64,000 nt of DNA from Calditrichales bacterium MX18-03. Its GTDB lineage: Bacteria; Bacillota; Clostridia; Lutisporales; Lutisporaceae. Both the position numbers and the translations under genes were made by a program. Under the pieces are notes generated by a model, which was given only the letters and a program-made list of their open reading frames with translations, did not search any database and was not told the DNA's origin. Positions 1 through 64,000 of the stretch are shown here, one piece after another; the stretch's first letter is position 1; each line of letters starts with the position of its first letter. The stretch covers positions 1,550,001 through 1,614,000 of the forward strand of contig JAJGRE010000001.1 in assembly GCA_021083345.1 (NCBI GenBank), in the 5' to 3' direction.

Positions 1-1152
1 GTCATGGCGCATTATGACTTCCTTTTTGCCAAAGCCAAATACAGCAGATCCATTGACGGCACTCCCGCGTTCTTTAATGACAGACAGCTTATCAGGCTCA
101 CTGGGGCAAAGCATCCTTTGATCGGTAAGCAGGCCGTTCCACTGGACTTCCATATCGGTGATACGTACCGGACCCTGGTGATTACAGGTCCCAACACCGG
201 CGGTAAGACAGTCTCCTTGAAGACTGTCGGATTATTGGCGCTGATGGCCCAGTGCGGGCTTCATATACCGGCTGCGCCTGGCAGTGAAATGACCGTCTTT
301 ACGGATATTCTGGCAGACATCGGGGATGGGCAGAGCATAGAACAATCCCTCAGCACCTTTTCGTCCCACATTCGGAATATCATCAGCATTATGGCTTGTG
401 CAGGCAGGAATACGCTGGTCATCATTGACGAGCTGGGTGCAGGGACGGACCCGGGTGAAGGCATGGGTCTGGCCATCTCCATTTTGGAAGCCATACACCG
501 CAAGGGCGCAACATCCATCATTACGACACATTACAGCGAGATCAAATCGTATGCCTCACAGTGGGAAGGCTTTGCAAACGGCTGCATGGAATTTGATATC
601 GATACTCTGCAGCCGCTTTACCGCCTGAAGATCGGTGCAGCCGGCGAAAGCAACGCTTTCCTCATTGCACTGAGGCTGGGCATGAGCAAAGCTGTCATTG
701 AGCGGGCTCATGAGTATACCTACAAGGAAAAGAAGGATTATGACGTTTTTCATGGTATCGCTGTTTGCCGGCCAGAAAAGAATGATGCCGTTGCGATACA
801 ACATGCCGAGCAGCTTATCAAAACAAAAAAAGCGGCAGAAGTCAGGAAAACCGTGGAGCAAGCGGCCAGAGAAAGCGCTTTCAAAGTGGGTGACTGCGTT
901 TTTATCAGCAGTATGAACCGCACCGGAATCATCTGCGAGCCGGAAGACAGCAAGGGTGAAGTGGGCGTCATGGTGATGCGGAAAAAACTGAAAATCAACA
1001 GGAAGCGCCTTGCTCTCCATATTGAGGGAAAAGAGCTGTACCCGGAAAACTATGACTTTGATATCATTTTTGAATCCAAGGATAACCGGAAGAAGAGAAA
1101 AATCCTAAGCAAACGCCATGAGGAGGGTTTGACCATCGAACTGGAGAAGTGA
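1..1152 (+). CDS. MutS2-like DNA-binding ATPase, C-terminal part (5' end outside window)
   Basis: MutS-family ATPase whose reading frame is already open at base 1, so the N-terminal part lies upstream of the window. Visible: Walker A GPNTGGKT near base 190 and Walker B followed by the signature DELGAGTDPGEG near 425-465, then the H-loop region TTHYSEIK near 530. MutS2 proteins bind branched or collided-ribosome structures and normally end in a KOW-like region and an Smr nuclease domain. Here a short basic beta-rich segment follows (from about 880) and the protein stops after a charged tail with no recognisable Smr domain. This may be an Smr-less MutS2 paralogue. Family assignment is secure, exact function is not. 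Confidence 0.85.
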   Translation, partial: VMAHYDFLFAKAKYSRSIDGTPAFFNDRQLIRLTGAKHPLIGKQAVPLDFHIGDTYRTLVITGPNTGGKTVSLKTVGLLALMAQCGLHIPAAPGSEMTVFTDILADIGDGQSIEQSLSTFSSHIRNIISIMACAGRNTLVIIDELGAGTDPGEGMGLAISILEAIHRKGATSIITTHYSEIKSYASQWEGFANGCMEFDIDTLQPLYRLKIGAAGESNAFLIALRLGMSKAVIERAHEYTYKEKKDYDVFHGIAVCRPEKNDAVAIQHAEQLIKTKKAAEVRKTVEQAARESAFKVGDCVFISSMNRTGIICEPEDSKGEVGVMVMRKKLKINRKRLALHIEGKELYPENYDFDIIFESKDNRKKRKILSKRHEEGLTIELEK

Positions 1153-1185
1153 TCGGCGGATGAAATGCAGGGAGGTTTTGCATGA

Positions 1186-1214
1186 TTGATGTATCCGCCG
1201 TATTCCCTTATAAT
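1186..1214 (+). promoter_or_regulatory. sigma-A promoter of the lytS-lytR operon
   Basis: TTGATG at 1186-1191, a 17-base spacer and a perfect TATAAT at 1209-1214 lie 65 bases before the lytS start. The -35 box overlaps the 3' arm of an 8-bp inverted repeat (1154-1161 with 1193-1200) that follows the MutS2-like gene and may act as its weak terminator. Confidence 0.65.
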
Positions 1215-1278
1215 AGAAGCATATGACTAGATACCTTCGCTGCTTCAAAGTACGTTATCTATACTGGGAGGAATCGCT

Positions 1279-2994
1279 ATGATCGGTTATGTGCTCCGGA
1301 ATCTGATCAACAATATGGCGCTCTTGATCATTATCGCTTACCTGATTACTCGGGTGAAGATGTTCAAAGAGCTGCTGACGGAAAATAAGAATACCCTCTA
1401 TGATAAAATTCTGATGGCTGTGATCTTCGGCTTCATCGGCATCCTGGCCACCTATACCGGCACAAACGTCAACGGCGCCATTGCCAATTCCAGGATCATC
1501 GGCGTCCTGGTCGGCGGCATCTTCGGCGGCCCCATTGTCGGTGTAGGGGCCGGTTTGATTGCCGGACTCCACCGCTGGGCTATCGATATCGGCGGCTTTA
1601 CCGCTTTCGCATGCGCGCTGTCCACCATCCTGGAAGGGATAATCGGAGGACTGGCTTCCAAATATGTAAAGAACCTCAGGAGCAATTGGATTCATGCTCT
1701 TGTACTGGGTATCATCGCGGAGCTCCTGCAGATGGGTATTATCCTGCTGATTGCAAAACCCTATGCAGCTGCCCTGGAGCTGGTGCGGATCATCTTTATC
1801 CCCATGGTGCTTTTCAACCCCGTTGGCATTGCCCTTTTTGTGGGATTGATCAACGGCATTTTCAGGGAACAGGAAAAGGAAGCCGCCATCAAGACACAGC
1901 TGGCGCTGCAAATTGCCGAAAAATGCCTGCCCTTTCTGAGGAATGGGCTGGCATCCCAAAAAGACATTCTGGAGGTGGCAAAAACCATCTACAAAATGTC
2001 GGGCGTATCAGCTGTTGCCATCACGGACCGGCACAGCATCCTGGCCCATGTGGGTGTCGGCGAAGACCACCACAAGGAATGCACGCCGATCATGACAAAT
2101 CTGACGCGGGAAAGCATCAGCACCGGCGTACTGCAAATTGCCCATACCAAGCATGAGATCGGATGTACCCATTGGGACTGCAAGCTTAAGTCTGCTGTCA
2201 TCGTCCCCCTTCTGAACAAGAACGATATCATCGGCACCATCAAGCTGTACAAGACCAGGGAGCATGCTATTTCCAATGTTGATGTCCATCTGGCCTTGGG
2301 ACTGGCAAAGCTCTTTTCCAGCCAGCTGGCGCTTTCGGAAATAGAATACCAGATCAAGCTCCGGGAAAAGGCGGAGCTTAAGGCCCTGCAGTCCCAGATC
2401 AATCCCCACTTTCTTTTCAACACGCTGAATACCATCGTTTCCTTCTGCCGTGTAAAGCCGGATAAGGCCCGGGAGCTTTTGATCGATCTGAGCACCCATT
2501 TGCGCAACTCGCTGCAGTTCAACGATGATTTTGTCAGTCTGGATACCGAGCTGAACCATGTAAATGCCTATTTATCCATAGAAAAAGCGCGGTTTGAGGA
2601 AAAACTGACCATTGAGATCAACCGGGAGGAAAACACCGATTGCCTGCTGCCGCAGCTTATCCTTCAGCCCATAGTGGAAAATGCGATTTTGCACGGCCTG
2701 CTGCCCAATAAGGACGGCGGCACGCTGCGGATCGACATTGCACGGGAAAAGGATGAGAGCGCGACAGTCATAACCGTTCAAGATACCGGAAAGGGCATGG
2801 ACCAAAGCCGGATCGACCAGCTATATAACGGACAGAGCTGCGACAACAAGATCGGCCTGAATAATGTGCATAACCGTCTGAAAAGCATCTATGGCAGCCA
2901 GTATGGCCTGGAAATCAAAAGCAGCTACGGCAGCGGCACGCTTGTCCGGCTCAGGATACCACAGGGAACGGCAGGTGAGACGGCTTTATGTTGA
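1279..2994 (+). CDS. lytS: LytS/YehU-type sensor histidine kinase
   Basis: Membrane sensor kinase of 571 residues. The first ~195 residues are a block of hydrophobic helices of the 5TM-LYT type, with glycine-rich turns (VGGIFGGPIVGVGAG). A GAF-like segment follows (about 205-350), then the His_kinase domain with the phospho-acceptor region QINPHFLFNTLN near residue 378 and a HATPase domain (PIVENAILHG, DTGKGM, GLNNVHNRL). Length and order match the LytS family, which senses cell-envelope state or small metabolites such as pyruvate. The ATG follows GGGAGGAATCGCT. The stop overlaps the response-regulator start, so the pair is cotranscribed. Its target genes cannot be seen in this window. Confidence 0.93.
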   Translation: MIGYVLRNLINNMALLIIIAYLITRVKMFKELLTENKNTLYDKILMAVIFGFIGILATYTGTNVNGAIANSRIIGVLVGGIFGGPIVGVGAGLIAGLHRWAIDIGGFTAFACALSTILEGIIGGLASKYVKNLRSNWIHALVLGIIAELLQMGIILLIAKPYAAALELVRIIFIPMVLFNPVGIALFVGLINGIFREQEKEAAIKTQLALQIAEKCLPFLRNGLASQKDILEVAKTIYKMSGVSAVAITDRHSILAHVGVGEDHHKECTPIMTNLTRESISTGVLQIAHTKHEIGCTHWDCKLKSAVIVPLLNKNDIIGTIKLYKTREHAISNVDVHLALGLAKLFSSQLALSEIEYQIKLREKAELKALQSQINPHFLFNTLNTIVSFCRVKPDKARELLIDLSTHLRNSLQFNDDFVSLDTELNHVNAYLSIEKARFEEKLTIEINREENTDCLLPQLILQPIVENAILHGLLPNKDGGTLRIDIAREKDESATVITVQDTGKGMDQSRIDQLYNGQSCDNKIGLNNVHNRLKSIYGSQYGLEIKSSYGSGTLVRLRIPQGTAGETALC

Positions 2995-3734
2995 AAATAC
3001 TCTTAGTGGACGACGAGACACCCTCAAGGCAAGAGCTGCGTTATATCCTGAGCAGTCTGGTGAAGCAGGCCGCCATCGTTGAAGCCAGCAGCGGCGAACA
3101 GGCTTTGCAGCTGGTGCGCCAGGAAGCGGTGGATATCGCTTTTATCGACATCAATATGCATGGCATGGACGGTATAACGCTGTCCCAGGAGCTCAGCAAG
3201 CTGGACGACAGCATTCGGCAGGTTTTTGCCACCGCATACGATCAATATGCCATCAAAGCCTTTGAGTTGAATGCTGTGGATTATGTCCTCAAGCCCTTTG
3301 AGGAGAACCGCATCAAAATTACCGTGGAGCGGCTGCTGAGTGACATGGATAAGAAAAAAACTGCCGAGAAGGATTCGGTACATGCGCTGCCGGAAAAGAC
3401 ACTGAGAAAGATTACTGTCTGGATCAACGGCAGGGCACTGCTGCTTGACATTCATCACGTCGCTTACATCGCTGCAGAGGACAGGGGCTCTCTGATCAAA
3501 ACCTCCGGCGGTATCTTCAGCTCCAAAGAGACGCTGTGTTATTTCGAAAAGAAACTGGAAAAGGACAACTTCCTGCGGGTTCATAGAGGCTATCTGATCA
3601 ACCCGGAGCAGGTCAGCGAGATCCAGCCCTGGTTCAACCAGACTTACATCATTAAGATGACGGGTTTCGAAAAGGATGAGATTCCTGTCAGCCGCAATTA
3701 TATAAAACGCTTTAAGGAGATTTTCGACCTTTGA
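2988..3734 (+). CDS. lytR: LytTR-family response regulator
   Basis: Cytoplasmic response regulator of 248 residues and partner of the upstream LytS kinase; its start overlaps the lytS stop by 7 bases. The receiver domain (1-120) has the acidic pocket DDE near residues 8-10, the phospho-acceptor Asp54 in AFIDINMHG, and the Lys of VLKPFEE. The C-terminal LytTR DNA-binding domain (about 140-245) shows the typical VAYIAAEDRGSLIKT and LRVHRGYLIN segments. LytTR proteins bind paired direct repeats upstream of carrier or murein-hydrolase genes; no such target is obvious next door. Confidence 0.93.
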   Translation: MLKILLVDDETPSRQELRYILSSLVKQAAIVEASSGEQALQLVRQEAVDIAFIDINMHGMDGITLSQELSKLDDSIRQVFATAYDQYAIKAFELNAVDYVLKPFEENRIKITVERLLSDMDKKKTAEKDSVHALPEKTLRKITVWINGRALLLDIHHVAYIAAEDRGSLIKTSGGIFSSKETLCYFEKKLEKDNFLRVHRGYLINPEQVSEIQPWFNQTYIIKMTGFEKDEIPVSRNYIKRFKEIFDL

Positions 3735-3785
3735 CATAAAAGGGACAGCCTTCACCGTCCGGTGAAGGCTGTCCCTTTTATGTCA
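3732..3785. terminator. bidirectional terminator between lytR and sigH
   Basis: A 26-bp perfect inverted repeat (3732-3757 with 3760-3785) with an AAAAGGGACAGCC/GGCTGTCCCTTTT core sits between the convergent lytR and sigH genes. A/T tracts on both sides allow it to stop transcription either way. The lytR stop codon lies at its left edge. Confidence 0.85.
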
Positions 3786-3801
3786 AGCTATGCTCTCATC
3801 C

Positions 3802-4446
3802 TTAAATATCCTTGACCTCAAGATACTTTTCCAATTTCCTCTTTACCCGCTGCAGCGCATTGTCAATAGACTTGACATGCCTGTCCAGATCAACTGCGAT
3901 TTCCTGATAGGACTTGCCCTGAAGATAGGACATCAACACTTCCAGCTCCAGATCGCTTAGAATCTCGCCGATTTTGGACTCGATGGAAACCAGCTCTTCA
4001 CGGCTTATGATGAGTTCTTCAGGATCTGTGATCTTTGTGGCGGTCAATATGTCCAGCAGTGTTCTGTCGGATTCTTCGTCATATATGGGCTTATTAAGGG
4101 AAACGTATGAGTTGAGAGGAATGTGCTTTTGCCTGGTTGCTGTTTTGATGGCGGTTATGATTTGTCTTGTGATGCATAGCTCTGCGAAGGCTCTGAAGGA
4201 AGAAAGCTTGTCGTTTCTGAAGTCCCTGATAGCCTTGTACAAGCCGATCATCCCTTCTTGCACGATGTCTTCCTTGTCTGCTCCAATCAGAAAATAGGAA
4301 CGCGCTTTTGCTCTGACGAAGTTTTTGTACTTGTTGATAATGTACTCCAGCATTACCGCGTTGCCATCTCTGGCATTCAGGACAATTTCCTCGTCCAGCA
4401 TGCTATCAAAACCATCAACCGTTTTCTTTTCTGCATTTGCTTCCAC
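3802..4446 (-). CDS. sigH: RNA polymerase sigma factor SigH
   Basis: Sigma-70 family factor of 214 residues with the SigH pattern. Region 2 holds EYIINKYKNFVRAKA and ADKEDIVQEGMIGLYKAIRDF, followed by AFAELCITRQIITAIKTATR (region 2.4). Region 4 holds LSDLELEVLMSYLQGKSYQEIA near the C terminus. SigH drives entry into sporulation and competence in Firmicutes. It ends the rlmB-side gene string and has its own strong promoter just upstream. The start follows GGAGGCGATCGAGTGG. Confidence 0.93.
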   Translation of the reverse strand: MEANAEKKTVDGFDSMLDEEIVLNARDGNAVMLEYIINKYKNFVRAKARSYFLIGADKEDIVQEGMIGLYKAIRDFRNDKLSSFRAFAELCITRQIITAIKTATRQKHIPLNSYVSLNKPIYDEESDRTLLDILTATKITDPEELIISREELVSIESKIGEILSDLELEVLMSYLQGKSYQEIAVDLDRHVKSIDNALQRVKRKLEKYLEVKDI

Positions 4447-4481
4447 TCGATCGCCTCCAGTCCTATAGAAAACCTATATTC

Positions 4482-4509
4482 ATTATACTATATATGGCCT
4501 TGCAGTCAA
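4482..4509 (-). promoter_or_regulatory. sigma-A promoter of sigH
   Basis: On the minus strand TTGACT (4509-4504), a 16-base spacer and TATAAT (4487-4482) precede sigH by about 35 bases. The -35 box overlaps the stop codon of the small upstream ORF, so sigH can be transcribed independently of rlmB. Confidence 0.65.
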
Positions 4510-4664
4510 GCTTTATTGTTGCCGCGCCGCCATTTTAGAAGGGTGCTGCGTACTTTGGGGCTCACTCTGCCCTCCAGTAGATTCCCATTATATTCAAGCC
4601 GTTCCAGGCATTTCTCCGGCAGGCATCCGTATAGCCCCAGACCCAGCACCACCAGTAGCTCCAT
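4506..4664 (-). CDS. possible small protein, 52 residues, between rlmB and sigH
   Basis: A short ORF fills the rlmB-sigH gap. It starts with a hydrophobic stretch (MELLVVLGLGLYG) and continues into a charged segment ending LLKWRRGNNKA. I do not recognise it. It lies in the rlmB frame directly after the rlmB TAG stop, with no internal stop, so a TTG right after the stop (4685) could also serve as start. No Shine-Dalgarno sequence is visible for either start. It may be a true small gene, a decayed C-terminal extension of RlmB, or chance. Confidence 0.3.
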   Translation of the reverse strand: MELLVVLGLGLYGCLPEKCLERLEYNGNLLEGRVSPKVRSTLLKWRRGNNKA

Positions 4665-4685
4665 CCAATCGGAGGCAGCTACCAA

Positions 4686-5819
4686 CTATTTTACGCTTCG
4701 CTGCTTGTTTATCTCATATACTATTATAGCGGTAGACACTGCTGCATTCAAAGATGAAATTCTACCTTTCATGGGAATGCTTACAAGGAAGTCGCAGTTT
4801 TCTTTGATCAGGCGTCCCAAACCCTCTCCCTCACTGCCGATGACAAGCGCCATGGGACCCTTCAAATCCTTACTGTAGTAAGTTTCCCCTTTCATGTCTG
4901 CACCGATGACCCAAACGCCTTGTTTTTTGAGGTATTCAATGGTTTGGTTTAAATTGGTCACTTTGGCAACAGGCACATACTCCACTGCGCCGGCTGAAGT
5001 CTTGGCAACCACCGGTGTCAGCGCAACCGAACGCCGCTTTGGTATGACCACGCCGTGCACACCGGCTGCATCCGCTGTCCTAAGTATGGATCCCAGATTG
5101 TTGTTGTCGGTTATTTCATCCAACAGAATCAGGAAGGGATCCTCACCTTTGTCCTTGGCAATCTGCAGTATATCCTCCACCTCGTAATACTTGTACAGTG
5201 CTGCAGACGCAATGACACCCTGATGGTTTCTCGTGGTAGAGAGTCCATCCAGTTTTACCTTGTCGACTTCCTTGATCAGGATGTTCTTATCCCGGGCCAT
5301 AGCGATGATCTGCCGGATGGAGCCAATGCCTTCGCCCTTCTGAACAAAAATCTTATCGATCTCCCTGCCGGACTTCAGTGCTTCCAGAACCGGGTTCCTG
5401 CCTTCGATCAGGTTAATGGAGTCTTCGTTATCCGGCTCGTCAAAGAACTGCGGTCTTTGCTTCAACGGCTGCTCTCTCCCAGGCCCTTTCTTTTTCCAGT
5501 CTTCCCTCACCGGCTTAGCGTCCGGCCGGTCACCGGACCTGTCGAATTTCGGCTTATCCGATTTCGGTTTGCCAAACTTTGGTTTGTCAAACTTTGGTTT
5601 GTCGAATTTTGGCTTGTCATATCTGGGATTGTCCCCTGCGGGTCTGTCTGTTCTAGGTTTGTCTGTTCCGGGTTTATCATATCTGGATTTATCTGCACCC
5701 GGTCTGTCCGATTTGAATTTGTCGGGCTGCGATTTCCGTGAACCCGGTTTGAAGCCATCCTGTTTTTTGAAGCCGCCTTTACGCGGGCCGCCGGAACTGG
5801 TGTTTTTACTGTATGCCAT
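4686..5819 (-). CDS. rlmB: 23S rRNA (guanosine-2'-O-)-methyltransferase RlmB (TrmH/SpoU family) with repetitive N-terminal tail
   Basis: SpoU-family rRNA ribose methylase of 377 residues. From about residue 134 it matches the RlmB core: substrate-binding domain (INLIEGRNPVLEALKSG), then motif 1 ILLDEITDNNNLGSILRTA, motif 2 LVIGSEGEGL and motif 3 IPMKGRISSLNAAVSTAI. These form the knotted SAM-binding fold that methylates G2251-type positions of 23S rRNA. The first ~130 residues are a basic, low-complexity tail made of degenerate DKP(K/R)F-type repeats, absent from classical RlmB, which is near 245 residues. The tail probably adds RNA affinity (inference). Confidence 0.9.
   Translation of the reverse strand: MAYSKNTSSGGPRKGGFKKQDGFKPGSRKSQPDKFKSDRPGADKSRYDKPGTDKPRTDRPAGDNPRYDKPKFDKPKFDKPKFGKPKSDKPKFDRSGDRPDAKPVREDWKKKGPGREQPLKQRPQFFDEPDNEDSINLIEGRNPVLEALKSGREIDKIFVQKGEGIGSIRQIIAMARDKNILIKEVDKVKLDGLSTTRNHQGVIASAALYKYYEVEDILQIAKDKGEDPFLILLDEITDNNNLGSILRTADAAGVHGVVIPKRRSVALTPVVAKTSAGAVEYVPVAKVTNLNQTIEYLKKQGVWVIGADMKGETYYSKDLKGPMALVIGSEGEGLGRLIKENCDFLVSIPMKGRISSLNAAVSTAIIVYEINKQRSVK
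5538..5723 (-). repeat. degenerate 15-bp coding repeats in the RlmB tail
   Basis: Residues 33-94 of RlmB repeat a five-residue unit of the form (F/Y/T)DKP(K/R). The clearest copies, four consecutive KPKF units, lie near 5560-5620, where 15-base units differ only at one or two bases. This is in-frame expansion inside a coding region, not a CRISPR or intergenic repeat. Confidence 0.75.
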
Positions 5820-5948
5820 TTTTCATCATCCTTTATATTACTTTTTTGTCCGATGTATCCGAAAAATCGGCCTCGAACACCTTGTTATAGTATTTGCATC
5901 TATCAGAAAACCATGAAGTCCATTTTTATAAACGTTATTAAAACCAGG

Positions 5949-6461
5949 TTAACCTGCAATATATGACGCCGGTTTACCGTTTACATATTTTGTAAAATTA
6001 TAGCGCAGTAGACCCTGACGCTTGCATTCGCTGCAGTCCACCTGCTCCCAGCCTTTTTCCCGGTCCAGGTCAATAAAGAACTTGTCTGCCTGATAGGCAT
6101 TCTCGATTTTGGTAACATACGCCTCGGTGCAGTATGGCAGCAGCTGCCGGTAAACCTGCTCGCCGCCGATGATGAAGACATCCTCGGTGGGGTATTGCTG
6201 CAGCACTTTGCCAAGCTCGTCCAAGGAGCGGCATATGATAACCCCGTCTGCACAGAACTGCGCCCTTGTACTAAGTACTATATTCACTCTGTCCTTAAGG
6301 GGCGCTTTTCCAGGCAGCGAATCAAAGGTCTCTCTTCCCATCACCACAACCTTGCCCACGGTCGTCTGCTTGAAAAACTTCATATCGTCTGAAATCTTTA
6401 CCAAAAGATCACCGCGGTATCCGATTCCCCAGTTCTTATCCACAGCTACAATTGCCTTCAT
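5949..6461 (-). CDS. dfrA: dihydrofolate reductase
   Basis: NADPH-dependent reduction of dihydrofolate to tetrahydrofolate; 170 residues, normal for the family. The N terminus MKAIVAVDKNWGIGYRGDLL is the typical substrate loop, an Asp in KISDDMKFFK matches the catalytic acid position, and GKVVVMGRETFDSLPG plus FIIGGEQVYRQLLP are the cofactor-binding motifs. It lies 17 bases after thyA. The enzyme regenerates the dihydrofolate that ThyA produces, so the pair forms a thymidylate cycle. Confidence 0.94.
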   Translation of the reverse strand: MKAIVAVDKNWGIGYRGDLLVKISDDMKFFKQTTVGKVVVMGRETFDSLPGKAPLKDRVNIVLSTRAQFCADGVIICRSLDELGKVLQQYPTEDVFIIGGEQVYRQLLPYCTEAYVTKIENAYQADKFFIDLDREKGWEQVDCSECKRQGLLRYNFTKYVNGKPASYIAG

Positions 6462-6478
6462 CTGCTCACCTCTAATCG

Positions 6479-7309
6479 TTAAATGGCCACCGGAATGCGC
6501 TTGATCTGCTCGCCGCTTTGATAATCTTCCAGAACGAAGTCTTCAACCTTGAAGTCATAGAAATTCCTTATCTCCGGGTTGACCACCAGCTTCGGCGCCG
6601 GATAAGGCGTCCTGTTGATCAGCTCTTTCACCAAAGGTACATGCCGGTCGTATATGTGGGCATCTGCTATCACATGCACGAACTCACCCACTTCGAGATT
6701 GCTGACCTGAGCCAGCATATGCACCAGAACAGCATACTGGCATACATTCCAGTTGTTTGCTACCAGGATGTCCTGTGAGCGCTGGTTCAGCATGGCATTG
6801 AGCTTTCTGCCGGTCACGTTGAATGTCATACTGTAAGCACAGGGGTACAGACCCATCTCGTGCAAGTCCTGATGGTTGTATAGGTTCGTGATGATCCTTC
6901 TGCTGTAAGGATTGTTTTTCAAATCAAAAAGGACCCGGTCCACCTGGTCGAATTCGCCTTCGGCATACCGGTGCTTGATTCCCAGTTGATAGCCATAGGC
7001 CTTTCCGATAGAACCGTTTTCGTCCGCCCAGCTATCCCAGATGCGGCTCCCAAGGTCCTTGATATTGTTGGATTTCTTTTGCCAGATCCATAATATTTCA
7101 TCGATGGCAGCTTTCAAATTGGTGGGTCTCAATGTGAGTATGGGGAACTCCGCCGATAGGTCATAGCGGTTGACAACTCCGAATTTTTTAATTGTGTACG
7201 CCGGACTGCCGTCCTCCCATTTGGCCCTGACGACTTCTCCCTCAGAAGAAACACCGTTCTCCAGGATATCTTGGCACATTTCCACAAAGACAATATCTGT
7301 TCTACTCAC
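6479..7309 (-). CDS. thyA: thymidylate synthase
   Basis: Folate-dependent methylation of dUMP to dTMP; 276 residues. Recognisable blocks: the N-terminal phosphate-binding Arg region, ILWIWQKKSNN, IWDSWADENGSIGKAYGYQ, the nucleophile Cys in YPCAYSMTFNV, the RSQD phosphate-binding motif, NVCQYAVL and DAHIYDRHV. The Cys is followed by Ala rather than the usual His; Bacillus-type ThyA proteins also vary at this position, so activity is still expected. It is the first gene of the thyA-dfrA pair and starts after the intergenic hairpins at 7336-7395. Confidence 0.94.
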   Translation of the reverse strand: MSRTDIVFVEMCQDILENGVSSEGEVVRAKWEDGSPAYTIKKFGVVNRYDLSAEFPILTLRPTNLKAAIDEILWIWQKKSNNIKDLGSRIWDSWADENGSIGKAYGYQLGIKHRYAEGEFDQVDRVLFDLKNNPYSRRIITNLYNHQDLHEMGLYPCAYSMTFNVTGRKLNAMLNQRSQDILVANNWNVCQYAVLVHMLAQVSNLEVGEFVHVIADAHIYDRHVPLVKELINRTPYPAPKLVVNPEIRNFYDFKVEDFVLEDYQSGEQIKRIPVAI

Positions 7310-7358
7310 ACTACTCCACCTCTCGAAGCTATTGGGGAGTTTTCGAAGAAAACTCCAA

Positions 7359-7395
7359 AAGAAAATCTAACAGGCATAGCCTGTTGGATTTTCTT
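7359..7395 (-). terminator. terminator downstream of mrnC
   Basis: A 16-bp stem (7359-7374 with 7380-7395, one G-U pair) with a 5-base loop is followed on the minus strand by TTTT. A second 8-bp hairpin (7336-7343 with 7349-7356) lies just beyond it, between this terminator and thyA. Confidence 0.7.
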
Positions 7396-7467
7396 ACATA
7401 TTTATCTAATATTTTACCTGTTCATCCTTAGCTTGTCTACATAATACGAAAAAATAGGCCAAAAAGC

Positions 7468-7947
7468 CTATTCCTCCAGTCTTACAGTCACTGCCCGTCC
7501 CAATATCTCCATCAGTCGGCCTGTTTCTCCTGTGAGGTATAGAAACCCCAGCAAGGCTTCAAATCCGGTAGCTTGACGATAATCGGCGATATCGGCATTT
7601 TTTGGTACCGTTCCTGACTTTGTATTTCTTCCCCGCCTTACCACATCCTGCTCCTCTTCTGTCAGCATCTCATTGATCCGGTTGAGGATATCCGCCTGGG
7701 CCTTTGCTTTCACAAAAGCGACCGACATCTTGTGCAGCTTTGCCACATGCGCACTGCCGCCCGTCACCAGAAGCGTCCGGATATAGGTATCGTAGACAGA
7801 GTCTCCGATATATGCCAATACCAATGGATTGAGCATCCGTATATCCGTCGCAGTCAGCTTGCCGTTGCCTATCACTTGCTGCTGCAGTGCCTCCAGATAG
7901 CTTTGCGAATGTGGTCTGGCCTGATTGTTTGAAACTTCTTTATCCAT
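7468..7947 (-). CDS. mrnC: mini-ribonuclease III
   Basis: RNase III-fold endonuclease without a dsRNA-binding domain, about 159 residues. It matures 23S rRNA ends in Firmicutes. Family blocks are clear: LNPLVLAYIGDSVYDTYIR with the catalytic Asp, KLHKMSVAFVKAKAQA, VRRGRN and ATGFEALLGFLYLTGE with the second acidic site. I start at the ATG at 7947 because AGGGAAG lies upstream. An ATG at 7974, inside the rmuC tail, would add nine residues but lacks a ribosome-binding site. Confidence 0.92.
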   Translation of the reverse strand: MDKEVSNNQARPHSQSYLEALQQQVIGNGKLTATDIRMLNPLVLAYIGDSVYDTYIRTLLVTGGSAHVAKLHKMSVAFVKAKAQADILNRINEMLTEEEQDVVRRGRNTKSGTVPKNADIADYRQATGFEALLGFLYLTGETGRLMEILGRAVTVRLEE

Positions 7948-7963
7948 ATGCTTCCCTGCCAAT

Positions 7964-9280
7964 TCATGCTTCATCTTTGGTTATTGCAATCTGTGCCGAC
8001 TCCGGCTCCTCACCGTCCTCCAAAAGGCCGGCGGCCTCATGGAGCGGCAGCTCCTGCACGTTTTTCAGCTTGCGGCCGATACTTCTGGACTTCTTGGCCG
8101 CCGTTTCAATGGTATCGCTGGCCTCCTGCAGCTTTTTCTGGGTTTTTTCCAGCACCTCGCCGAAACGGTTGAACTCTGTCTTGACAGCGCCCAGCAGCGC
8201 CCATACCTCGCTGGAACGCCTTTCAATAGCCAGGGTCCTGAAGCCCATTTGCAAGCTGTTCAGCAGTGCTATAAGGGTGGTAGGCCCAGCCGCCACAATC
8301 CGGTAGTCTCTCTGCAGGCACTCGCACAGGCCAGGTCGCCGCAATATCTCGGCATACAGGCCTTCCGTCGGCAGGAACATGATCCCGAAGTCCGTGGTTC
8401 CCGGCGGATCAATATACTTCTGCTTGATATCCTTGGCAAACACCTTCACCCGAGCTTCCAGCGCTTTGGATGCCTCCTCCGCCAGAACGGGATTGGCCTG
8501 CTCCTGGGCCTCCAGCAGCCGCTGGTAGTCTTCCTGCGGGAATTTGGAATCGATAGGCAGCCACACCATATCACCGTTTTTCTCATCCCTGCCCGGCAGC
8601 CGGATGGCGAACTCCACCCGTTCGGCAGAGTTCTTTTTTGTAGCCACATTCCGGGCATATTGCTCCTGCGTCAGAATCTGCTCCAATATGCTTCCCAATT
8701 GAATCTCGCCCCAAGTGCCCCTTACTTTTACATTAGTCAGCACCCGCTTCAGGTCGCCTACTCCGGAAGCCAGGCTCTGCATCTCACCGAGGCCCCGATG
8801 CACCATTTCCAGGCGCTCGCTGACCAGCTTGAAGGATTCTCCCAGCCGCTGCTCCAAGGTGGCGTGCAGCTTTTCGTCCACAGTGGCGCGCATTTGTTCC
8901 AGCTTACTGTTGTTTTCGTCCTGCAGCGCCTTGAGCCGCACCTCCATGGCTTCCCTCAGCTTTTCCAGCTTCTGCTCGTTGGTCTGCGTCAAGAGGCTCA
9001 TCTGGTTGGCGATCATGGTGTTGAAATCCATGATGGATTGGCTGATCTCTGTTCGCCCATGCCTTGAAACCGCATTGAACTCTTCCCTGTTCTGGAGCAT
9101 TTCTTCCTTCAGGGCCCGCTCAATGCGCTCCAAGTTCTTCTCTATTTCTTTGTGCCATGCGTCCTGTCGGGTCTCCATCCTGAGGAGCTTGCTCCCGGAA
9201 CCGGTGCCAAGCAGAACCATGAGCAATATACTGTTGACAAGCAGCAATCCGATGACGGCATAAGCTAACATATCCTGCAT
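7964..9280 (-). CDS. rmuC: RmuC-family DNA recombination protein
   Basis: Membrane-anchored RmuC homologue of about 438 residues. An N-terminal hydrophobic helix (residues 5-25) is followed by a long coiled coil (30-170, many E/K/Q heptads) and the conserved RmuC nuclease-like domain (VRGTWGEIQLGSILEQIL, LPIDSKFPQEDYQRL, FGIMFLPTEGLYAE, GPTTLIALLNSLQMGFR). RmuC limits DNA inversions and rearrangements in E. coli. It sits 13 bases after cysS and slightly overlaps mrnC, so it is probably cotranscribed. The start at 9280 is set by AAGGAGAAT; an ATG lies two codons upstream. Confidence 0.9.
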   Translation of the reverse strand: MQDMLAYAVIGLLLVNSILLMVLLGTGSGSKLLRMETRQDAWHKEIEKNLERIERALKEEMLQNREEFNAVSRHGRTEISQSIMDFNTMIANQMSLLTQTNEQKLEKLREAMEVRLKALQDENNSKLEQMRATVDEKLHATLEQRLGESFKLVSERLEMVHRGLGEMQSLASGVGDLKRVLTNVKVRGTWGEIQLGSILEQILTQEQYARNVATKKNSAERVEFAIRLPGRDEKNGDMVWLPIDSKFPQEDYQRLLEAQEQANPVLAEEASKALEARVKVFAKDIKQKYIDPPGTTDFGIMFLPTEGLYAEILRRPGLCECLQRDYRIVAAGPTTLIALLNSLQMGFRTLAIERRSSEVWALLGAVKTEFNRFGEVLEKTQKKLQEASDTIETAAKKSRSIGRKLKNVQELPLHEAAGLLEDGEEPESAQIAITKDEA

Positions 9281-9293
9281 TGGCATATTCTCC

Positions 9294-10691
<1,398 letters not shown>

Positions 10692-10728
10692 TAAATACAC
10701 CTTCTTCTTATAAATTATGCTACCAGAA

Positions 10729-10855
10729 AAATGCGACCTTGCGTCGCATTTGAAGCCCATGTACCATTTTCGAGTTTATGAGAAAATAATGGTACGGGCA
10801 ATTAAATCAGCTTTTTTTAGTTTATGAAAATCATATTTTCCTAAACTAAAAAAAA
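10729..10855 (-). other. three successive hairpins between the T-box and cysS
   Basis: Three stems follow the T-box terminator before cysS starts. First: 10812-10855, a TTTAGTTTA/TAAACTAAA stem with GAAAAT/ATTTTC, flanked by A/T runs. Second: 10755-10799, with GCCC, GTACCATT and TTTC blocks paired across bulges. Third: 10729-10751, AAATGCGAC/GTCGCATTT with a 5-base loop, then TTTTT-like sequence on the minus strand. The third resembles an intrinsic terminator. Their role is not known to me. Confidence 0.55.
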
Positions 10856-11056
10856 TACCGCCTCGTAAAGAGGCGGGTCAGTCCGCGGTTCCACTCTTTT
10901 GAATGCTCATCCAGTTAACGGTATCCCGCCGGTGAATACTTGTGTTCCTCACCGGTGCTCCCGGGCGCACTTCCCTCCAAGCCATCCCGATCTCCCTCTC
11001 AGCCTCCGGGGACATCTCTCTGTTGGTCTCCTGGAATTACTCTTCCCGCTCATAGC
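10848..11056 (-). promoter_or_regulatory. T-box riboswitch, cysteine specifier, of cysS
   Basis: The minus strand carries the T-box core AGAGTGGAACCGCGGA (10897-10882), the antiterminator element that binds the uncharged tRNA acceptor end. It is followed by a terminator stem CCGCCTC/GAGGCGG (10876-10858) and a T run. Upstream are an AGAGAG/GGCTGAGAG stem I core (about 11020-10995), the likely specifier TGC (Cys) at 10969-10967, and a stem III hairpin CCGGTGA/TCACCGG. Low charging of tRNA-Cys should switch on cysS. The specifier choice rests on its position before stem III and the identity of the gene. Confidence 0.92.
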
Positions 11057-11129
11057 ATCAATTATTCAGTTATCTATATTATTTAGGTTATGTCATTGTA
11101 TGTCAATAGTGAATTTGCTGATGAAAAGA

Positions 11130-11465
11130 TTATTCCGGTCTCAGGACATACCGCCTGTACAGCATAAAGCCCTGGTACAGGTAGATTTCCTTCAGCACCG
11201 CCTCGCTGCTGCCCTTACGGAGCGCAAGTATAATGAAGCCTTCTTCGCTGGCAGGCCGCTTTCTGACAAACTGCAGCGGCGTTTTCTTTACGGTTTCGGC
11301 ATATTCATACCAATAGCCCTTGTATTGGACCGACTGCGGAAAAACAACCTCTTTCCGTGGTGAAATCCTGCTGATGCCGTAAAGCATCAAGAGAATCATC
11401 ACAATGGAAAGCAGTGTATACCGGTTGCCGCTTCTTTTTCCCCTGAACATGAACATTCTAAACAC
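11130..11465 (-). CDS. uncharacterised single-pass membrane protein, 111 residues
   Basis: Not recognised. The first residues are basic, then a hydrophobic helix (about 17-34, TLLSIVMILLMLYGIS) is followed by a ~75-residue polar domain (YKGYWYEYAETVKK, EEGFIILALRKG). This suggests a membrane-anchored protein with the C terminus outside. Its start overlaps the end of the ProRS-like gene by 8 bases, so the two are very likely cotranscribed, and it lies upstream of the cysS T-box. An ATG six codons in is an alternative start. Confidence 0.7.
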   Translation of the reverse strand: MFRMFMFRGKRSGNRYTLLSIVMILLMLYGISRISPRKEVVFPQSVQYKGYWYEYAETVKKTPLQFVRKRPASEEGFIILALRKGSSEAVLKEIYLYQGFMLYRRYVLRPE

Positions 11466-13050
11466 CTGCTTTCAAAAGTGCCTCTTCAATAGGTATCTCA
11501 ATCTGCTCCGACATGTAGTTTTTGATCTCTACAATGCCTTCACCTATCCTTTTTCCCACTGTTATCCTGCAGGGTATGCCCAAAAGTTCCTGATCCTTGA
11601 ACTTGACCCCGGCTCTTTCATTCCTGTCGTCCAGCAATACGTCCACACCCTTTTCCAGAAGCCTGCCGTATATTTTTTCGCCTGCCGACATCTGCAGCTC
11701 ATCCTTTGTATTGATGACGACCACGGCCACATCAAAGGGGGCAATCCTTTGGGGCAGCACAAGGCCGAATTCGTCGCTGTTTTGCTCTATGGACAATGCC
11801 AGCAACGCGTACAGGTTCAGATTGACCGTCATGCTCAGCATCGGTTCCTGCTTTCCGCTTTCATCCCTGAAGTATAAGCCGTTCCTGCTGCCGTATGCCG
11901 CATCCTGCCTGCATACGCGCCCTACAACCAGTCCGCTTTCGAAGGTCGGTGCGCCTCCACATGTACCGCAGCAGTCGCTTTCCGAATACGTCCTGATGTC
12001 GCCGGTCAGCTGCGGCCTGAAGTCTCTTTGCATATTAACATTTTTCAGATGGTAATCCGTCTCATTGGCACCCGTGATATAGTTGGACATGGCGCAAACC
12101 TCATCATCGGCAACAATCAATGCCTTCAGGCCTACCGGTCCTGCAAAACCGACAGCTGCTCCCGTCACCTTCCTTACCGTATCCGCATCAGCCATGACCA
12201 GCTGGCTGCAGCCAAGCAGGTCTTTCAGCTTCGGTTCGCTCAGTTCCCTGTCTCCCCGTACCAGTGCGGCGACCACTTTTCCATCCGCCATAAAAAGCAA
12301 GGTTTTGACAAAGTCCCTGGGACTGCATTCAAAAAAACGGACCAGTTCGTCAATGGTTCCGGCATTAGGAGTATGGATTCTTTCGACAGCCTTTTTACCG
12401 CCTTCGCCGTTATCTGCTCCCGCTCCGCTGAGCTTGCATGGGAAGTCGCTCTGCAAAGCAGTATGCCCGCAGCCTGAGCAGGTAACCAACCGGGCATCTC
12501 CTGCTGTAAAAGGCACGAAATAAGAAATATCGGGTGCTCCTGTGCAGCCTTCCGAGATAACGGCTATCCTCCTGACATTCAGTTCCAAGCTGTTGAACAG
12601 CTCTGACAGGTGATCGGTCAATCTGCTGTTATACTGCTCCAATTCGCTTTGGCTCTTAAAAAAGTAAAAGCCGCGCAGCACCCGCCGGGACTTGGGCATC
12701 AGAAGCCCCATTCGCGGCCTTATGCCTTCTGACAGCTCGTCAGCTGTTTCAAAAAAGCCCATGGGCAGCATCTTATATGAAATGATGTCGTTTCCGAAAA
12801 CCCTTAGTTCTGCATCACCCTCGTACTGAAAGGGGCTGGCATGCATTTCAAAGGCATCCAGCTCAAGCATGACTGCCTTGGCCAGCTGCTGCAGCTTGCC
12901 CATAACCTTGCTGCCCAACGGCAGCAGGGTATAAGCCCCCGCCGACTGACGCTTTATATAACCGGCCCTGGTAAGGAGCTTGTGGCTCAACACTTCAGCA
13001 TCCTGAGGCGCTTCCTTTAGCGTAGGTAAATAATAGCTGCTGTATCTCAT
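11458..13050 (-). CDS. ProRS-like protein: degenerate class II core, intact INS editing domain
   Basis: 530 residues collinear with bacterial-type prolyl-tRNA synthetase: N-terminal YYLPTLKEAPQDAEVLSHKL, INS/YbaK insertion (about 220-370), and C-terminal anticodon domain (IAPFDVAVVVI, VLLDDRNERAGVKFKDQELLGIP). Catalytic motifs are lost. The GPTHEE segment is deleted, the motif-2 FRDE reads DELSEG, and the motif-3 GIGVTR reads NLNLYA. The editing domain keeps its catalytic Lys (DFVKTLLFMADG), the FAGPVG loop and TGANETDYH. Inferred role: hydrolysis of mischarged tRNA-Pro in trans. Automated annotation would call this proS; a functional ProRS must exist elsewhere. Start follows GGAGGAATTT. Confidence 0.85.
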   Translation of the reverse strand: MRYSSYYLPTLKEAPQDAEVLSHKLLTRAGYIKRQSAGAYTLLPLGSKVMGKLQQLAKAVMLELDAFEMHASPFQYEGDAELRVFGNDIISYKMLPMGFFETADELSEGIRPRMGLLMPKSRRVLRGFYFFKSQSELEQYNSRLTDHLSELFNSLELNVRRIAVISEGCTGAPDISYFVPFTAGDARLVTCSGCGHTALQSDFPCKLSGAGADNGEGGKKAVERIHTPNAGTIDELVRFFECSPRDFVKTLLFMADGKVVAALVRGDRELSEPKLKDLLGCSQLVMADADTVRKVTGAAVGFAGPVGLKALIVADDEVCAMSNYITGANETDYHLKNVNMQRDFRPQLTGDIRTYSESDCCGTCGGAPTFESGLVVGRVCRQDAAYGSRNGLYFRDESGKQEPMLSMTVNLNLYALLALSIEQNSDEFGLVLPQRIAPFDVAVVVINTKDELQMSAGEKIYGRLLEKGVDVLLDDRNERAGVKFKDQELLGIPCRITVGKRIGEGIVEIKNYMSEQIEIPIEEALLKAGV

Positions 13051-13062
13051 AAATTCCTCCTG

Positions 13063-13545
13063 CTATCCATTATCTTTCATCAAGCATGCAACGGCATAAG
13101 CCGCTATGCCCTCCTTACGTCCGGTGAAACCCAGCTGTTCAGTGGTTGTAGCCTTGATTCCAACAGCCTCCGCCTCGATCCCCAATACTGCCGCTACTGT
13201 ATCCTTCATCCTGTCAATATGGGGTGACAGCTTGGGTTCCTCAGCAACGATGATGCTGTCCACATTGCCGATCCGGTACCCTTTTTGCTCCAGGATGGAC
13301 TTGACCCGTTTCAACAGGATCAAGCTGGAAATATCCTTGTATCCTGCATCGGTGTCGGGAAAATGCTTGCCGATATCCCTTTCACCGCACGCTCCCAGCA
13401 GGGCATCCATGATGGCATGCACCAACACATCCGCATCCGAGTGCCCCAGAAGCCCTTTTGAATAGGGGATCTCTACCCCGCCAAGCACCAGCCGCCTGCC
13501 TTCCTGGAAGCGGTGCACATCAAATCCGTTGCCAACCCTGATCAT
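13063..13545 (-). CDS. ispF: 2-C-methyl-D-erythritol 2,4-cyclodiphosphate synthase
   Basis: MEP-pathway enzyme that cyclises CDP-methylerythritol 2-phosphate; 160 residues, a normal length. Metal ligands are in GNGFDVHRF and [18 protein letters not shown]. Other family blocks: [27 protein letters not shown] and [24 protein letters not shown]. Its start overlaps the ispD stop by 4 bases, and a GAGGTG precedes it. ispD and ispF act two steps apart in the same pathway. Confidence 0.96.
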
Positions 13546-14291
13546 TTTTTCACCTCAATTTCTGCAGAAATCCTTGAATCATCCTGATAGCTTGTGTCTG
13601 ACAGCCTGCCCAGAAGGACCTCCGCTGTTATAATATCTTCCCGGGTGGTCAACTTGATGTTTTCATAGTAAGCCCTGACCATTTTCACCGGTACGCCCAT
13701 CCGCTCCACCAGCATTGCATCATCCGTTCCGGTATATCCCTCTGCATTGGCTTTGAAATGGGCTTCCTTGATCAAACCCAGCCGGAATGCCTGGGGTGTC
13801 TGCGTCACCCAGATGTCCTCCCGCTTAGGCGTATACTGGACAAAGCCCTGGTCATCGACCACCTTCACTGTTTCCTTGATAGGCACCCCTGCCGAAACGG
13901 CCTGATACCGCTCAGCCTCAGCAATGCAGGCCTCGATAAGCTCCGCTGTCAGCATCGGTCTTGCCCCGTCATGGATAAGAACGATATCCTCAGGGTCTTC
14001 CAGCTGCATAAGTGCGTTAAATACCGAATACTGCCTTTCGGGCCCCCCGGCAACCAGCTTGTCCAGTTTTTTCACAGGATGCCGGCTTAGTATTTCTTCC
14101 CGGATATGGTCCATTTCATCCTGACCTGCTACCAACAGGATCCTGTCAATCTTAGCACACCTGTCAAAGGCAAGCAGCGTATGGATGATGACCGGCTTCT
14201 CCAGAAGCTCTATAAACTGCTTATTCATCCCTGCATTCATCCTGCTGCCTTTCCCTGCAGCAAGAACAATAGCCGTATTCAATCCCCTCAC
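13542..14291 (-). CDS. ispD: 2-C-methyl-D-erythritol 4-phosphate cytidylyltransferase
   Basis: Transfers CMP from CTP onto MEP in isoprenoid synthesis; 249 residues. CTP-binding loop [38 protein letters not shown] and [14 protein letters not shown] are classic IspD motifs, followed by [13 protein letters not shown] and IKLTTREDI. The C-terminal ~15 residues are an unconserved tail. The likely start is GTG at 14291; TTG three codons later is also possible. It precedes ispF with a 4-base overlap. Confidence 0.95.
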
Positions 14292-14346
14292 CGCCTTATA
14301 TTGTTCGCGTACTCTGCCGCCTTTTTTACATCCGCCGGTATACTAA

Positions 14347-14387
14347 AATACCCTAAGCCGGTATTTGTCGATCGCGCTTAGGGTATT
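14347..14387 (-). terminator. hairpin between the PIN/TRAM gene and ispD
   Basis: AATACCCTAAGC (14347-14358) pairs perfectly with GCTTAGGGTATT (14376-14387) around a 17-base loop. A short TTTTA follows on the minus strand. It probably ends the PIN/TRAM transcript, though the U tract is weak. Confidence 0.5.
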
Positions 14388-14411
14388 CATTCTCTTCTAT
14401 TGAGCAATGTC

Positions 14412-15536
14412 CTATGAAACCTTATCCACGGCCGTTTTCGGCTTGACGAAAATCATCCTGCCTGCTGCGGTCTGCAGAACACTGGTAACGATGACGTCTA
14501 TGGTCTCGCCGATATGGCGCTTGCCCCCATCCACAACAATCATGGTGCCGTCATCCAGATAGGCAACCCCTTGCCCGAATTCCTTCCCGTCGCGAATGAC
14601 CTGCACGACCATTTCTTCTCCAGGCAGAACCACCGGTTTAACGGCATTGGCCAATTCGTTGATATTCAGCACCGGTACTCTCTGGAACTCGGCTACTTTA
14701 TTCAGGTTGTAATCATTTGTGATGACTTTGCCCTTCATAAACTGAGCCAGTTTCAAAAGCTTGGTATCCACTTCGGACAGCTCTTCGAAATCCTTTTCAA
14801 CAATTTCAACGTTGATTTCCAGTTCCTTTTGAATTTTATTCAATATATCCAGACCTCTGCGCCCCCTGTTCCGTTTCAGCGAATCGGAAGAATCGGCGAT
14901 ATGCCTCAGTTCCTCCAGTACAAAGGCTGGAATGATGAGGGGCCCTTCTACAAATCCGGTTTTGCAGATATCTGCGATTCTGCCGTCAATAATGACACTG
15001 GTATCGAGGATTTTGGGCTGTACCGTATTGTCCTGTTTTGTATTCTTTTCCTTCTCTTTCTGACCGGACCGCTTTAAAAGCGTGGCAATTCCAAAGAGAT
15101 CTTCCCTCTTTTTGACGGCTATACTGACACCCAGATATCCCAATAAAACATAAACCAATACCGAAAGGATCATCCCCAGCCAAGCAAAGGGTATCAGCTT
15201 CAGCGGACCGCTGCTGATCAGATAAGCAATAACCAAACCTATGATCAGACCCACTGCCCCAACAAGGACTTCACTGGCCGGCAGCCTCTGCAGCATTTTC
15301 TCTACCTTGCTGGTAGATTCTTTTCCAATGTTTATAAGCCATGAAGAAATTAAATAAAAAATAATTCCGCCAATAGCCCCACCAAGTAAAATCAACACAA
15401 TAAGGTTCAGTCCCGTACTAACATTATAGCCAAAAAGCTCTGTCACCTGGAAATTTCTAATCGCCAGAAAAGAACCTTCCGCGCCCAATGCTGCACCAAG
15501 AATCATCAACACCCAAACAACAATTTTCCTTAGCAA
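14412..15536 (-). CDS. membrane-anchored PIN/TRAM domain protein (YacL-like)
   Basis: About 374 residues. Four hydrophobic helices fill residues 1-145, followed by a PIN domain ([20 protein letters not shown], with acidic residues also in [10 protein letters not shown] and [10 protein letters not shown]) and a C-terminal TRAM domain ([25 protein letters not shown]). PIN domains are metal-dependent RNases and TRAM domains bind RNA. B. subtilis YacL has the same architecture and gene neighbourhood. A TTG at 15536 spaced 8 bases from GGAGG is my preferred start; the frame opens at GTG 15545, which sits too close to the ribosome-binding site. Confidence 0.9.
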
Positions 15537-15693
15537 TCCATTCACCTCCTTCTCATAGTATATCCATTATCCTACTTTTTAAGCAATTAAAACCCATTCT
15601 TATTATATCAAAACTATGCCCATAACTAAACAATGATTCCTGCTTAATTTTTGGCAAAAAGCATAATAATTAGGAACACTGGGCTGTTTCATG

Positions 15694-16170
15694 CTATTTT
15701 ATCAGCTTATCGGTAATTTCTTCCACCTTGTCCTGTGTTTCATCCATTGCCAGCATCAGCTCACTGATCAAAAGCTGCCTTGCATTCTGAAGCATGCGTT
15801 TTTCTCCGGTGGACAGCCTTTTGGCACGATCCATAACGGTCAGGTTCTTTACTATGGCCGCCATCTCAAAGGCATCTCCCTTCCGGATCCTGCATTCATT
15901 GTCCCGGTACCTTTGGCTCCAGTTCTTGCACATGGTGGTTGCATCCGACGACAGCACATCGAAAATTTTCTGTACCTGTTCCTTGTCTATAACTTTTCGG
16001 ATCCCCATGGTATGAATCCCTTCAATAGGTATCATCACGCGCATGTCACCTAAGGTCACTCTCAGCACATAATATTTGCATTTTTCATTCAGTACTTCCT
16101 TTTCTTCGATATTTTCTATGACACCTGCCCCATGACGTGGATAGACAATTTTGTCGCCTATATGAAACAT
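15694..16170 (-). CDS. carD: CarD/CdnL-family transcriptional regulator
   Basis: 158-residue RNA polymerase-binding protein. The N-terminal RID domain (MFHIGDKIVYPRHGAGVIENIEEKE) contacts the beta subunit and the helical C-terminal domain (about 70-155) binds the upstream edge of the promoter bubble. CarD stabilises open complexes. The gene stands alone in its transcript; ATG follows GAGGAGGCTCTTT. A TATAAT-like -10 box lies at 16205-16200 on the minus strand, without a clear -35. Confidence 0.92.
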   Translation of the reverse strand: MFHIGDKIVYPRHGAGVIENIEEKEVLNEKCKYYVLRVTLGDMRVMIPIEGIHTMGIRKVIDKEQVQKIFDVLSSDATTMCKNWSQRYRDNECRIRKGDAFEMAAIVKNLTVMDRAKRLSTGEKRMLQNARQLLISELMLAMDETQDKVEEITDKLIK

Positions 16171-16259
16171 AAAGAGCCTCCTCGCCGATTAATTCCATTA
16201 TTATACATTAATTCAATTATTTACACACCGGCACCCTCTGTCCAACTTGCAATAAAAAA

Positions 16260-16288
16260 TTGACATTGTCATGCCGCAATTCTATAAT
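16260..16288 (+). promoter_or_regulatory. consensus sigma-A promoter upstream of 16396
   Basis: A perfect TTGACA (16260-16265), 17-base spacer and perfect TATAAT (16283-16288). It predicts a ~100-base 5' leader before the small gene at 16396; no riboswitch fold was recognised in that leader. Confidence 0.8.
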
Positions 16289-16395
16289 TAAGTTAAACGG
16301 AACGGTTGGAAAGCACCAGGCTGTCCTATCGCCAATTGTTTTTGAAGAATTTTCTATTACATTTTATGTTTACTATTGTTTAGGAGTGATACATA

Positions 16396-16791
16396 ATGAA
16401 AGATTTGCTGTACGATCACTTCCAGGATAGTGTCGGCGAGCTTCTGATTCGGCACAAAAGCATTCTTGATGTACTGACAAAATTTCAGGAGTCTCAATCA
16501 AGGGTCAGCCGTGCCGTCGTGAAGGCTGTTACTTCCTGCGGATGTATCGAAATCGACTCAAAAAAGCAGAACATCTCTGAGGATGTTTCATTGCAGGAAC
16601 TGAAAAACTACATGGATACACACTTGAAAGGCAATCTCTGCAGCAGCTGCAGGGATATCATTGAAAAGGAAATGGGCAACAATCTGTTCTATATTGCGGC
16701 CCTTTGCAATGTTCTGGATATCAGTATGTATGATGTGCTTTTGAAGGAATATGAGAAAATGAACACATTGGGTATTTACAACCTGTTCTAA
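16396..16791 (+). CDS. conserved clostridial small protein with CGC and CxxC cysteines, 131 residues
   Basis: Helical soluble protein of 131 residues with no transmembrane segment. Features: an N-terminal FQDSVGELLIRHKSILDVLTK stretch split by polar residues, a CGC motif near residue 50, and CSSC near residue 93 ahead of MGNNLFYIAALCNVL. From memory it resembles a small family common in clostridia that carries a DUF1573-type label; I could not verify this. The paired cysteines suggest metal binding or redox function. It is the only + strand gene inside the minus-strand housekeeping block and has its own consensus promoter. The start is set by TAGGAGTGATACATA. Confidence 0.8.
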   Translation: MKDLLYDHFQDSVGELLIRHKSILDVLTKFQESQSRVSRAVVKAVTSCGCIEIDSKKQNISEDVSLQELKNYMDTHLKGNLCSSCRDIIEKEMGNNLFYIAALCNVLDISMYDVLLKEYEKMNTLGIYNLF

Positions 16792-16828
16792 AAAGAGCAA
16801 CAGATCTTCAAGATCTGTTGCTCTTTTT
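16790..16828. terminator. bidirectional terminator, 16396 gene / disA
   Basis: AAAAAGAGCAACAGATCTT pairs perfectly with the mirrored arm ending in TTTTTT, between two convergent genes. Confidence 0.88.
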
Positions 16829-16832
16829 TATC

Positions 16833-17912
16833 CTACAGATGCCTTTCGGTCTGAATCTGCTCATAAACCCGCTTGAGGCTTTCCTTGATGATTCTGGCCC
16901 GCACCTCTCCGATGCCCTCAACCTCATCCAACTCCTCAATGGAAGCGCTCAAAATGCGCTGAAGCCGCTCAAAATTACCTACCAGGTTCTCAATGATGCT
17001 CATCGGCAAACGCGGTATTTTGTTTAGTATCCTGTAGCCTCTGGTCGAGATAGGAAGGTCCAGGGTATTGATATTGTTGCCTACGCCCAATATTTTGGCA
17101 ATGGACGACTGCTCCAGGAGCTCATCGGCTGACATGTTCCTGAACAGCCGGATCATCTCTTTGTAATTCTTGATTTCTTCTCTCGGCAGATAGTCCTTCA
17201 ATAAAAGGATCTCTTCCTCCTTGACCCCAGCTTCCAGTTCCTCCAGCTGCATGCTGACAAGCCTGCCTTCGCTTCCAAGCTCAAGGATGTACCGTTCAAC
17301 CTCATTGATGATGCGGATGACGATTTCGATCTTCTGAACCGTTGAGGCTACGTCTGCAACCGTTGTCATATCGTCAAACTCCAAAGCTCCCAGATTGATC
17401 AGTGTCTTGTCCAGCACCGACTTGTATTTTGTCAGCGTTTGAAGGGCCTGATTGGCTTTGGAAAGGATGATGTTCAGGTCTTTCAGTATGTATTTCAGGT
17501 AGCCTTTATATATCGTAATGATGTTTCTCCGCTGAGAAATCGAGATGACCAGTTCTCCCGTCTGACGGGAAACCCGCTCTGCGGTCCGGTGCCTGATTCC
17601 GGTTTCGGAGGAGGGAATGGAAGGATCCGGTATCAGTTGTGTATTGGCATAAAGTATTTTCTTTGCATCCCTGCTCAGAATGATTGCCCCATCCATTTTA
17701 GCCAGTTCATAAAGGTAAGCAGGTGAAAAATCCGCGTTGATGCTGAAACCGCCGTCCACCAGGGACATGACTTCCTTACTGTCTCCCAGAACGATCAATC
17801 CCCCGGTTTTGGCCTTAAGTACATTTTCCAGGCCCTCCCTGAGCGGTGTTCCGGGAGCAGTCATCCTGAGGCAGCCCTGCAGGCCATCTTCTCTGTTGAT
17901 CTCCTCTTTCAT
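16833..17912 (-). CDS. disA: DNA integrity scanning diadenylate cyclase DisA
   Basis: Synthesises c-di-AMP from two ATP and scans DNA for lesions; 359 residues. The DAC domain (1-140) has the catalytic MDGAIILS and GIRHRTAERVS motifs. The central helical linker is followed by a C-terminal helix-hairpin-helix DNA-binding domain (LDEVEGIGEVRARIIKESL). Its start lies immediately after the radA stop, with the ribosome-binding site GGAGGTAAG inside radA, so the two are translationally coupled. In B. subtilis RadA binds DisA and inhibits its activity. Confidence 0.96.
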   Translation of the reverse strand: MKEEINREDGLQGCLRMTAPGTPLREGLENVLKAKTGGLIVLGDSKEVMSLVDGGFSINADFSPAYLYELAKMDGAIILSRDAKKILYANTQLIPDPSIPSSETGIRHRTAERVSRQTGELVISISQRRNIITIYKGYLKYILKDLNIILSKANQALQTLTKYKSVLDKTLINLGALEFDDMTTVADVASTVQKIEIVIRIINEVERYILELGSEGRLVSMQLEELEAGVKEEEILLLKDYLPREEIKNYKEMIRLFRNMSADELLEQSSIAKILGVGNNINTLDLPISTRGYRILNKIPRLPMSIIENLVGNFERLQRILSASIEELDEVEGIGEVRARIIKESLKRVYEQIQTERHL

Positions 17913-19280
17913 TTACTTACCTCCCAAAACATAATCAAGCATTTCATTGACATTCTGGACGCCCATAACATCCAACTCAGGCTTTTCATTGATCCGGATG
18001 CGGTTGTTGTAAGGAATGATGCATCTTCTGAAGCCCAGCTTCGCCGCTTCATTGATCCGCTTCTCTATAAAGCTGACCGCTCTGACTTCTCCGGCAAGGC
18101 CTACCTCGCCGATGATGACGGTATCGTCCCCAATCTCGATGTCTCTGAAGCTGGATGCTATTGCAGCCATGATGCCCAGATCTGCTGCCGTCTCGGCCAG
18201 TTTGATGCCGCCCACCACATTGACATAGGAGTCGCTGCTGCCCAACTGCATGCCGACTCTTTTCTCCAGAACGGCCATCAACAGCATGACACGGTTATAG
18301 TCGATCCCTGTGGCATTACGCCTTGGTACACCGAAGCTTGTATGGCTCAGCAGCGCCTGCACCTCCACCAGCATAGCCCGCGTACCTTCCATGGCGGAAA
18401 TGACGCAGGAGCCGGATGCCCCTTTCATTCTTCCTGAAAGCAGCATCTGCGAGGGGTTGATCACCTCTGTAAGGCCTTTGTCCCCCATTTCGAAGATACC
18501 GATTTCGTTGGTAGAGCCAAAGCGGTTCTTGACAGCCCTTAAAATCCGGTAAGACATATGGGTCTCACCCTCAAAATAAAGTACGGTGTCCACCATATGC
18601 TCAAGAACCCTTGGTCCGGCAATGGCGCCTTGCTTTGTGACGTGTCCCACCAGAAAGGTGGCGATGCCTTCCTTTTTGGCGATTTTCATCAGCTCCAGTG
18701 TCGCTTCCCTAACCTGGCTGACGCTGCCGGGAGCCGATGTAATGTTGGGGCTGTACATTGTCTGTATGGAATCTATGATCAGTATGTCAGGCTTCAATGT
18801 ATTGACATGAATGCTGACATTGTCCATGCTGTTTTCAGATACCAGATAGAGCTTGCCCGGTGCAACGCCCATTCTCCCTGCCCTCAGCTTGATCTGGGCA
18901 ACGGATTCCTCCCCGGAGATGTAAAGTATTTTCTGTCCTTTCCTGCCCAGGTTGTCGCTGATCTGCAGCAGGAGTGTTGACTTTCCGATTCCCGGGTCTC
19001 CCCCCACGAGGATCAGTGAACCCTTGACGATTCCGCCCCCCAGCACGAGATCCAGTTCCTTGATGTCTGTCCCCAGCCGTTCGCCTTCGTCGGCCGAGAC
19101 TTCCTCCAGCAGTTCGGGCTTAGACAGCAAGGATAACCCTTTCGATAAGCTTGTGATCTCTTTTTGCTCTACTTCCTCCAGAAAGGTATTCCACTGTCCG
19201 CATTCGGGACATTTTCCCAGCCATTTGGGCGACTCGCAGCCGCATTCGTTGCATATGAACTTGGTCTTGATTTTTGCCAT
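17913..19280 (-). CDS. radA: DNA repair protein RadA
   Basis: Branch-migration helicase of recombination, 455 residues. The N-terminal zinc finger (CNECGCESPKWLGKCPECGQW) is followed by a RecA-like core with Walker A GGDPGIGKSTLL, Walker B ILIIDSIQTM and the RadA signature KNRFGSTNEIG, then a Lon protease-like domain (VNVVGGIKLAETAADLG). ATG 19280 is chosen because GAGAGG lies 8 bases upstream; the open frame extends five codons further. It sits between clpC and disA. Confidence 0.96.
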   Translation of the reverse strand: MAKIKTKFICNECGCESPKWLGKCPECGQWNTFLEEVEQKEITSLSKGLSLLSKPELLEEVSADEGERLGTDIKELDLVLGGGIVKGSLILVGGDPGIGKSTLLLQISDNLGRKGQKILYISGEESVAQIKLRAGRMGVAPGKLYLVSENSMDNVSIHVNTLKPDILIIDSIQTMYSPNITSAPGSVSQVREATLELMKIAKKEGIATFLVGHVTKQGAIAGPRVLEHMVDTVLYFEGETHMSYRILRAVKNRFGSTNEIGIFEMGDKGLTEVINPSQMLLSGRMKGASGSCVISAMEGTRAMLVEVQALLSHTSFGVPRRNATGIDYNRVMLLMAVLEKRVGMQLGSSDSYVNVVGGIKLAETAADLGIMAAIASSFRDIEIGDDTVIIGEVGLAGEVRAVSFIEKRINEAAKLGFRRCIIPYNNRIRINEKPELDVMGVQNVNEMLDYVLGGK

Positions 19281-19301
19281 ATATATACCTCTCATACAAA
19301 A

Positions 19302-19365
19302 GAGAATGCAAGCATTCTCTAAATTGAACGGGGACCAGCCAGTTAGTTATCTGGCCTCTGTTCAA
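19302..19365 (-). other. paired hairpins upstream of radA
   Basis: An inverted repeat AGAGAATGC/GCATTCTCT (19301-19320, 2-base centre) is followed by an imperfect hairpin pairing TTGAAC with GTTCAA and CAGCCAG with CTGGC (about 19323-19366). They lie in the clpC-radA gap just upstream of the radA start; their function is unknown. Confidence 0.45.
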
Positions 19366-19483
19366 TCAGATACCCACATTATACACTATCTTACATTATT
19401 ATTGCTATTATTTGTTATATTTAATCGCATGTACCCGCATATCTCTTGAGTTTGAGATCCTTCCCGCGCCGCCGCACCATAAG

Positions 19484-19517
19484 AAGCCCCAATGGTATTT
19501 GAATACCATTGGGGCTT
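19484..19517 (-). terminator. terminator at the end of the ctsR-clpC operon
   Basis: A 16-bp perfect stem AAGCCCCAATGGTATT (19484-19499 with 19502-19517) sits right after the clpC stop. The minus-strand tail CTTCTTA is only moderately U-rich, so some read-through to radA is possible. Confidence 0.7.
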
Positions 19518-19525
19518 GCGCCTCA

Positions 19526-21955
19526 TTACTTGAATATCAAGTTTTCGCCTTCTGCGTCTATAAGAACGTTTTGTCCGGGTTTTATATTGCCTTTCAGCAT
19601 TTCTTCCGACAACTGGTCTTCCACCATTTTCTGAATGGCGCGTCGCAGCGGTCTGGCACCGAATACAGGGTCGTGGCCTTTTTTGACCAGCAGCTCTTTG
19701 GCCGGGTCAGTTACCTCTATATGAATGTTCATGTCCTGAATCCTGCCGATAAGGGATTTCAGCATCAAATCCACAATCTGCTTCAGATGCGCTTCATCCA
19801 GCTGGTGGAATACGATGACTTCATCGATCCTGTTGAGGAATTCCGGCCGGAAGGTGCGCTTCAGCTCCTCCATCACATTGCTTTTCATTTTTTCATAGGC
19901 GTCTTCCTTCTCGTTGGAGGAGGCTGTAAAGCCAAGCACTCCCTGCTTCTTAATGGTGCTGACGCCTACATTGGAGGTCATGATGACCACACAGTTCTTG
20001 AAGTCCACCGTTCTTCCCTTTCCGTCGGTCAGCCTGCCATCGTCCAATATTTGCAGCAGTACGTTGAAAACATCAGGGTGCGCTTTTTCGATTTCATCCA
20101 GCAGCACCACCGAATAAGGCTTCCTGCGTACCTTTTCCGTCAGCTGTCCGCCTTCCTCATAGCCTACGTAGCCTGGAGGAGAGCCAATCAGTCTTGATAC
20201 CGTATGCTTTTCCATGTACTCGGACATATCGACCCGGATGACGGCATTCTCATCACCGAACAAGGCTTCTGCCAGAGCCTTTGAGAGTTCAGTCTTCCCT
20301 ACTCCCGTCGGACCGAGGAAAATAAAGGAGCCTACCGGCCTCTTGGGATCCTTCAGCCCTACTCTGGCACGCTTGATGGCCTTGGCTACCGATACCACCG
20401 CCTCGTGCTGTCCTATGACCCTTTCATGCAGGATGGAATCAAGGTTCAGCAGCCGCTTTGATTCTTCTTCCGCCATCTTGGTCACCGGGATGCCGGTCCA
20501 ACTGGAAACGATGGCGGCAATTTCTTCCTCATCGACAACGGACTCATTGGAATTAGTCCTGTCTGTCCAGCTTTTCTTCCCATCATCCAGTAGCTTCCGG
20601 ATATCCTGGATTTTGTCCCTGAGCTGTGCCGCCCGTTCGTATTCCTGAAGGCTGATGGCTTCCGCCTTTTCCTTGTCCAGGGCAGTCAGCTCTTCCTCCA
20701 GTTTTTTCAGATCCGGCGGAGCGGTGAATATTTTTATCCTGACCTTCGAAGCCGCTTCATCCACCAAGTCTATGGCTTTGTCCGGAAGATACCGATCTGT
20801 AATATACCGGTCTGAAAGGTCAACGGCAGCCTTCAGCGCCTCATTGGTTATCTTCACCTTATGGTGTGCTTCGTATTTGTCTCTGAGCCCTTCCAGAATC
20901 AAAAGGGCCTCTTCCTTGTTGGGCTCTCCGATCACCACCGGCTGGAACCGCCGTTCCAGAGCCGCATCCTTCTCAACGTGCTTCCTGTATTCATCCAGGG
21001 TGGTGGCACCGATTGCCTGGATCTCCCCCCTGGCCAGCGCCGGTTTCAAAATGTTGGAGGCGTCGATGGCACCTTCGGCACCGCCAGCCCCTATGATGGT
21101 ATGCATTTCATCAATAAACAGGATGGCATTCTTTGATTCCCTTATTTCATTCATGACATTTTTGAGCCGCTCCTCAAATTCTCCCCTGTACTTGGAGCCT
21201 GCCACCATGGAGGAAAGATCCAGCGTTACGACCCGCTTATCCCTCAAAATTTCCGGAATATTTCCTTCAACGATTTTCTGTGCCAGCCCCTCAGCAATCG
21301 CTGTCTTTCCTACCCCCGGGTCTCCGATAAGGCATGGGTTGTTTTTGGTCCGGCGGCTTAGGATCTGGATAACCCGTTCTATTTCCTTCTCACGTCCGAT
21401 AATGGGGTCCAGCTTGCCTTCCTTGGCCATCTCCGTCAGATCTCTTCCGAACTGGTTCAAATTCGGCGTACCGGACTTTCCTTTTGAGTAAGCTTTAGGC
21501 TTGCTGTCTCCCCGTTCCGAACTGAGAAGCGTCATGATTTCCTGAGACGTGCTTTCCAGGTTCAAGCCCATGGCTGTCAGAATCTGAGCTGCAACACCCT
21601 CTCCCTCCCGAAGGAGTCCCAACAGCAAATGCTCGGTGCCTATATAGTTGTGTCCCAGATTCCGCGCTTCGTTCAGGCTCAGCTCGATGACCGTCTTGGT
21701 TCTGGGCGTATAGCCCAGGACCTGCTCCACCTTTTCCTGTCCCTTTCCGATGATGGCTTCCACCTGGGACCTGACGGATTCCAGAACGATATTCCTGTTT
21801 TTCAGCACCTGGGCAGCAATACCCTCGCCTTCCCGTATCAATCCCAGCAGGATATGCTCCGTACCGATATAGCTATGGTTCAACCGCACAGTCTCCTCCT
21901 GGGCAAAGACCATGACCTTCTGTGCTCTTTCGGTGAATTTATCAAATACTCCCAT
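19526..21955 (-). CDS. clpC: ATP-dependent Clp protease ATP-binding subunit ClpC
   Basis: Hsp100 unfoldase of 809 residues. Two Clp_N repeats (1-145) are followed by AAA+ module 1 (Walker [11 protein letters not shown]), a middle UVR-containing coiled coil (about 420-470) that docks adaptor proteins, and AAA+ module 2 ([16 protein letters not shown]) with a C-terminal ClpB_D2 domain. ClpC feeds phospho-arginine-marked proteins, tagged by McsB, into ClpP. ATG 21955 follows AAAGGAGGGAATACG; the frame opens 11 codons earlier at a less likely start. Last gene of the CtsR operon. Confidence 0.97.
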
Positions 21956-21976
21956 CGTATTCCCTCCTTTTAATGT

Positions 21977-22035
21977 AAAGGGACACACCTTGCTCGAGCA
22001 GTAAGTATTCCTTTTACGTTAAGGAATGTCCCTTT
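21977..22035 (-). other. structured mcsB-clpC intergenic segment
   Basis: A 9-bp outer stem (AAAGGGACA 21977-21985 with TGTCCCTTT 22027-22035) encloses a TGCTCGAGCA palindrome (21991-22000) and an ATTCCTT/AAGGAAT hairpin (22007-22013 with 22021-22027). Together they could form a branched RNA fold in the operon mRNA just before the clpC ribosome-binding site. Possible processing or stability element (inference). Confidence 0.5.
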
Positions 22036-22055
22036 TTGATTAATGTCCTTTTTGA

Positions 22056-23072
22056 TTATAATTTGCTCCTGATCAGTTCCGCTCTGGCGATGTCCCGCTC
22101 AGCAGCCGTCAGCTCTTTTCCGCTTCGTTTCTGCAGACTTGCCGATTGTGTATCAATCATGATCTCGTTCAGCACCGAAACCGGTATATCCTCCAGTATG
22201 CCCAAATCCACGCCAAGCCGTATATCCGAAAGCAGCTTCAGGCATTCCTGCGACTGCATGATCCTTGCATTTTTCATTATACCCCAAGAGCGCCATATCC
22301 TATCCTCGATTTGTACCCGGTTGTTCTCCAGGAGAATCCGCCGTGCTTCCTTTTCTTTTCCGATGATCTGCATGGTAACCCCTGTCAGGTTCTCAACGAT
22401 TTCCTCTTCAGCCCGTCCCAAAGTGATTTGATTGGAGATCTGGAATACATTTCCGATGATGTCCGTTCCTTCTCCGTACAGCCCTCTGATAGTCAGTCCG
22501 ATCTGCGTCACTGCCTGCAGGATTTTGTTGATGTTGCCCGTGATGTTCAATGCCGGGAGATGGATCATGACGGAAGCCCGCATGCCGGTTCCCACATTGG
22601 TCGGACAGCATGTGAGATATCCCCAGCGTTCATCATAAGCATATTCCATCCGCTGCTCCATGGCATCATCCATGTTGCTGGCCAATTCCCATGCCTTTCT
22701 GATCTGAAGTCCCGGCAGTATGACCTGTATCCGGATGTGGTCCTCTTCGTTGACCATCACACTGGCTATGCTGTCGTCACTGATAACAGCTGCACCGTTG
22801 TTTTGTTTTGCAAGCTTCGGACTGATCAGGTGCCGCTCTACCAGAACCTGACGTTCCAGCTGTCCCAAGTCCTGCAGGCGATGGCTTTCGAACCTTCCTA
22901 TATCCGGCACACCGCCTTCAAGGCTGTCGCTTACAGTTTTGACAACGCTTCCTGCCCGTTCGGCATCCAGGGTATCGGGGAAGGGAAGCTCATTGATATT
23001 CCTGGCAAGCCTGGTACGGCTGCTTAAGATGATATTGCTCTGGGGACCGTTTCCTTCCATCCAGCCCTTCAT
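22056..23072 (-). CDS. mcsB: protein arginine kinase McsB
   Basis: Phosphagen-kinase-fold enzyme of 338 residues that phosphorylates arginines on damaged proteins and on CtsR. Family motifs: ILSSRTRLARNINELPFP with nucleotide-binding Arg residues, DERWGYLTCCPTNVGTGMRAS with the essential Cys loop, and the GLYGEGTD segment. The start overlaps the mcsA stop by 4 bases, giving tight coupling to its activator McsA. Confidence 0.96.
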   Translation of the reverse strand: MKGWMEGNGPQSNIILSSRTRLARNINELPFPDTLDAERAGSVVKTVSDSLEGGVPDIGRFESHRLQDLGQLERQVLVERHLISPKLAKQNNGAAVISDDSIASVMVNEEDHIRIQVILPGLQIRKAWELASNMDDAMEQRMEYAYDERWGYLTCCPTNVGTGMRASVMIHLPALNITGNINKILQAVTQIGLTIRGLYGEGTDIIGNVFQISNQITLGRAEEEIVENLTGVTMQIIGKEKEARRILLENNRVQIEDRIWRSWGIMKNARIMQSQECLKLLSDIRLGVDLGILEDIPVSVLNEIMIDTQSASLQKRSGKELTAAERDIARAELIRSKL

Positions 23073-23584
23073 TTTACATCCCCCTTTTCAGCCTTGCACA
23101 TCTCTCTGATCCTATCCCTCAGGCTTGCTGCCTTTTCATATTCCTCGTTCTTGATTGCCTGTTCCAGTTCCTGCTTCATTTTTTCGATTTCCCGCATGAC
23201 CTTTATCCTGCCGCCGGCCTTGTTCGGAATCTTTCCCGTATGGGCCGTATTGCCGTGCACCCTTTTAAAAAGCGGATTCAACCGCTCTCCGAAAACCATA
23301 TAGCAGCCGCTGCAGCCAAAACGTCCGGTTTCTTTGAACCGGCTGTAGGTAAGGCCGCAAACGGCACATTTTGTATCCTGTATCGGGTCCAGCTTGATGG
23401 GGGATGCTGCACCGGAGCTCAGGATTCCTGCCAGCAGGTCATTGATGGAAAAATTGGTGCTCAGGCTCAGCACGTTCTTTTGCATGGCGCATTGATCGCA
23501 CAAATGTATGTCCGTTTTCTTCCCGTTTTCCACTTTTGTAATGTGCACCGTCGCCGGTTTCTTTCCACATTCATCGCATTGCAT
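23069..23584 (-). CDS. mcsA: McsB activator / CtsR modulator McsA
   Basis: Zinc protein of 171 residues. CxxC pairs are at the N terminus (CDECGKKPATVHI, CDQCAM) and in the middle (CAVCGLTYSRFKETGRFGCSGCY). A UVR coiled coil (EIEKMKQELEQAIKNEEYEKAASLRDRI) ends the protein. McsA stimulates McsB kinase activity. ATG follows AGAAGGAGGAATACC. Confidence 0.95.
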   Translation of the reverse strand: MQCDECGKKPATVHITKVENGKKTDIHLCDQCAMQKNVLSLSTNFSINDLLAGILSSGAASPIKLDPIQDTKCAVCGLTYSRFKETGRFGCSGCYMVFGERLNPLFKRVHGNTAHTGKIPNKAGGRIKVMREIEKMKQELEQAIKNEEYEKAASLRDRIREMCKAEKGDVK

Positions 23585-23611
23585 GGTATTCCTCCTTCTA
23601 CTTCTTCTTTG

Positions 23612-24073
23612 CTAGTCTGTCACCGCAGCCAGGATCAAGGCTTTCAGGAGCTCAGCCCTCAGTTTATCCCTGAACGGCCGCTGCAGCAGGGACAAAGTGG
23701 TATCATCCAAAGATGCCTTAAAGAGCTTCAGCTGAATCCGGTCGATCAATTGCTGCTTGTATAGGGCTTCCGCAAGTTCGAAGGCACTTTCCTTATTGAT
23801 GCTGCTGCCGATTTTATTGGCCAGCATGTTCAGCAGGTATTCCTCTTTTTCCGCGGCTACCCGGCTGATCTTGATGGAGCCCCCGCCCCCTCTTCTCGAC
23901 TCGATGATATAACCCCTTTCCGTTGTAAAGCGGGTCATGAGCACATAATTGATCTGTGAGGGAGCACAGTCAAAATGGCCGGCCATTTCATTCCTCTGAA
24001 TCTCTATGGTGCCTTCACCCTGTTCAATAAGCTCGTTGATGAATTTTTCGATAAGGTCACTGATTCTTGACAT
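23612..24073 (-). CDS. ctsR: transcriptional repressor CtsR
   Basis: Class III heat-shock repressor, about 153 residues. N-terminal winged helix with MSRISDLIEKFIN, FDCAPSQINYVLMTRFT and the glycine-rich wing ESRRGGGGSIKI. The C-terminal helical dimer and tetramer domain is recognised by McsB. It heads the ctsR-mcsA-mcsB-clpC operon and should repress it through the operator immediately upstream. Start at 24073 or at an in-frame ATG four codons earlier (24085); the spacing to AGG favours 24073 slightly. Confidence 0.95.
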   Translation of the reverse strand: MSRISDLIEKFINELIEQGEGTIEIQRNEMAGHFDCAPSQINYVLMTRFTTERGYIIESRRGGGGSIKISRVAAEKEEYLLNMLANKIGSSINKESAFELAEALYKQQLIDRIQLKLFKASLDDTTLSLLQRPFRDKLRAELLKALILAAVTD

Positions 24074-24091
24074 ATTATCACGCATCCTGAC

Positions 24092-24150
24092 TTTGACTTT
24101 CTTTGACTTTTGTTAATTCTATTATAATGAATTTGGGTTCTTCTTTTCAA
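24092..24150 (-). promoter_or_regulatory. promoter and CtsR operator of the ctsR operon
   Basis: Minus strand: TTGAAA (24150-24145), 18-base spacer and TATAAT (24126-24121). Just downstream is AGTCAAAGAAAGTCAAA (24108-24092), a full match to the CtsR tandem heptad RGTCAAANANRGTCAAA. The operator overlaps the expected transcription start, so CtsR would block initiation. The rest of the gap up to 24409 holds nothing I can name besides a loose TATAAT at about 24252 on the + strand. Confidence 0.88.
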
Positions 24151-24409
24151 GTACCCCAATATATTATTTTTATTCTTTATCACACAATTAATTAACAATG
24201 TTTAAAGTTCCCATAACGCCATCTTCATCCGGATTTAACATTTTCCTTGTATAATGAAGTTGTAGCAATGAAATAGAGTTTTTCAAACACTTCCCCCTCC
24301 CGCTTATTTGTGAAGTTCCATTACTTGGCCAGACCGCTCGGTAGTGGGATTTCTATTTTGATACCATAAACATGGAACAGCATTTTTATATACAGAAAGG
24401 AGTGAGCTC

Positions 24410-24610
24410 ATGCTGCAAAGTGTTTTATCACCGGAGGTCATTGAGCAGCTTAGCTTGATTGTTGCCAGTAAAGCAACACCTGAGTGCAATGTCGAAGAAT
24501 TAGCCTATACTGTCTTCAATGCCTATAAAACCAGTTACGAACTGCTTGATAGACTCTGTGTAAAGGATAGCTTTCCCCGACATAGCTGGCCCAACATCAG
24601 TCATTATTAA
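24410..24610 (+). CDS. unrecognised small protein, 66 residues
   Basis: Not recognised. A strong ribosome-binding site (GAAAGGAGTGAGCTC) sits at ideal distance before the ATG, which is the main reason to call it. The protein is soluble and helical: LSPEVIEQLSLIVASKA, a NVEELAYTVFNAYKTSYELLDRL amphipathic stretch with two Cys, and an aromatic tail PRHSWPNISHY. It is divergent from ctsR and converges on the small operon at 24.7-25.1 kb. Confidence 0.6.
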   Translation: MLQSVLSPEVIEQLSLIVASKATPECNVEELAYTVFNAYKTSYELLDRLCVKDSFPRHSWPNISHY

Positions 24611-24629
24611 GACCGCATTCGCATTTGAC

Positions 24630-24661
24630 AAAAAAGGCCTTCTGCAGCAATGCAGAAGGCC
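24630..24661 (-). terminator. terminator of the 54-residue gene
   Basis: GGCCTTCTGCA (24636-24646) pairs with TGCAGAAGGCC (24651-24661) around a GCAA tetraloop, followed on the minus strand by TTTTTT. It also faces the end of the 66-residue gene. Confidence 0.85.
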
Positions 24662-24679
24662 AAGCATTCGGATATGCAC

Positions 24680-24844
24680 TTACTTTTTCGTTCCGCCTTT
24701 TCCCAGGTTTTGCAGATGCGATGCCCTGCTTTTTTGTTCTTCAGAGCTGATCCAGTAGTTGTATGTCGACATGAACTCCCCGTATTGGCTAAAGTCGTTC
24801 AACTTATCTTCCAGTTCGCTGCCATCGTTTCTATTGTGCTGCAT
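24680..24844 (-). CDS. unrecognised small protein, 54 residues
   Basis: Short ORF with a good ribosome-binding site (AAGGGGGATGTTGA before ATG 24844). Highly polar: an acidic N-terminal half (DGSELEDKLNDFSQYGEFMSTY), a central YNYWISSEEQKSR segment and a basic GKGGTKK end. It lies 18 bases after the 78-residue gene and is followed at once by an intrinsic terminator, so the two form a mini-operon. Ribosome-binding site, coding context and terminator support it; function unknown. Confidence 0.65.
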   Translation of the reverse strand: MQHNRNDGSELEDKLNDFSQYGEFMSTYNYWISSEEQKSRASHLQNLGKGGTKK

Positions 24845-24862
24845 TCAACATCCCCCTTAGCT

Positions 24863-25099
24863 TCAGTCTTTTTTTCTTGCAATGATATAATAGTCCCTGC
24901 CGTCGTGTCCGCCTTTGGTGGACCAGGTAAAATTATGCCTTTCCAACACGGAAAAAATATTTTCCGCCTTATAGGAGTCCTGGCTGTTCATTGTCAACAC
25001 CAGCTGCTCATTGTCGCCGATCTGCTTAACCACATCTACGATCCGCCTTACATCGCTTATATTGACAAAGTTCCCCATGGTAATCATTCTCTCAACCAT
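24863..25099 (-). CDS. unrecognised small protein, 78 residues
   Basis: Small alpha/beta-looking protein. VNISDVRRIVDVVKQIGDN is followed by a strand LVLTMN, then YKAENIFSVLERHNFTWSTKGGHDGRDYYIIARKKD, an alternation resembling TusA-like or small nucleotide-related folds. I cannot assign a family. ATG follows GGAGGAGAATAA. First gene of a mini-operon with the 54-residue gene. Confidence 0.75.
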   Translation of the reverse strand: MVERMITMGNFVNISDVRRIVDVVKQIGDNEQLVLTMNSQDSYKAENIFSVLERHNFTWSTKGGHDGRDYYIIARKKD

Positions 25100-25143
25100 T
25101 TATTCTCCTCCTGCCATCGGATTTTCCCTCCGGTTTTCCGGAG

Positions 25144-25169
25144 ATAAAATGTGTCACAAGACGCATTTT
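25144..25169. other. hairpin upstream of the 78-residue gene
   Basis: TAAAATGTGTC pairs with GACGCATTTTA (one G-U) around four bases. It resembles the 10729-10751 hairpin in stem sequence. No U run follows; role unknown. Confidence 0.4.
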
Positions 25170-25248
25170 ATATACTTAGTGTATGAATCGGCATTCTAAA
25201 TATACCTATAAACAAGCGCAGTAAATTTCCATTGTTTTACAAAATGAA

Positions 25249-25293
25249 AACTGGCAACCGATCAGCCGCTTATGGGCTGGTCTGTTGCCAGTT
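25249..25293. terminator. terminator downstream of the EF-G paralogue
   Basis: AACTGGCAAC (25249-25258) pairs with GTTGCCAGTT (25284-25293), with an inner CAGCC/GGGCTG stem. On the minus strand it is followed by TTCATTTT. It lies ten bases after the EF-G-like stop. Confidence 0.75.
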
Positions 25294-25302
25294 GCGTTTT
25301 GC

Positions 25303-27384
25303 TTATTCTTTTTCTTTTCCTGCGTTTGCCGCATCGATGATTTTCTGAGCATGCTGTGCCGGTACTTCTTCATATCTGGAGAAGCTCATTGAGAAGCTTC
25401 CTCTCGCCTGGGTCATGGACCGCAGGTCTGTTGCATACTTGAACATTTCCGCCAGAGGCGCTTCCGCTGAAACCTTCTGAAGCTTGCCCATGGGCTCCAT
25501 GCCCAGTATTCTGCCCCTCTTCTTGTTGAGGTCGCCGATTATGTCTCCCATATATTCGTCCGGAACAACGACTTCTACCTGGTATATCGGCTCAAGGAGC
25601 ACCGGATTGGCAGCCGCCATACCTTTCTTGTAAGCCAGCGCCGCTGCAATCTTAAAAGGCATTTCCGCCGAGTCTACGGGATGGAAGGAGCCATCGTAAA
25701 GTATGCATCTGAGGTTAACGACCGGAAAACCTGCCAATACGCCCTCTTCAATGCAATCTCTCAATCCTTTTTCAACGGCAGGTATGTATTGTCTTGGAAC
25801 AACACCGCCGACAATCTTATCTACAAACTCAAATTCCGCACTGCCGTCCAGGATGGGCTCGAACTCAACCCAAACATGACCGTACTGGCCGTGTCCGCCG
25901 GATTGCTTCTTGTGCTTGCCTTCTGCTTTTGCGGACTTTTTGATGGTTTCTCTGAAGGGGATCTTCGGATCGTGCAGTACAACTTCTACGCCGAACTTAT
26001 TATGCAGCTTCTTTGTTGTTACTTCCAAATGCTGCTCACCCATACCGGAAATCAAAGTCTGTTTTGTTTCAACATTCTTCTCAACCTTTAAAGTAGGATC
26101 TTCTTCCACGAGCCTATGCAAGCCGTTGCCGATCTTATCTTCATCACCCTTTGACTTGGGCTCTATAGATAATGCGATGCTGGGAGCCGGGAATTTGATC
26201 GGATCGAATACAACCGGATTGCTGGCATCGCAAAGTGTATCACCGGTGGTTGAAAACTGGAGCTTTGCAACAGCTGCAATTTCACCAGCAACCAACTTTT
26301 CCATGATAACCTGCTTTTTACCTCTCAGCAGGAACAGGTTGCTGAGCTTTTCCTTCTTTTCCTTATTGGCATTGTATACTTCCATATCGGTCTTCATTGT
26401 GCCGGACATGACCTTGAACATGGATATCTTGCCTACAAAGGGGTCAGCGATGGTCTTGTAGATCTGTGCACTGAAAGCCGCACCGGCATCCGCTGCCACC
26501 TTAACCTTTTGGTTTGTCTTGGTATTCTGCGCTTCTACTGCCGGCTTGTCGGCAGGAGATGGCAGGTAGTTCAGCACCATGTCCATGAGAACGTCGATAC
26601 CCGTGTTCTTGTTGGCTGCGCCACATAGCACCGGAACGACATCCCCGCTGATAACGCCCAGTCTCAGGCCCTTAATGATCTCTTCCTTCGTCAGTTCTTC
26701 ACCGCCGAAATACTTTTCCATAAGTTCTTCATCCGTCTGTGCTGCAGACTCAATAATCATGCTTCTGTATTCTTCCACAGCATCTTTCATATCTGCAGGA
26801 ACATCGCTCTCAACGGTTTTGTTGCCATCCCTGATCTTTGCCTTTTGGTCAATCAGGTCAACAACCCCTTTGAAGCTGGCTTCCGCTCCGATAGGCAGCA
26901 CAAAAGGAACAATTTTATTTCCAAAAACCTCTCTCAGCTGCTCCAGCACCTTTGAGAAGTTTGCATTTTCTCTATCCATTTTGTTGACGAAGAACAAGCA
27001 GGATTTTCCGTTTTCATCGACATAATCCCAAGCTTTCTCCGCACCGACTTCAACACCGCCTACGCTGTCTACGGGAATGACAACGCTGTCCGCTACCTTA
27101 AGGCTGGCTACAACTTCGCCAACGAAGTCAAAGTATCCCGGTGTATCAATGACGTTGATCCGCTGCTCTTTCCACTCGCAGGGTGCAGTTGCAGCACTGA
27201 TGGAAATCTTTCTCTTTATTTCTTCCGGATCGAAGTCGGTTACAGTTGTGCCGTCTTCGACCTTTCCGAATCTGTCCAAAACTCCGGTATTGAAGAGCAT
27301 CGCTTCCGCGATCGTAGTCTTTCCCGAACCCCCATGCCCTACGAGAGCAACGTTTCTGAGATTCGACGTTTTGTAATCCTTCAT
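25303..27384 (-). CDS. elongation factor G-like translational GTPase (EF-G2 type)
   Basis: Five-domain EF-G-like GTPase of 693 residues. The G1 loop reads GHGGSGKTT, not the AHIDAGKTT of canonical FusA; G3 is VIDTPGYFDF and G4 is NKMDRE. Domain II, the III-V region (GMGEQHLEV, GGHGQYGHVWVEFEP) and the C-terminal AEMFKYATDLRSMTQARGSFSM are conserved. GHGGSGKT-type proteins form a paralogous EF-G group found in many Firmicutes with unclear role (possibly ribosome recycling or stress translation). The canonical fusA should be elsewhere. ATG follows AAAGGGGGAATTTATTT. Monocistronic. Confidence 0.88.
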   Translation of the reverse strand: MKDYKTSNLRNVALVGHGGSGKTTIAEAMLFNTGVLDRFGKVEDGTTVTDFDPEEIKRKISISAATAPCEWKEQRINVIDTPGYFDFVGEVVASLKVADSVVIPVDSVGGVEVGAEKAWDYVDENGKSCLFFVNKMDRENANFSKVLEQLREVFGNKIVPFVLPIGAEASFKGVVDLIDQKAKIRDGNKTVESDVPADMKDAVEEYRSMIIESAAQTDEELMEKYFGGEELTKEEIIKGLRLGVISGDVVPVLCGAANKNTGIDVLMDMVLNYLPSPADKPAVEAQNTKTNQKVKVAADAGAAFSAQIYKTIADPFVGKISMFKVMSGTMKTDMEVYNANKEKKEKLSNLFLLRGKKQVIMEKLVAGEIAAVAKLQFSTTGDTLCDASNPVVFDPIKFPAPSIALSIEPKSKGDEDKIGNGLHRLVEEDPTLKVEKNVETKQTLISGMGEQHLEVTTKKLHNKFGVEVVLHDPKIPFRETIKKSAKAEGKHKKQSGGHGQYGHVWVEFEPILDGSAEFEFVDKIVGGVVPRQYIPAVEKGLRDCIEEGVLAGFPVVNLRCILYDGSFHPVDSAEMPFKIAAALAYKKGMAAANPVLLEPIYQVEVVVPDEYMGDIIGDLNKKRGRILGMEPMGKLQKVSAEAPLAEMFKYATDLRSMTQARGSFSMSFSRYEEVPAQHAQKIIDAANAGKEKE

Positions 27385-27658
27385 AAATAAATTCCCCCTT
27401 TTGTGGTTATTTACCCTTCATTAGCATTAAAAAACCGCTTAACCCGAATATTTTTGCACTGTAATATTAATTTTATCTTTATGTTAAATAAATGTAAAGA
27501 GAAAAAATCCATAAATGAGACCTTGTGTCACACCATACGGATTTTTTGTCTTCCAGCTATACTATTATGTTATTTTTTATAGGATTTATACACCTGAATT
27601 CCCTTTTTTTAACTTGACTCACAAGGATTTGCACAATTTGTTGAATATTTAAAAAAAG

Positions 27659-27722
27659 TTGATAATTTTAATGCAAGATTGTAGAATGAAATTGTAATCG
27701 TTGTACGATTGCAATTTCATTC
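27659..27722 (+). promoter_or_regulatory. promoter with palindromic operator for the HisC-like gene
   Basis: TTGATA (27659-27664), 17 bases, TAGAAT (27682-27687) form a good sigma-A promoter. A 17-bp inverted repeat (27684-27700 with 27706-27722, one mismatch) covers the -10 box and start site and contains ATTGTAATCG/CGATTGCAAT. Half of it resembles a cre site with one mismatch. Likely repressor operator. The remaining 27385-27658 is A/T-rich and shows nothing else I can name. Confidence 0.6.
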
Positions 27723-27760
27723 ATTTGACAGGGAGAAATATTTTTTAGGGAGGAAGCGCT

Positions 27761-28855
27761 GTGCAAATCAATTATCGCAAAGAATTGGAGAAGATACCGG
27801 TTTATGTGCCAGGCAAACCCATTGACGATGTCAAAAGGGAACTGGGGCTTTCGAAGGTGGTCAAACTGGCTTCCAATGAGAATCCCCTCGGCTTTTCACC
27901 CAAGGCAAGGGATGCCGTCAATGCCATCCTGACGGAAGCGAACCTATATCCTGACGGCAACGCCACGCTGCTGAAAAACGCCATTGCGGGAAAATTCGGT
28001 ATAGAACCCGAGATGGTATTGCCCACTTGCGGTTCCGATGAAATGGTGGACCTGATTGCCAAGTCCTTTATCAACTGTGGTGATGAAGTGGTCATGGCCG
28101 ATATTACTTTCCCGCGGTACTACATCACTTCCCAAATGATGGGTGCAGCCATCAAGATCATTCCGCTCAAGAACCTGTCCTACGATATTGAGCGCTTCAA
28201 GAAGGCAATCACGGCAGACACCAAAATCGTTTGGCTGTGCAATCCCAACAATCCCACAGGCACCACTTTCTCTGAACAGGAGTTGTCCGACCTTCTCGAG
28301 ATGGTTCCTGCTTCTACGCTGGTCGTGTATGATGAAGCCTATTATGAGTTCGCATCAGGGGAGGGCTATCCGAAAAACAGCCTGGCCTACCTGAAAAAAT
28401 ATAAAAACATGCTGGTCATGCGGACGCTTTCCAAGGCATACGGCCTGGCAGGCTTCCGGGTGGGCTATACCATCGGCGATCCTGAACTACTGAATGTGAT
28501 CAACAGGGTACGAAATCCCTTCAATGTGACGCTTCTGACTCAGGCTGCTGCCATTGCTGCTATTCTGGACGATGAATTCCTTCAAAAAGTGGTGGACAAC
28601 AATGACCGCGGCAAGGAATATATCTACAAAGAGTTCGGCCGTCTAGGCATCGAATTTGCAAAGACAGAAGCCAACCACATCATTTTCAATGCAAAAAAAG
28701 ACAGCATTCAGGTATTTGAAGCCCTCCTCAGAAAAGGCGTCATCATCCGGCCTATCAAGGGCTTTTCTCCCGAAACCTGGCTCCGGGTCAGCATCGGCAC
28801 CATGGAGGAAAACCGGGTCTTTGCAGAAGCTCTGGAAGCCGTTTTGGCGGAATAG
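27761..28855 (+). CDS. hisC: histidinol-phosphate aminotransferase family enzyme
   Basis: PLP-dependent fold type I aminotransferase of 364 residues. HisC-like blocks: VVKLASNENPLGFSPKA at the N terminus, NPNNPTGTTFS, VVYDEAYYEF, the Schiff-base Lys in MRTLSKAYGLAGFRVGY, and the substrate Arg near the C terminus (PETWLRVSIGTMEEN). It starts with GTG (27761) after GGGAGGAAGCGCT. No other his genes are adjacent, so it may act on histidinol phosphate or as a broader aromatic aminotransferase. Confidence 0.9.
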   Translation: MQINYRKELEKIPVYVPGKPIDDVKRELGLSKVVKLASNENPLGFSPKARDAVNAILTEANLYPDGNATLLKNAIAGKFGIEPEMVLPTCGSDEMVDLIAKSFINCGDEVVMADITFPRYYITSQMMGAAIKIIPLKNLSYDIERFKKAITADTKIVWLCNPNNPTGTTFSEQELSDLLEMVPASTLVVYDEAYYEFASGEGYPKNSLAYLKKYKNMLVMRTLSKAYGLAGFRVGYTIGDPELLNVINRVRNPFNVTLLTQAAAIAAILDDEFLQKVVDNNDRGKEYIYKEFGRLGIEFAKTEANHIIFNAKKDSIQVFEALLRKGVIIRPIKGFSPETWLRVSIGTMEENRVFAEALEAVLAE

Positions 28856-28978
28856 CTGTTTACCGACCCTGAACATATCAGCAGGTATGTATCTTGTGAT
28901 AAAAAATGCCGTTTTTGTAAAAGCTAATACCATGTACGAATGAACATCCTATTCGATTCGGCAAGGAGGAGGCTACGA

Positions 28979-30238
28979 ATGGCATTTTTTAATGGACATA
29001 AACTGGAGCAAAACGAAAACGGCTACATAGTCACATTATACGTGGATGAGCACATGACGGAATTTGCCGATGAGCTGCTGCGTGGCAGCAAAGGGGAGCT
29101 TGACAGCCTGGGTGACAATATCCAGCGTTACATCAGTGAAAAGCTTCCTGACCTGAAGATTGCAGCCATCAGGCTGATGGTGGGCACACTTCTGGTTGCC
29201 ACCATTCCTTTCGGCACATCGGAAATACAAACCGTGGAGGCTGCCACCACAGACACTGTCCAACAGGCATATACGACTTATAAGGTGGTCTCCGGCGACA
29301 GCCTTTGGACCATTTCACGAAAATTCAATGTTACCGTGGATGCCATCAAATCCCTGAACGGCATGACCGGAGACACCATCTATCCGGACCAGACCCTGAA
29401 GATACCGTCTTCAGCAGCACCCCAGACATCCACTGTATCCAACTATACCGTTGCGGCAGGGGACAGCCTTTGGATCATTTCACGGAAGTTCAATACCACC
29501 GTGGATGGGTTAAAGCTGTTGAACGGTTTGACCGCCGATACCATCCTGGTAGGGCAGGTACTGAAGGTTCCCGGAACTATTGCCGCCCCTGCACCGGTGC
29601 CCTCACCAACACCAACGCCGACACCTGCGCCGACACAGCCCTATGTTACTTACACCAGCCACACAGTGGTATCAGGTGAAAACGGCTGGACCATCAGCCT
29701 GAAATACGGCATACCGATGACAGAGCTTCTGAAAGTCAATAACCTGACCCAAAGCAGCGTGCTCAAAATCGGCCAGGTATTGAAGATACCGGTCCATATT
29801 GTACCGGTAATGCAGACGCCCGGTGCCAAATATGGAGAGAACCTGGACTGGTGGACCGGTGCGCAGTACGTTTTCCCCATCGGGAAGGTTGCCAAGGTAA
29901 CTGATTTCAAGACCGGCAAGACTTTTATGATCAAACGGACCATCGGGGCTAACCATGCCGACTGCGAGCCCTTGACCGCAGCCGACGCCGCTGTCGTCAA
30001 GTCCATTTGGGGAGGCAGCTATTCCTGGACTCCAAGAGCCGTTATCGTAGAAGTAGACGGAAGGCGCCTGGCTGCTTCCATGTCTTCAATGCCCCATGAT
30101 GTGCAATATATCACCGACAACGGCTTCAATGGCCACTTCGACCTTCATTTCCGCAACAGCACGCGACATAAGGACGGCCTGGTGGATCCGGCCCACCAGG
30201 CCCAGATCAAAATCGCAGCCGGTGTAACGGGAATATAG
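28979..30238 (+). CDS. LysM-repeat cell-wall protein with conserved C-terminal domain
   Basis: 419 residues. A polar N-terminal region (1-59) precedes one hydrophobic helix (60-79), then LysM 1 (about 100-143), LysM 2 (155-198), a Pro/Thr linker (203-220), LysM 3 (228-272) and a ~135-residue C-terminal domain with TFMIKRTIGANHADCEPLT, RAVIVEVDGRRLAASMSSMPH and GHFDLHFRNSTRHKDG. LysM modules bind peptidoglycan. The C-terminal domain recurs in clostridial LysM proteins; the invariant His/Cys/Asp residues hint at an enzyme, but I know no assigned activity. Start set by AAGGAGGAGGCTACGA. Confidence 0.85.
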   Translation: MAFFNGHKLEQNENGYIVTLYVDEHMTEFADELLRGSKGELDSLGDNIQRYISEKLPDLKIAAIRLMVGTLLVATIPFGTSEIQTVEAATTDTVQQAYTTYKVVSGDSLWTISRKFNVTVDAIKSLNGMTGDTIYPDQTLKIPSSAAPQTSTVSNYTVAAGDSLWIISRKFNTTVDGLKLLNGLTADTILVGQVLKVPGTIAAPAPVPSPTPTPTPAPTQPYVTYTSHTVVSGENGWTISLKYGIPMTELLKVNNLTQSSVLKIGQVLKIPVHIVPVMQTPGAKYGENLDWWTGAQYVFPIGKVAKVTDFKTGKTFMIKRTIGANHADCEPLTAADAAVVKSIWGGSYSWTPRAVIVEVDGRRLAASMSSMPHDVQYITDNGFNGHFDLHFRNSTRHKDGLVDPAHQAQIKIAAGVTGI

Positions 30239-30267
30239 TTTACAACCTGATTTTAATGTGCTAGACT
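30239..30267 (+). promoter_or_regulatory. putative promoter of the cysS2 leader
   Basis: TTTACA (30239-30244), 17 bases, TAGACT (30262-30267), starting right at the LysM gene stop. It would begin the leader transcript about 27 bases before the leader-peptide ATG. Confidence 0.5.
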
Positions 30268-30299
30268 AATATAAATTACTGAATCAGGAGGTCATGCAA

Positions 30300-30368
30300 A
30301 TGTTGTGTTGTTATACTTGCAAGTGTTCTGTCTGCAATCGCATAACAGGCATGGTCTGCGTATTTTGA
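30300..30368 (+). CDS. cysteine-rich leader peptide, 22 residues
   Basis: A 22-codon ORF after CAGGAGGTCATGCAA (ideal spacing). Six of 22 codons are Cys, at positions 3, 4, 7, 9, 12 and 20 (MLCCYTCKCSVC... with a VCVF end). The peptide is too small for a stable fold on its own, and the next gene is a cysteinyl-tRNA synthetase. Its use as a sensor of Cys-tRNA-Cys supply by ribosome stalling is the natural reading. A metal-binding microprotein is the alternative. Confidence 0.75.
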   Translation: MLCCYTCKCSVCNRITGMVCVF

Positions 30369-30398
30369 AAGCTTCATAGCTTCATTCCAATGCTCAAA

Positions 30399-30469
30399 AA
30401 TGCTGCAGGCATGTCTCTGCAGCATTCAATATTTTTTGACTCATGCTGCAGAAGCCTGCAGCTTTTTTT
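30399..30469 (+). terminator. tandem terminators with antiterminator pairing (cysS2 attenuator)
   Basis: Terminator 1: AATGCTGCAG (30399-30408) with CTGCAGCATT (30417-30426), then ATATTTTTT. Terminator 2: GCTGCAG (30445-30451) with CTGCAGC (30456-30462), then TTTTTTT. The 3' arm of terminator 1 (30417-30425, CTGCAGCAT) is also perfectly complementary to ATGCTGCAG (30443-30451), the 5' arm of terminator 2, so one alternative pairing would disrupt both terminators. A stalled ribosome on the leader ORF could select among these folds. Confidence 0.75.
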
Positions 30470-30502
30470 GTGAAAAAAAGTAAAAGAAAGGATGGGTCAT
30501 CA

Positions 30503-31915
30503 ATGGATTTTTACATCTACAACACCCTGACCGGGGAAAAGGCTGCCTTCAAGCCGGTATCCGCCGGAAAAGCAGGGATCTATGCGTGCGGTCCCACCGT
30601 TTACAACTACGCCCACATCGGCAATCTGCGCACTTATGTTTTTGAGGATATCCTCGTCAAGTCCCTGCAATACTTTCGCTATCAAGTGAAGCACGTGATG
30701 AACGTCACGGATGTAGGGCATTTGGAATCCGACAGCGATACCGGGGAGGATAAAATGGCAAAAGGCTCCGAAAGGGAAGGCAAAAGCGTCTGGGAAATCG
30801 CACGTTTCTATGAGAATGCATTCTTTGAAGACTGCAGACGGCTTAATATCAGAAGGCCGGATGTGGTATGCCGTGCTACCGAGCACATTGAAGATATGAT
30901 CTCCTTGATCCGCGCGCTTGAGAGGAAAGGCTATACCTATACCGCCAACGGCAATGTCTATTTCTCTATCGACAAGTTTCCGGATTACAGCAAGCTGGCC
31001 GACATGACCCTGGATGAACTGCAGGCTGGTAGTCGGATCGAGGTAGACCCCCACAAGAAAAACCCTCTGGATTTTGTGCTGTGGTTCACCAATTCCAAGT
31101 TCAAAAACCAGATCATGCAGTGGGCTTCTCCATGGGGCACCGGCTTTCCGGGCTGGCATATCGAGTGCTCTGCCATGTCCATGAAATACTTGGGAGATTC
31201 CATTGACATACACTGCGGCGGTATTGACCACATCCCCGTCCACCACACCAATGAGATTGCTCAATCGGAGGCTGCCACCGGGCATCAATGGGTCAACTAC
31301 TGGCTCCACGGGGAATTCCTGGTTGTAGACGGCAGCAAAATGGCAAAATCCGGCGGCGGATTTCTCACGCTGACACGGCTTATTGAAAAAGGCTTCAATG
31401 CCCTTGACTTCCGCTTCCTCTGCCTCCAGTCCCGCTACAGAAAGCAGCTCCGCTTTAGCTTTGAGACCTTGAGTGATGCCCAAACGGCCTATAGGAAGCT
31501 GAAGGGTCGCATACAGTCGATGGTTGAGGGGATCCATGAAGGGCAGCCGGTCAGGCCCGAAAAAATGATACCCTATAAAAACCTGTTTGCAGGACATATC
31601 GGTGATGACCTCAACACCCCCAATGCGCTGACTGTTTTGTGGGATGTGCTAAAGGACGAAGCGCTGCATCCCGGCGAAAAACAGCTGCTGGTGGAGGACT
31701 TTGACCGCATCTTCTCTTTGGACCTTCTGACTCCGCCGGAAAAGCAGATCCCGATATCTGATGAAGTACGGATCAAAGAGCTTGTTGAGGAAAGAAACCG
31801 GTACCGTGAAGAAAAGAATTGGGCGGAAGCCGACAGGATACGCCGCCTGCTTTTCGAAATGGGGATCATCCTCTCCGATGCAAACGGCGGAACAACCTGG
31901 GAAGTGAGACTATAA
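30503..31915 (+). CDS. cysS: cysteine--tRNA ligase, second copy
   Basis: Class I CysRS of 470 residues, clearly different from the copy at 9.3 kb. Motifs: [28 protein letters not shown], the zinc/active-site block DHIPVHHTNEIAQSE (HHENEIAQ in the standard type), and KMAKSGGG in place of KMSKSLGN. C-terminal region ends GIILSDANGGTTWEVRL. Catalytic residues look intact. ATG 30503 follows AAAGGATGGG; the frame extends upstream only through the attenuator. Possible roles: back-up CysRS, or Cys persulfide production. Preceded by the Cys leader and attenuator. Confidence 0.93.
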   Translation: MDFYIYNTLTGEKAAFKPVSAGKAGIYACGPTVYNYAHIGNLRTYVFEDILVKSLQYFRYQVKHVMNVTDVGHLESDSDTGEDKMAKGSEREGKSVWEIARFYENAFFEDCRRLNIRRPDVVCRATEHIEDMISLIRALERKGYTYTANGNVYFSIDKFPDYSKLADMTLDELQAGSRIEVDPHKKNPLDFVLWFTNSKFKNQIMQWASPWGTGFPGWHIECSAMSMKYLGDSIDIHCGGIDHIPVHHTNEIAQSEAATGHQWVNYWLHGEFLVVDGSKMAKSGGGFLTLTRLIEKGFNALDFRFLCLQSRYRKQLRFSFETLSDAQTAYRKLKGRIQSMVEGIHEGQPVRPEKMIPYKNLFAGHIGDDLNTPNALTVLWDVLKDEALHPGEKQLLVEDFDRIFSLDLLTPPEKQIPISDEVRIKELVEERNRYREEKNWAEADRIRRLLFEMGIILSDANGGTTWEVRL

Positions 31916-31923
31916 TGCGGGAG

Positions 31924-32847
31924 CTAAGGCCGGATCATTCCTTCCGGCTCTCCCAGGCTCTCCCCTGTCAGCTCTGCAAACATTTGTCTAATATTATCCC
32001 GATGGAACTCTTTCTGTATCGGATCCTTCAGGTTCATTCCTTCTCCATCCGTATAGCAGGCCTCCAGCTTGATACGCCTCCGCGCTTCTGCCAGGTCTCC
32101 GCCGGAAGCGATCACCCGTTTTACCTGCTTTTCCAGCCTCTTCATATAGGCCATGGGTCTCTTTACAGTGTAAGCCGTATTCAAAATATTGCCGTGTCCC
32201 GGAATAATGAGGCTGTACTTCTCTTCCCCTATCCTTTTCAAGGTCTCCATATAAGCTCTGGGAGAGTCTTCGTACTGCATGCAGGGGATAAAATTGGTAT
32301 ACAGGACATCCCCTGCTACCAATATGTTCTCACCCGGCAGCTCAATGCTGATATGTCCTCCCCGGCTGCCGGCATGTCCCGGTGTGTGCAGGATCCGGAA
32401 AACGCAGGTTCCCATCTTTATGATCTGCCCGTCGGTTGTGTTGAGGGGATCGTAAAATTCGACGCTCCCCTTCGACTCATTGCTGATGAATTTGGCCGTG
32501 TTGGAAATATGGTCCAAATGATAGTGGGTATAAATGATGTTTCTCACATCAAGCTGCTTTTCATCGATTAATTTTTTCAGCCGGTTGACGCTTCGGTGCT
32601 CGCTGTTGTCTGCCAGCACGCATCCCGTATCGATAATGGCCGCGTCACTGCCGGAAATGATCAAGGTCATGTTTTCAGATGCATCCCCCCCAAAGACATG
32701 TATGTGTTCCCGTACTGCAGCATAACTGTTCTTCCTTAATAAGAACAACGGCTTCTTCATGCTTTTCTCATAGCCGGTCCAAAACACCCCAGACAACAGA
32801 ATGACCGCTATAAAAATCATTGAAATTGCCGCCCTACGTTTTTGCAT
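31924..32847 (-). CDS. exported metallo-beta-lactamase-fold hydrolase
   Basis: 307 residues with an N-terminal signal or membrane helix (AAISMIFIAVILLSGVFW) and a metallo-beta-lactamase domain. The dinuclear zinc motif is THYHLDH near residue 120, with further metal ligands in HTPGHAGSRGGH, VAGDVLY and IIPGHGN. Substrate is unknown. The ATG at 32847 follows GAGGAGGGTTACG. It runs convergently toward cysS2 with only 8 bases between the stops. Confidence 0.85.
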   Translation of the reverse strand: MQKRRAAISMIFIAVILLSGVFWTGYEKSMKKPLFLLRKNSYAAVREHIHVFGGDASENMTLIISGSDAAIIDTGCVLADNSEHRSVNRLKKLIDEKQLDVRNIIYTHYHLDHISNTAKFISNESKGSVEFYDPLNTTDGQIIKMGTCVFRILHTPGHAGSRGGHISIELPGENILVAGDVLYTNFIPCMQYEDSPRAYMETLKRIGEEKYSLIIPGHGNILNTAYTVKRPMAYMKRLEKQVKRVIASGGDLAEARRRIKLEACYTDGEGMNLKDPIQKEFHRDNIRQMFAELTGESLGEPEGMIRP

Positions 32848-32891
32848 CGTAACCCTCCTCAAGTCATAATGATTCCATTCTACACAAGATA

Positions 32892-32929
32892 AGAAAAAAA
32901 GCCTAACCCCGGATAAGGGGCCGGCTAGG
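32892..32929 (-). terminator. terminator of the ABC exporter operon
   Basis: A GC-rich imperfect hairpin (CCTAACCCC ... GGGG ... CTAGG) is followed on the minus strand by CTTTTTTTCTT. The stem has internal mismatches, so the call rests largely on the U tract and position. Confidence 0.55.
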
Positions 32930-32943
32930 AAAATGCTTACAGG

Positions 32944-34617
32944 CTATCCTTGCAGCCTTGAAAGCAGCCGGGTTCCTTTTTTCATCAGCAGATAGTACAA
33001 GAACAAATCCATAAGCAGATAAGCTCCGGTCACCACGGCAAAAGCTGCGGACAGCGGCAGCCTGAAGTAAAGGATACCTGATACCGAAGCAGCTGCCGAG
33101 CCTATGCTGACCAGCATGTTCAGCACCACATTCAGGTTCTGCTTGACTGCCTTCTGCTCGCTGTCCCATATCAGCTTGGGGAAGCGCAGGTCCAAAAGGA
33201 TTCCTGTAAGGGAACTGAAAATGATGCCTGTTAAGCTCGCCAACAGGATCATGACAAGCAGTGCAGGAGGCAAATCCGTAATCCATACAGCTGAAATAAG
33301 CAGCATCAATGTCCCTACCAGGCTCATGAGGATGCCGGATATGGTCTTTGCCATGAGTTGGCGGCCGTAGCTCATGGGCAGGTACTTGCAGACATACAGA
33401 TTGCTGCCCTCCCTTGAAATGGCCGAAGCTGTAATGCCGTTGGTGGAAGACACAAAAAGGCTGACGGCAAATGCAACTGCCAATACCAATGCACCCCCGC
33501 TTTCGCTTTGGGCCATCTTCCCAAGCCCTGTCAGGGTATCTTGCAGTTCCGGCTGAGCAAGGAAGGGAACCAGCAAAAAGGCCGGCCACAGAAAGTTCAT
33601 CACAATGCAGTTCAGAAAATAAACCGGCGTCCGGAAAAGCAGCCGCAGCTCCTTCAGAACATAGGAAAACAAGGCCGGCTTTCGTACAGCTGCAGCCTCA
33701 TACAAGCGCTGCACCGGCTTTTTCTTTCCCGAGGAGGCTTGTGAAATCCCGATTACCCCCTTGAAGTACAGGGCTTCACCCATCAGCATGAACAGCAGCA
33801 CAAGCAAAACGGTGATCACGGCATATATCAGCAGATATACCAGTCCGGACGCAGTACTGCCTGCCAGCAATGCCTGAACTGCAAAGCGGTTGCTGAAAAA
33901 AATACCGGACATCAGACTGACCATGGAATTGTCCCCTGAGAGCAGCATGGCCTGCAACTTGTCTGGCGTCATGGCCGCATTGCTGAACCTCTGTATGTAG
34001 AAATTCGTTCCCAGAGCCAGGAACATCGCGCCGATACCGCCCACAATCCTGAACCGGTCGCGGTTCCGCCCGATATTGGTAAAACGCATGACTATCATGT
34101 TCAGGATGGAGCCGTAAATCAGGGGTGTAACAGGCAGCAGGAGAAACACGGCACCGCCGGCAAGGTAGTAGAGCATACCTGCACTGCTGCTGATTCCGAA
34201 GCTGATCAGAATGGGCAGCAAGAAGACCGCTTCCGTTGCATATTCATAAAGCAGCGTTACAGTAAATTTGGCTGCCAGTATCTCCGATGGCTTTAACGGC
34301 AGCGGCAGCAGGTTTTCGATATCTTTTGAGTAATAAAAAACACCCATGACATAAAAAATGCTGAAAAAGAAGACAGCCGTGCTGACCACCGAGAAGCCGC
34401 TTCCCAGGATCAAGCCTTCCTGCCCTATAGGGTGCAAACCCTGGTAGGCTATGCGGACAATGGCACCGATGCCGAACATCATGGGCATAAACGCCAGGAT
34501 CAGAACAAGGGGCAGAATCGCTTTTCTGAGCTGTTTTTTATCCTTGAGGATATCCTTTGATAAAGGAAAGTTCAGGTTTTTTAAAAGCACCTTCGTCAAA
34601 ACCCAATAATTACGCAT
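32944..34617 (-). CDS. ABC-2 type exporter permease
   Basis: 557-residue polytopic membrane protein with about 12 hydrophobic helices in two halves, separated by a polar loop near residues 285-320 (FKGVIGISQASSGKKKPVQR). Segments such as DIENLLPLPLKPSEILAAKF and EGSNLYVCKYLPMSYGRQLMAK are typical of large ABC-2/putative-exporter permeases that read bulky hydrophobic substrates. The start overlaps the ATPase end by 8 bases. Substrate unknown. Confidence 0.85.
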   Translation of the reverse strand: MRNYWVLTKVLLKNLNFPLSKDILKDKKQLRKAILPLVLILAFMPMMFGIGAIVRIAYQGLHPIGQEGLILGSGFSVVSTAVFFFSIFYVMGVFYYSKDIENLLPLPLKPSEILAAKFTVTLLYEYATEAVFLLPILISFGISSSAGMLYYLAGGAVFLLLPVTPLIYGSILNMIVMRFTNIGRNRDRFRIVGGIGAMFLALGTNFYIQRFSNAAMTPDKLQAMLLSGDNSMVSLMSGIFFSNRFAVQALLAGSTASGLVYLLIYAVITVLLVLLFMLMGEALYFKGVIGISQASSGKKKPVQRLYEAAAVRKPALFSYVLKELRLLFRTPVYFLNCIVMNFLWPAFLLVPFLAQPELQDTLTGLGKMAQSESGGALVLAVAFAVSLFVSSTNGITASAISREGSNLYVCKYLPMSYGRQLMAKTISGILMSLVGTLMLLISAVWITDLPPALLVMILLASLTGIIFSSLTGILLDLRFPKLIWDSEQKAVKQNLNVVLNMLVSIGSAAASVSGILYFRLPLSAAFAVVTGAYLLMDLFLYYLLMKKGTRLLSRLQG

Positions 34618-35335
34618 GCTCCGTCATCTCCAAAAATATATTTTCCAGGCTTTCATTCTCTGCAAAATGTGCCCGGATGTCTTGCATAGTGCCATAAAAC
34701 TGGAGGCGTCCTTTATTAATGATGGCCACCTTATCGCAGAGCTTCTCTGCAACCTCCAGCACATGGGTGGAGAAGAACACGGCCTTGCCGCTTTGTACAT
34801 GCTCCCGCATCATTTCCTTCAATGCAAAAGCAGACCTGGGGTCCAACCCCGTCATGGGCTCATCCAGTATCCATACCTTGGGATCATGGAGCAGTGCTCC
34901 GATCAAGACAATTTTCTGGCGCATGCCATGGGAATAGCTCTGTATGGCATCCCCCAAAGCCCCCTCCATTTCAAAACGCCGGCAGAGCTCCCTGCTTCTT
35001 TCCTTTCTTATGTAGCCGGGTACCCCATAAATATCTGCCATGAAGCTCAGGTACTCGACACCCTTCAGTCTAAGGAACATATCTGGACTGTCCGGCACAT
35101 AGCCGAACTGCTGCTTGGCACGAAGGGGCTCCTGACGTATATCGGTCCCGTTTATGGTTATGGAGCCGCTGTCAGGGTTCAGTATCCCCGTTATCATTTT
35201 GATCGTAGTGGTCTTGCCGGCCCCATTGGGTCCCAAAAAACCGACGATTTCCCCCGAGGGTATGGCCAGACTCAAGTTGTCCACGGCTTTTACCCCAACC
35301 TTATAGCTCTTGCTGACATTAACCAACTCAATCAT
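34610..35335 (-). CDS. ABC transporter ATP-binding protein
   Basis: 241-residue ATPase for the adjacent permease. Walker A GPNGAGKTTTIKM, Q-loop region FGYVPDSPDMFLRL, signature YSHGMRQKIVLIGALLHDP (LSGGQ variant), Walker B VWILDEPMTGLDP and H-loop STHVLEVAEKL. The ATG at 35335 follows GGAGGAAAAAGC; the frame opens 12 codons earlier with no ribosome-binding site. Likely exporter in drug, peptide or lipid transport; no accessory protein is encoded nearby. Confidence 0.94.
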   Translation of the reverse strand: MIELVNVSKSYKVGVKAVDNLSLAIPSGEIVGFLGPNGAGKTTTIKMITGILNPDSGSITINGTDIRQEPLRAKQQFGYVPDSPDMFLRLKGVEYLSFMADIYGVPGYIRKERSRELCRRFEMEGALGDAIQSYSHGMRQKIVLIGALLHDPKVWILDEPMTGLDPRSAFALKEMMREHVQSGKAVFFSTHVLEVAEKLCDKVAIINKGRLQFYGTMQDIRAHFAENESLENIFLEMTEHA

Positions 35336-35390
35336 GCTTTTTCCTCCAAAATCAGTATCCATCACTAACAACCTTCTCAGGAACTTCCTT

Positions 35391-35448
35391 AGGAATAACT
35401 TATTTAGTTATTCCTTTAACATTATAGCACATTTCTGGAAGCGTTAAA
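35391..35448 (-). promoter_or_regulatory. promoter and leader hairpin of the ABC exporter
   Basis: Minus strand: TTTAAC (35448-35443), 16 bases, TATAAT (35426-35421). Immediately downstream a perfect 10-bp inverted repeat AGGAATAACT/AGTTATTCCT (35391-35415) covers the start site, a candidate operator. Confidence 0.5.
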
Positions 35449-35552
35449 CAGCTGCATAATTTGGTTGAAACACCTATACAATACGTTTATACTCTATATA
35501 TAGACAACGCGTTTAATAGTTTACATATATGATGTAGCACTATTTAAGGCTC

Positions 35553-35581
35553 TTGACCAAAGGTGTTGGCTAAGTTATAAA
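35553..35581 (+). promoter_or_regulatory. promoter of the malic enzyme gene
   Basis: TTGACC (35553-35558), 17 bases, TATAAA (35576-35581), 70 bases before the start. Confidence 0.6.
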
Positions 35582-35652
35582 TCACGCATCCTTTTCTATG
35601 TAAGATCATTAGTGTGATTTATATAGATATTGTTAGCGTAGGAGGAAAATAA

Positions 35653-36825
35653 ATGTCAATCTTTGAGGAATCCCTCGTATTTCATGAAGAACAAAAAGGC
35701 AAGATCGAAGTCGTCTCCAGGGTGTCGGTCAATACCGCCAGGGACATGAGCCTGGCCTACACCCCCGGTGTGGCGCAGCCTTGTCTTGAGATTCAGAAGG
35801 ACCCTGAAAAGGCTTATGTTTATACCAGACGCTGGAACACCATAGCCGTGGTGTCGGACGGAACAGCAGTACTGGGTCTCGGAGACATCGGCGCTCTGGC
35901 TTCTCTTCCCGTCATGGAAGGAAAGGCCGTATTGTTCAAAAGCTTCGGAGATGTGGACGCCTTTCCCATCGTCATCGATACCAAAGACGTGGATGAAATC
36001 GTCGAAACCATCGCCCGCATCGCACCTTCCTTTGGGGGCATCAACCTGGAGGATATAGGGGCGCCCCGATGCTTTGAGGTTGAAAAGAGGCTGAAGGAGC
36101 AGCTGGACATTCCTGTTTTTCATGATGACCAGCACGGCACCGCCATCGTTACCCTGGCCGGACTTGTCAACGCCCTGAAAATCACCGGTAAAAAAATAGA
36201 AACTATCAAGATCATCATCAACGGCGCCGGTGCTGCCGGCAACTCCATTGCCAAGCTCCTGCTGCTTTCCGGTGCCGGAAATATCATCCTGTGCGACCGA
36301 AAAGGCGCACTCTATAGAGGCATGACCGATAGGGACGATGAGAAAATGTCCATCGCCCAGGTGACCAATCCGGAAAACCTCAGCGGCACACTGGAGGAAG
36401 TCATCAAGGGTGCTGACGTATTCATCGGTGTATCAGCAGCCGGAGCCTTAACGCCGGCGATGGTCCGCACCATGGCCAAGGACGCCATTATCTTTGCCAT
36501 GGCAAACCCGACGCCTGAAATATTCCCGGATGAGGCAAAAGCAGCCGGGGCCAGGATCATCGGAACCGGACGCTCGGATTTCGCCAACCAGATCAATAAT
36601 GTGCTTGCCTTCCCCGGCATATTCCGGGGTGCATTGGATGTAAGGGCAAAAGACATCAACGAGTCCATGAAGGTGGCAGCTGCCTATGCTATCGCAGATG
36701 CTGTCAGTGAAGCGGAGCTGCATGAGGATTATATCATCCCCAAGCCATTTAACAAAGAGGTGCAGCAAAGGGTAGCCCAAGCTGTGGGCCAGGCAGCCCG
36801 GCAGAGCGGCGTCGCCAGGATATAG
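35653..36825 (+). CDS. NAD(P)-dependent malic enzyme
   Basis: Oxidative decarboxylation of malate to pyruvate; 390 residues, the short bacterial form. N-terminal catalytic domain: LAYTPGVAQPCLEI, VVSDGTAVLGLGDIGALASLPVMEGK, INLEDIGAPRCFE, and the metal-ligand region VFHDDQHGTAIVTLA. NAD-binding domain: IIINGAGAAGNSIAKLLL and FAMANPTPE. First gene of a pair with the malate/lactate dehydrogenase 41 bases downstream. Cofactor preference cannot be read with certainty. Confidence 0.95.
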   Translation: MSIFEESLVFHEEQKGKIEVVSRVSVNTARDMSLAYTPGVAQPCLEIQKDPEKAYVYTRRWNTIAVVSDGTAVLGLGDIGALASLPVMEGKAVLFKSFGDVDAFPIVIDTKDVDEIVETIARIAPSFGGINLEDIGAPRCFEVEKRLKEQLDIPVFHDDQHGTAIVTLAGLVNALKITGKKIETIKIIINGAGAAGNSIAKLLLLSGAGNIILCDRKGALYRGMTDRDDEKMSIAQVTNPENLSGTLEEVIKGADVFIGVSAAGALTPAMVRTMAKDAIIFAMANPTPEIFPDEAKAAGARIIGTGRSDFANQINNVLAFPGIFRGALDVRAKDINESMKVAAAYAIADAVSEAELHEDYIIPKPFNKEVQQRVAQAVGQAARQSGVARI

Positions 36826-36866
36826 CCATTGCCGTCATGCTGTATAGATGAAATGGAGGATCAAGA

Positions 36867-37976
36867 ATGAGCGAAAAAACTTATTGGATTGATTTTGATA
36901 CGATGGAGCAGTTTATGGTAGACGTGTTTATGAGGATCGGCGTCCCGGAAGAAGATGCCAGGGTCTGCGCCGAGGTTCTCATTACTTCGGACAAAAGGGG
37001 CATCGATTCCCACGGCATCGGCCGGTTGAAGCCCATCTATTATGATCGTATCAGGCTTGGCGTACAGAATCCCGTGACGGAATTTGAAATTATAAAGGAA
37101 GGCCCTACCACCGCCGTTATAGACGGTCATGACGGGATGGGCCATGTCATCAGCAAACGGGCTATGCAGATGGCCATAGACAAAGCACGGCTGTACGGTA
37201 TGGGCATGGTGGCCGTCAGGAACTCCACCCATTACGGCATTGCCGGCTATTATACCATGATGGCGGCCCAAGAGGGCATGATCGGCATCACGGGCACCAA
37301 TGCCCGGCCTTCCATCGCACCCACCTTTGGTGTGGAAAACATGCTGGGCACCAACCCGCTGGTTTTCGGCATGCCTACCGATGAAGCCTTCCCCTTCGTC
37401 ATAGACTGCGCCACCTCCATTACACAGAGGGGCAAGATCGAGGTCTATGACCGGGAGGGCAAGACCCTGCCGGAGGGCTGGGTCATCGGTGAGGACGGTG
37501 AGCCGAAAACCGATGCGACGGCGGTGCTGAAAGACCTTGTCAAAGGCACGGCGGCATTGTCGCCTCTGGGAGGCATCGGAGAAGTAACTGCCGGCTACAA
37601 GGGCTACGGCTATGCCACCGTAGTGGAGATCCTGTCGGCGGCCTTGCAGGGCGGCGCCTTCCTGAAAGGCCTTCTGGGCTTTGAGAACGGCAAGCCGGTT
37701 CCCTATCACCTGGGTCATTTCTTCATGGCCATCGATATCAGTGCCTTCATTGATGTGGAAAGCTTCAAGAAGACCACCGGCGATATCCTGCGGCAGCTTC
37801 GGGCCTCTAAAAAGGCACCGGGCTATGACCGCATCTATACCGCCGGCGAAAAGGAATACCTGGCTTGGCTGGAACGCAAAGACAAGGGTGTTCCCGTCAA
37901 CGAAGCGCTGCAGAAAGACATGCTGACATTAAAAAAGGAACTGAACCTTTCACAGTATCAATTCCCCTTTGAATAA
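36867..37976 (+). CDS. malate/L-lactate dehydrogenase (LDH2 family)
   Basis: 369-residue NAD(P)-dependent 2-hydroxyacid dehydrogenase of the YlbC/LDH2 fold. Blocks: DKRGIDSHGIGRLKPIYYDRI, NSTHYGIAGYYTMMAAQEGMIG, TNARPSIAPTFGVENMLGTNP, and FPFVIDCATSITQRGKIEVY. Substrate could be malate, lactate or ureidoglycolate; placement behind malic enzyme favours malate/oxaloacetate. ATG follows GGAGGATCAAGA. Ends in strong terminators. Confidence 0.92.
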   Translation: MSEKTYWIDFDTMEQFMVDVFMRIGVPEEDARVCAEVLITSDKRGIDSHGIGRLKPIYYDRIRLGVQNPVTEFEIIKEGPTTAVIDGHDGMGHVISKRAMQMAIDKARLYGMGMVAVRNSTHYGIAGYYTMMAAQEGMIGITGTNARPSIAPTFGVENMLGTNPLVFGMPTDEAFPFVIDCATSITQRGKIEVYDREGKTLPEGWVIGEDGEPKTDATAVLKDLVKGTAALSPLGGIGEVTAGYKGYGYATVVEILSAALQGGAFLKGLLGFENGKPVPYHLGHFFMAIDISAFIDVESFKKTTGDILRQLRASKKAPGYDRIYTAGEKEYLAWLERKDKGVPVNEALQKDMLTLKKELNLSQYQFPFE

Positions 37977-38030
37977 AAAAGCGCCGGGCACCCCGGCGCT
38001 TTTTTATTCAGGTGCCTGGCACCATTTTTT
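37975..38030 (+). terminator. two tandem terminators after the malate genes
   Basis: GCGCCGGG/CCCGGCGC (37981-37999) with a T6 tail, then GGTGC/GCACC (38011-38023) with a T6 tail, both flanked by TTTTTTATTCA. The second overlaps the end of the convergent protease gene region. Confidence 0.88.
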
Positions 38031-40956
38031 ATTCAAACACCATAACCAGTTCGTTGAACAGCGCTTTGTTCTCCTTTATCTTGATTTCACTGCCAAGTAC
38101 GCAGTAGCAGTTGCGGAGTGCTATCTCCCGCATCATATCCGCAAGCTTCCGGATATCCTGCTGCTTTGTTCCCAGTATTTCCTTACGCTCCTTCTGCCTG
38201 TCTGCTGCAGTGATCTTTCTGAAAAAGTGCTCGATAGCCCTCTCTCCCTTCATATACGGTGTCAAAGGAAGGTCCAGCTTGCTCACTGTTCCGATAATGT
38301 ACTTGGTCATCTCCCTGTCACTGATGTCAAGCTTTTCAAGATATTGCGGCAGCTCATCGTAAGCCTGCAGCGTCTCCTTCAGGTTGGGATCCCTGTAGGA
38401 CACCATGAACATGTTGCCGTTCCTTTCAAAACCAGCAAACGCTCCATAGGCGCCTCCCTGCACCCGTATCCGGTTCCATAGGTAGGTATACCTTGCCATG
38501 GTCTTCATGACCTGGATACTGCCGGTATAAGGATACCCCAGTTTGATGAAGTTGTATCCCTTGGCTACATATTGTACCTTGCTCTGTGTCATCAGCCCTT
38601 CATTTCTGACAGAAAGCTGGAACCTGTATGTAACAGATGACACGGTTTTGTCTCCCAGCCTTTCAAGCAGCAGCGGCAAATGGCGGTTGAATGCCTTGTA
38701 GTCCTGATCTTCGCAGGTTAGGCCTATAACCAGGTTAGGCCGGTTGAAGACAAGCGCCGCTACCTGTTTCAGGTCTGCCATTACCTTTTCGATCCTCTCT
38801 TCAAAATTACGCTCAATGTCCGCAATGAACCGGTAGTAAGTCAAGCCCGTTACTTCTTCTATATAGGCACCCTCTTCCGAGAAGTAGGAAAAAAGCCGCT
38901 TGCAGGCAGTGGGATAGCCTTCGTTGGAAATACGGATTTCAATGCGGGATTTGATTTCCCGGATCAACTCCTTTAATCTTCTCCTGTCATCCATCCGGGA
39001 ACCGGTAATGATTTCTCCCATAAGCTCCAAGAGCCTGGGAAGCTTTTCAACCAGTGCCTTGCCCTTGGCAGTGAGCTTGGGATGGTAGACCGCCTCATTG
39101 TCCTTCTCTCCGAAAATCTGCATGCTGAACCGGATTTCCCCCGTATGCGTATTGATTTCATTGGATAAATCGGTATAGCTGTATTTTTCGGTGCTGATCT
39201 TGCCCAGGATGCCGGATAGCAGTGGAATATAAGGCAGCAGCGCCTGAGGTACTCCCGTTGTATCGAACAGCAGGTCGATATAGGCAATCCCATTTGTAAA
39301 AAGGGGATGGTGCAGTACCTTTATACCTGACTCTTCCCTGATCTGCTGGGGCAGCGCTTCACTTTCAGGGCGGATGTCCTTCAAGGCCAAAAGAGGGATT
39401 TTTTCCAGCTCTGCCGGGTCTTCCTGCCTTTCCTGCCAGGCTTTTAGCGATGCTGCCTGCTCAACCAGCGCCCCTACCTGCTCCTGGGAAAGGCTCGCCT
39501 TGAAATCCGACAGCTTTTTCCGCGTCTCTTGCGCTTTCTGCTCAGCAAGGCCCCTCTTGGGTTCCAGTATCAGCAGGGAGCTGTGCGGGTTTTCCAGAAA
39601 ATAGCGCACAATCATCTTTTCAAAATAATCACCGGTCAGTGCCGTTTTTATCTTCTCCAAAAGCCCTTCATATTCCAGGTGCAATGTGGGATCGGCATCA
39701 TACAACCAGCTGTCCATTGCTTTTATATTATAGATCAGGCCCTTGGGATAGCTCTCAAAATCTGCCTCTCTCAGATGGAACTCCTTGACGTTTATTGCAG
39801 CCTCCACCAGTTTTTTTTCCAAACCTTCCCGCGATAAGCGTGTCAGCGTCTCAAGCACAATGCGCTTGAAAGCCTCCTTTTTCTCGGGATCGGAGTTCTT
39901 TACGACAATGCTGAAAACCGGCTGCAGGATGCTGCTGTCGTACTTGCCGAAAACATCCTTGCCCAGGTCCGCTTCCACCAAAGCCTTCTTAAGCGGTGAT
40001 GCCGGCGTACCCAGCAATATATGCTCCAGTATCTCCATGGCAAGGCTGGCTTCCGGATCGGTAGCCTCTCCTGTCACAAAGTTGAGGCTGAAGTATGTCT
40101 TCTCTTCTGTCCCCTCGTTTTCCGACACCGGATAGTACATGACAGCCTCCTGCATCCCGCTGTACGGCTTTTGAAGTTGAAGCTTTGAAGCTACCTCTGC
40201 TTTATCAAAATCCTTCAGGAACCGGCTGTCGATGAAGGCCAGCTGTTCGGCCAGCTTTCCGTTGCCATACAGGAAAAGGTAGCTGTTGGACGGATGGTAG
40301 TATTTCTTGTGAAACGCAATAAATTCCTCCTGCGTCAGCTGGGGGATGACCTCCGGATCTCCGCCCGATTCCTTGCCGTAGGGCGTGTCGGGAAAAAGCG
40401 TCTCCTGGATCTTTCGCATCAGCACGGAGTCCGGCGAGGAGAAAGCGCCCTTCATTTCATTATAGACCACGCCTTTATAAGTGACCTCCCCGTCTTCCCG
40501 GTCCAGTTCATAGTGCCAGCCCTCCTGCTTGAGGATTTCCGGATATTTGTATATATTGGGATGCAATACCGCATCCAGGTATACATCCATCAAGTTGAAA
40601 AAGTCCTTCTCATTTCTGCTGGCTACCGGATACATGGTTTTGTCCGGGAAGGTAAAGGCGTTCAAAAAGGTATTCAGCGAGCCCTTCACCAATTCGACGA
40701 AGGGTTCCTTGGTCGGGTATTTGCGGGAGCCGCAAAGGACGGAATGCTCCAGGATGTGGGGCAGTCCCGTGCTGTCCGGCGGAGGGGTCCTGAAGGTTAT
40801 GGAAAACACCCTGTTGTCATCATCATTCTCAAAGTGCAGAAGCCTGGCGCCGCTTTTCTCATGCTCAAAAAGCCTGACGAGGGAGTTTACCTCCTTGACC
40901 TGCTTCTCTGCCAGAAGGCGGAAGCCGTGATACCGGCCGTTCAATTCAAATTCCAT
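38029..40956 (-). CDS. M16C-family zinc metalloprotease (presequence protease-like)
   Basis: 975 residues in two homologous halves. The zinc motif HILEH, with the distal Glu later, is in GLPHILEHSVLCGSRKYPTKEP near residue 55, at the expected inverted HxxEH site. KGVVYNEMKGAFSSPDSVL is the conserved M16C block. The second half lacks the zinc motif, as usual, and forms the closing lid. These proteases degrade peptides in a large chamber, usually cytoplasmic in Firmicutes; no signal peptide is seen. ATG follows GGAGGTAACCC. Monocistronic. Confidence 0.93.
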   Translation of the reverse strand: MEFELNGRYHGFRLLAEKQVKEVNSLVRLFEHEKSGARLLHFENDDDNRVFSITFRTPPPDSTGLPHILEHSVLCGSRKYPTKEPFVELVKGSLNTFLNAFTFPDKTMYPVASRNEKDFFNLMDVYLDAVLHPNIYKYPEILKQEGWHYELDREDGEVTYKGVVYNEMKGAFSSPDSVLMRKIQETLFPDTPYGKESGGDPEVIPQLTQEEFIAFHKKYYHPSNSYLFLYGNGKLAEQLAFIDSRFLKDFDKAEVASKLQLQKPYSGMQEAVMYYPVSENEGTEEKTYFSLNFVTGEATDPEASLAMEILEHILLGTPASPLKKALVEADLGKDVFGKYDSSILQPVFSIVVKNSDPEKKEAFKRIVLETLTRLSREGLEKKLVEAAINVKEFHLREADFESYPKGLIYNIKAMDSWLYDADPTLHLEYEGLLEKIKTALTGDYFEKMIVRYFLENPHSSLLILEPKRGLAEQKAQETRKKLSDFKASLSQEQVGALVEQAASLKAWQERQEDPAELEKIPLLALKDIRPESEALPQQIREESGIKVLHHPLFTNGIAYIDLLFDTTGVPQALLPYIPLLSGILGKISTEKYSYTDLSNEINTHTGEIRFSMQIFGEKDNEAVYHPKLTAKGKALVEKLPRLLELMGEIITGSRMDDRRRLKELIREIKSRIEIRISNEGYPTACKRLFSYFSEEGAYIEEVTGLTYYRFIADIERNFEERIEKVMADLKQVAALVFNRPNLVIGLTCEDQDYKAFNRHLPLLLERLGDKTVSSVTYRFQLSVRNEGLMTQSKVQYVAKGYNFIKLGYPYTGSIQVMKTMARYTYLWNRIRVQGGAYGAFAGFERNGNMFMVSYRDPNLKETLQAYDELPQYLEKLDISDREMTKYIIGTVSKLDLPLTPYMKGERAIEHFFRKITAADRQKERKEILGTKQQDIRKLADMMREIALRNCYCVLGSEIKIKENKALFNELVMVFE

Positions 40957-41052
40957 GGGTTACCTCCAATCTATAGTCCGTTCTTGCTGCCTATCCACGA
41001 AGAAAATTTATCCTTTATTCCATTATAAAAACAGGTTAAGCTCTATGTCAAT

Positions 41053-42873
41053 TCAATCAAAATAAAGGTACGTTCGCCGGGCAAAGCGGGTCCTGCTCCA
41101 CCAATGGGCCAGACGCGGCATGACGTAATAGTCCAGCCCAAACGTCCTTCCTGCTCCACCAAACATGGTGACGGCGGCAACGATATGCCATAGGATCTCT
41201 GTCCCGGCCATTGCAGATAAAATAAAGTTGCCGCATAGGAAAATAGACGCCAGGGCTGACAGAACGGTAAAGATACCGGCAATCAGCGCCAAGCCGATAG
41301 CAATTTCAGTAATGACCACCATGACCTGGAACAAATAGGCATTGGGCTCGATAAAACGCTCTGTGAACCACTGATAGGCAGCAGGCGGCTTTGATAAAAT
41401 GGGTTCAGGATAATACTGAGCTACCTCCGTCGCAGCGGTGACGGCATTGGTTGAATTCAAAGGCACATCCGAAGCCTTGGGCATCACTGCGACAAAGTTA
41501 TTGGCTGGATCCAGCCAGCCTTCCTGCACCTTTTTTACGCCCTCCAGAAGCCATATAACCCCCAAATACACCCGCAGGATGGCAAGCCAGAAGATGGGCG
41601 TCCTTGCCGCAAGATGGCCTCCCAACATGGACCGGTTGGCTTTGATATGAAGGAATTCATGCTTGATGTATGTCCATATTCGGTTAACCCCTCCCACCTC
41701 AAACTGGTAGTGGATGTTTACCAGGTGTTTGACTGCCATGGCAAAAAAGCCCGACATGGACCTGCCCATCAGATCCGCCACCGCATACCGGCTGCCGATG
41801 GAGACCATGATGCCGTGATAATTGGATTTGAAGGGCTTCTTGGGCTTCTTTTCCATATCGGCCATGATATTGTGGGCAGCTGTCTCTGCCGTCTGCAGCG
41901 CAGCTTCTACTATCTGCGGAATGGGCTTCGCCGTACCCGATTTGTCCGCTTCCTCAAAATAGGCATTATCTCCTATGACATAAACATTTTCGTAATCCAT
42001 GGATTGCATGTATTCGTTGACCTGAATCCTGCTCCGCTTGCCCATGGTCAGGCCGGTTTTTGCCGCAAAATCGCTGCCCTGTATGCCGCAGGTCCAAATG
42101 AGGGTCCTGGTCCCGATTTCCCGGCCATCCTTCAAGATGACGGCATTGTCCCTCACCTCAGTTATCGGTGCATCCGTCACGACTTCCACCCTTTGACTTT
42201 TCAGGAACCGCTCCGCTCTTTTCACAAGACCTTCGTTCAAAATCGGCAGTATGCTGCACATTGCTTCCACGACGATTAATCTGACCTCCCGGGGGTCTAT
42301 CAGGTACTGCCTGCACAGCGTATCCCGCCACTCCATCAATTCACCTGCTGTCTCTATTCCCGTAAAACCGGCACCTGCCACTGCAAAGGTCAGCAGCTCC
42401 CTGCGCTTCCCTGCCTCCTTTTCCACATAAGCAGCCTCAAACATCCGGATAATATGCTCCCGTATCTCCATGGCATCCTCCATGGACCAGAGCGTAAAAC
42501 CATTCTCAGCAACCCCAGGTATACCGAAGAAAGCGGGCTCTGCTCCTGTGCCGATGATGAGATAGTCATAGGGATATATCTCATTCTCCGAGACCAGTGC
42601 TTTCCCCTGAAAATCGATCCTCTTAATTTCATCTGTCACAACCCGGACCGGCCGGGCATCAAATACCTTCCTCAGATCGATTTGGACAGACTCCGGCTCC
42701 ACTCTGCCGCCGGCCACCTCATGCAGCTCCGTCATCAGCGTATGGTAAGGCTTTTTATCGATCAAAAAGATTTCCATGTCCTTCGTTTTTTCAGCCCGGC
42801 CGGCCAGAAGCTTGGCAGCCTTGACGCCCCCGTAGCCGCCGCCCAGTATCATAATGCGTTTATGGTCCTTCAT
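41053..42873 (-). CDS. type II NADH dehydrogenase-like flavoprotein fused to a DoxX membrane domain
   Basis: 606 residues. Residues 1-410 form an NDH-2-like FAD/NAD(P)H oxidoreductase: N-terminal Rossmann GGGYGGVKAAKLL, GTGAEPAFFGIPGV, GAGFTGIETAGEL, TCGIQGSD and YVIGDNAYFE. Residues ~435-606 form a DoxX-like bundle of four hydrophobic helices (RVYLGVIWLLEGVKKVQEGW, LFQVMVVITEIAIGLALIAG). NDH-2 enzymes pass electrons to quinones; the DoxX part likely anchors the enzyme and may offer a quinone site. The fusion is unusual and not seen in classical Ndh. ATG follows AGGATGATGCGGG. Confidence 0.88.
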   Translation of the reverse strand: MKDHKRIMILGGGYGGVKAAKLLAGRAEKTKDMEIFLIDKKPYHTLMTELHEVAGGRVEPESVQIDLRKVFDARPVRVVTDEIKRIDFQGKALVSENEIYPYDYLIIGTGAEPAFFGIPGVAENGFTLWSMEDAMEIREHIIRMFEAAYVEKEAGKRRELLTFAVAGAGFTGIETAGELMEWRDTLCRQYLIDPREVRLIVVEAMCSILPILNEGLVKRAERFLKSQRVEVVTDAPITEVRDNAVILKDGREIGTRTLIWTCGIQGSDFAAKTGLTMGKRSRIQVNEYMQSMDYENVYVIGDNAYFEEADKSGTAKPIPQIVEAALQTAETAAHNIMADMEKKPKKPFKSNYHGIMVSIGSRYAVADLMGRSMSGFFAMAVKHLVNIHYQFEVGGVNRIWTYIKHEFLHIKANRSMLGGHLAARTPIFWLAILRVYLGVIWLLEGVKKVQEGWLDPANNFVAVMPKASDVPLNSTNAVTAATEVAQYYPEPILSKPPAAYQWFTERFIEPNAYLFQVMVVITEIAIGLALIAGIFTVLSALASIFLCGNFILSAMAGTEILWHIVAAVTMFGGAGRTFGLDYYVMPRLAHWWSRTRFARRTYLYFD

Positions 42874-43043
42874 CCCGCATCATCCTTCCTTTGTCTTTAC
42901 TATTAGAAGTATGGCAATTATGGGAAACGATTATACTTGGCCGGGTGATTTGTCAGATACATTTAAGCGGCTGTATCCTCTATGAAAATTCTGCTTATTA
43001 TGCTATTTTATAGTTAGGCTAATTGGCAGAAGGGGGCTACAAA

Positions 43044-43583
43044 TTGAATGAGTGGATAAGGACTCGCAGAAGTATAAGAAAATACGAAAATAAACCCGTC
43101 GAAGATGAAAAGCTGGCTCAGGTGCTTGAAAGTGCAAGACTTGCGCCTTCCGGCAGCAATACACAGCCCTGGCATTTCATCGTTATAAAATCCGATTCGA
43201 AGCGCCGGGAGTTGACTCAAGCATCCCACAATCAGAAATGGATGCTTACGGCTCCGATTTTTATTGCTTGCGTCGCGGACATACGTTCAAGAATACCGGA
43301 GAATGTGGAACTGAATCTAAGAGAGGACAGCCCGCAGGTAGAGCTCAAGCAGATCATCAGGGACACCTCCATAGCTGTGGAGCACATGGTGCTGGAGGCT
43401 GAAAGCCTGGGTTTGGGCACCTGCTGGGTGGCATGGTTTACACAGGATCAAATAAGGCCGATACTGAACATCCCTGCTGACAAGTATGTGTTATGCATCC
43501 TGACTCTGGGATATGCGGCAGAAGCGCCGAAACAGCGTCCACGCAAACTGCTTGAGGAAATCATTCATTACGAAAAATGGTAA
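43044..43583 (+). CDS. nitroreductase family protein
   Basis: FMN-dependent NAD(P)H oxidoreductase of about 179 residues. FMN-binding Arg cluster in NEWIRTRRSIRKYENKPV, SARLAPSGSNTQPWHFIVI, and the glycine-rich LGLGTCWVAW plus ILTLGYAAEAPKQRPRK tail are classic for small nitroreductases. The start is a TTG at 43044, seven bases after AGGGGG; a TTG at 43023 is less likely. Substrate unknown. Confidence 0.9.
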   Translation: MNEWIRTRRSIRKYENKPVEDEKLAQVLESARLAPSGSNTQPWHFIVIKSDSKRRELTQASHNQKWMLTAPIFIACVADIRSRIPENVELNLREDSPQVELKQIIRDTSIAVEHMVLEAESLGLGTCWVAWFTQDQIRPILNIPADKYVLCILTLGYAAEAPKQRPRKLLEEIIHYEKW

Positions 43584-43623
43584 AAGAGGGGTGAAAAGCC
43601 TAGCGGCTTTCATCCCTCTTTTT
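43582..43623. terminator. bidirectional terminator between nitroreductase and DUF6544-like gene
   Basis: AAAAGAGGGGTGAAAAGCC pairs with GGCTTTCATCCCTCTTTT around TAGC. T/A runs on both sides serve both convergent genes. Confidence 0.88.
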
Positions 43624-43635
43624 GCGAAGTCCGGT

Positions 43636-44493
43636 TTATTGGAAGTGCTTAACATTGTATTCCACTTCCATGGTGGTGGCTTTTCCGTAACAGAAATCAC
43701 CTTCAGGGAAATGCCAGATGGCTTCACCGTATGAATTGATACGGATACCGTTGAAGTCCTTATAGTTCCTTACCGGCGTAGACCATGGCACACTTTCGTA
43801 TGTCGTCCCCTTCGGAGAGAAATAGCGGTCATAAGTCAGGAAGTTGGTCAACTCGCCCTTGTCATTGAAGGTCAGGATGCCGGACACTTTTAAACCCTGA
43901 TCCTCCAGCGTCACCTTTACAGTTTGCGCATCAACGGTTTCCCATTGCAGCCGCCGGTCTATCAATGTGGCAGGTGCGATAAGGCACATATCGTTAAGCA
44001 CCGTGACCAACGCCGCCCTATCCATTTTGGGGTCATGGGCGTCTACTACCTTTACCAGCCCTGCCACCTTTATCAGCATGTTTCCTTTGCCGGCCTGATA
44101 GGAGTCCAGCCCCATGACCGGAAGCCCGTTGATTTTTCCCACGATGTGGTACAACCGGATCGGCTCATTGTAGAAGTTGTACTGCTGGGTATGTATCGGG
44201 GTCCAGTCCTTATCCCGGTCCATTTTCAGATGCCCCTCCATAACCACTCGCATGTTCCGTACTTTTTCCTTGCCGATTGCTCCGGTATATGCCAGGTACT
44301 TCTGAACCGGCTCCGGCAAATGAGCAATGTCTTTTTCAGTGAGAATATCAGGCTCCAATGCCGCGCTCCGGTCCAATCCCATCTGGGCCAGGGCCTTATA
44401 CATTCTTTTGACATCCTGGGATTTATACACCAGGAGCAATACCGTCAAAGCGGCAATGAGCAATATGATCCATACTATATACCTCTTATCCAT
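43636..44493 (-). CDS. DUF6544/DUF6920-like membrane-anchored protein
   Basis: 285 residues: N-terminal transmembrane helix (IVWIILLIAALTVLLLVY), then a conserved LPEPVQKYLAYTGAIGKEKVRN signature and a beta-rich domain (GLPVMGLDSYQAGKGNMLIKVAG, LTFNDKGELTNFLTYDRYF, FNGIRINSYGEAIWHF). I match it by the PVQKYL signature to an uncharacterised family; lipid or sterol binding is only a guess. It ends the tetR-led operon and overlaps the preceding membrane gene by 8 bases. Confidence 0.75.
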   Translation of the reverse strand: MDKRYIVWIILLIAALTVLLLVYKSQDVKRMYKALAQMGLDRSAALEPDILTEKDIAHLPEPVQKYLAYTGAIGKEKVRNMRVVMEGHLKMDRDKDWTPIHTQQYNFYNEPIRLYHIVGKINGLPVMGLDSYQAGKGNMLIKVAGLVKVVDAHDPKMDRAALVTVLNDMCLIAPATLIDRRLQWETVDAQTVKVTLEDQGLKVSGILTFNDKGELTNFLTYDRYFSPKGTTYESVPWSTPVRNYKDFNGIRINSYGEAIWHFPEGDFCYGKATTMEVEYNVKHFQ

Positions 44494-45307
44494 CGCATCC
44501 TGCCTCCTTTTTCAATTTGATCATATAGGGAATAAACAGTATCAGGCAAATCAGTGTCAGTGTACTGGAAATTGCCGCCATCCCGGCATTGACGGGAATT
44601 CCCTGAACCGGATTGGTCCATTCGGCGAAGGCCCAAGCCAGGCATAGTGTCAATCCCTTGAAAAGTGCGATACCGGCCAAGGTATTGCCCTGCGGATTCT
44701 TGCGCAATAATTGTGCGGCTATGATTCCGAATGCCGGAAATACAATGGTCAGATCCATAATGAAGACCGCATAGGTGCTTCCAGGCACATGCCTGGCTAT
44801 ATCGGGAGCCATTCTGAGCAACCATACCGGTCCGAGGAACATGAGGATCGCAATAAGAAAAATACCTATAGCCTTGCGGAGCCGGTTTGGAAGGCAGTAT
44901 AGCCTTACCTCATCTGCCTCAAAGCTCAGAAGACCAAAAATCATGCCGTAAACTGAGAGTCCGAAAATAGCCAGGTAAACCACATAGATATCCGTATATT
45001 GCCCTTGCATGACATAAAGTCCGAAAGCATAAAAGAAATACCAGGCCAATCCCAGAATGGCAATCAGTGTCTTATACCCCTTCCGGCTAAAAAATGCCAG
45101 GGAAAGCAAAGCCAAGGCCACACTTAGCGGAATGGATATGATATCCTGCGCCATGGAACCCCAGATAAGGGGTTCCGGCAGCACCCCCGCCAGGAATACA
45201 TCTCTGTACAGATTTTCATTCAGTACGCCCATCAGTGAGGCATACAGGGCCAGAAGCGACAGGGTAAGCGTCAGGGTCGCCGCAATGCGACTTCTTTGAT
45301 TATTCAT
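44486..45307 (-). CDS. uncharacterised polytopic membrane protein, 273 residues
   Basis: Seven or eight hydrophobic helices cover nearly all of the protein (LTLSLLALYASLMGVL, ISIPLSVALALLSLAFF, LIAILGLAWYFFYAFGLYV, FLIAILMFLGPVWLL, YAVFIMDLTIVFPAFGIIAAQLL). No enzyme motif was recognised. It is the middle gene between tetR and the DUF6544-like gene, so the two products may act together in the membrane under TetR control. Confidence 0.75.
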   Translation of the reverse strand: MNNQRSRIAATLTLTLSLLALYASLMGVLNENLYRDVFLAGVLPEPLIWGSMAQDIISIPLSVALALLSLAFFSRKGYKTLIAILGLAWYFFYAFGLYVMQGQYTDIYVVYLAIFGLSVYGMIFGLLSFEADEVRLYCLPNRLRKAIGIFLIAILMFLGPVWLLRMAPDIARHVPGSTYAVFIMDLTIVFPAFGIIAAQLLRKNPQGNTLAGIALFKGLTLCLAWAFAEWTNPVQGIPVNAGMAAISSTLTLICLILFIPYMIKLKKEAGCDG

Positions 45308-45310
45308 ATG

Positions 45311-45958
45311 CTAAACCTCCAATTGTCTGCTGCTAAGCGACTTTTTCAGCAGCATGCCGTCTATGATACATCGGATATAATGCTCAATCAGCTTCTCCCT
45401 TTGTTCTTCACCGATTCCGTTCTCCAGGATCAGCTTGATGATCAGCCCCAAGGTCGACGCTGCAATGATCTGTGCCGTCAGCTCAATGGTGCTTTCATCC
45501 ATGTTCTCTTCCTTTAGAAGTTCTTTCAGGCTTTGGTGAAGGATCCTCAGAGCCGGCTTTTTCTCTGATGCTCCCTGAAACATCGATGCTGTAAACGCCA
45601 ATACTGCTGTCGAACTGCTCAACTGAACCGCCTTGAATTCATCCGGCATTTGCAATGCTGCTTCAATGTACTGTCTGGTCATGACCCTCAGCCTTTGTGC
45701 CGGTTGGTCAGGCGGCACCTGGACAGAGGCCAGTGCACTGATTATTTTTTGATACCCTCTTGCCATAAGGTGGTTCTGGATGTCATCCTTATCCTGAAAG
45801 TAGTGGTATATAATTGAGGGCGAGTACTCTATCTTACTTGCAATCTTCCTCACTGAGAGATTGTCTGTTCCTTCCGATGCAACGATCTCACTGGCTGCAT
45901 TCAGAATAAGCTCGCGTCGTTCATCCCTTTCCCGTTCTTTACGTTCTTTTATGCCCAT
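45311..45958 (-). CDS. TetR/AcrR-family transcriptional regulator
   Basis: 215 residues. The N-terminal helix-turn-helix (ILNAASEIVASEGTDNLSVRKIASKIEYSPSIIYHYFQDKDDI) is standard; the C-terminal ligand-binding helices are divergent. It heads a three-gene operon with the two membrane genes; the stop and next start are 3 bases apart. It likely represses its own operon through the repeats upstream. Ligand unknown. Confidence 0.92.
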   Translation of the reverse strand: MGIKERKERERDERRELILNAASEIVASEGTDNLSVRKIASKIEYSPSIIYHYFQDKDDIQNHLMARGYQKIISALASVQVPPDQPAQRLRVMTRQYIEAALQMPDEFKAVQLSSSTAVLAFTASMFQGASEKKPALRILHQSLKELLKEENMDESTIELTAQIIAASTLGLIIKLILENGIGEEQREKLIEHYIRCIIDGMLLKKSLSSRQLEV

Positions 45959-45972
45959 TTGCTATCTCCTTT

Positions 45973-46003
45973 TAGAACATTGTAACTTTGTAGAACATTG
46001 TTC
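45973..46003 (-). promoter_or_regulatory. candidate TetR operator and promoter
   Basis: TAGAACATTGT occurs twice (45973-45983 and 45991-46001), 18 bases apart. The second copy extends to GAACATTGTTC, a near-perfect palindrome. On the minus strand they overlap TACAAT and TTGAAC boxes, the likely promoter of the tetR operon. Confidence 0.5.
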
Positions 46004-46105
46004 AATAAAAGTTTACCATTTAATAGCAATAATGTCAATCATAAAAAGGGAAATTTTAATGTTATATCGAAATAGATAGTAAATACAAATAGATCCGGAG
46101 GACAC

Positions 46106-46510
46106 ATGGATATCAAAATTACTTATTATGTTCATGGAACAACCACCGATAATGAAAACAATGTTTGTACAGGCTGGAACCACGGCATTTTATCAGAATT
46201 GGGAGTCAAGCAATCACAGGGATTAAGAAGCCTTGTATCGGAAAAGCAATTTGACCTGGTCTACTGCTCAGATCTAAAGAGAGCCATTGATTCTGCAGAA
46301 ATATGCTTTAGCGGGATTTGTAGAGTGATCCATGACAGCAGACTGAGGGAGGCAAATTACGGTGACCTGAACGGTGCACCGGAATACCGTTTCAATGAGA
46401 ATCACACCGCATATATTGAGAACCCCTTCCCTAATGGCGAATGCTATAAGGATGTTGAAAAAAGAATGGCAGCCGGGCTGGGAGTACTTTGTATGAAAGG
46501 AAGTGCATGA
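46106..46510 (+). pseudogene. truncated histidine phosphatase
   Basis: 134 residues matching the N-terminal half of a histidine phosphatase (phosphoglycerate mutase-like) branch with VHGTTTDN at the catalytic site instead of the usual RHG-T. The frame runs through YCSDLKRAIDSA, the LREANYGDLNG block and FPNGECYKDVEKRM, then ends at once in LGVLCMKGSA. The C-terminal half with the second catalytic His is missing and an acetyltransferase follows directly, so this is a decayed or deleted remnant. Its ribosome-binding site (GGAGGACAC) is intact, so a truncated peptide may be made. Confidence 0.75.
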
Positions 46511-46512
46511 TT

Positions 46513-47058
46513 ATGCCTAGACTATATGGCGAACGCATCATGCTGAGAGAGTATAAAAAGGAAGACCTGGAGCATATGAGAAAGTGGGTCAATGATCCGG
46601 AGGTGGTCAACAACTTATCCGATCTCTTTCTTTTTCCGCATCCCCATAGGGTGACGGAAAGCTTTCTTGATACCATGCTGGAGGGCAACGCCGAGGTAAA
46701 GGGGTTTGTGATTGCCGATAAAGAAACAGAGGCTTACATCGGTCAGATTGATCTGATTAAAACTGACTGGAAAAACCGTGTGGGAACGTTGGGTATTGTT
46801 ATCGGAGCCAAAGAAAACCGCGGAAAGGGCATCGGCGAAGAAGCCATAAGGCTTTTGCAGGATTTTGCCTTCAACCGGCTGAACCTGAACAAGCTGGAGC
46901 TGACGTTGCGGGATTATAATGTACAAGGTTACAAATGCTATCAGAAATGCGGCTTCGTAGAGGAAGGCCGAATCATGCAGAATTTCTACGTCGACGGCAT
47001 CTATACGGATACCATTCATATGGGTGTTTTGAAAAGTGAGTACGAAAAGAGCAAATAG
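46513..47058 (+). CDS. GNAT-family N-acetyltransferase (RimJ/RimL-like)
   Basis: 181 residues. N-terminal RLYGERIMLREYKKEDLEHM is the RimJ/RimL entry motif, and the acetyl-CoA pyrophosphate loop is in GAKENRGKGIGEEAIRLL. LTLRDYNVQGYKCYQKCGFVEEG is the C-terminal acceptor region. Acceptor unknown. ATG 46513 is about 9 bases after AGGAAG; an ATG at 46507 is a close alternative. Follows the phosphatase remnant by 2 bases. Confidence 0.88.
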   Translation: MPRLYGERIMLREYKKEDLEHMRKWVNDPEVVNNLSDLFLFPHPHRVTESFLDTMLEGNAEVKGFVIADKETEAYIGQIDLIKTDWKNRVGTLGIVIGAKENRGKGIGEEAIRLLQDFAFNRLNLNKLELTLRDYNVQGYKCYQKCGFVEEGRIMQNFYVDGIYTDTIHMGVLKSEYEKSK

Positions 47059-47073
47059 ATGAAATGTCGTTTT

Positions 47074-47097
47074 GATCCGGCTCATGGGAGCCGGATC
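47074..47097. terminator. hairpin after the GNAT gene
   Basis: GATCCGGCTC pairs perfectly with GAGCCGGATC around ATGG, between convergent genes. The U tract is short, so termination may be weak. Confidence 0.5.
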
Positions 47098-47102
47098 GCT
47101 TA

Positions 47103-48515
47103 TTAATACGCCTGATTGTCAATATAATGCAGCACAAGCTTGATAACTTCTTCAAGTCTCTTTTTATCCACGTCCTCCGGCTTATCATCGGGACCATGAT
47201 ACCCGTTTACAAAATCCTCATGGATCAGCAATACCGACGGAACGCCTTTCGCCGCAAAGCTCACATGGTCGCTGCCGCCTTCGATTCCCTTCTCTGCGTC
47301 TATGCCAAGGGCTTCCGCATATTCAAACAGCTTCACCTTAAGGGTCTGGTCCCCGCCTTCCGCTCCGGCAATTTTAAGCGGCAGCTTTGCAGCCGATCCC
47401 ACCATATCAAGATTGATCATCACGGTGTTATCTAACACATACACCGGATGCTGTGCATAGTATTCCGAACCGAGAAGTCCCCCTTCTTCCCCATTGAATG
47501 CAATAAATAGGACGGACTTCCTGGGTCGTGTTTTCTCTTGCGCCAGCACCCTGGCAACCTCCATCATGGCTGCCGTACCCGAAGCATTGTCCAGCGCACC
47601 CGGATTATAGGTCCCGTCCATATTATCGCCTACATGATCATAGTGAGCCCCTATAATGATATACTCTTCCTTCAGCTGCGGATCGGAACCCGGCAGCAAC
47701 CCAACCACATTAGCCGCTTCTTTGCTGTTTTCCCTTACATAGCTGCACCGATACGAGACTGAACCGCCTTCAGCTGCTGCCGTCAAGAGTTTTGCAAAAG
47801 CATCACTGTCAACGTTAATGAAGGGGCAGTGGTCTTTCTTCAACCAAGGTCCAAGCATCGGTGTCACAGTCAGGTTGCCATAAGTCCTCATGGGACTTCT
47901 CAAATCATACTCTCCGATTGCCCCGGCTGCGCCGCAATCATAAACCGAATCCACCAGCTCATAAAAGGATTTGCTGCCTCTCAGATTCCACGGAATCAAA
48001 AGCACCTTATCTTTTATATCGTAATTTTCCTTATTCAGGTCGTTCATGTTTTCCAGAATATAAAGCGGTGCCTGCAAATCAATTTCATTAGTTTGACCGG
48101 CTAAAGACCGCAGTGTAAAATCCTTCACATAGTCAAACGTCATGAATATATTCCCTGATTTATCAGCGACCTGGAGTGTCGGCTTGCTCTTCAAACTGAT
48201 AAAAGGCTGCCTATAATATTGCAGGTAGTCTTCCAGTCCCTGCGGCTTCTCCAATCCAAGCCTTTCGAAGTGATCTGCGATATACAGGGCAGCCAGCTCA
48301 TTTCCCTCGGAACCTGCCAAGCGGCCTCTGTATTTTTCAGATGCCAGTTCTTCCACTGTGCCCAATACCGCGATTTCATCAATCTTAGCCTCATCTGCAT
48401 TCCATGCTGTCTGTCGGTTTGACGCCGCCGCCTTCCCTGCACATCCAAACAGCAATAATACGGCAAGTATCAGGCCCGCAGTCTGAATGATACGTTTTCC
48501 CTTAACCCCTTTCAT
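47103..48515 (-). CDS. lipoprotein M28-family zinc aminopeptidase
   Basis: 470 residues. A signal peptide with a lipobox (LLLFGC, Cys near 25) predicts membrane anchoring outside the cell. A PA-type insert (ENMNDLNKENYDIKDKVLLIP) is followed by the M28 peptidase with zinc ligands in GAHYDHVGD, the ALDNASGTAAM Asp, NGEEGGLLGSEYY Glu and LDMVG Asp, plus a C-terminal GGSDHVSFAAKGVPSVLLIH histidine. Probably cleaves N-terminal residues from peptides for uptake. Alone in its transcript. Confidence 0.92.
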   Translation of the reverse strand: MKGVKGKRIIQTAGLILAVLLLFGCAGKAAASNRQTAWNADEAKIDEIAVLGTVEELASEKYRGRLAGSEGNELAALYIADHFERLGLEKPQGLEDYLQYYRQPFISLKSKPTLQVADKSGNIFMTFDYVKDFTLRSLAGQTNEIDLQAPLYILENMNDLNKENYDIKDKVLLIPWNLRGSKSFYELVDSVYDCGAAGAIGEYDLRSPMRTYGNLTVTPMLGPWLKKDHCPFINVDSDAFAKLLTAAAEGGSVSYRCSYVRENSKEAANVVGLLPGSDPQLKEEYIIIGAHYDHVGDNMDGTYNPGALDNASGTAAMMEVARVLAQEKTRPRKSVLFIAFNGEEGGLLGSEYYAQHPVYVLDNTVMINLDMVGSAAKLPLKIAGAEGGDQTLKVKLFEYAEALGIDAEKGIEGGSDHVSFAAKGVPSVLLIHEDFVNGYHGPDDKPEDVDKKRLEEVIKLVLHYIDNQAY

Positions 48516-48639
48516 CTGCGTTTACCCCTCTCCAATGAAAATAATTACATATTTCCATTGTAGCATCCAAAAAAGTAAATTTTATTTAAATTCATTGAAA
48601 TTTCTGTGAAATTTCTGTGAAGAACCGACTGAAATAAAA

Positions 48640-48680
48640 AACCTCTCCCCAGCACTGCCAGGAGTGCTTTCGGAAAGGTT
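48640..48680 (-). terminator. terminator of the DegV gene
   Basis: AACCT/AGGTT with an internal CCAGCACT/AGTGCT stem, followed on the minus strand by TTTTTTATTTC. Confidence 0.75.
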
Positions 48681-48703
48681 TCGATCTGTAATGCTTCTGC
48701 AGG

Positions 48704-49570
48704 CTACCGCTTGCTCCCCATAAAGAACAGCGCCAGTGTACCTGGCCCGGAATGGGCTCCGATGACCGGTCCGACGTGATTGATGATGACTTCCTTGACT
48801 TTATAGGATTTCAAAATAAGCGACTCCAGGTATTTTGCGTCCTCCAGGCAATCACCGTGGCTGATGGCGATAACCTGCTCTTCCGGATTTACCACATTCT
48901 CCTCAAACATTTCGAACAAGGCCTTGATGGATTTCTTTCTGCCTTGCACCTTGGCCTTCGGTACCAGTCGGCCTTCATCGTCAATATTGAGGATGGGCTT
49001 TATATCCAGCAGAGTGCCCACGAAAGCAGAGGCGCCGGAAACCCTTCCCCCTCTTTTCAGATGCCCCAGGTCATCTACCGTAAACCAACTGTTAAGCTTC
49101 AGCTTATTGCTTTCCAACCAGCTCACCACTTCATCCTTTGAAGCACCATCCATGAGCATTTTGAAAGCATAATAGGCCAGCAGCCCTTCTCCCAGTGAAG
49201 CACTTCGGCTGTCCACAACGGTAATATCAGCCTCGGGATACTCTTCGCACACCAGTTCCTGGGCCATTCTTGCGCTGTTCAGACTGCCGCTCAGGGCTGA
49301 TGACAGTCCCAAGTAAACCACTGGTCTGCCTTCCTCAGCGTATTTTTTGAAGATTTCCTGATAGACATAGACATTGACCTGAGAGGTAGAGGGCATTTCC
49401 CCGCCTCTTACAGTATCATAAAAAGTCTTGTAGGATAGGGTCTTTCCAAAATCATCCTTATGCTCCCCGCCTAAAAAATTGCAGACAAGACTGACGTATG
49501 GGATCTTGTTTTCCTCGACGAAGCTGAGGGGAAGGTCCGTACATGAATCAATAAGCAATACTGTTTCCAT
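48704..49570 (-). CDS. DegV-family fatty acid-binding protein
   Basis: 288-residue DegV/FakB fold. Phosphotransfer-type binding site: LIDSCTDLPLSF, TSQVNVYVYQEIF (TSQP-like), LGLSSALSGSLNSARMA, and VDSRSASLGEGLL, with GPVIGAHSGPGTLALFF at the C terminus. FakB proteins hold a fatty acid for phosphorylation by FakA, feeding phospholipid synthesis; no fakA is adjacent. ATG follows AAAGGAGAGAGTAT. Confidence 0.93.
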   Translation of the reverse strand: METVLLIDSCTDLPLSFVEENKIPYVSLVCNFLGGEHKDDFGKTLSYKTFYDTVRGGEMPSTSQVNVYVYQEIFKKYAEEGRPVVYLGLSSALSGSLNSARMAQELVCEEYPEADITVVDSRSASLGEGLLAYYAFKMLMDGASKDEVVSWLESNKLKLNSWFTVDDLGHLKRGGRVSGASAFVGTLLDIKPILNIDDEGRLVPKAKVQGRKKSIKALFEMFEENVVNPEEQVIAISHGDCLEDAKYLESLILKSYKVKEVIINHVGPVIGAHSGPGTLALFFMGSKR

Positions 49571-49718
49571 ATACTCTCTCCTTTATTGAAATTTAAATAT
49601 GCTCATCTTATCCTGGTACACTGTACTCGTTTCATATATCAATAGTATCTTTTTTCCATCAATAAATCAATGCTGTGTTTCGTACAAAGGCGGCCTTGAG
49701 CCGCATAAAAACGCCAGC

Positions 49719-49800
49719 CGCTGCATCGCAGCGGCTGTATATGATCCAATAAACTTTTTTTGGGGGGTATGTGCTGGAATTATTTTCATAATTCCAGCAC
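49719..49800 (-). terminator. two hairpins in the Crp-DegV gap
   Basis: The 277-base gap holds two strong stems. CAGCCGCTGC (49725-49734) with GCAGCGGCTG (49738-49747) is followed on the minus strand by GCGTTTTT, so it is the intrinsic terminator of the Crp gene. GTGCTGGAATTA (49771-49782) with TAATTCCAGCAC (49789-49800) lacks a U tract. No coding sequence is evident. Confidence 0.65.
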
Positions 49801-49847
49801 CGATGATGTTTATTAGATATATGCAATTCATAACATGTCTTGTACGG

Positions 49848-50546
49848 TTACTCATACAGAAGGCCTCCGGCCATTTCCTTCAGGCGGGTATAATCCAGAA
49901 TGGAAATATTTCCGTTCTTCTTGCTGATGATCCCCTGGTCGGCCAGCTCCCGCATGACCCGGTTCAGGTGCCGGTAGCTGGTGCCAAGCAGCGTCGCCAT
50001 CTCAATCATATTGCTTGTCTTGATCTCATTCTGCCGCTGCAATGTCGTCTCGTCGCTGGCGATGGATATCATATAGCTGGCAAAACGCTTTTCCAGCGGA
50101 AACAGCAGATTGATGGAGGTTGTGTTGGAAATGGTATAAAGCTTGTAACCCAGGCACTGAATGACATACTTCAGAAAGGTCGGGTCATTGCCTGCATATT
50201 TGTGGATATCCTCCATCCGGATGCCGATCAGGAGGGCTTCATTGAGGGAATCCACGTTGCACTTGACCCGGTATCCCGACAGGAACTCCACTTCACCCAA
50301 TATACTCAAGGGCTTGTTGAACCGGAGGAGCAGGGATTTTCCGTTTTCCATCAGGGTGTAGATCTTCAGCTTCCCCTTGACGTTGAAATAGAAATACTCC
50401 ATGACATCTCCGTTGTTGCAGATGCACTCGCCCCTATCATAACTGAAAAGGCTCATATAGGGCCTCATGTCGCTTTCAAAAAGGGCATCGATGCCGAACT
50501 GCCGGATATAGCGCTCCAAAAGGGTTTTATCATAAATCCGCTTCAT
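49848..50546 (-). CDS. Crp/Fnr-family transcriptional regulator
   Basis: 232 residues. The N-terminal cyclic-nucleotide-like jelly roll (FSYDRGECICNNGDVMEYFYFNVKGKLKIYTLMENGKSLLL) has two Cys but no Fnr 4Fe-4S cluster pattern. The C-terminal HTH (MATLLGTSYRHLNRVMRELADQGIISKKNG) fits Crp/YeiL types. Effector and targets unknown. Divergent from the ridA pair and followed by an intrinsic terminator; ATG follows AGGAGGAAAGT. Confidence 0.9.
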   Translation of the reverse strand: MKRIYDKTLLERYIRQFGIDALFESDMRPYMSLFSYDRGECICNNGDVMEYFYFNVKGKLKIYTLMENGKSLLLRFNKPLSILGEVEFLSGYRVKCNVDSLNEALLIGIRMEDIHKYAGNDPTFLKYVIQCLGYKLYTISNTTSINLLFPLEKRFASYMISIASDETTLQRQNEIKTSNMIEMATLLGTSYRHLNRVMRELADQGIISKKNGNISILDYTRLKEMAGGLLYE

Positions 50547-50592
50547 ACTTTCCTCCTATTCTATAATATATTTAAATATTACCACAAACATA

Positions 50593-50604
50593 GGACATAT
50601 GTCC
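50593..50604. promoter_or_regulatory. palindrome in the crp-ridA divergent region
   Basis: GGACATATGTCC, a 12-bp perfect palindrome, lies just upstream of a TTGTGG/TATAGA promoter for the Crp gene, a plausible operator. Confidence 0.4.
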
Positions 50605-50674
50605 CACAATTCCTTTTTTGTCACAAAATGAAGACTGGACGCAGTATTTGCTTATGGACCCCCATCCATTTACT

Positions 50675-50704
50675 TTGACTGTGCCATGTGCTATTTTATA
50701 TTAT
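50675..50704 (+). promoter_or_regulatory. promoter of the ridA-isochorismatase operon
   Basis: TTGACT (50675-50680) and TATTAT (50699-50704) with 18 bases between; an alternative TATATT gives 16. Confidence 0.55.
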
Positions 50705-50754
50705 AGAGGAAATGCCTGAATGTTCTAGTCATGGATTCAGAAAGGAGAAACAAG

Positions 50755-51135
50755 ATGTCAAGAAAAGCATATAGCGCTGCCGGCGCCGTTTCAGTCGGTC
50801 CCTATTCCCACGCCGTGGAGGCTAACGACCTGATTTATTTCTCCGGTCAGACACCCCTGGATTCAGTGACCGGCAAGCTGGTGGAAGGCGGCATCTCCAC
50901 CCAGACAGAGCAGTGCTTCAAAAATCTGTTCAGTGTTTTGGAAGCCACCGGGCTGACACCGGATCATATCGTGAAGGTTAACGTTTATCTTACCGATATG
51001 GGCAATTTTCGTGAAATGAATGCTGTTTATGCCAAGCAGTTCTCTGCGCCTTATCCGGCCCGTACCACAATAGGGGTTGCTGCATTGCCCCTGGGGGCAG
51101 CGGTTGAAATTGAAATGATTGCCCGTAAAGGCTAA
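50755..51135 (+). CDS. ridA: RidA-family enamine/imine deaminase
   Basis: 126 residues, the classic RidA/YjgF length. Conserved blocks: GPYSHAVEANDLIYFSGQTPLD, TEQCFKNLFSVLEATGLTPDHIVKVNVYLTDM, catalytic Arg region PARTTIGVAALPLGAAVEIEMIA. It hydrolyses reactive enamines released by PLP enzymes. Start ATG 50755 after AAAGGAGAAACAAG. Cotranscribed with the hydrolase 14 bases downstream. Confidence 0.95.
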   Translation: MSRKAYSAAGAVSVGPYSHAVEANDLIYFSGQTPLDSVTGKLVEGGISTQTEQCFKNLFSVLEATGLTPDHIVKVNVYLTDMGNFREMNAVYAKQFSAPYPARTTIGVAALPLGAAVEIEMIARKG

Positions 51136-51149
51136 GGAGGATGGATAAA

Positions 51150-51683
51150 ATGAAAAAGGATATGGCTTTGCTGGTCATCGATGTACAAAATGCCATGTTT
51201 TCTTCTTTGGACGGCACTTCGGTTTTCAACGGTGATACCGTATTGGCTAAGATTGCTGCATTGATTGAAAAAGCACGTTCAGCGGGCACTCCGGTTGTTT
51301 ACATCCAGCACACCAATAATGCCGACGAGGAATATGCGGAAGGAAAGCCAACTTGGTATATACACCCGCAAATAGCCCCATTGCCCGGTGAAAAAGTGGT
51401 CAGGAAAAGTACCTGGGACGCCTTCCATCAAACGACACTTCATGAAGAGCTGCAGAATATGGGGATCAGAAAACTGGTCATCGTCGGCATGCAGAGCGAA
51501 ATGTGCGTGGATACGACCTGTAGGAGAGCCTTCAGCATGGGATACGAGAATATCCTGATCAGTGATGCCCATACCACTTTTGATACACCAGCTCTTACAG
51601 CTGCCCAGATCATTCAGCACCATAACCGGATACAGGGCGGCCGTTTCGTTCAGCTGAAGACTGCAGAGGAAATCGAATTTTAG
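51150..51683 (+). CDS. isochorismatase-family cysteine hydrolase
   Basis: 177 residues of the cysteine hydrolase fold: Asp in LLVIDVQNAMF, Lys in VRKSTWDAFHQT, and nucleophile Cys in VIVGMQSEMCVDTTCRRAF with the cis-peptide before it. Families with this fold hydrolyse amides such as nicotinamide or isochorismate; the substrate is unknown. ATG 51150 lies 9 bases after AAGGAGG; ATG 51141 overlaps it and is rejected. Confidence 0.9.
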   Translation: MKKDMALLVIDVQNAMFSSLDGTSVFNGDTVLAKIAALIEKARSAGTPVVYIQHTNNADEEYAEGKPTWYIHPQIAPLPGEKVVRKSTWDAFHQTTLHEELQNMGIRKLVIVGMQSEMCVDTTCRRAFSMGYENILISDAHTTFDTPALTAAQIIQHHNRIQGGRFVQLKTAEEIEF

Positions 51684-51706
51684 AAACCTTAGATATCAAG
51701 CGTTTT

Positions 51707-51738
51707 AAAGCACAGAAGGGTTTATCCTTCTGTGCTTT
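51707..51738. terminator. terminator between isochorismatase and ECF sigma genes
   Basis: AAAGCACAGAAGG pairs perfectly with CCTTCTGTGCTTT (51707-51719, 51726-51738). It serves the convergent genes on both sides; U tracts are short. Confidence 0.7.
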
Positions 51739-51746
51739 GCTCTAGA

Positions 51747-52283
51747 TCAATATGTTTCCGCATACGCTTTCTGAAACTGCAGCCGTGCCCTTCGTATCAA
51801 GGTTTTCACCGTTGCTTCGTTCAGCTTCATTAAAGCTGCAATATCACTGTAGGATAAGTTTTTAAAATCTCTTAGCAGTAATGGCGTCTGGTATTTGTGC
51901 CCCAGCTTGAAAAAGACTTCTTTTATCTTATTTTGCTTTTCTTTATTCAACAGACTGTATTCAGGACTGTTTTTCTCAGTATCGCAGGTGATTATCGTAT
52001 CGGTCAGCTCATAATCCACCCGTGTTTTTCGGTAATGATCGATACAGGTGTTGTGTGCGATTCTGAAAATCCAGGGGGAAAGAGGTTTGCCTTCATCGGC
52101 ATCCTTCAGCCCCCTCAAGACCTTGATCAGCGTCTCCTGTGTCAAATCATCCGCCAGCACCTTATCGTTGACCAGCTTGCTTATATAGTAATAAACAGGT
52201 TTATAATAGCTTGTATAAATGTCATCAAAGGCATCCGCTTCCCCCCGCTTGAAGCGTCTGATTAATTCCGATTCTTTCTTCAT
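51747..52283 (-). CDS. ECF-type sigma-70 factor
   Basis: 178 residues. Region 2: FDDIYTSYYKPVYYYISKLV and LADDLTQETLIKVLRGLKDADEG. Region 4: FKLGHKYQTPLLLRDFKNLSYSDIAALMKLNEATVKTLIRRAR. No anti-sigma gene follows. It lies 25 bases after the ABC permease, at the end of the export operon, which suggests the pump and sigma factor respond to the same envelope signal. Confidence 0.9.
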   Translation of the reverse strand: MKKESELIRRFKRGEADAFDDIYTSYYKPVYYYISKLVNDKVLADDLTQETLIKVLRGLKDADEGKPLSPWIFRIAHNTCIDHYRKTRVDYELTDTIITCDTEKNSPEYSLLNKEKQNKIKEVFFKLGHKYQTPLLLRDFKNLSYSDIAALMKLNEATVKTLIRRARLQFQKAYAETY

Positions 52284-52308
52284 ATTTCTGCCTCCCTTAT
52301 TCCATGGA

Positions 52309-53517
52309 TCATTCGTACCTCAGTGCTTCGATGGGGTCCAGCTTTGCGGCTTTCTGCGCAGGGTAAAGGCCGAAAAAGATGCCTACTGCCGACGAGAAGC
52401 CGAATGATGCTAAAATCACTAAAGGCGACACATCAAGAGGTATATTGATCATTTTACCGACAACCAGCCCTAATGAAACACCCAATGTCATTCCGATGAT
52501 ACCGCCTATCAGACAAATGATCAGGGATTCCGTCAGAAACTGCAGCATGATATCCCTGTTTTGTGCGCCCAGTGCCTTCCGGGTACCGATCTCCCGCGTC
52601 CTTTCCGTTACCGATACCAGCATAATATTCATGACGCCAATGCCGCCTACGATAAGGGATATGCCGGCAATGGCACTGATCACCATTGTGAATATATTCA
52701 GGACGCTGTTGATGGTATCCAGCTGTGTAAACCCTTCGGATGCAGCATATTTGTCTTCATTGCGGTGGCTTTTTTCCAGAAGACGTATCATTTTATCCGC
52801 TATCTCCTGAGAATGGGTCATATCCGTCAGCGTGACGCTCATCTCACTGATTTGATGATTACTCAGCACTTTTTCCCTGATGGTGATGGGAACAAAGGCA
52901 TTCCCCGGCATATTATCCCCAAACATGGCTGCCATACCGCCATTGACATTTTTGCAGACGCCAACGACAGTGGCATAGATATCCTTGCTCTGGTTGCTGA
53001 CCTTTACCTTTTCTCCGATGATTTCAGTGGTACCGAATATTGCCTTTGCAGAAATGTCGTCAATAACCGTTACCTGCTTTGCGTTCTGAATATCCCGCTG
53101 GTTGATAAACCGGCCTTCCAGCAGCTCAAGATGCATCAGCTCCTCAAAATGCTCATTGACTGCCATTACCATGGCAAATTTCGAGTCTTTGTCACTTTTG
53201 ATGTAGCCCCTGCCCTCTGCAGACGGTGCCACCCACTCCACCCCTGGGATTTTCTCCTTGAGCAATTCGGCATCCTTCAAGGTAAAATAATCCCGTGTTT
53301 CAATGCTGGTGTCCATAGCTTTAACCTGCACATTGATGATATTGGTTCCAATGTCCTGAAATTCCCCTGTGATGGCTTCCTTACCGCCCTGGCCGATGGA
53401 AACTATGGTAATAACCGACGAGATACCGATAATTATACCAAGCATCGTGAGGAAGGAACGCATTTTGTTTGCCCTAACGCTCTGTAGTGCTGACTTGAAG
53501 CTTTCCACCAAATTCAT
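52309..53517 (-). CDS. MacB-like ABC transporter permease
   Basis: 402 residues with the MacB/FtsX topology: helix 1 after the N-terminal [30 protein letters not shown], a large extracytoplasmic domain (50-280), then three helices ([88 protein letters not shown]). Acts with the adjacent ATPase and adaptor; overlaps the ATPase by 4 bases. Confidence 0.93.
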
Positions 53518-54227
53518 GCTTGTATTTCACCCCTTCGTATCTTCCGCTTCTCTATCGGCTTATCCGATATGATCGACCCATCCCGAAAAACAACGGCCCG
53601 TTTGGTGTGCATCGCAATGTCCTGCTCGTGGGTTACCATGATAATGGTAGCGCCTTCATCATTCAAGGATTCGAATATCTCCATGATTTCTTCACTGGAC
53701 CTGGTATCCAGATTTCCTGTAGGCTCATCCGCAAGAAGAATTGCCGGATCATTGACCAGCGCTCTGGCAATAGCCACCCTCTGCTTTTGGCCTCCAGACA
53801 TTTCATTGGGCTTGTGGTGCATCCTGTCACCCAGCCCAACCCGCTCCAGAGCGGCTTTTGCCCGCTTGATTCTCTCACTGCCGGGCACCCCGGCATAAAT
53901 CATGGGAAGCTCCACATTCCCCAAGGCAGATAGCCTGGGCAGCAGATTGAAGGACTGAAATACAAAACCGATTTTTTTGTTGCGTATGGCTGCAAGGCTA
54001 TTTCCGCTCAAAACGGATACATCTTCTTCATCCAGGATGTACTTTCCCTCCGTCAGGCGGTCCAGACAGCCCAGAATGTTCATCAGCGTGGATTTGCCGG
54101 AGCCGGATGCTCCCATGACGGCAACATATTCCTTTTCCTCTATTCCCAGGCTCACGCCTTTCAGCGCTTCTACCTGGATCTTTCCCGTATCATAAACCTT
54201 TTTCAGGTTCTCAATTTGGATTATCAA
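53514..54227 (-). CDS. MacB-like ABC transporter ATP-binding protein
   Basis: 237 residues. Walker [16 protein letters not shown], signature [19 protein letters not shown], Walker [16 protein letters not shown] and H-loop MVTHEQDIA. LolD/MacB-type exporter ATPase. The frame opens at 54245, but a TTG at 54227 spaced 6 bases from GGAGGTGA, one base after the adaptor stop, is the more likely start. Confidence 0.95.
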
Positions 54228-54228
54228 T

Positions 54229-55521
54229 TTATTCACCTCCTGCAACCTTCACCAGATCGCCATCCTTTAGTGCCGCAGGTGGCGTCTTGATATACAAGTC
54301 CCCCGCCTTCAACCCTTCTATGATCTGAACATCGAAGTCCGTCTCGATGCCGGTTTTTACATACTTCTTGACGGCTTTGCCGTTCTCTATGGCAAATACG
54401 TACTTCCTTCCGCCCTCTTCCTCTCTCAGCGCTTCAAAGTTGACAGCCAGCGTACCGGGGCTTTCCGTTAGTGTGATGTCGATATCGGCTTCATAACCTG
54501 CCTTTATCCTGTCATCGGGATTGTCTACTGTGATTTCAATCCCCACCTTGGCTTCCTTATTGGCACCTTCTATTTTCACAGTAGCCGCTTCGTCTATCCT
54601 GGACACTGTCCCGGCATATGCCTTATCCAAGCCCTTGACCTTGATATCTGCCTTCTGCCCCAGGCTGATGCTGACAGCGTCATACTGACTTACTTCTACC
54701 GCGATCTTGTATTCAGAAAGATCATAAATCGTTATCCGGCTGTTTTCCATTGTGGGATACTGGTTCTCTTTGACAGACAGGCTGACGATCCTTCCGTTAA
54801 TGTTGGCCTTAATATCGCTTTTACCGATCTTATCCAGCGTATTTGCAATGTCTGCTTTTGCCGCATCAAGCTGATTCCGTTGATCGGCAATCTGCTCCTC
54901 CCGGTTGGTTTCAAAATCTGCCAATGAATTTTGTGAGTTGTTAAGTTGGATCTCTGAAAGCGCCATCTGATTCTTGATATCATTCATCCGCTTCTCCGAG
55001 TTGTCATATTCTTCATTTGATATAGCACCGTTCTCAAAAAGTATTTTGTTCTGCTCAAAACGCCTTTCGGCTTCGTTATAGTCAGCTGCCGCATTTGCCA
55101 GATTGATTTCTGCCTGCCTGACAGCATTTTCAAGCATTTTCTTGTCGCTCTTGATCTCTTTTTTCAGAAGCCTGTCAAGATTCCGGCTGGCAAGGTCAAG
55201 ATTGAGCCTGTACTTGCTCAGCTGATACTCAAGGTCAGAAGTATCCACGGTCAGGATAATATTATTTTCCCTGACATCCTGGTTTTCCACAGCATAAAGC
55301 TTTTTCACCTTTTGCTGTGTGGAAAGGTTGATTTCCTCCTTATCCCTGGCCTCTACGTTTCCGGTCACCGAAATGGCCTGAGACAAAGTCCTTGCCTGCA
55401 GGGTCCCTGCCTCGACCTCTATTCCGGCATTAGCGCCAGCTGCGTATGTCCAAGCAGCCCCAACCGTTGCAGCCAAAATCAAAACAATCATGATAACGGT
55501 CAACATTTTTTTATTTATCAT
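54229..55521 (-). CDS. MacA-like periplasmic adaptor (HlyD/RND family)
   Basis: About 430 residues. An N-terminal signal anchor ([21 protein letters not shown]) is followed by barrel-sandwich and lipoyl half-motifs ([39 protein letters not shown]), a long coiled-coil hairpin (about 105-250), beta-barrel domain and membrane-proximal domain. In Gram-positives such adaptors couple MacB-like pumps to substrates at the membrane surface. ATG 55521 follows CGAAGGGAGTAAGAGA. First gene of the export operon. Confidence 0.92.
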
Positions 55522-55741
55522 TCTCTTACTCCCTTCGCAATTCAATGTTTCGCTTCGACAGGTTCAAGTATAACCGCTGCCAATTTAAGCAAAATGAAAA
55601 ACACATTAATTATCCATTAAATGATCCCGCGTATTTTTAATCCTTTTTTAAAGCTTTTCTGCTGCCAAAGCGTTATGATTAAAACATAAGCTCAACATGC
55701 TATAATACAGTTAAAGGAAATTGAACCGGGAGGGCAGAACT

Positions 55742-56416
55742 GTGATAAAAGTTCTTATTATTGAAGATGAAGCCGAAATATTAAGCTTTTTAACGCTTGA
55801 GCTTTCCTATGAAGGTTATGAGGTGGATACAGCCTCTGATGGAAGAGCAGGCCTTGAAAAGATTGAAAAGGGCCACTATGATATTGTATTGCTTGATATT
55901 ATGCTGCCTTGGCTGAATGGGATTGAAGTATGCAGAAGAGCACGCAAGTTCACTAATGTACCTGTCATTATGCTTACCGCAAGAGATCAGGTCATCGATA
56001 AGGTGACAGGTCTTGATACCGGAGCCGATGATTATCTCACCAAGCCTTTTGCCATTGAAGAGCTATTGGCGAGAATGCGCAGCGCTTTAAGGAGAAATAT
56101 GATCCCCGGTGCGGAAGCAAGCCTTCTTACTTTCAGGAATCTGTCTCTTAACCAGGCCGCATGCGAGGTCAAGGTGGGGAATGTAACAATCGATCTGACA
56201 AAAAAGGAATATCTGCTGCTGGAGTACCTGCTGCAAAACAAGAACCATGTGCTGACAAGGGAGCAGATTCTGAATGCCATATGGGGCTACGATTACTTTG
56301 GGGATACCAACGTTGTGGATGTCTATGTCCGGTTTCTGAGAGCAAAGCTGGATGACAGCTTTAATGAAAAGTATATTACGACGGTAAGGGGAACGGGCTA
56401 TCTCATGAAAGAGTAG
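55742..56416 (+). CDS. OmpR/PhoB-family response regulator
   Basis: 224 residues. Receiver: acidic pocket IEDE near 8-10, phospho-acceptor Asp52 in DIVLLDIMLPWLNG, VIMLTARD and DDYLTKPFAIEEL. C-terminal winged helix with LTKKEYLLLEYLLQNKNHVLTREQIL and VDVYVRFLRAKLD plus TVRGTGYLM. Starts with GTG 55742 after GGGAGGGCAGAAC. A TATAAT box lies at 55701-55706. Operon with the kinase; divergent from the MacAB-like genes. Confidence 0.93.
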   Translation: MIKVLIIEDEAEILSFLTLELSYEGYEVDTASDGRAGLEKIEKGHYDIVLLDIMLPWLNGIEVCRRARKFTNVPVIMLTARDQVIDKVTGLDTGADDYLTKPFAIEELLARMRSALRRNMIPGAEASLLTFRNLSLNQAACEVKVGNVTIDLTKKEYLLLEYLLQNKNHVLTREQILNAIWGYDYFGDTNVVDVYVRFLRAKLDDSFNEKYITTVRGTGYLMKE

Positions 56417-56437
56417 AAATGAAAGGAGGGGCGCTGC

Positions 56438-57877
56438 ATGTCTTTTAAACGCAGGCGGTTATCCATTTCAAAAAAACTGACCTTGATCTATTCCAGGATC
56501 CTTTTCAGTATTTTGATCGTCTTCACCATCCTGATGTTTTTTTCCATCCGTTTTTTTTCTATTGAAAGCCATGAGAACGAACTGATCACTAATGCAGACA
56601 TTATTTCCGGGCATATCGGCAGCATGCTGGAGGTCAACCGGTCGTCTTTCGCAAACCTGACCCTAGGCTATGGTATTTTTTACAGCGTGTTTGACAAGGC
56701 TGAGAGTCTTATCTACACAAACAACACCGGTCTGCCTTTTATGGATACTCTGTGGGATGACGGAAAAAACCGTTCAGAAAGCGGTATTTTTGATTATGAT
56801 AGGCAAATTTTCGTCATAGACAAAGAGGGCAACATTAAGAAACTGAGCAAAGCCGGCGGTCTCAGAAAAGACAGAAGAGTCCTCCTCATGAATAAGGCGG
56901 TAACGGTCAAGAATACTACCTATCATATACAGGTGGTAAAGGACCTTGAGGAAATAGGAGAAGCAACGGAGGTGCTTCCGAAGATCCTGATCATCACGGG
57001 TATTCTCGGCACCTTGCTTTGCATTTCAACGGGTCCTTATTTGAGCCGGACACTTCTGAAACCCATTCACGATATATCCAGGACAGCAAAAGAGATTACT
57101 GCGAAAAACCTGGACAAAAGGATCCCGGTAGACGGTCCTGATGACGAGCTGAAGGACCTTGCCCAGACATTCAATTCGATGATTGAAAGGCTTGAGGGGG
57201 ATTTCGAAAGGCAGAAGCAGTTTGCATCTGATGCATCCCATGAGCTCCGCACCCCCTTGTCCATCATTCACGGGCATGTGAACATGCTGAACCGCTGGGG
57301 CAAAAACGATCCTCAGGTATTGGACCAGTCTCTGGCAACACTGAAAAGAGAGTCGGAAAACATGAGCCGGCTCATTGAAAACCTGATGTATCTTGCAAAG
57401 GGAGATACCAATGCCAATGTTACGAAAAAAGAGGTTTTTGGACTCAAAATGCTTTTTGAAGAAGTGATGGAGGAAACGCAGTTGACCAACAGCGGGTATT
57501 CGATCTCGTGTATGTGTGATGAAAACTTGATGATAAATGCTGACTATAATGCCTTGAAGCAGGTCCTCAGGATTCTGATGGATAACAGCATCAAGTTCAG
57601 CACCCCGGCCGGTGATATTTGGATAAAAGCTGAAGAGGAAGAAAACAGCGTGCTTATAGCTGTATCCGACAAGGGGGTTGGTATCCCCTCCGAATGCCTG
57701 CCGCATATTTTCGACAGGTTCTACAGGGTGGACGAATCCCGCAGCAAGGCGACAGGCGGCGCCGGGCTGGGGCTTGCCATTGCCAGGCAGATTGTCCAGA
57801 GTCACGATGGAACCATAACTGCCGAAAGTGAGCTTGGAAAAGGAACAACGATTGCGCTTCGGCTTCCGGCTGTTTAA
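56438..57877 (+). CDS. sensor histidine kinase (HAMP/HisKA type)
   Basis: 479 residues. Two transmembrane helices (about 24-43 and 180-200) flank an extracytoplasmic sensor of ~140 residues. HAMP follows (LLKPIHDISRTAKEITAKNLDKRI), then the HisKA H-box FASDASHELRTPLSIIHGH and the ATPase N, G1 and G2 boxes (LMDNSIKFS, VSDKGVGIP, GGAGLGLAIARQIV). Partner of the upstream regulator; probably senses cell-envelope stress or an antimicrobial related to the divergent pump. Confidence 0.93.
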   Translation: MSFKRRRLSISKKLTLIYSRILFSILIVFTILMFFSIRFFSIESHENELITNADIISGHIGSMLEVNRSSFANLTLGYGIFYSVFDKAESLIYTNNTGLPFMDTLWDDGKNRSESGIFDYDRQIFVIDKEGNIKKLSKAGGLRKDRRVLLMNKAVTVKNTTYHIQVVKDLEEIGEATEVLPKILIITGILGTLLCISTGPYLSRTLLKPIHDISRTAKEITAKNLDKRIPVDGPDDELKDLAQTFNSMIERLEGDFERQKQFASDASHELRTPLSIIHGHVNMLNRWGKNDPQVLDQSLATLKRESENMSRLIENLMYLAKGDTNANVTKKEVFGLKMLFEEVMEETQLTNSGYSISCMCDENLMINADYNALKQVLRILMDNSIKFSTPAGDIWIKAEEEENSVLIAVSDKGVGIPSECLPHIFDRFYRVDESRSKATGGAGLGLAIARQIVQSHDGTITAESELGKGTTIALRLPAV

Positions 57878-57891
57878 GAAAAAGGTTGCAG

Positions 57892-58395
57892 TTAAAGCAG
57901 AAACAATGTCATTGCCATGCCGACCAATCCACCGGCGACAACGTCGGAGGGGTAGTGAATCCCCAGATAGATACGGGAGTAACCGATTAATACTGCCAGG
58001 AATATAGCAAACCCAGCCACCGCCGGTGCTGCCGTGCTGATTGTAATAGCACATGAAACGGCTGCTGCTGTATGACCGGAAGGGAATGAATAGTCCCGCT
58101 CCTTCTTCAGCGGAATAAAGCAATCCATGGCATTATATGGTCTCACTCTGGCCACCAGAAGCTTAGCTGCTTGAACGATTGCTGTCACCACAGCCTGTAC
58201 AAGCCCCAATTTGAAAGCGATCTGCCTGGTAGATGGAAAAAGAGCCAAAATGAATATGAGGCAGACATGGGAAAATAGTCCGCCCAAATCCGTAACAATA
58301 GCGAAGAACCTGTTCAGATGGCTGATATGGCGTCTGTTAATCGACAGAAATATGTTTTGATCCGCTCTGACCAAAACGTTTATGATATTATTCAA
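57892..58395 (-). CDS. PAP2-family membrane phosphatase
   Basis: 167 residues with about five helices. PAP2 catalytic motifs: KLLVARVRPYNA, FPSGHTAAAVS and SRIYLGIHYPSDVVAGGLVGM. Likely undecaprenyl-diphosphate or phosphatidate phosphatase. Converges on the kinase gene with a 14-base gap. The region to 58637 contains -10-like TATAAT-type sequences but no clear gene. Confidence 0.92.
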   Translation of the reverse strand: MNNIINVLVRADQNIFLSINRRHISHLNRFFAIVTDLGGLFSHVCLIFILALFPSTRQIAFKLGLVQAVVTAIVQAAKLLVARVRPYNAMDCFIPLKKERDYSFPSGHTAAAVSCAITISTAAPAVAGFAIFLAVLIGYSRIYLGIHYPSDVVAGGLVGMAMTLFLL

Positions 58396-58637
58396 TCATG
58401 CCACCTCTTTCTAATACCAAAGCCGTCATATCCTTAATTACGGGAAGCTTTCCCTTCCTTATGCTTACACTCTATATATATCAAGTATATGAGAAAAGTA
58501 TTAGCAGACTTTTAGGTAAAGATTAAGTTTCGGTGAGAAAATGTTAAGAACCTGTTAATAACATTTTTGAAAACTACTGCAGGAAATAATTCACCTTTGT
58601 AGAATATAATTCTTAAAATAAGCAAGGGGTGATACAG

Positions 58638-59108
58638 ATGAAAAAATGGCAATGTACGGTATGCGGCTATATTCACCAGGGCGAAACACCACCGAAAAAA
58701 TGTCCAAGATGCGGCGCCCCCAAGGAAAAATTCATAGAAATCCAGCCATCATCAGATGACGTCGACGTCATCCATATGCACTACGGCCAGAAAGTCACCT
58801 ATGGACAGGACGTTCAAGTCAATCCTTTCTTTGAAGACTATGAATCCCTGGCACCCTTTATCTACAATCTGCCGGTAGGCGGCAGGGCACCGCTGCACAA
58901 GCATCCGACTACCGATGAGCTGTTCTTCATATTGAAAGGCAGAATCAAGTTTACAGTAGGGCAGAGGGAAATGATCGCCGTACCCGGAGACCTTCTGAAA
59001 GGAAGGATGGATATACCCCATACCTTTGAGAACATCGGAGACGAGCCGGCTGTTTTCCTCTCGGTAAAAGGCCCCAAGCCGGTGGACCTTGTCAAACTGG
59101 AAAATTGA
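58638..59108 (+). CDS. rubredoxin-like domain fused to a cupin
   Basis: 156 residues. The N terminus (1-45) is a rubredoxin-type zinc ribbon or iron site ([25 protein letters not shown], four Cys in two CxxC knuckles). The rest is a single cupin barrel with metal-binding residues in [21 protein letters not shown] and [11 protein letters not shown]. Function unknown; an oxidative-stress or metal-sensing role is conceivable. ATG 58638 follows AGGGGTGATACAG. Confidence 0.88.
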
Positions 59109-59123
59109 TAGTAAGCAACCGAA

Positions 59124-59149
59124 AGGGATCAGGCATACGCCTGATCCCT
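59124..59149. terminator. bidirectional terminator after the rubredoxin-cupin gene
   Basis: AGGGATCAGGC pairs perfectly with GCCTGATCCCT around ATAC, between convergent genes; followed by TAATCTTTTA on the + strand. Confidence 0.8.
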
Positions 59150-59155
59150 AATCTT

Positions 59156-60448
59156 TTATGCTTCCATTGCCTCGGCAGCCTCTACTGCTTGCGCCGCTTC
59201 ATCCTCCACGTCATCTGCCGCTGCATGTGACCGTTCTTCATACTTTTCCAATAAAAACATAAAAACAGCCGAGACGGTGGTAATGACGCCCAGGATCAGC
59301 CAAGCGTTCTCGATGGAGGTATGGCTCAGCATCCTGCCCATACCCAGAGGGCCCAGCGTGTATCCCAGTCCAAGGATCATCGGCAGGACCGCACTCATTC
59401 TCCCCCTGTGGGATGCCGGTGTATGGTTTGCGATAAAGGGCATTACGCTGATGGATAACACGATCTCACCAATGGTGAAGATATAAGCCATCACAAAGAA
59501 CATGGGGAGCCCCGCAATAAGACCGAAGCCTCCGAAGCCCGCAGCGTACAGCAGCCCGCCGTATACCATCCGCCGGATGTTTTTTATCCTGCCCGTCAGC
59601 TTTGTCACGATAGGTGTAAAAAGGATTACCACCAGACCGTTGAAGCTGGCAATCCAGCCGTAATACTGGGCACCCAGGTCGCTGAAATTCTGTATGGCAT
59701 GCATCGGCAGCAAGAAGGTCCATTGTGAGTAGGTGAAATTATAACCGAATGCAATCAGTGCGAAAAAAATCAGTATCGGCCGCCGCCATAGTACTGCCAG
59801 AATGGATCCCGATTCCTGACGCTCCAACTTCCGGCTTGTATCAGTGATCTGCTCCTTGGTCTTATGGATGGTCTCCTTTACAAACAAAAGAATCAGCCCC
59901 ATGGCCAAGATTGCAGTAACGGCGTCCCCTATGAACACCAGCGGCAGGTATTTCCTATATAGCAACCCGCCCAGCATGGGTCCTATCGCGAAACCGATAT
60001 TCCAGCCCATGTAGATCAATGCATAAGCCCCGTCCCTGTTGTCCGGCGTCGTCAAGTCCGCAATCAGTGAATCATGGGCAGGACCTGCCGTGTACATGCA
60101 CACGCCTGCCGCTACCAGGATATAGACCATCGTCATGGACGGCTCGATAAAGCCGCATATGATATACAGGATGGCAGCCAAGGCATCGAATATGATGATC
60201 AGCATCTTGCGTCCGAAGGTATCAGCCAGCTTTCCGCCTATCATGGCTGCGGGAAGGTAAACCAATCCGGCAGCGCTCAGCAATGTACCGGCCTCCTGCT
60301 CGGATAAACCGATCTTCTGCGTCAGGATGATGGTCAGGAGCGGCATGACAAAACAGCCCACCGCATTGACGATTCTGGCTATGAAGATGATATAGATTTC
60401 TCGCGGCAACCCTTTGTACGGGTTCAGTAAACTACTTATTCCAAACAT
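59156..60448 (-). CDS. MFS-family drug efflux transporter
   Basis: About 430 residues with 12 predicted helices. Family signatures: motif A GGKLADTFGRKMLI in the loop after helix 2, the GPxxG-type segment FAIGPMLGGLL in helix 5, and a second-half repeat (GRMSAVLPMILGLGYTLGPLGMG). Ends in an Ala/Glu-rich tail. The ATG at 60448 follows GAGAGGGGAATCATC. It is preceded by a leader ORF and attenuator, a layout typical of drug-inducible pumps. Confidence 0.92.
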   Translation of the reverse strand: MFGISSLLNPYKGLPREIYIIFIARIVNAVGCFVMPLLTIILTQKIGLSEQEAGTLLSAAGLVYLPAAMIGGKLADTFGRKMLIIIFDALAAILYIICGFIEPSMTMVYILVAAGVCMYTAGPAHDSLIADLTTPDNRDGAYALIYMGWNIGFAIGPMLGGLLYRKYLPLVFIGDAVTAILAMGLILLFVKETIHKTKEQITDTSRKLERQESGSILAVLWRRPILIFFALIAFGYNFTYSQWTFLLPMHAIQNFSDLGAQYYGWIASFNGLVVILFTPIVTKLTGRIKNIRRMVYGGLLYAAGFGGFGLIAGLPMFFVMAYIFTIGEIVLSISVMPFIANHTPASHRGRMSAVLPMILGLGYTLGPLGMGRMLSHTSIENAWLILGVITTVSAVFMFLLEKYEERSHAAADDVEDEAAQAVEAAEAMEA

Positions 60449-60544
60449 GATGATTCCCCTCTCAAAATAAAATAACAGTCTGACACGCACCCTTGTAATT
60501 GTATTAACCTCAAAAGCGTCGCTATGCAGCCATCCTTCCGCCCG

Positions 60545-60695
60545 AAAAACAAAAAGCCATGAATCGCCCTTATTCCTGTAGGCTATCCATGACTCTAAAG
60601 CATACTTTCCTCAAAAAGTACAAAAGCCACGGATCAATCGGGTAGACAAGCTATGTCCACACAACGACCCGCAGCCTCAATCGGCTTGCTTCTGC
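60545..60695 (-). promoter_or_regulatory. attenuator of the MFS gene
   Basis: After the leader ORF, CAACGACC (inside the ORF 3' end) can pair with GGTCGTTG downstream, forming an 8-bp stem. Closer to the gene a stem of GTCATGGAT (60593-60585) with ATTCATGGC (60564-60556, some G-U pairs) is followed on the minus strand by TTTTTGTTTTT, an intrinsic terminator. Repeated CCGATTGA units lie between. The folds are compatible with translation-dependent termination control. Confidence 0.65.
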
Positions 60696-60764
60696 TTAAT
60701 ATCCATACAAAGGCAGGTCGTTGCAGTATTTTGCATTTTTGTAAACAGCGCTATCAAATCTCAT
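60696..60764 (-). CDS. leader peptide upstream of the MFS gene, 22 residues
   Basis: A 22-codon ORF with an excellent ribosome-binding site (AAAGGAGGTCGTATCC). The peptide begins MRFDSAVYKNAKYCND and ends in LPLYGY; four Tyr residues. Its 3' end contributes to the competing stem with the downstream GGTCGTTG. Drug-stalled ribosomes on such ORFs permit read-through of downstream terminators in several Firmicutes resistance genes. Which drug would act here cannot be inferred. Confidence 0.7.
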   Translation of the reverse strand: MRFDSAVYKNAKYCNDLPLYGY

Positions 60765-60805
60765 GGATACGACCTCCTTTTTGTAATATTTTCTTGCACA
60801 TGTAA

Positions 60806-60835
60806 AGTATACTATTGTTGGCAAGCAGCTGTCAA
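60806..60835 (-). promoter_or_regulatory. promoter of the MFS leader
   Basis: Minus strand: TTGACA (60835-60830), 18 bases, TATACT (60811-60806). This predicts a transcript start about 35 bases before the leader ORF. Confidence 0.75.
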
Positions 60836-60960
60836 CAGCTTCCAGGGTTTGTAATGCAACCGTAATATTTTATCATTATCTTACGTTCCGGTACTTTGCA
60901 TACTTGTGCCCGCAGTGGGGAATTTATGTTATATAATCTCCTCAGAAAGGGGCTATTCCG

Positions 60961-61950
60961 TTGACCAACTTGCTAAAAATCTGGCATCCTGAAAGATATC
61001 AAGGCAGAAGAAATCCAAGCGCCTATTTTGAGGGGTGGTATTTCAAGCTGGTAGATGCTTCCGGGCAGCATATCATGGCTGTCATACCCGGCGTTTCGTT
61101 TTGCCAGGAAAGCGGTGATTCCCACGCGTTTATTCAAATCATTGACGCCATGGCGTGCACAACGCATTACTTCAGATATGACATACGGTCATTTTCATCC
61201 CTCAGAAACAGCTTTGAAATACACATCGATGACAATATTTTTTCTTCTTCTTCCATTCATCTGGAAGTAGACCAAGACCGAGCGCTTCTCAAAGGGACTG
61301 TCTTCTTTGAAGAGATCACTGCCTGGCCTGTGACGCTTCTTTCTCCCGGGATCATGGGCTGGTTTGCCTATATGCCTTTCATGGAGTGCTATCACGGCAT
61401 CGTCAGTCTGAAACATGGCCTTAAAGGCTGTGTTGACTTCAATGGGAGCCATATCTCCTTTGACGGCGGCATCGGCTATACTGAAAAGGATTGGGGAAAA
61501 TCCTTTCCCAGCGCTTGGATCTGGATTCAGTCCAACCACTTTGAGGATGCCGGTGTCTGCCTGACAACCTCCGTTGCAAAGATTCCCTGGCTTGGGAAAA
61601 GCTTCACCGGGTTTATTGCAGGTGTGCAGGTGGGAGAAAAGCTTTACCGGTTTGCAACTTATACAGGGGCCGTTCTCGAAGCAGTTCAAGTTGATGAAAA
61701 TACTGTACAAATCCGTATATCCAACACTAGGAACCGCCTCTCCATTCACGGGATCCGTTCAAAGACAGGGATGCTTTTGTCGCCTAAGATGGGGGTCATG
61801 GCAAAGCAAATTGAAGAAAGCGCCTCTGCCGTTGTCCATATCTGTCTGTCCGACAAAGATAACCGGATTATCTTCGAAGGATCGGGAAGAAATTCCGGTC
61901 TGGAAATTATGGGAGATATGAGCGAACTGACTGCAGGTATAAAAAGCTGA
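60961..61950 (+). CDS. tocopherol cyclase-like protein
   Basis: 329 residues. NPSAYFEGWYFKLVDASGQ and the later GGIGYTEKDWGKSFPSAWIWIQSNHF are the hallmark segments of the tocopherol cyclase family (all-beta lipocalin-like pairs). Clostridia make no tocopherols, so the substrate differs; homologues in Firmicutes are uncharacterised. Start TTG 60961 follows AGAAAGGGGCTATTCCG. A TATATAAT box lies about 30 bases upstream. The MATE gene follows 76 bases later. Confidence 0.85.
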   Translation: MTNLLKIWHPERYQGRRNPSAYFEGWYFKLVDASGQHIMAVIPGVSFCQESGDSHAFIQIIDAMACTTHYFRYDIRSFSSLRNSFEIHIDDNIFSSSSIHLEVDQDRALLKGTVFFEEITAWPVTLLSPGIMGWFAYMPFMECYHGIVSLKHGLKGCVDFNGSHISFDGGIGYTEKDWGKSFPSAWIWIQSNHFEDAGVCLTTSVAKIPWLGKSFTGFIAGVQVGEKLYRFATYTGAVLEAVQVDENTVQIRISNTRNRLSIHGIRSKTGMLLSPKMGVMAKQIEESASAVVHICLSDKDNRIIFEGSGRNSGLEIMGDMSELTAGIKS

Positions 61951-62026
61951 ACAGCTTGCTGTATGCCCTGAAAATATGTTAAGCTACTATCAAACAATGT
62001 AATGATTTGATTTTTTGGGGGTTATT

Positions 62027-63391
62027 ATGACGGTATTATCCATGTTCAAAGACAAGCACTTTTTTTCACAGGTTTTCAGGATCGGGCTGCCGATAACCAT
62101 ACAGAATCTAACCTTGGCTTCACTGAACCTGGTAGACAATATCATTATCGGTGGCTTAGGCGAAGCAGCAATTGCCGGCGTAGGGCTTGCCAATCAATAT
62201 TTCTTTCTGCTGAACCTGCTGCTCTTCGGCATTGCCAGTGGTTCCTCCATTTTCACGGCACAGTATTGGGGCAGCAAGGATATCAAAAATATCCATCGCG
62301 TTTTGGGTCTTTGCCTGTTAACGGGCGGGGGGGCGGCATTTGTATTTACCCTTGGGGGGCTCTTTTTTCCGGCTGAGATCATCGGCATCTTCTCCGAGGA
62401 TCCCGAGGTTATTATGCTTGGCAGCCAGTTTCTCCGCATCATTGTATTGAGTTATGTGGTGACAGCCGTTACCTTCTCTTATTCCTTTACCTTGAGGAGC
62501 ACCGGCACGGTAAAGGCGCCGATGGCGGTCAGTATTGTTGCACTCAGCGTCAATACCGTGCTGAACTATCTTCTGGTTTATGGCTACTTCGGATTCCCGG
62601 CATTGGGCGTTCGCGGCTCTGCCATTTCCACTGTCATAGCAAGGTTCATTGAGCTTGCACTGCTGCTTTTTATCGTTTATGGCAAAGCTTATCCTGCGGC
62701 AGCAAAAGTGCGGGAACTGACCGATATCTCCTTGGGTTTTGCCAAACGCTTCTTCAAGGTAACCGTCCCGGTCATCCTGAACGAGTCCATGTGGGCGCTG
62801 GGGGTTACTCTGTATGCTGTCGTTTATGCAAGAATGGGCACGGAAGTCATTGCGTCAACCAACATCTCCGGAACCATCGAGAGAATCGTATGGGTCATTT
62901 TCCTCGGTTTCGGAAATGCCTGTGGTGTCATGCTGGGCAATAAAATCGGCGAGGGTGATGATAAAGCTGCCTTCCTTTACGCCAAACGTTTCTCACTGTT
63001 GGGACCGGCTGCCGCCGTCGCAATAGGCGCCGTCATGATCTTTTTGTCAGGCTGGGCTTTGTCGCCTTATAATGTGTCGACAGCCGTATATCAATATGCG
63101 CAAATGAACCTGATTGTGTTTTGCTGCTTTATGTGGGTAAAGGTCTTCAACTATATCAATATTGTCGGTATATTAAGAAGCGGCGGCGATACTACCTTCT
63201 GTCTGATTCTGGATACCGGCGGCGTCTGGCTGGTGGGTGTTCCCCTGGCCTTTTTGGGCGGCTTGTTCTGGCACCTGCCTATTTATTGGGTCTATGCCCT
63301 GGTCAATATTGAAGAGGTTTTCAAGCTTATTCTGGGCATACCGCGTTTGCTGTCAAAGAAGTGGATCAACAATCTGACAATAGGCACCTAG
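62027..63391 (+). CDS. MATE-family efflux transporter
   Basis: About 454 residues with 12 helices. NorM/DinF-like segments: GLPITIQNLTLASLNLVDNIIIG, GEAAIAGVGLANQ, YWGSKDIKNIHRVLG, LRSTGTVKAPM, and a matching second half (MGTEVIASTNISGTIE, GNACGVMLGNKIGEGDD). Exports cationic drugs in exchange for Na+ or H+. ATG 62027 after GGGGGTTATT. Its 3' end overlaps the convergent AOR gene by 39 bases. Confidence 0.93.
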   Translation: MTVLSMFKDKHFFSQVFRIGLPITIQNLTLASLNLVDNIIIGGLGEAAIAGVGLANQYFFLLNLLLFGIASGSSIFTAQYWGSKDIKNIHRVLGLCLLTGGGAAFVFTLGGLFFPAEIIGIFSEDPEVIMLGSQFLRIIVLSYVVTAVTFSYSFTLRSTGTVKAPMAVSIVALSVNTVLNYLLVYGYFGFPALGVRGSAISTVIARFIELALLLFIVYGKAYPAAAKVRELTDISLGFAKRFFKVTVPVILNESMWALGVTLYAVVYARMGTEVIASTNISGTIERIVWVIFLGFGNACGVMLGNKIGEGDDKAAFLYAKRFSLLGPAAAVAIGAVMIFLSGWALSPYNVSTAVYQYAQMNLIVFCCFMWVKVFNYINIVGILRSGGDTTFCLILDTGGVWLVGVPLAFLGGLFWHLPIYWVYALVNIEEVFKLILGIPRLLSKKWINNLTIGT

Positions 63392-64000
63392 CTTCTCATC
63401 ATACATCCGGATCATATCATAGGCCGTCTGCTCATCCAGTTTGCCCCATAGGCCGGGTGTCTCAAAAAAGCGTTTGGGCAGCCTGACGGCCTTCAGATCA
63501 AAGCCAAGCTGCTTCTTGATGCGCAGCTTGGTTTTGTATATCCTGTCTGCAATAGCTGTCAATTCCGCATCGGTTATAGGATAGTCCAGCGCATTCAGTG
63601 CCGCCAGAATGGTTTTCCTGTCATAGACCTTTCTCGCAAAGAGGCAGATGGTGAGCGCATTCAACATGCACCGTTCCCGTTCCTCTTCAAAAATGGCTTC
63701 TACCGCCTTTTCCTTGCTGAATTCCTTCAGTGACTGGTCTACCGAATACCCCCCATTGCACAAATGGGAGTGCCTCGCTCCAACGGTGGTACCCAACAGC
63801 GTCCCATAGCCGGTGTGGTAGCCCGGCATTTCGTTCCCTGCAAAATGCATGGCATAGTCCTGTCCGCCATATATCTCCGATGCCTTGGCCACGCCTTTAG
63901 CCAGGTTTTTGTAAAAGTCATTAGCTTGTGCTGCCAGATACTCAATTGCCTTAAGATAGTTTTCAGTGCTTCCAAATGCAAGCGGCAGCAGCGTATCCGC
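63353..64000 (-). CDS. aldehyde:ferredoxin oxidoreductase-like protein, C-terminal part (5' end outside window)
   Basis: The frame is open from the window edge down to 63353, 215 residues visible. Blocks such as AGNEMPGYHTGYGTLLGTTVGARHSHLCNGG and ALTICLFARKVYD match the C-terminal domains of tungsten-containing AOR family enzymes, where GARHSHL-type His and Cys lie near the tungstopterin and 4Fe-4S sites. AORs oxidise aldehydes to acids with ferredoxin. The exact family member is unclear without the N terminus. Last 39 bases overlap the MATE gene tail. Confidence 0.85.
   Translation of the reverse strand, partial: ADTLLPLAFGSTENYLKAIEYLAAQANDFYKNLAKGVAKASEIYGGQDYAMHFAGNEMPGYHTGYGTLLGTTVGARHSHLCNGGYSVDQSLKEFSKEKAVEAIFEEERERCMLNALTICLFARKVYDRKTILAALNALDYPITDAELTAIADRIYKTKLRIKKQLGFDLKAVRLPKRFFETPGLWGKLDEQTAYDMIRMYDEKLGAYCQIVDPLL

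Follow-up and report, generated by a model that had tools for sequence, protein, structure and literature searches.

The window analyzed here is the whole 64,000-nucleotide stretch, with coordinates counted from its first letter, and it contains both of the full cysS genes present in the genome. One of them, cysS2 (30503-31915, plus strand), starts with the ATG at 30503 and encodes a PRK14536-like cysteinyl-tRNA synthetase (CysRS) with intact CysRS motifs, for which 3sp1_A is the closest solved structure by sequence, confirming that an intact second cysS gene lies downstream of the leader proposed for it. The other, cysS1 (9294-10691, minus strand; 610.9 bits to TIGR00435), is equipped with a complete Cys T-box leader (10866-11062, minus strand; Rfam T-box, 85.8 bits, E 2.1e-19) whose specifier is UGC as judged by eye in the alignment, and which escaped the default Rfam scan because its score falls below the gathering score of 93. 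At gathering cut-offs the Rfam scan of the window was empty, the cysS2 leader matching no Rfam family, and a search of 30230-30520 gave no T-box match up to E 1, which speaks against a T-box at the cysS2 leader. Among 15 relatives scanned, a cysS1 T-box was found in one from the same family (L201), and none was detected at E 1e-5 in the 14 other genomes carrying the cysS2 leader.

The region upstream of cysS2 opens with a putative sigma-70-type promoter (30239-30267, plus strand), TTTACA-17-TAGACT with a TG-extended -10, which scored 9/12 in a consensus scan that returned 3 matches in comparison to 1.8 expected in shuffles and is therefore weak evidence taken alone. It is followed by a perfect Shine-Dalgarno (SD) sequence, AGGAGG (30286-30291, plus strand), with similar SDs in the orthologous leaders, and by a leader ORF (30300-30368, plus strand) that runs for 22 codons from the ATG at 30300 to the stop codon at 30366-30368 and encodes MLCCYTCKCSVCNRITGMVCVF. 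Its six Cys codons (TGT TGT TGC TGT TGC TGC) are clustered less than in relatives, with a Cys-Cys pair followed by single Cys codons. The original prediction of a 22-codon ORF with an ideal ribosome-binding site and six Cys codons thus describes the locus correctly. When all short ORFs of 10-40 codons with a good SD were counted over the whole window, only one of 82, the cysS2 leader ORF itself, contained at least four Cys, and the mean Cys fraction was 0.035. In a non-exhaustive scan of the same genome for further Cys leaders with a loose pattern, one of the two candidates examined proved to be part of a coding region and the other an ordinary gene.

Relatives of CysRS2 at 55-66% identity are encoded in 56 of 207 Clostridiaceae genomes, and are rare elsewhere in a sample drawn across the class. 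Each cysS2 locus was oriented by tblastn and its upstream region was then inspected, revealing SD-led uORFs with runs of Cys codons upstream of genes of the cysS2 type at 24 loci besides the window, and hence a set of 25 cysS2-linked leaders including the window, some of which are from close relatives. They occur in C. thailandense, C. muellerianum, C. carboxidivorans, C. drakei, Clostridium sp. OS1-26, two Oceanirhabdus and further genomes, with leader peptides such as MCCCLNCFNFHLKSNTTCVH in C. carboxidivorans and one beginning MKLLVTCCCCCLNIKENLKQHLCGQ in Oceanirhabdus. The Cys run starts at codon 2-5 (codon 7 in Oceanirhabdus), and outside it the peptides vary in sequence and in length, from 13 to 33 residues. 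The common order is SD, start codon, Cys run, a segment near the end of the uORF here termed R2, and a terminator with a mostly CTGCAG-like core. The conservation of Cys codons looked for among orthologous leaders is accordingly found at those cysS2 loci that have the uORF. Inspection of upstream regions also showed many cysS2 loci without a Cys uORF, for example in C. ljungdahlii, C. tyrobutyricum and a large genus (g225) whose inspected members keep a similar terminator and lack the Cys uORF. On the CysRS2 tree, in which the window sits on a long branch, the leader types cluster, requiring 7 changes versus 22 with shuffled labels. We judge from these comparisons that the Cys uORF before cysS2 is not a chance feature, since leaders of this kind are found repeatedly upstream of cysS2 orthologues, a recurrence that we regard as decisive.

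Several loci deserve separate mention. Terminator-like hairpins precede cysS2, with the Cys uORF missing, at L070, L076, L092 (g225), L071 and L113. The sole CysRS found in genomes G376 and G462 is of the cysS2 type, no cysS1 being found, and G376 has a Cys leader. At L155 (G553) the Cys leader stands upstream of a cysS2 split into two frames, while at L154 (G504) three ORFs of 374, 662 and 124 aa (1289-4778), resembling Tn554-type transposition genes by eye, separate the Cys leader from cysS2. A scan of the 207 Clostridiaceae genomes for the pattern GGAG-ATG-Cys4 yielded short in-frame uORFs that at the inspected loci were cysS2 leaders, with the exceptions of L159 and L139; matches elsewhere turned out to be longer Cys-rich proteins, frame artefacts or a chance antisense match (L139). 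L159 (G566, position 294) is an SD-led 37-codon ORF beginning MSHKRNCCCC, with Cys4 in frame.

Both terminators predicted after the leader ORF are present, each with a T tract: terminator 1 at 30399-30426, with its T tract extending to 30437, and terminator 2 at 30445-30462, with T7 extending to 30469. In the RNA (plus strand throughout), the 5' arm of terminator 1, arm A (30399-30409), pairs with its 3' arm, arm B (30416-30429), ahead of the first U tract (CAATATTTTTT; 30427-30437). Arm B also serves as the 5' strand of an inner stem with arm C (30436-30452), a pairing that covaries in relatives. Arm D (30454-30462), which precedes the second U tract (T7; 30463-30469), can pair with C, and can pair with A (as 30402-30410) to close a nested second terminator, A:D around B:C. 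Two U tracts occur in nine leaders, and in 9/9 this stretch folds most stably in the nested form, with z values of -6.3 to -9.8 (-6.5 in the window). Pair counts on seven tandem leaders, with the window and L116 omitted, gave six pairs changed on both sides for the nested form and a covariation score that none of 500 shuffles reached. The covarying stems sought in related leaders are the nested A:D and B:C. The combination of A:B with C:D did no better than shuffles, A:B itself being paired in 100% of cells and C:D being broken at two pairs in 4/7 tandem leaders, and these counts do not support it as the form of the double terminator that is conserved. Searching the 207 genomes with a covariance model built on the nested element recovered its seven source loci and no convincing site outside cysS2 leaders, with just weak or opposite-strand matches. 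The nested pairing is intact in L116 (G556), which carries an inverted-repeat insertion in the loop of the B:C hairpin.

The complementarity between the 3' arm of terminator 1 and the 5' arm of terminator 2, from which a mutually exclusive antiterminator had been proposed, is confirmed in the sequence, but it is not by itself the antiterminator: nested fold and pair counts favor A:D with B:C, so that B:C is real yet forms the inner stem of the second terminator. Since B:C also forms in the terminated nested structure, it cannot alone decide the outcome. That arm A is common to both terminators appears reasonably probable, and as A would serve both, its capture by another segment should disable both.

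A candidate for such a segment is R2. In the window, the SD flank R1 (AGGTCATGC; 30289-30297, plus strand) is complementary, by folding, to GCATGGTCT at 30349-30357 with two G-U pairs, and R2 (GGCATGGTCTGCGTATTTTG; 30348-30367, plus strand), which we propose as the antiterminator strand, pairs with roughly 30395-30413 in the stalled-ribosome fold. This R2 was picked by eye from a fold of the RNA to the loop of terminator 1 with the ribosome stalled on Cys; the automatic choice was a different segment, with p 0.088 for R2:A. Across 22 leaders, pairing of R1 with its own leader averaged -10.9 kcal/mol versus -7.7 kcal/mol after permutation, with 0/20000 permutations as low. The R1:R2 hairpin of the leaders had z values from +0.9 to -5.7, that of the window being no more stable than shuffles (z -0.76). 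Complementarity between R2 and A exceeded that of dinucleotide shuffles overall (Fisher, 8e-14), individual leaders varying, and was weak or absent for the automatic R2 of the window and in L009, L069, L103 and L110, four single-terminator leaders where the antiterminator signal is weak. Because the leaders are related, the tests are not independent. When only RNA up to the loop of terminator 1 was considered, in 26 leaders (the 25 cysS2 leaders and L161, described below), the mean probability of A:R2 pairing was 0.21 with no ribosome, 0.23 with the ribosome at the stop codon, a state whose definition already masks R2 in many leaders, and 0.58 with the ribosome stalled on the Cys codons; the stalled value exceeded that without ribosome in 26/26. 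These probabilities are uninformative for the window, where the automatic R2 is not the segment at 30348-30367 seen in the stalled fold and where arm A also pairs upstream in the fold without a ribosome. An antiterminator segment competing for the 5' arm of the terminator is predicted across the leader set, and the modeled folds suggest that it is likely R2, at the end of the uORF, pairing with arm A.

Cys-dependent attenuation upstream of cysS2 is, on the comparative sequence evidence, very probable, and the best explanation, which we hold with good though lesser confidence, is a ribosome-mediated transcription attenuator that senses the supply of Cys-tRNA(Cys) and controls cysS2. With ample Cys-tRNA, the ribosome would reach the stop codon and cover R2, and with no ribosome R2 would tend to fold with the SD region in the R1:R2 hairpin; either way, arm A would be left free to form terminator 1 (A:B), and polymerases that pass it would meet the nested second terminator (A:D over B:C) and the second U tract. 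Under Cys shortage, the ribosome would stall early in the uORF, on its Cys codons, and by covering R1 would free R2, which would capture A before B is made. Neither A:B nor A:D could then form, B would fold with C, and transcription would reach cysS2. Stalling, readthrough, the cysteine response and joint control of both terminators are what we infer from this arrangement. Once the RNA is complete, the tandem leaders favor the nested terminator at every ribosome position and most leaders favor A:B, so that folding at equilibrium does not account for the switch; with the terminators winning at equilibrium, control would have to be kinetic and decided during transcription. For the fuller scheme, in which one stalled ribosome switches off two nested terminators through the choice of R2, B or D as partner of A, and in which cysS1 with its T-box answers to uncharged tRNA(Cys) and cysS2 with its leader peptide separately to the supply of Cys-tRNA, we put the chances at about even.

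The same sensor could operate differently if terminator 1 (A:B) and terminator 2 (C:D) were separate hairpins and B:C formed as the antiterminator upon ribosome stalling. In the window this reading has some appeal, as C:D by itself makes a fair hairpin (-12.3 kcal/mol), while B:C (-18.1 kcal/mol) excludes both A:B and C:D, but C:D amounts to just -1.0 to -6.5 kcal/mol in L116, L117, L119, L120 and L154 and shows no covariation, whereas A:D and B:C covary, and B:C is part of the terminated nested structure too. We therefore consider it unlikely, while noting that B:C prevails once A is sequestered and so would contribute to readthrough in the preferred model as well.

Another reading would make the leader a relic in the genome of the window, its uORF and terminators inherited and its regulation lost. 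The broken-up Cys run and the unexceptional R1:R2 hairpin of the window are what such decay might leave, and other lineages lack the uORF; against this, the SD, six Cys codons, complementarity of R1 with R2 and of R2 with A, and the nested terminator have persisted along a long branch, and loss of regulation seems very unlikely. It is hardly credible that the uORF instead encodes a functional Cys-rich peptide with a metal or redox role, the terminators merely ending a short transcript. Small Cys-rich proteins do exist, and some of the Cys4 matches were longer proteins of this kind, but the peptides are variable outside the Cys run, in length as in sequence, the uORF region is constrained as RNA, and the loci are tied to cysS2. 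The attenuator reading draws support from the conserved Cys codons and the covarying stems, as proposed at the outset for a cysteine leader peptide before a second clostridial cysS.

A second family of Cys leaders was found upstream of an mccB-like gene (in another clostridial family, f42), where 29 of 30 fetched loci (L227-L255) carry an SD-led uORF containing three or more Cys codons, for example MKYMCCCCMSITRAMDNCCLNMIRCN in L227. In the one operon that was read (L161), cysK-like and metNI-like genes follow downstream, these names, like mccB-like, coming from reading the translations. In 27/29 leaders a GGGC element within the uORF has a matching GCCCGG element downstream, which in the folded examples sits at the terminator arm. 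Swapping of SD flanks among 24 non-redundant leaders gave a mean of -13.0 kcal/mol for the leaders' own flanks versus -9.9 kcal/mol for swapped ones (0/20000 permutations), with variation among individual leaders. Seven loci of the family gave no match to Rfam at E 0.01. The two families may be independent, their sequences being unrelated by eye, and since neither the cysS2 leader nor the f42 family matched an Rfam family, such devices have probably been overlooked in clostridia.

Attenuators of the trp/his type in Enterobacteria combine a short leader ORF rich in cognate codons with a protector hairpin and competing antiterminator and terminator, and BCAA leaders are a precedent in Firmicutes. 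The cysS2 leader shares the leader ORF rich in cognate codons and the predicted competition between antiterminator and terminator; it differs in that the Cys codons lie near the very start, in that the flank of the leader's own SD serves as R1, and in that the tandem subtype has two nested terminators on one 5' arm. Closest in target is the uORFC-8-2 motif of Rhodobacterales, which likewise has a uORF with conserved tandem Cys codons, a terminator and proposed attenuation upstream of cysS; it is alpha-proteobacterial, usually has Cys-Cys at codons 14-15 and two prominent stems, and a nested double terminator is not among the features given in the text consulted (PMC8632094). Runs of Cys codons also mark actinobacterial leader ORFs of cysteine genes; there the run lies close to the stop codon, a conserved terminator is absent, and the targets are cys operons and cbs, not cysS (PMC1262725). 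Cys T-boxes, which occur in clostridia and are of the type present on cysS1, likewise link tRNA(Cys) to premature termination, but read uncharged tRNA directly and have no leader peptide (PMC2940859). The Salmonella mgtCBR tandem attenuators also involve two attenuation decisions per leader, with two ORFs, two signals and, in the portion of the account available, terminators not on one common arm (PMC3641672).

The original prediction that such a leader would be unusual for a clostridial aminoacyl-tRNA synthetase gene is fair, but leader-peptide attenuators as such have been reported in Firmicutes. His leader peptides precede hisZ and hisS* paralogues in bacilli, where another hisS has a T-box (PMC2965389), and his operons in Clostridioides, Lutispora and other Firmicutes (PMC9413887); a leucine-rich attenuator peptide of S. 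aureus is a further case (PMC5794164). The bacilli resemble the present genome in having a leader peptide on a duplicated synthetase gene and a T-box on the other paralogue (PMC2965389), while the Firmicutes His leaders concern histidine and other genes and sequences (PMC2965389, PMC9413887). A literature search, in which few subscription papers were covered and which leaves absence unproven, returned no clostridial Cys leader and no terminators sharing an arm.

Our results would extend leader-peptide attenuation to a clostridial aminoacyl-tRNA synthetase gene and suggest a compact gating of two terminators by one RNA arm. With a Cys T-box on cysS1, two RNA sensors would guard the two cysS paralogues, offering a natural side-by-side comparison of two sensors of the same tRNA within one cell. 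If this is true, loss of tRNA(Cys), for example, would trigger just the leader-peptide sensor of cysS2.
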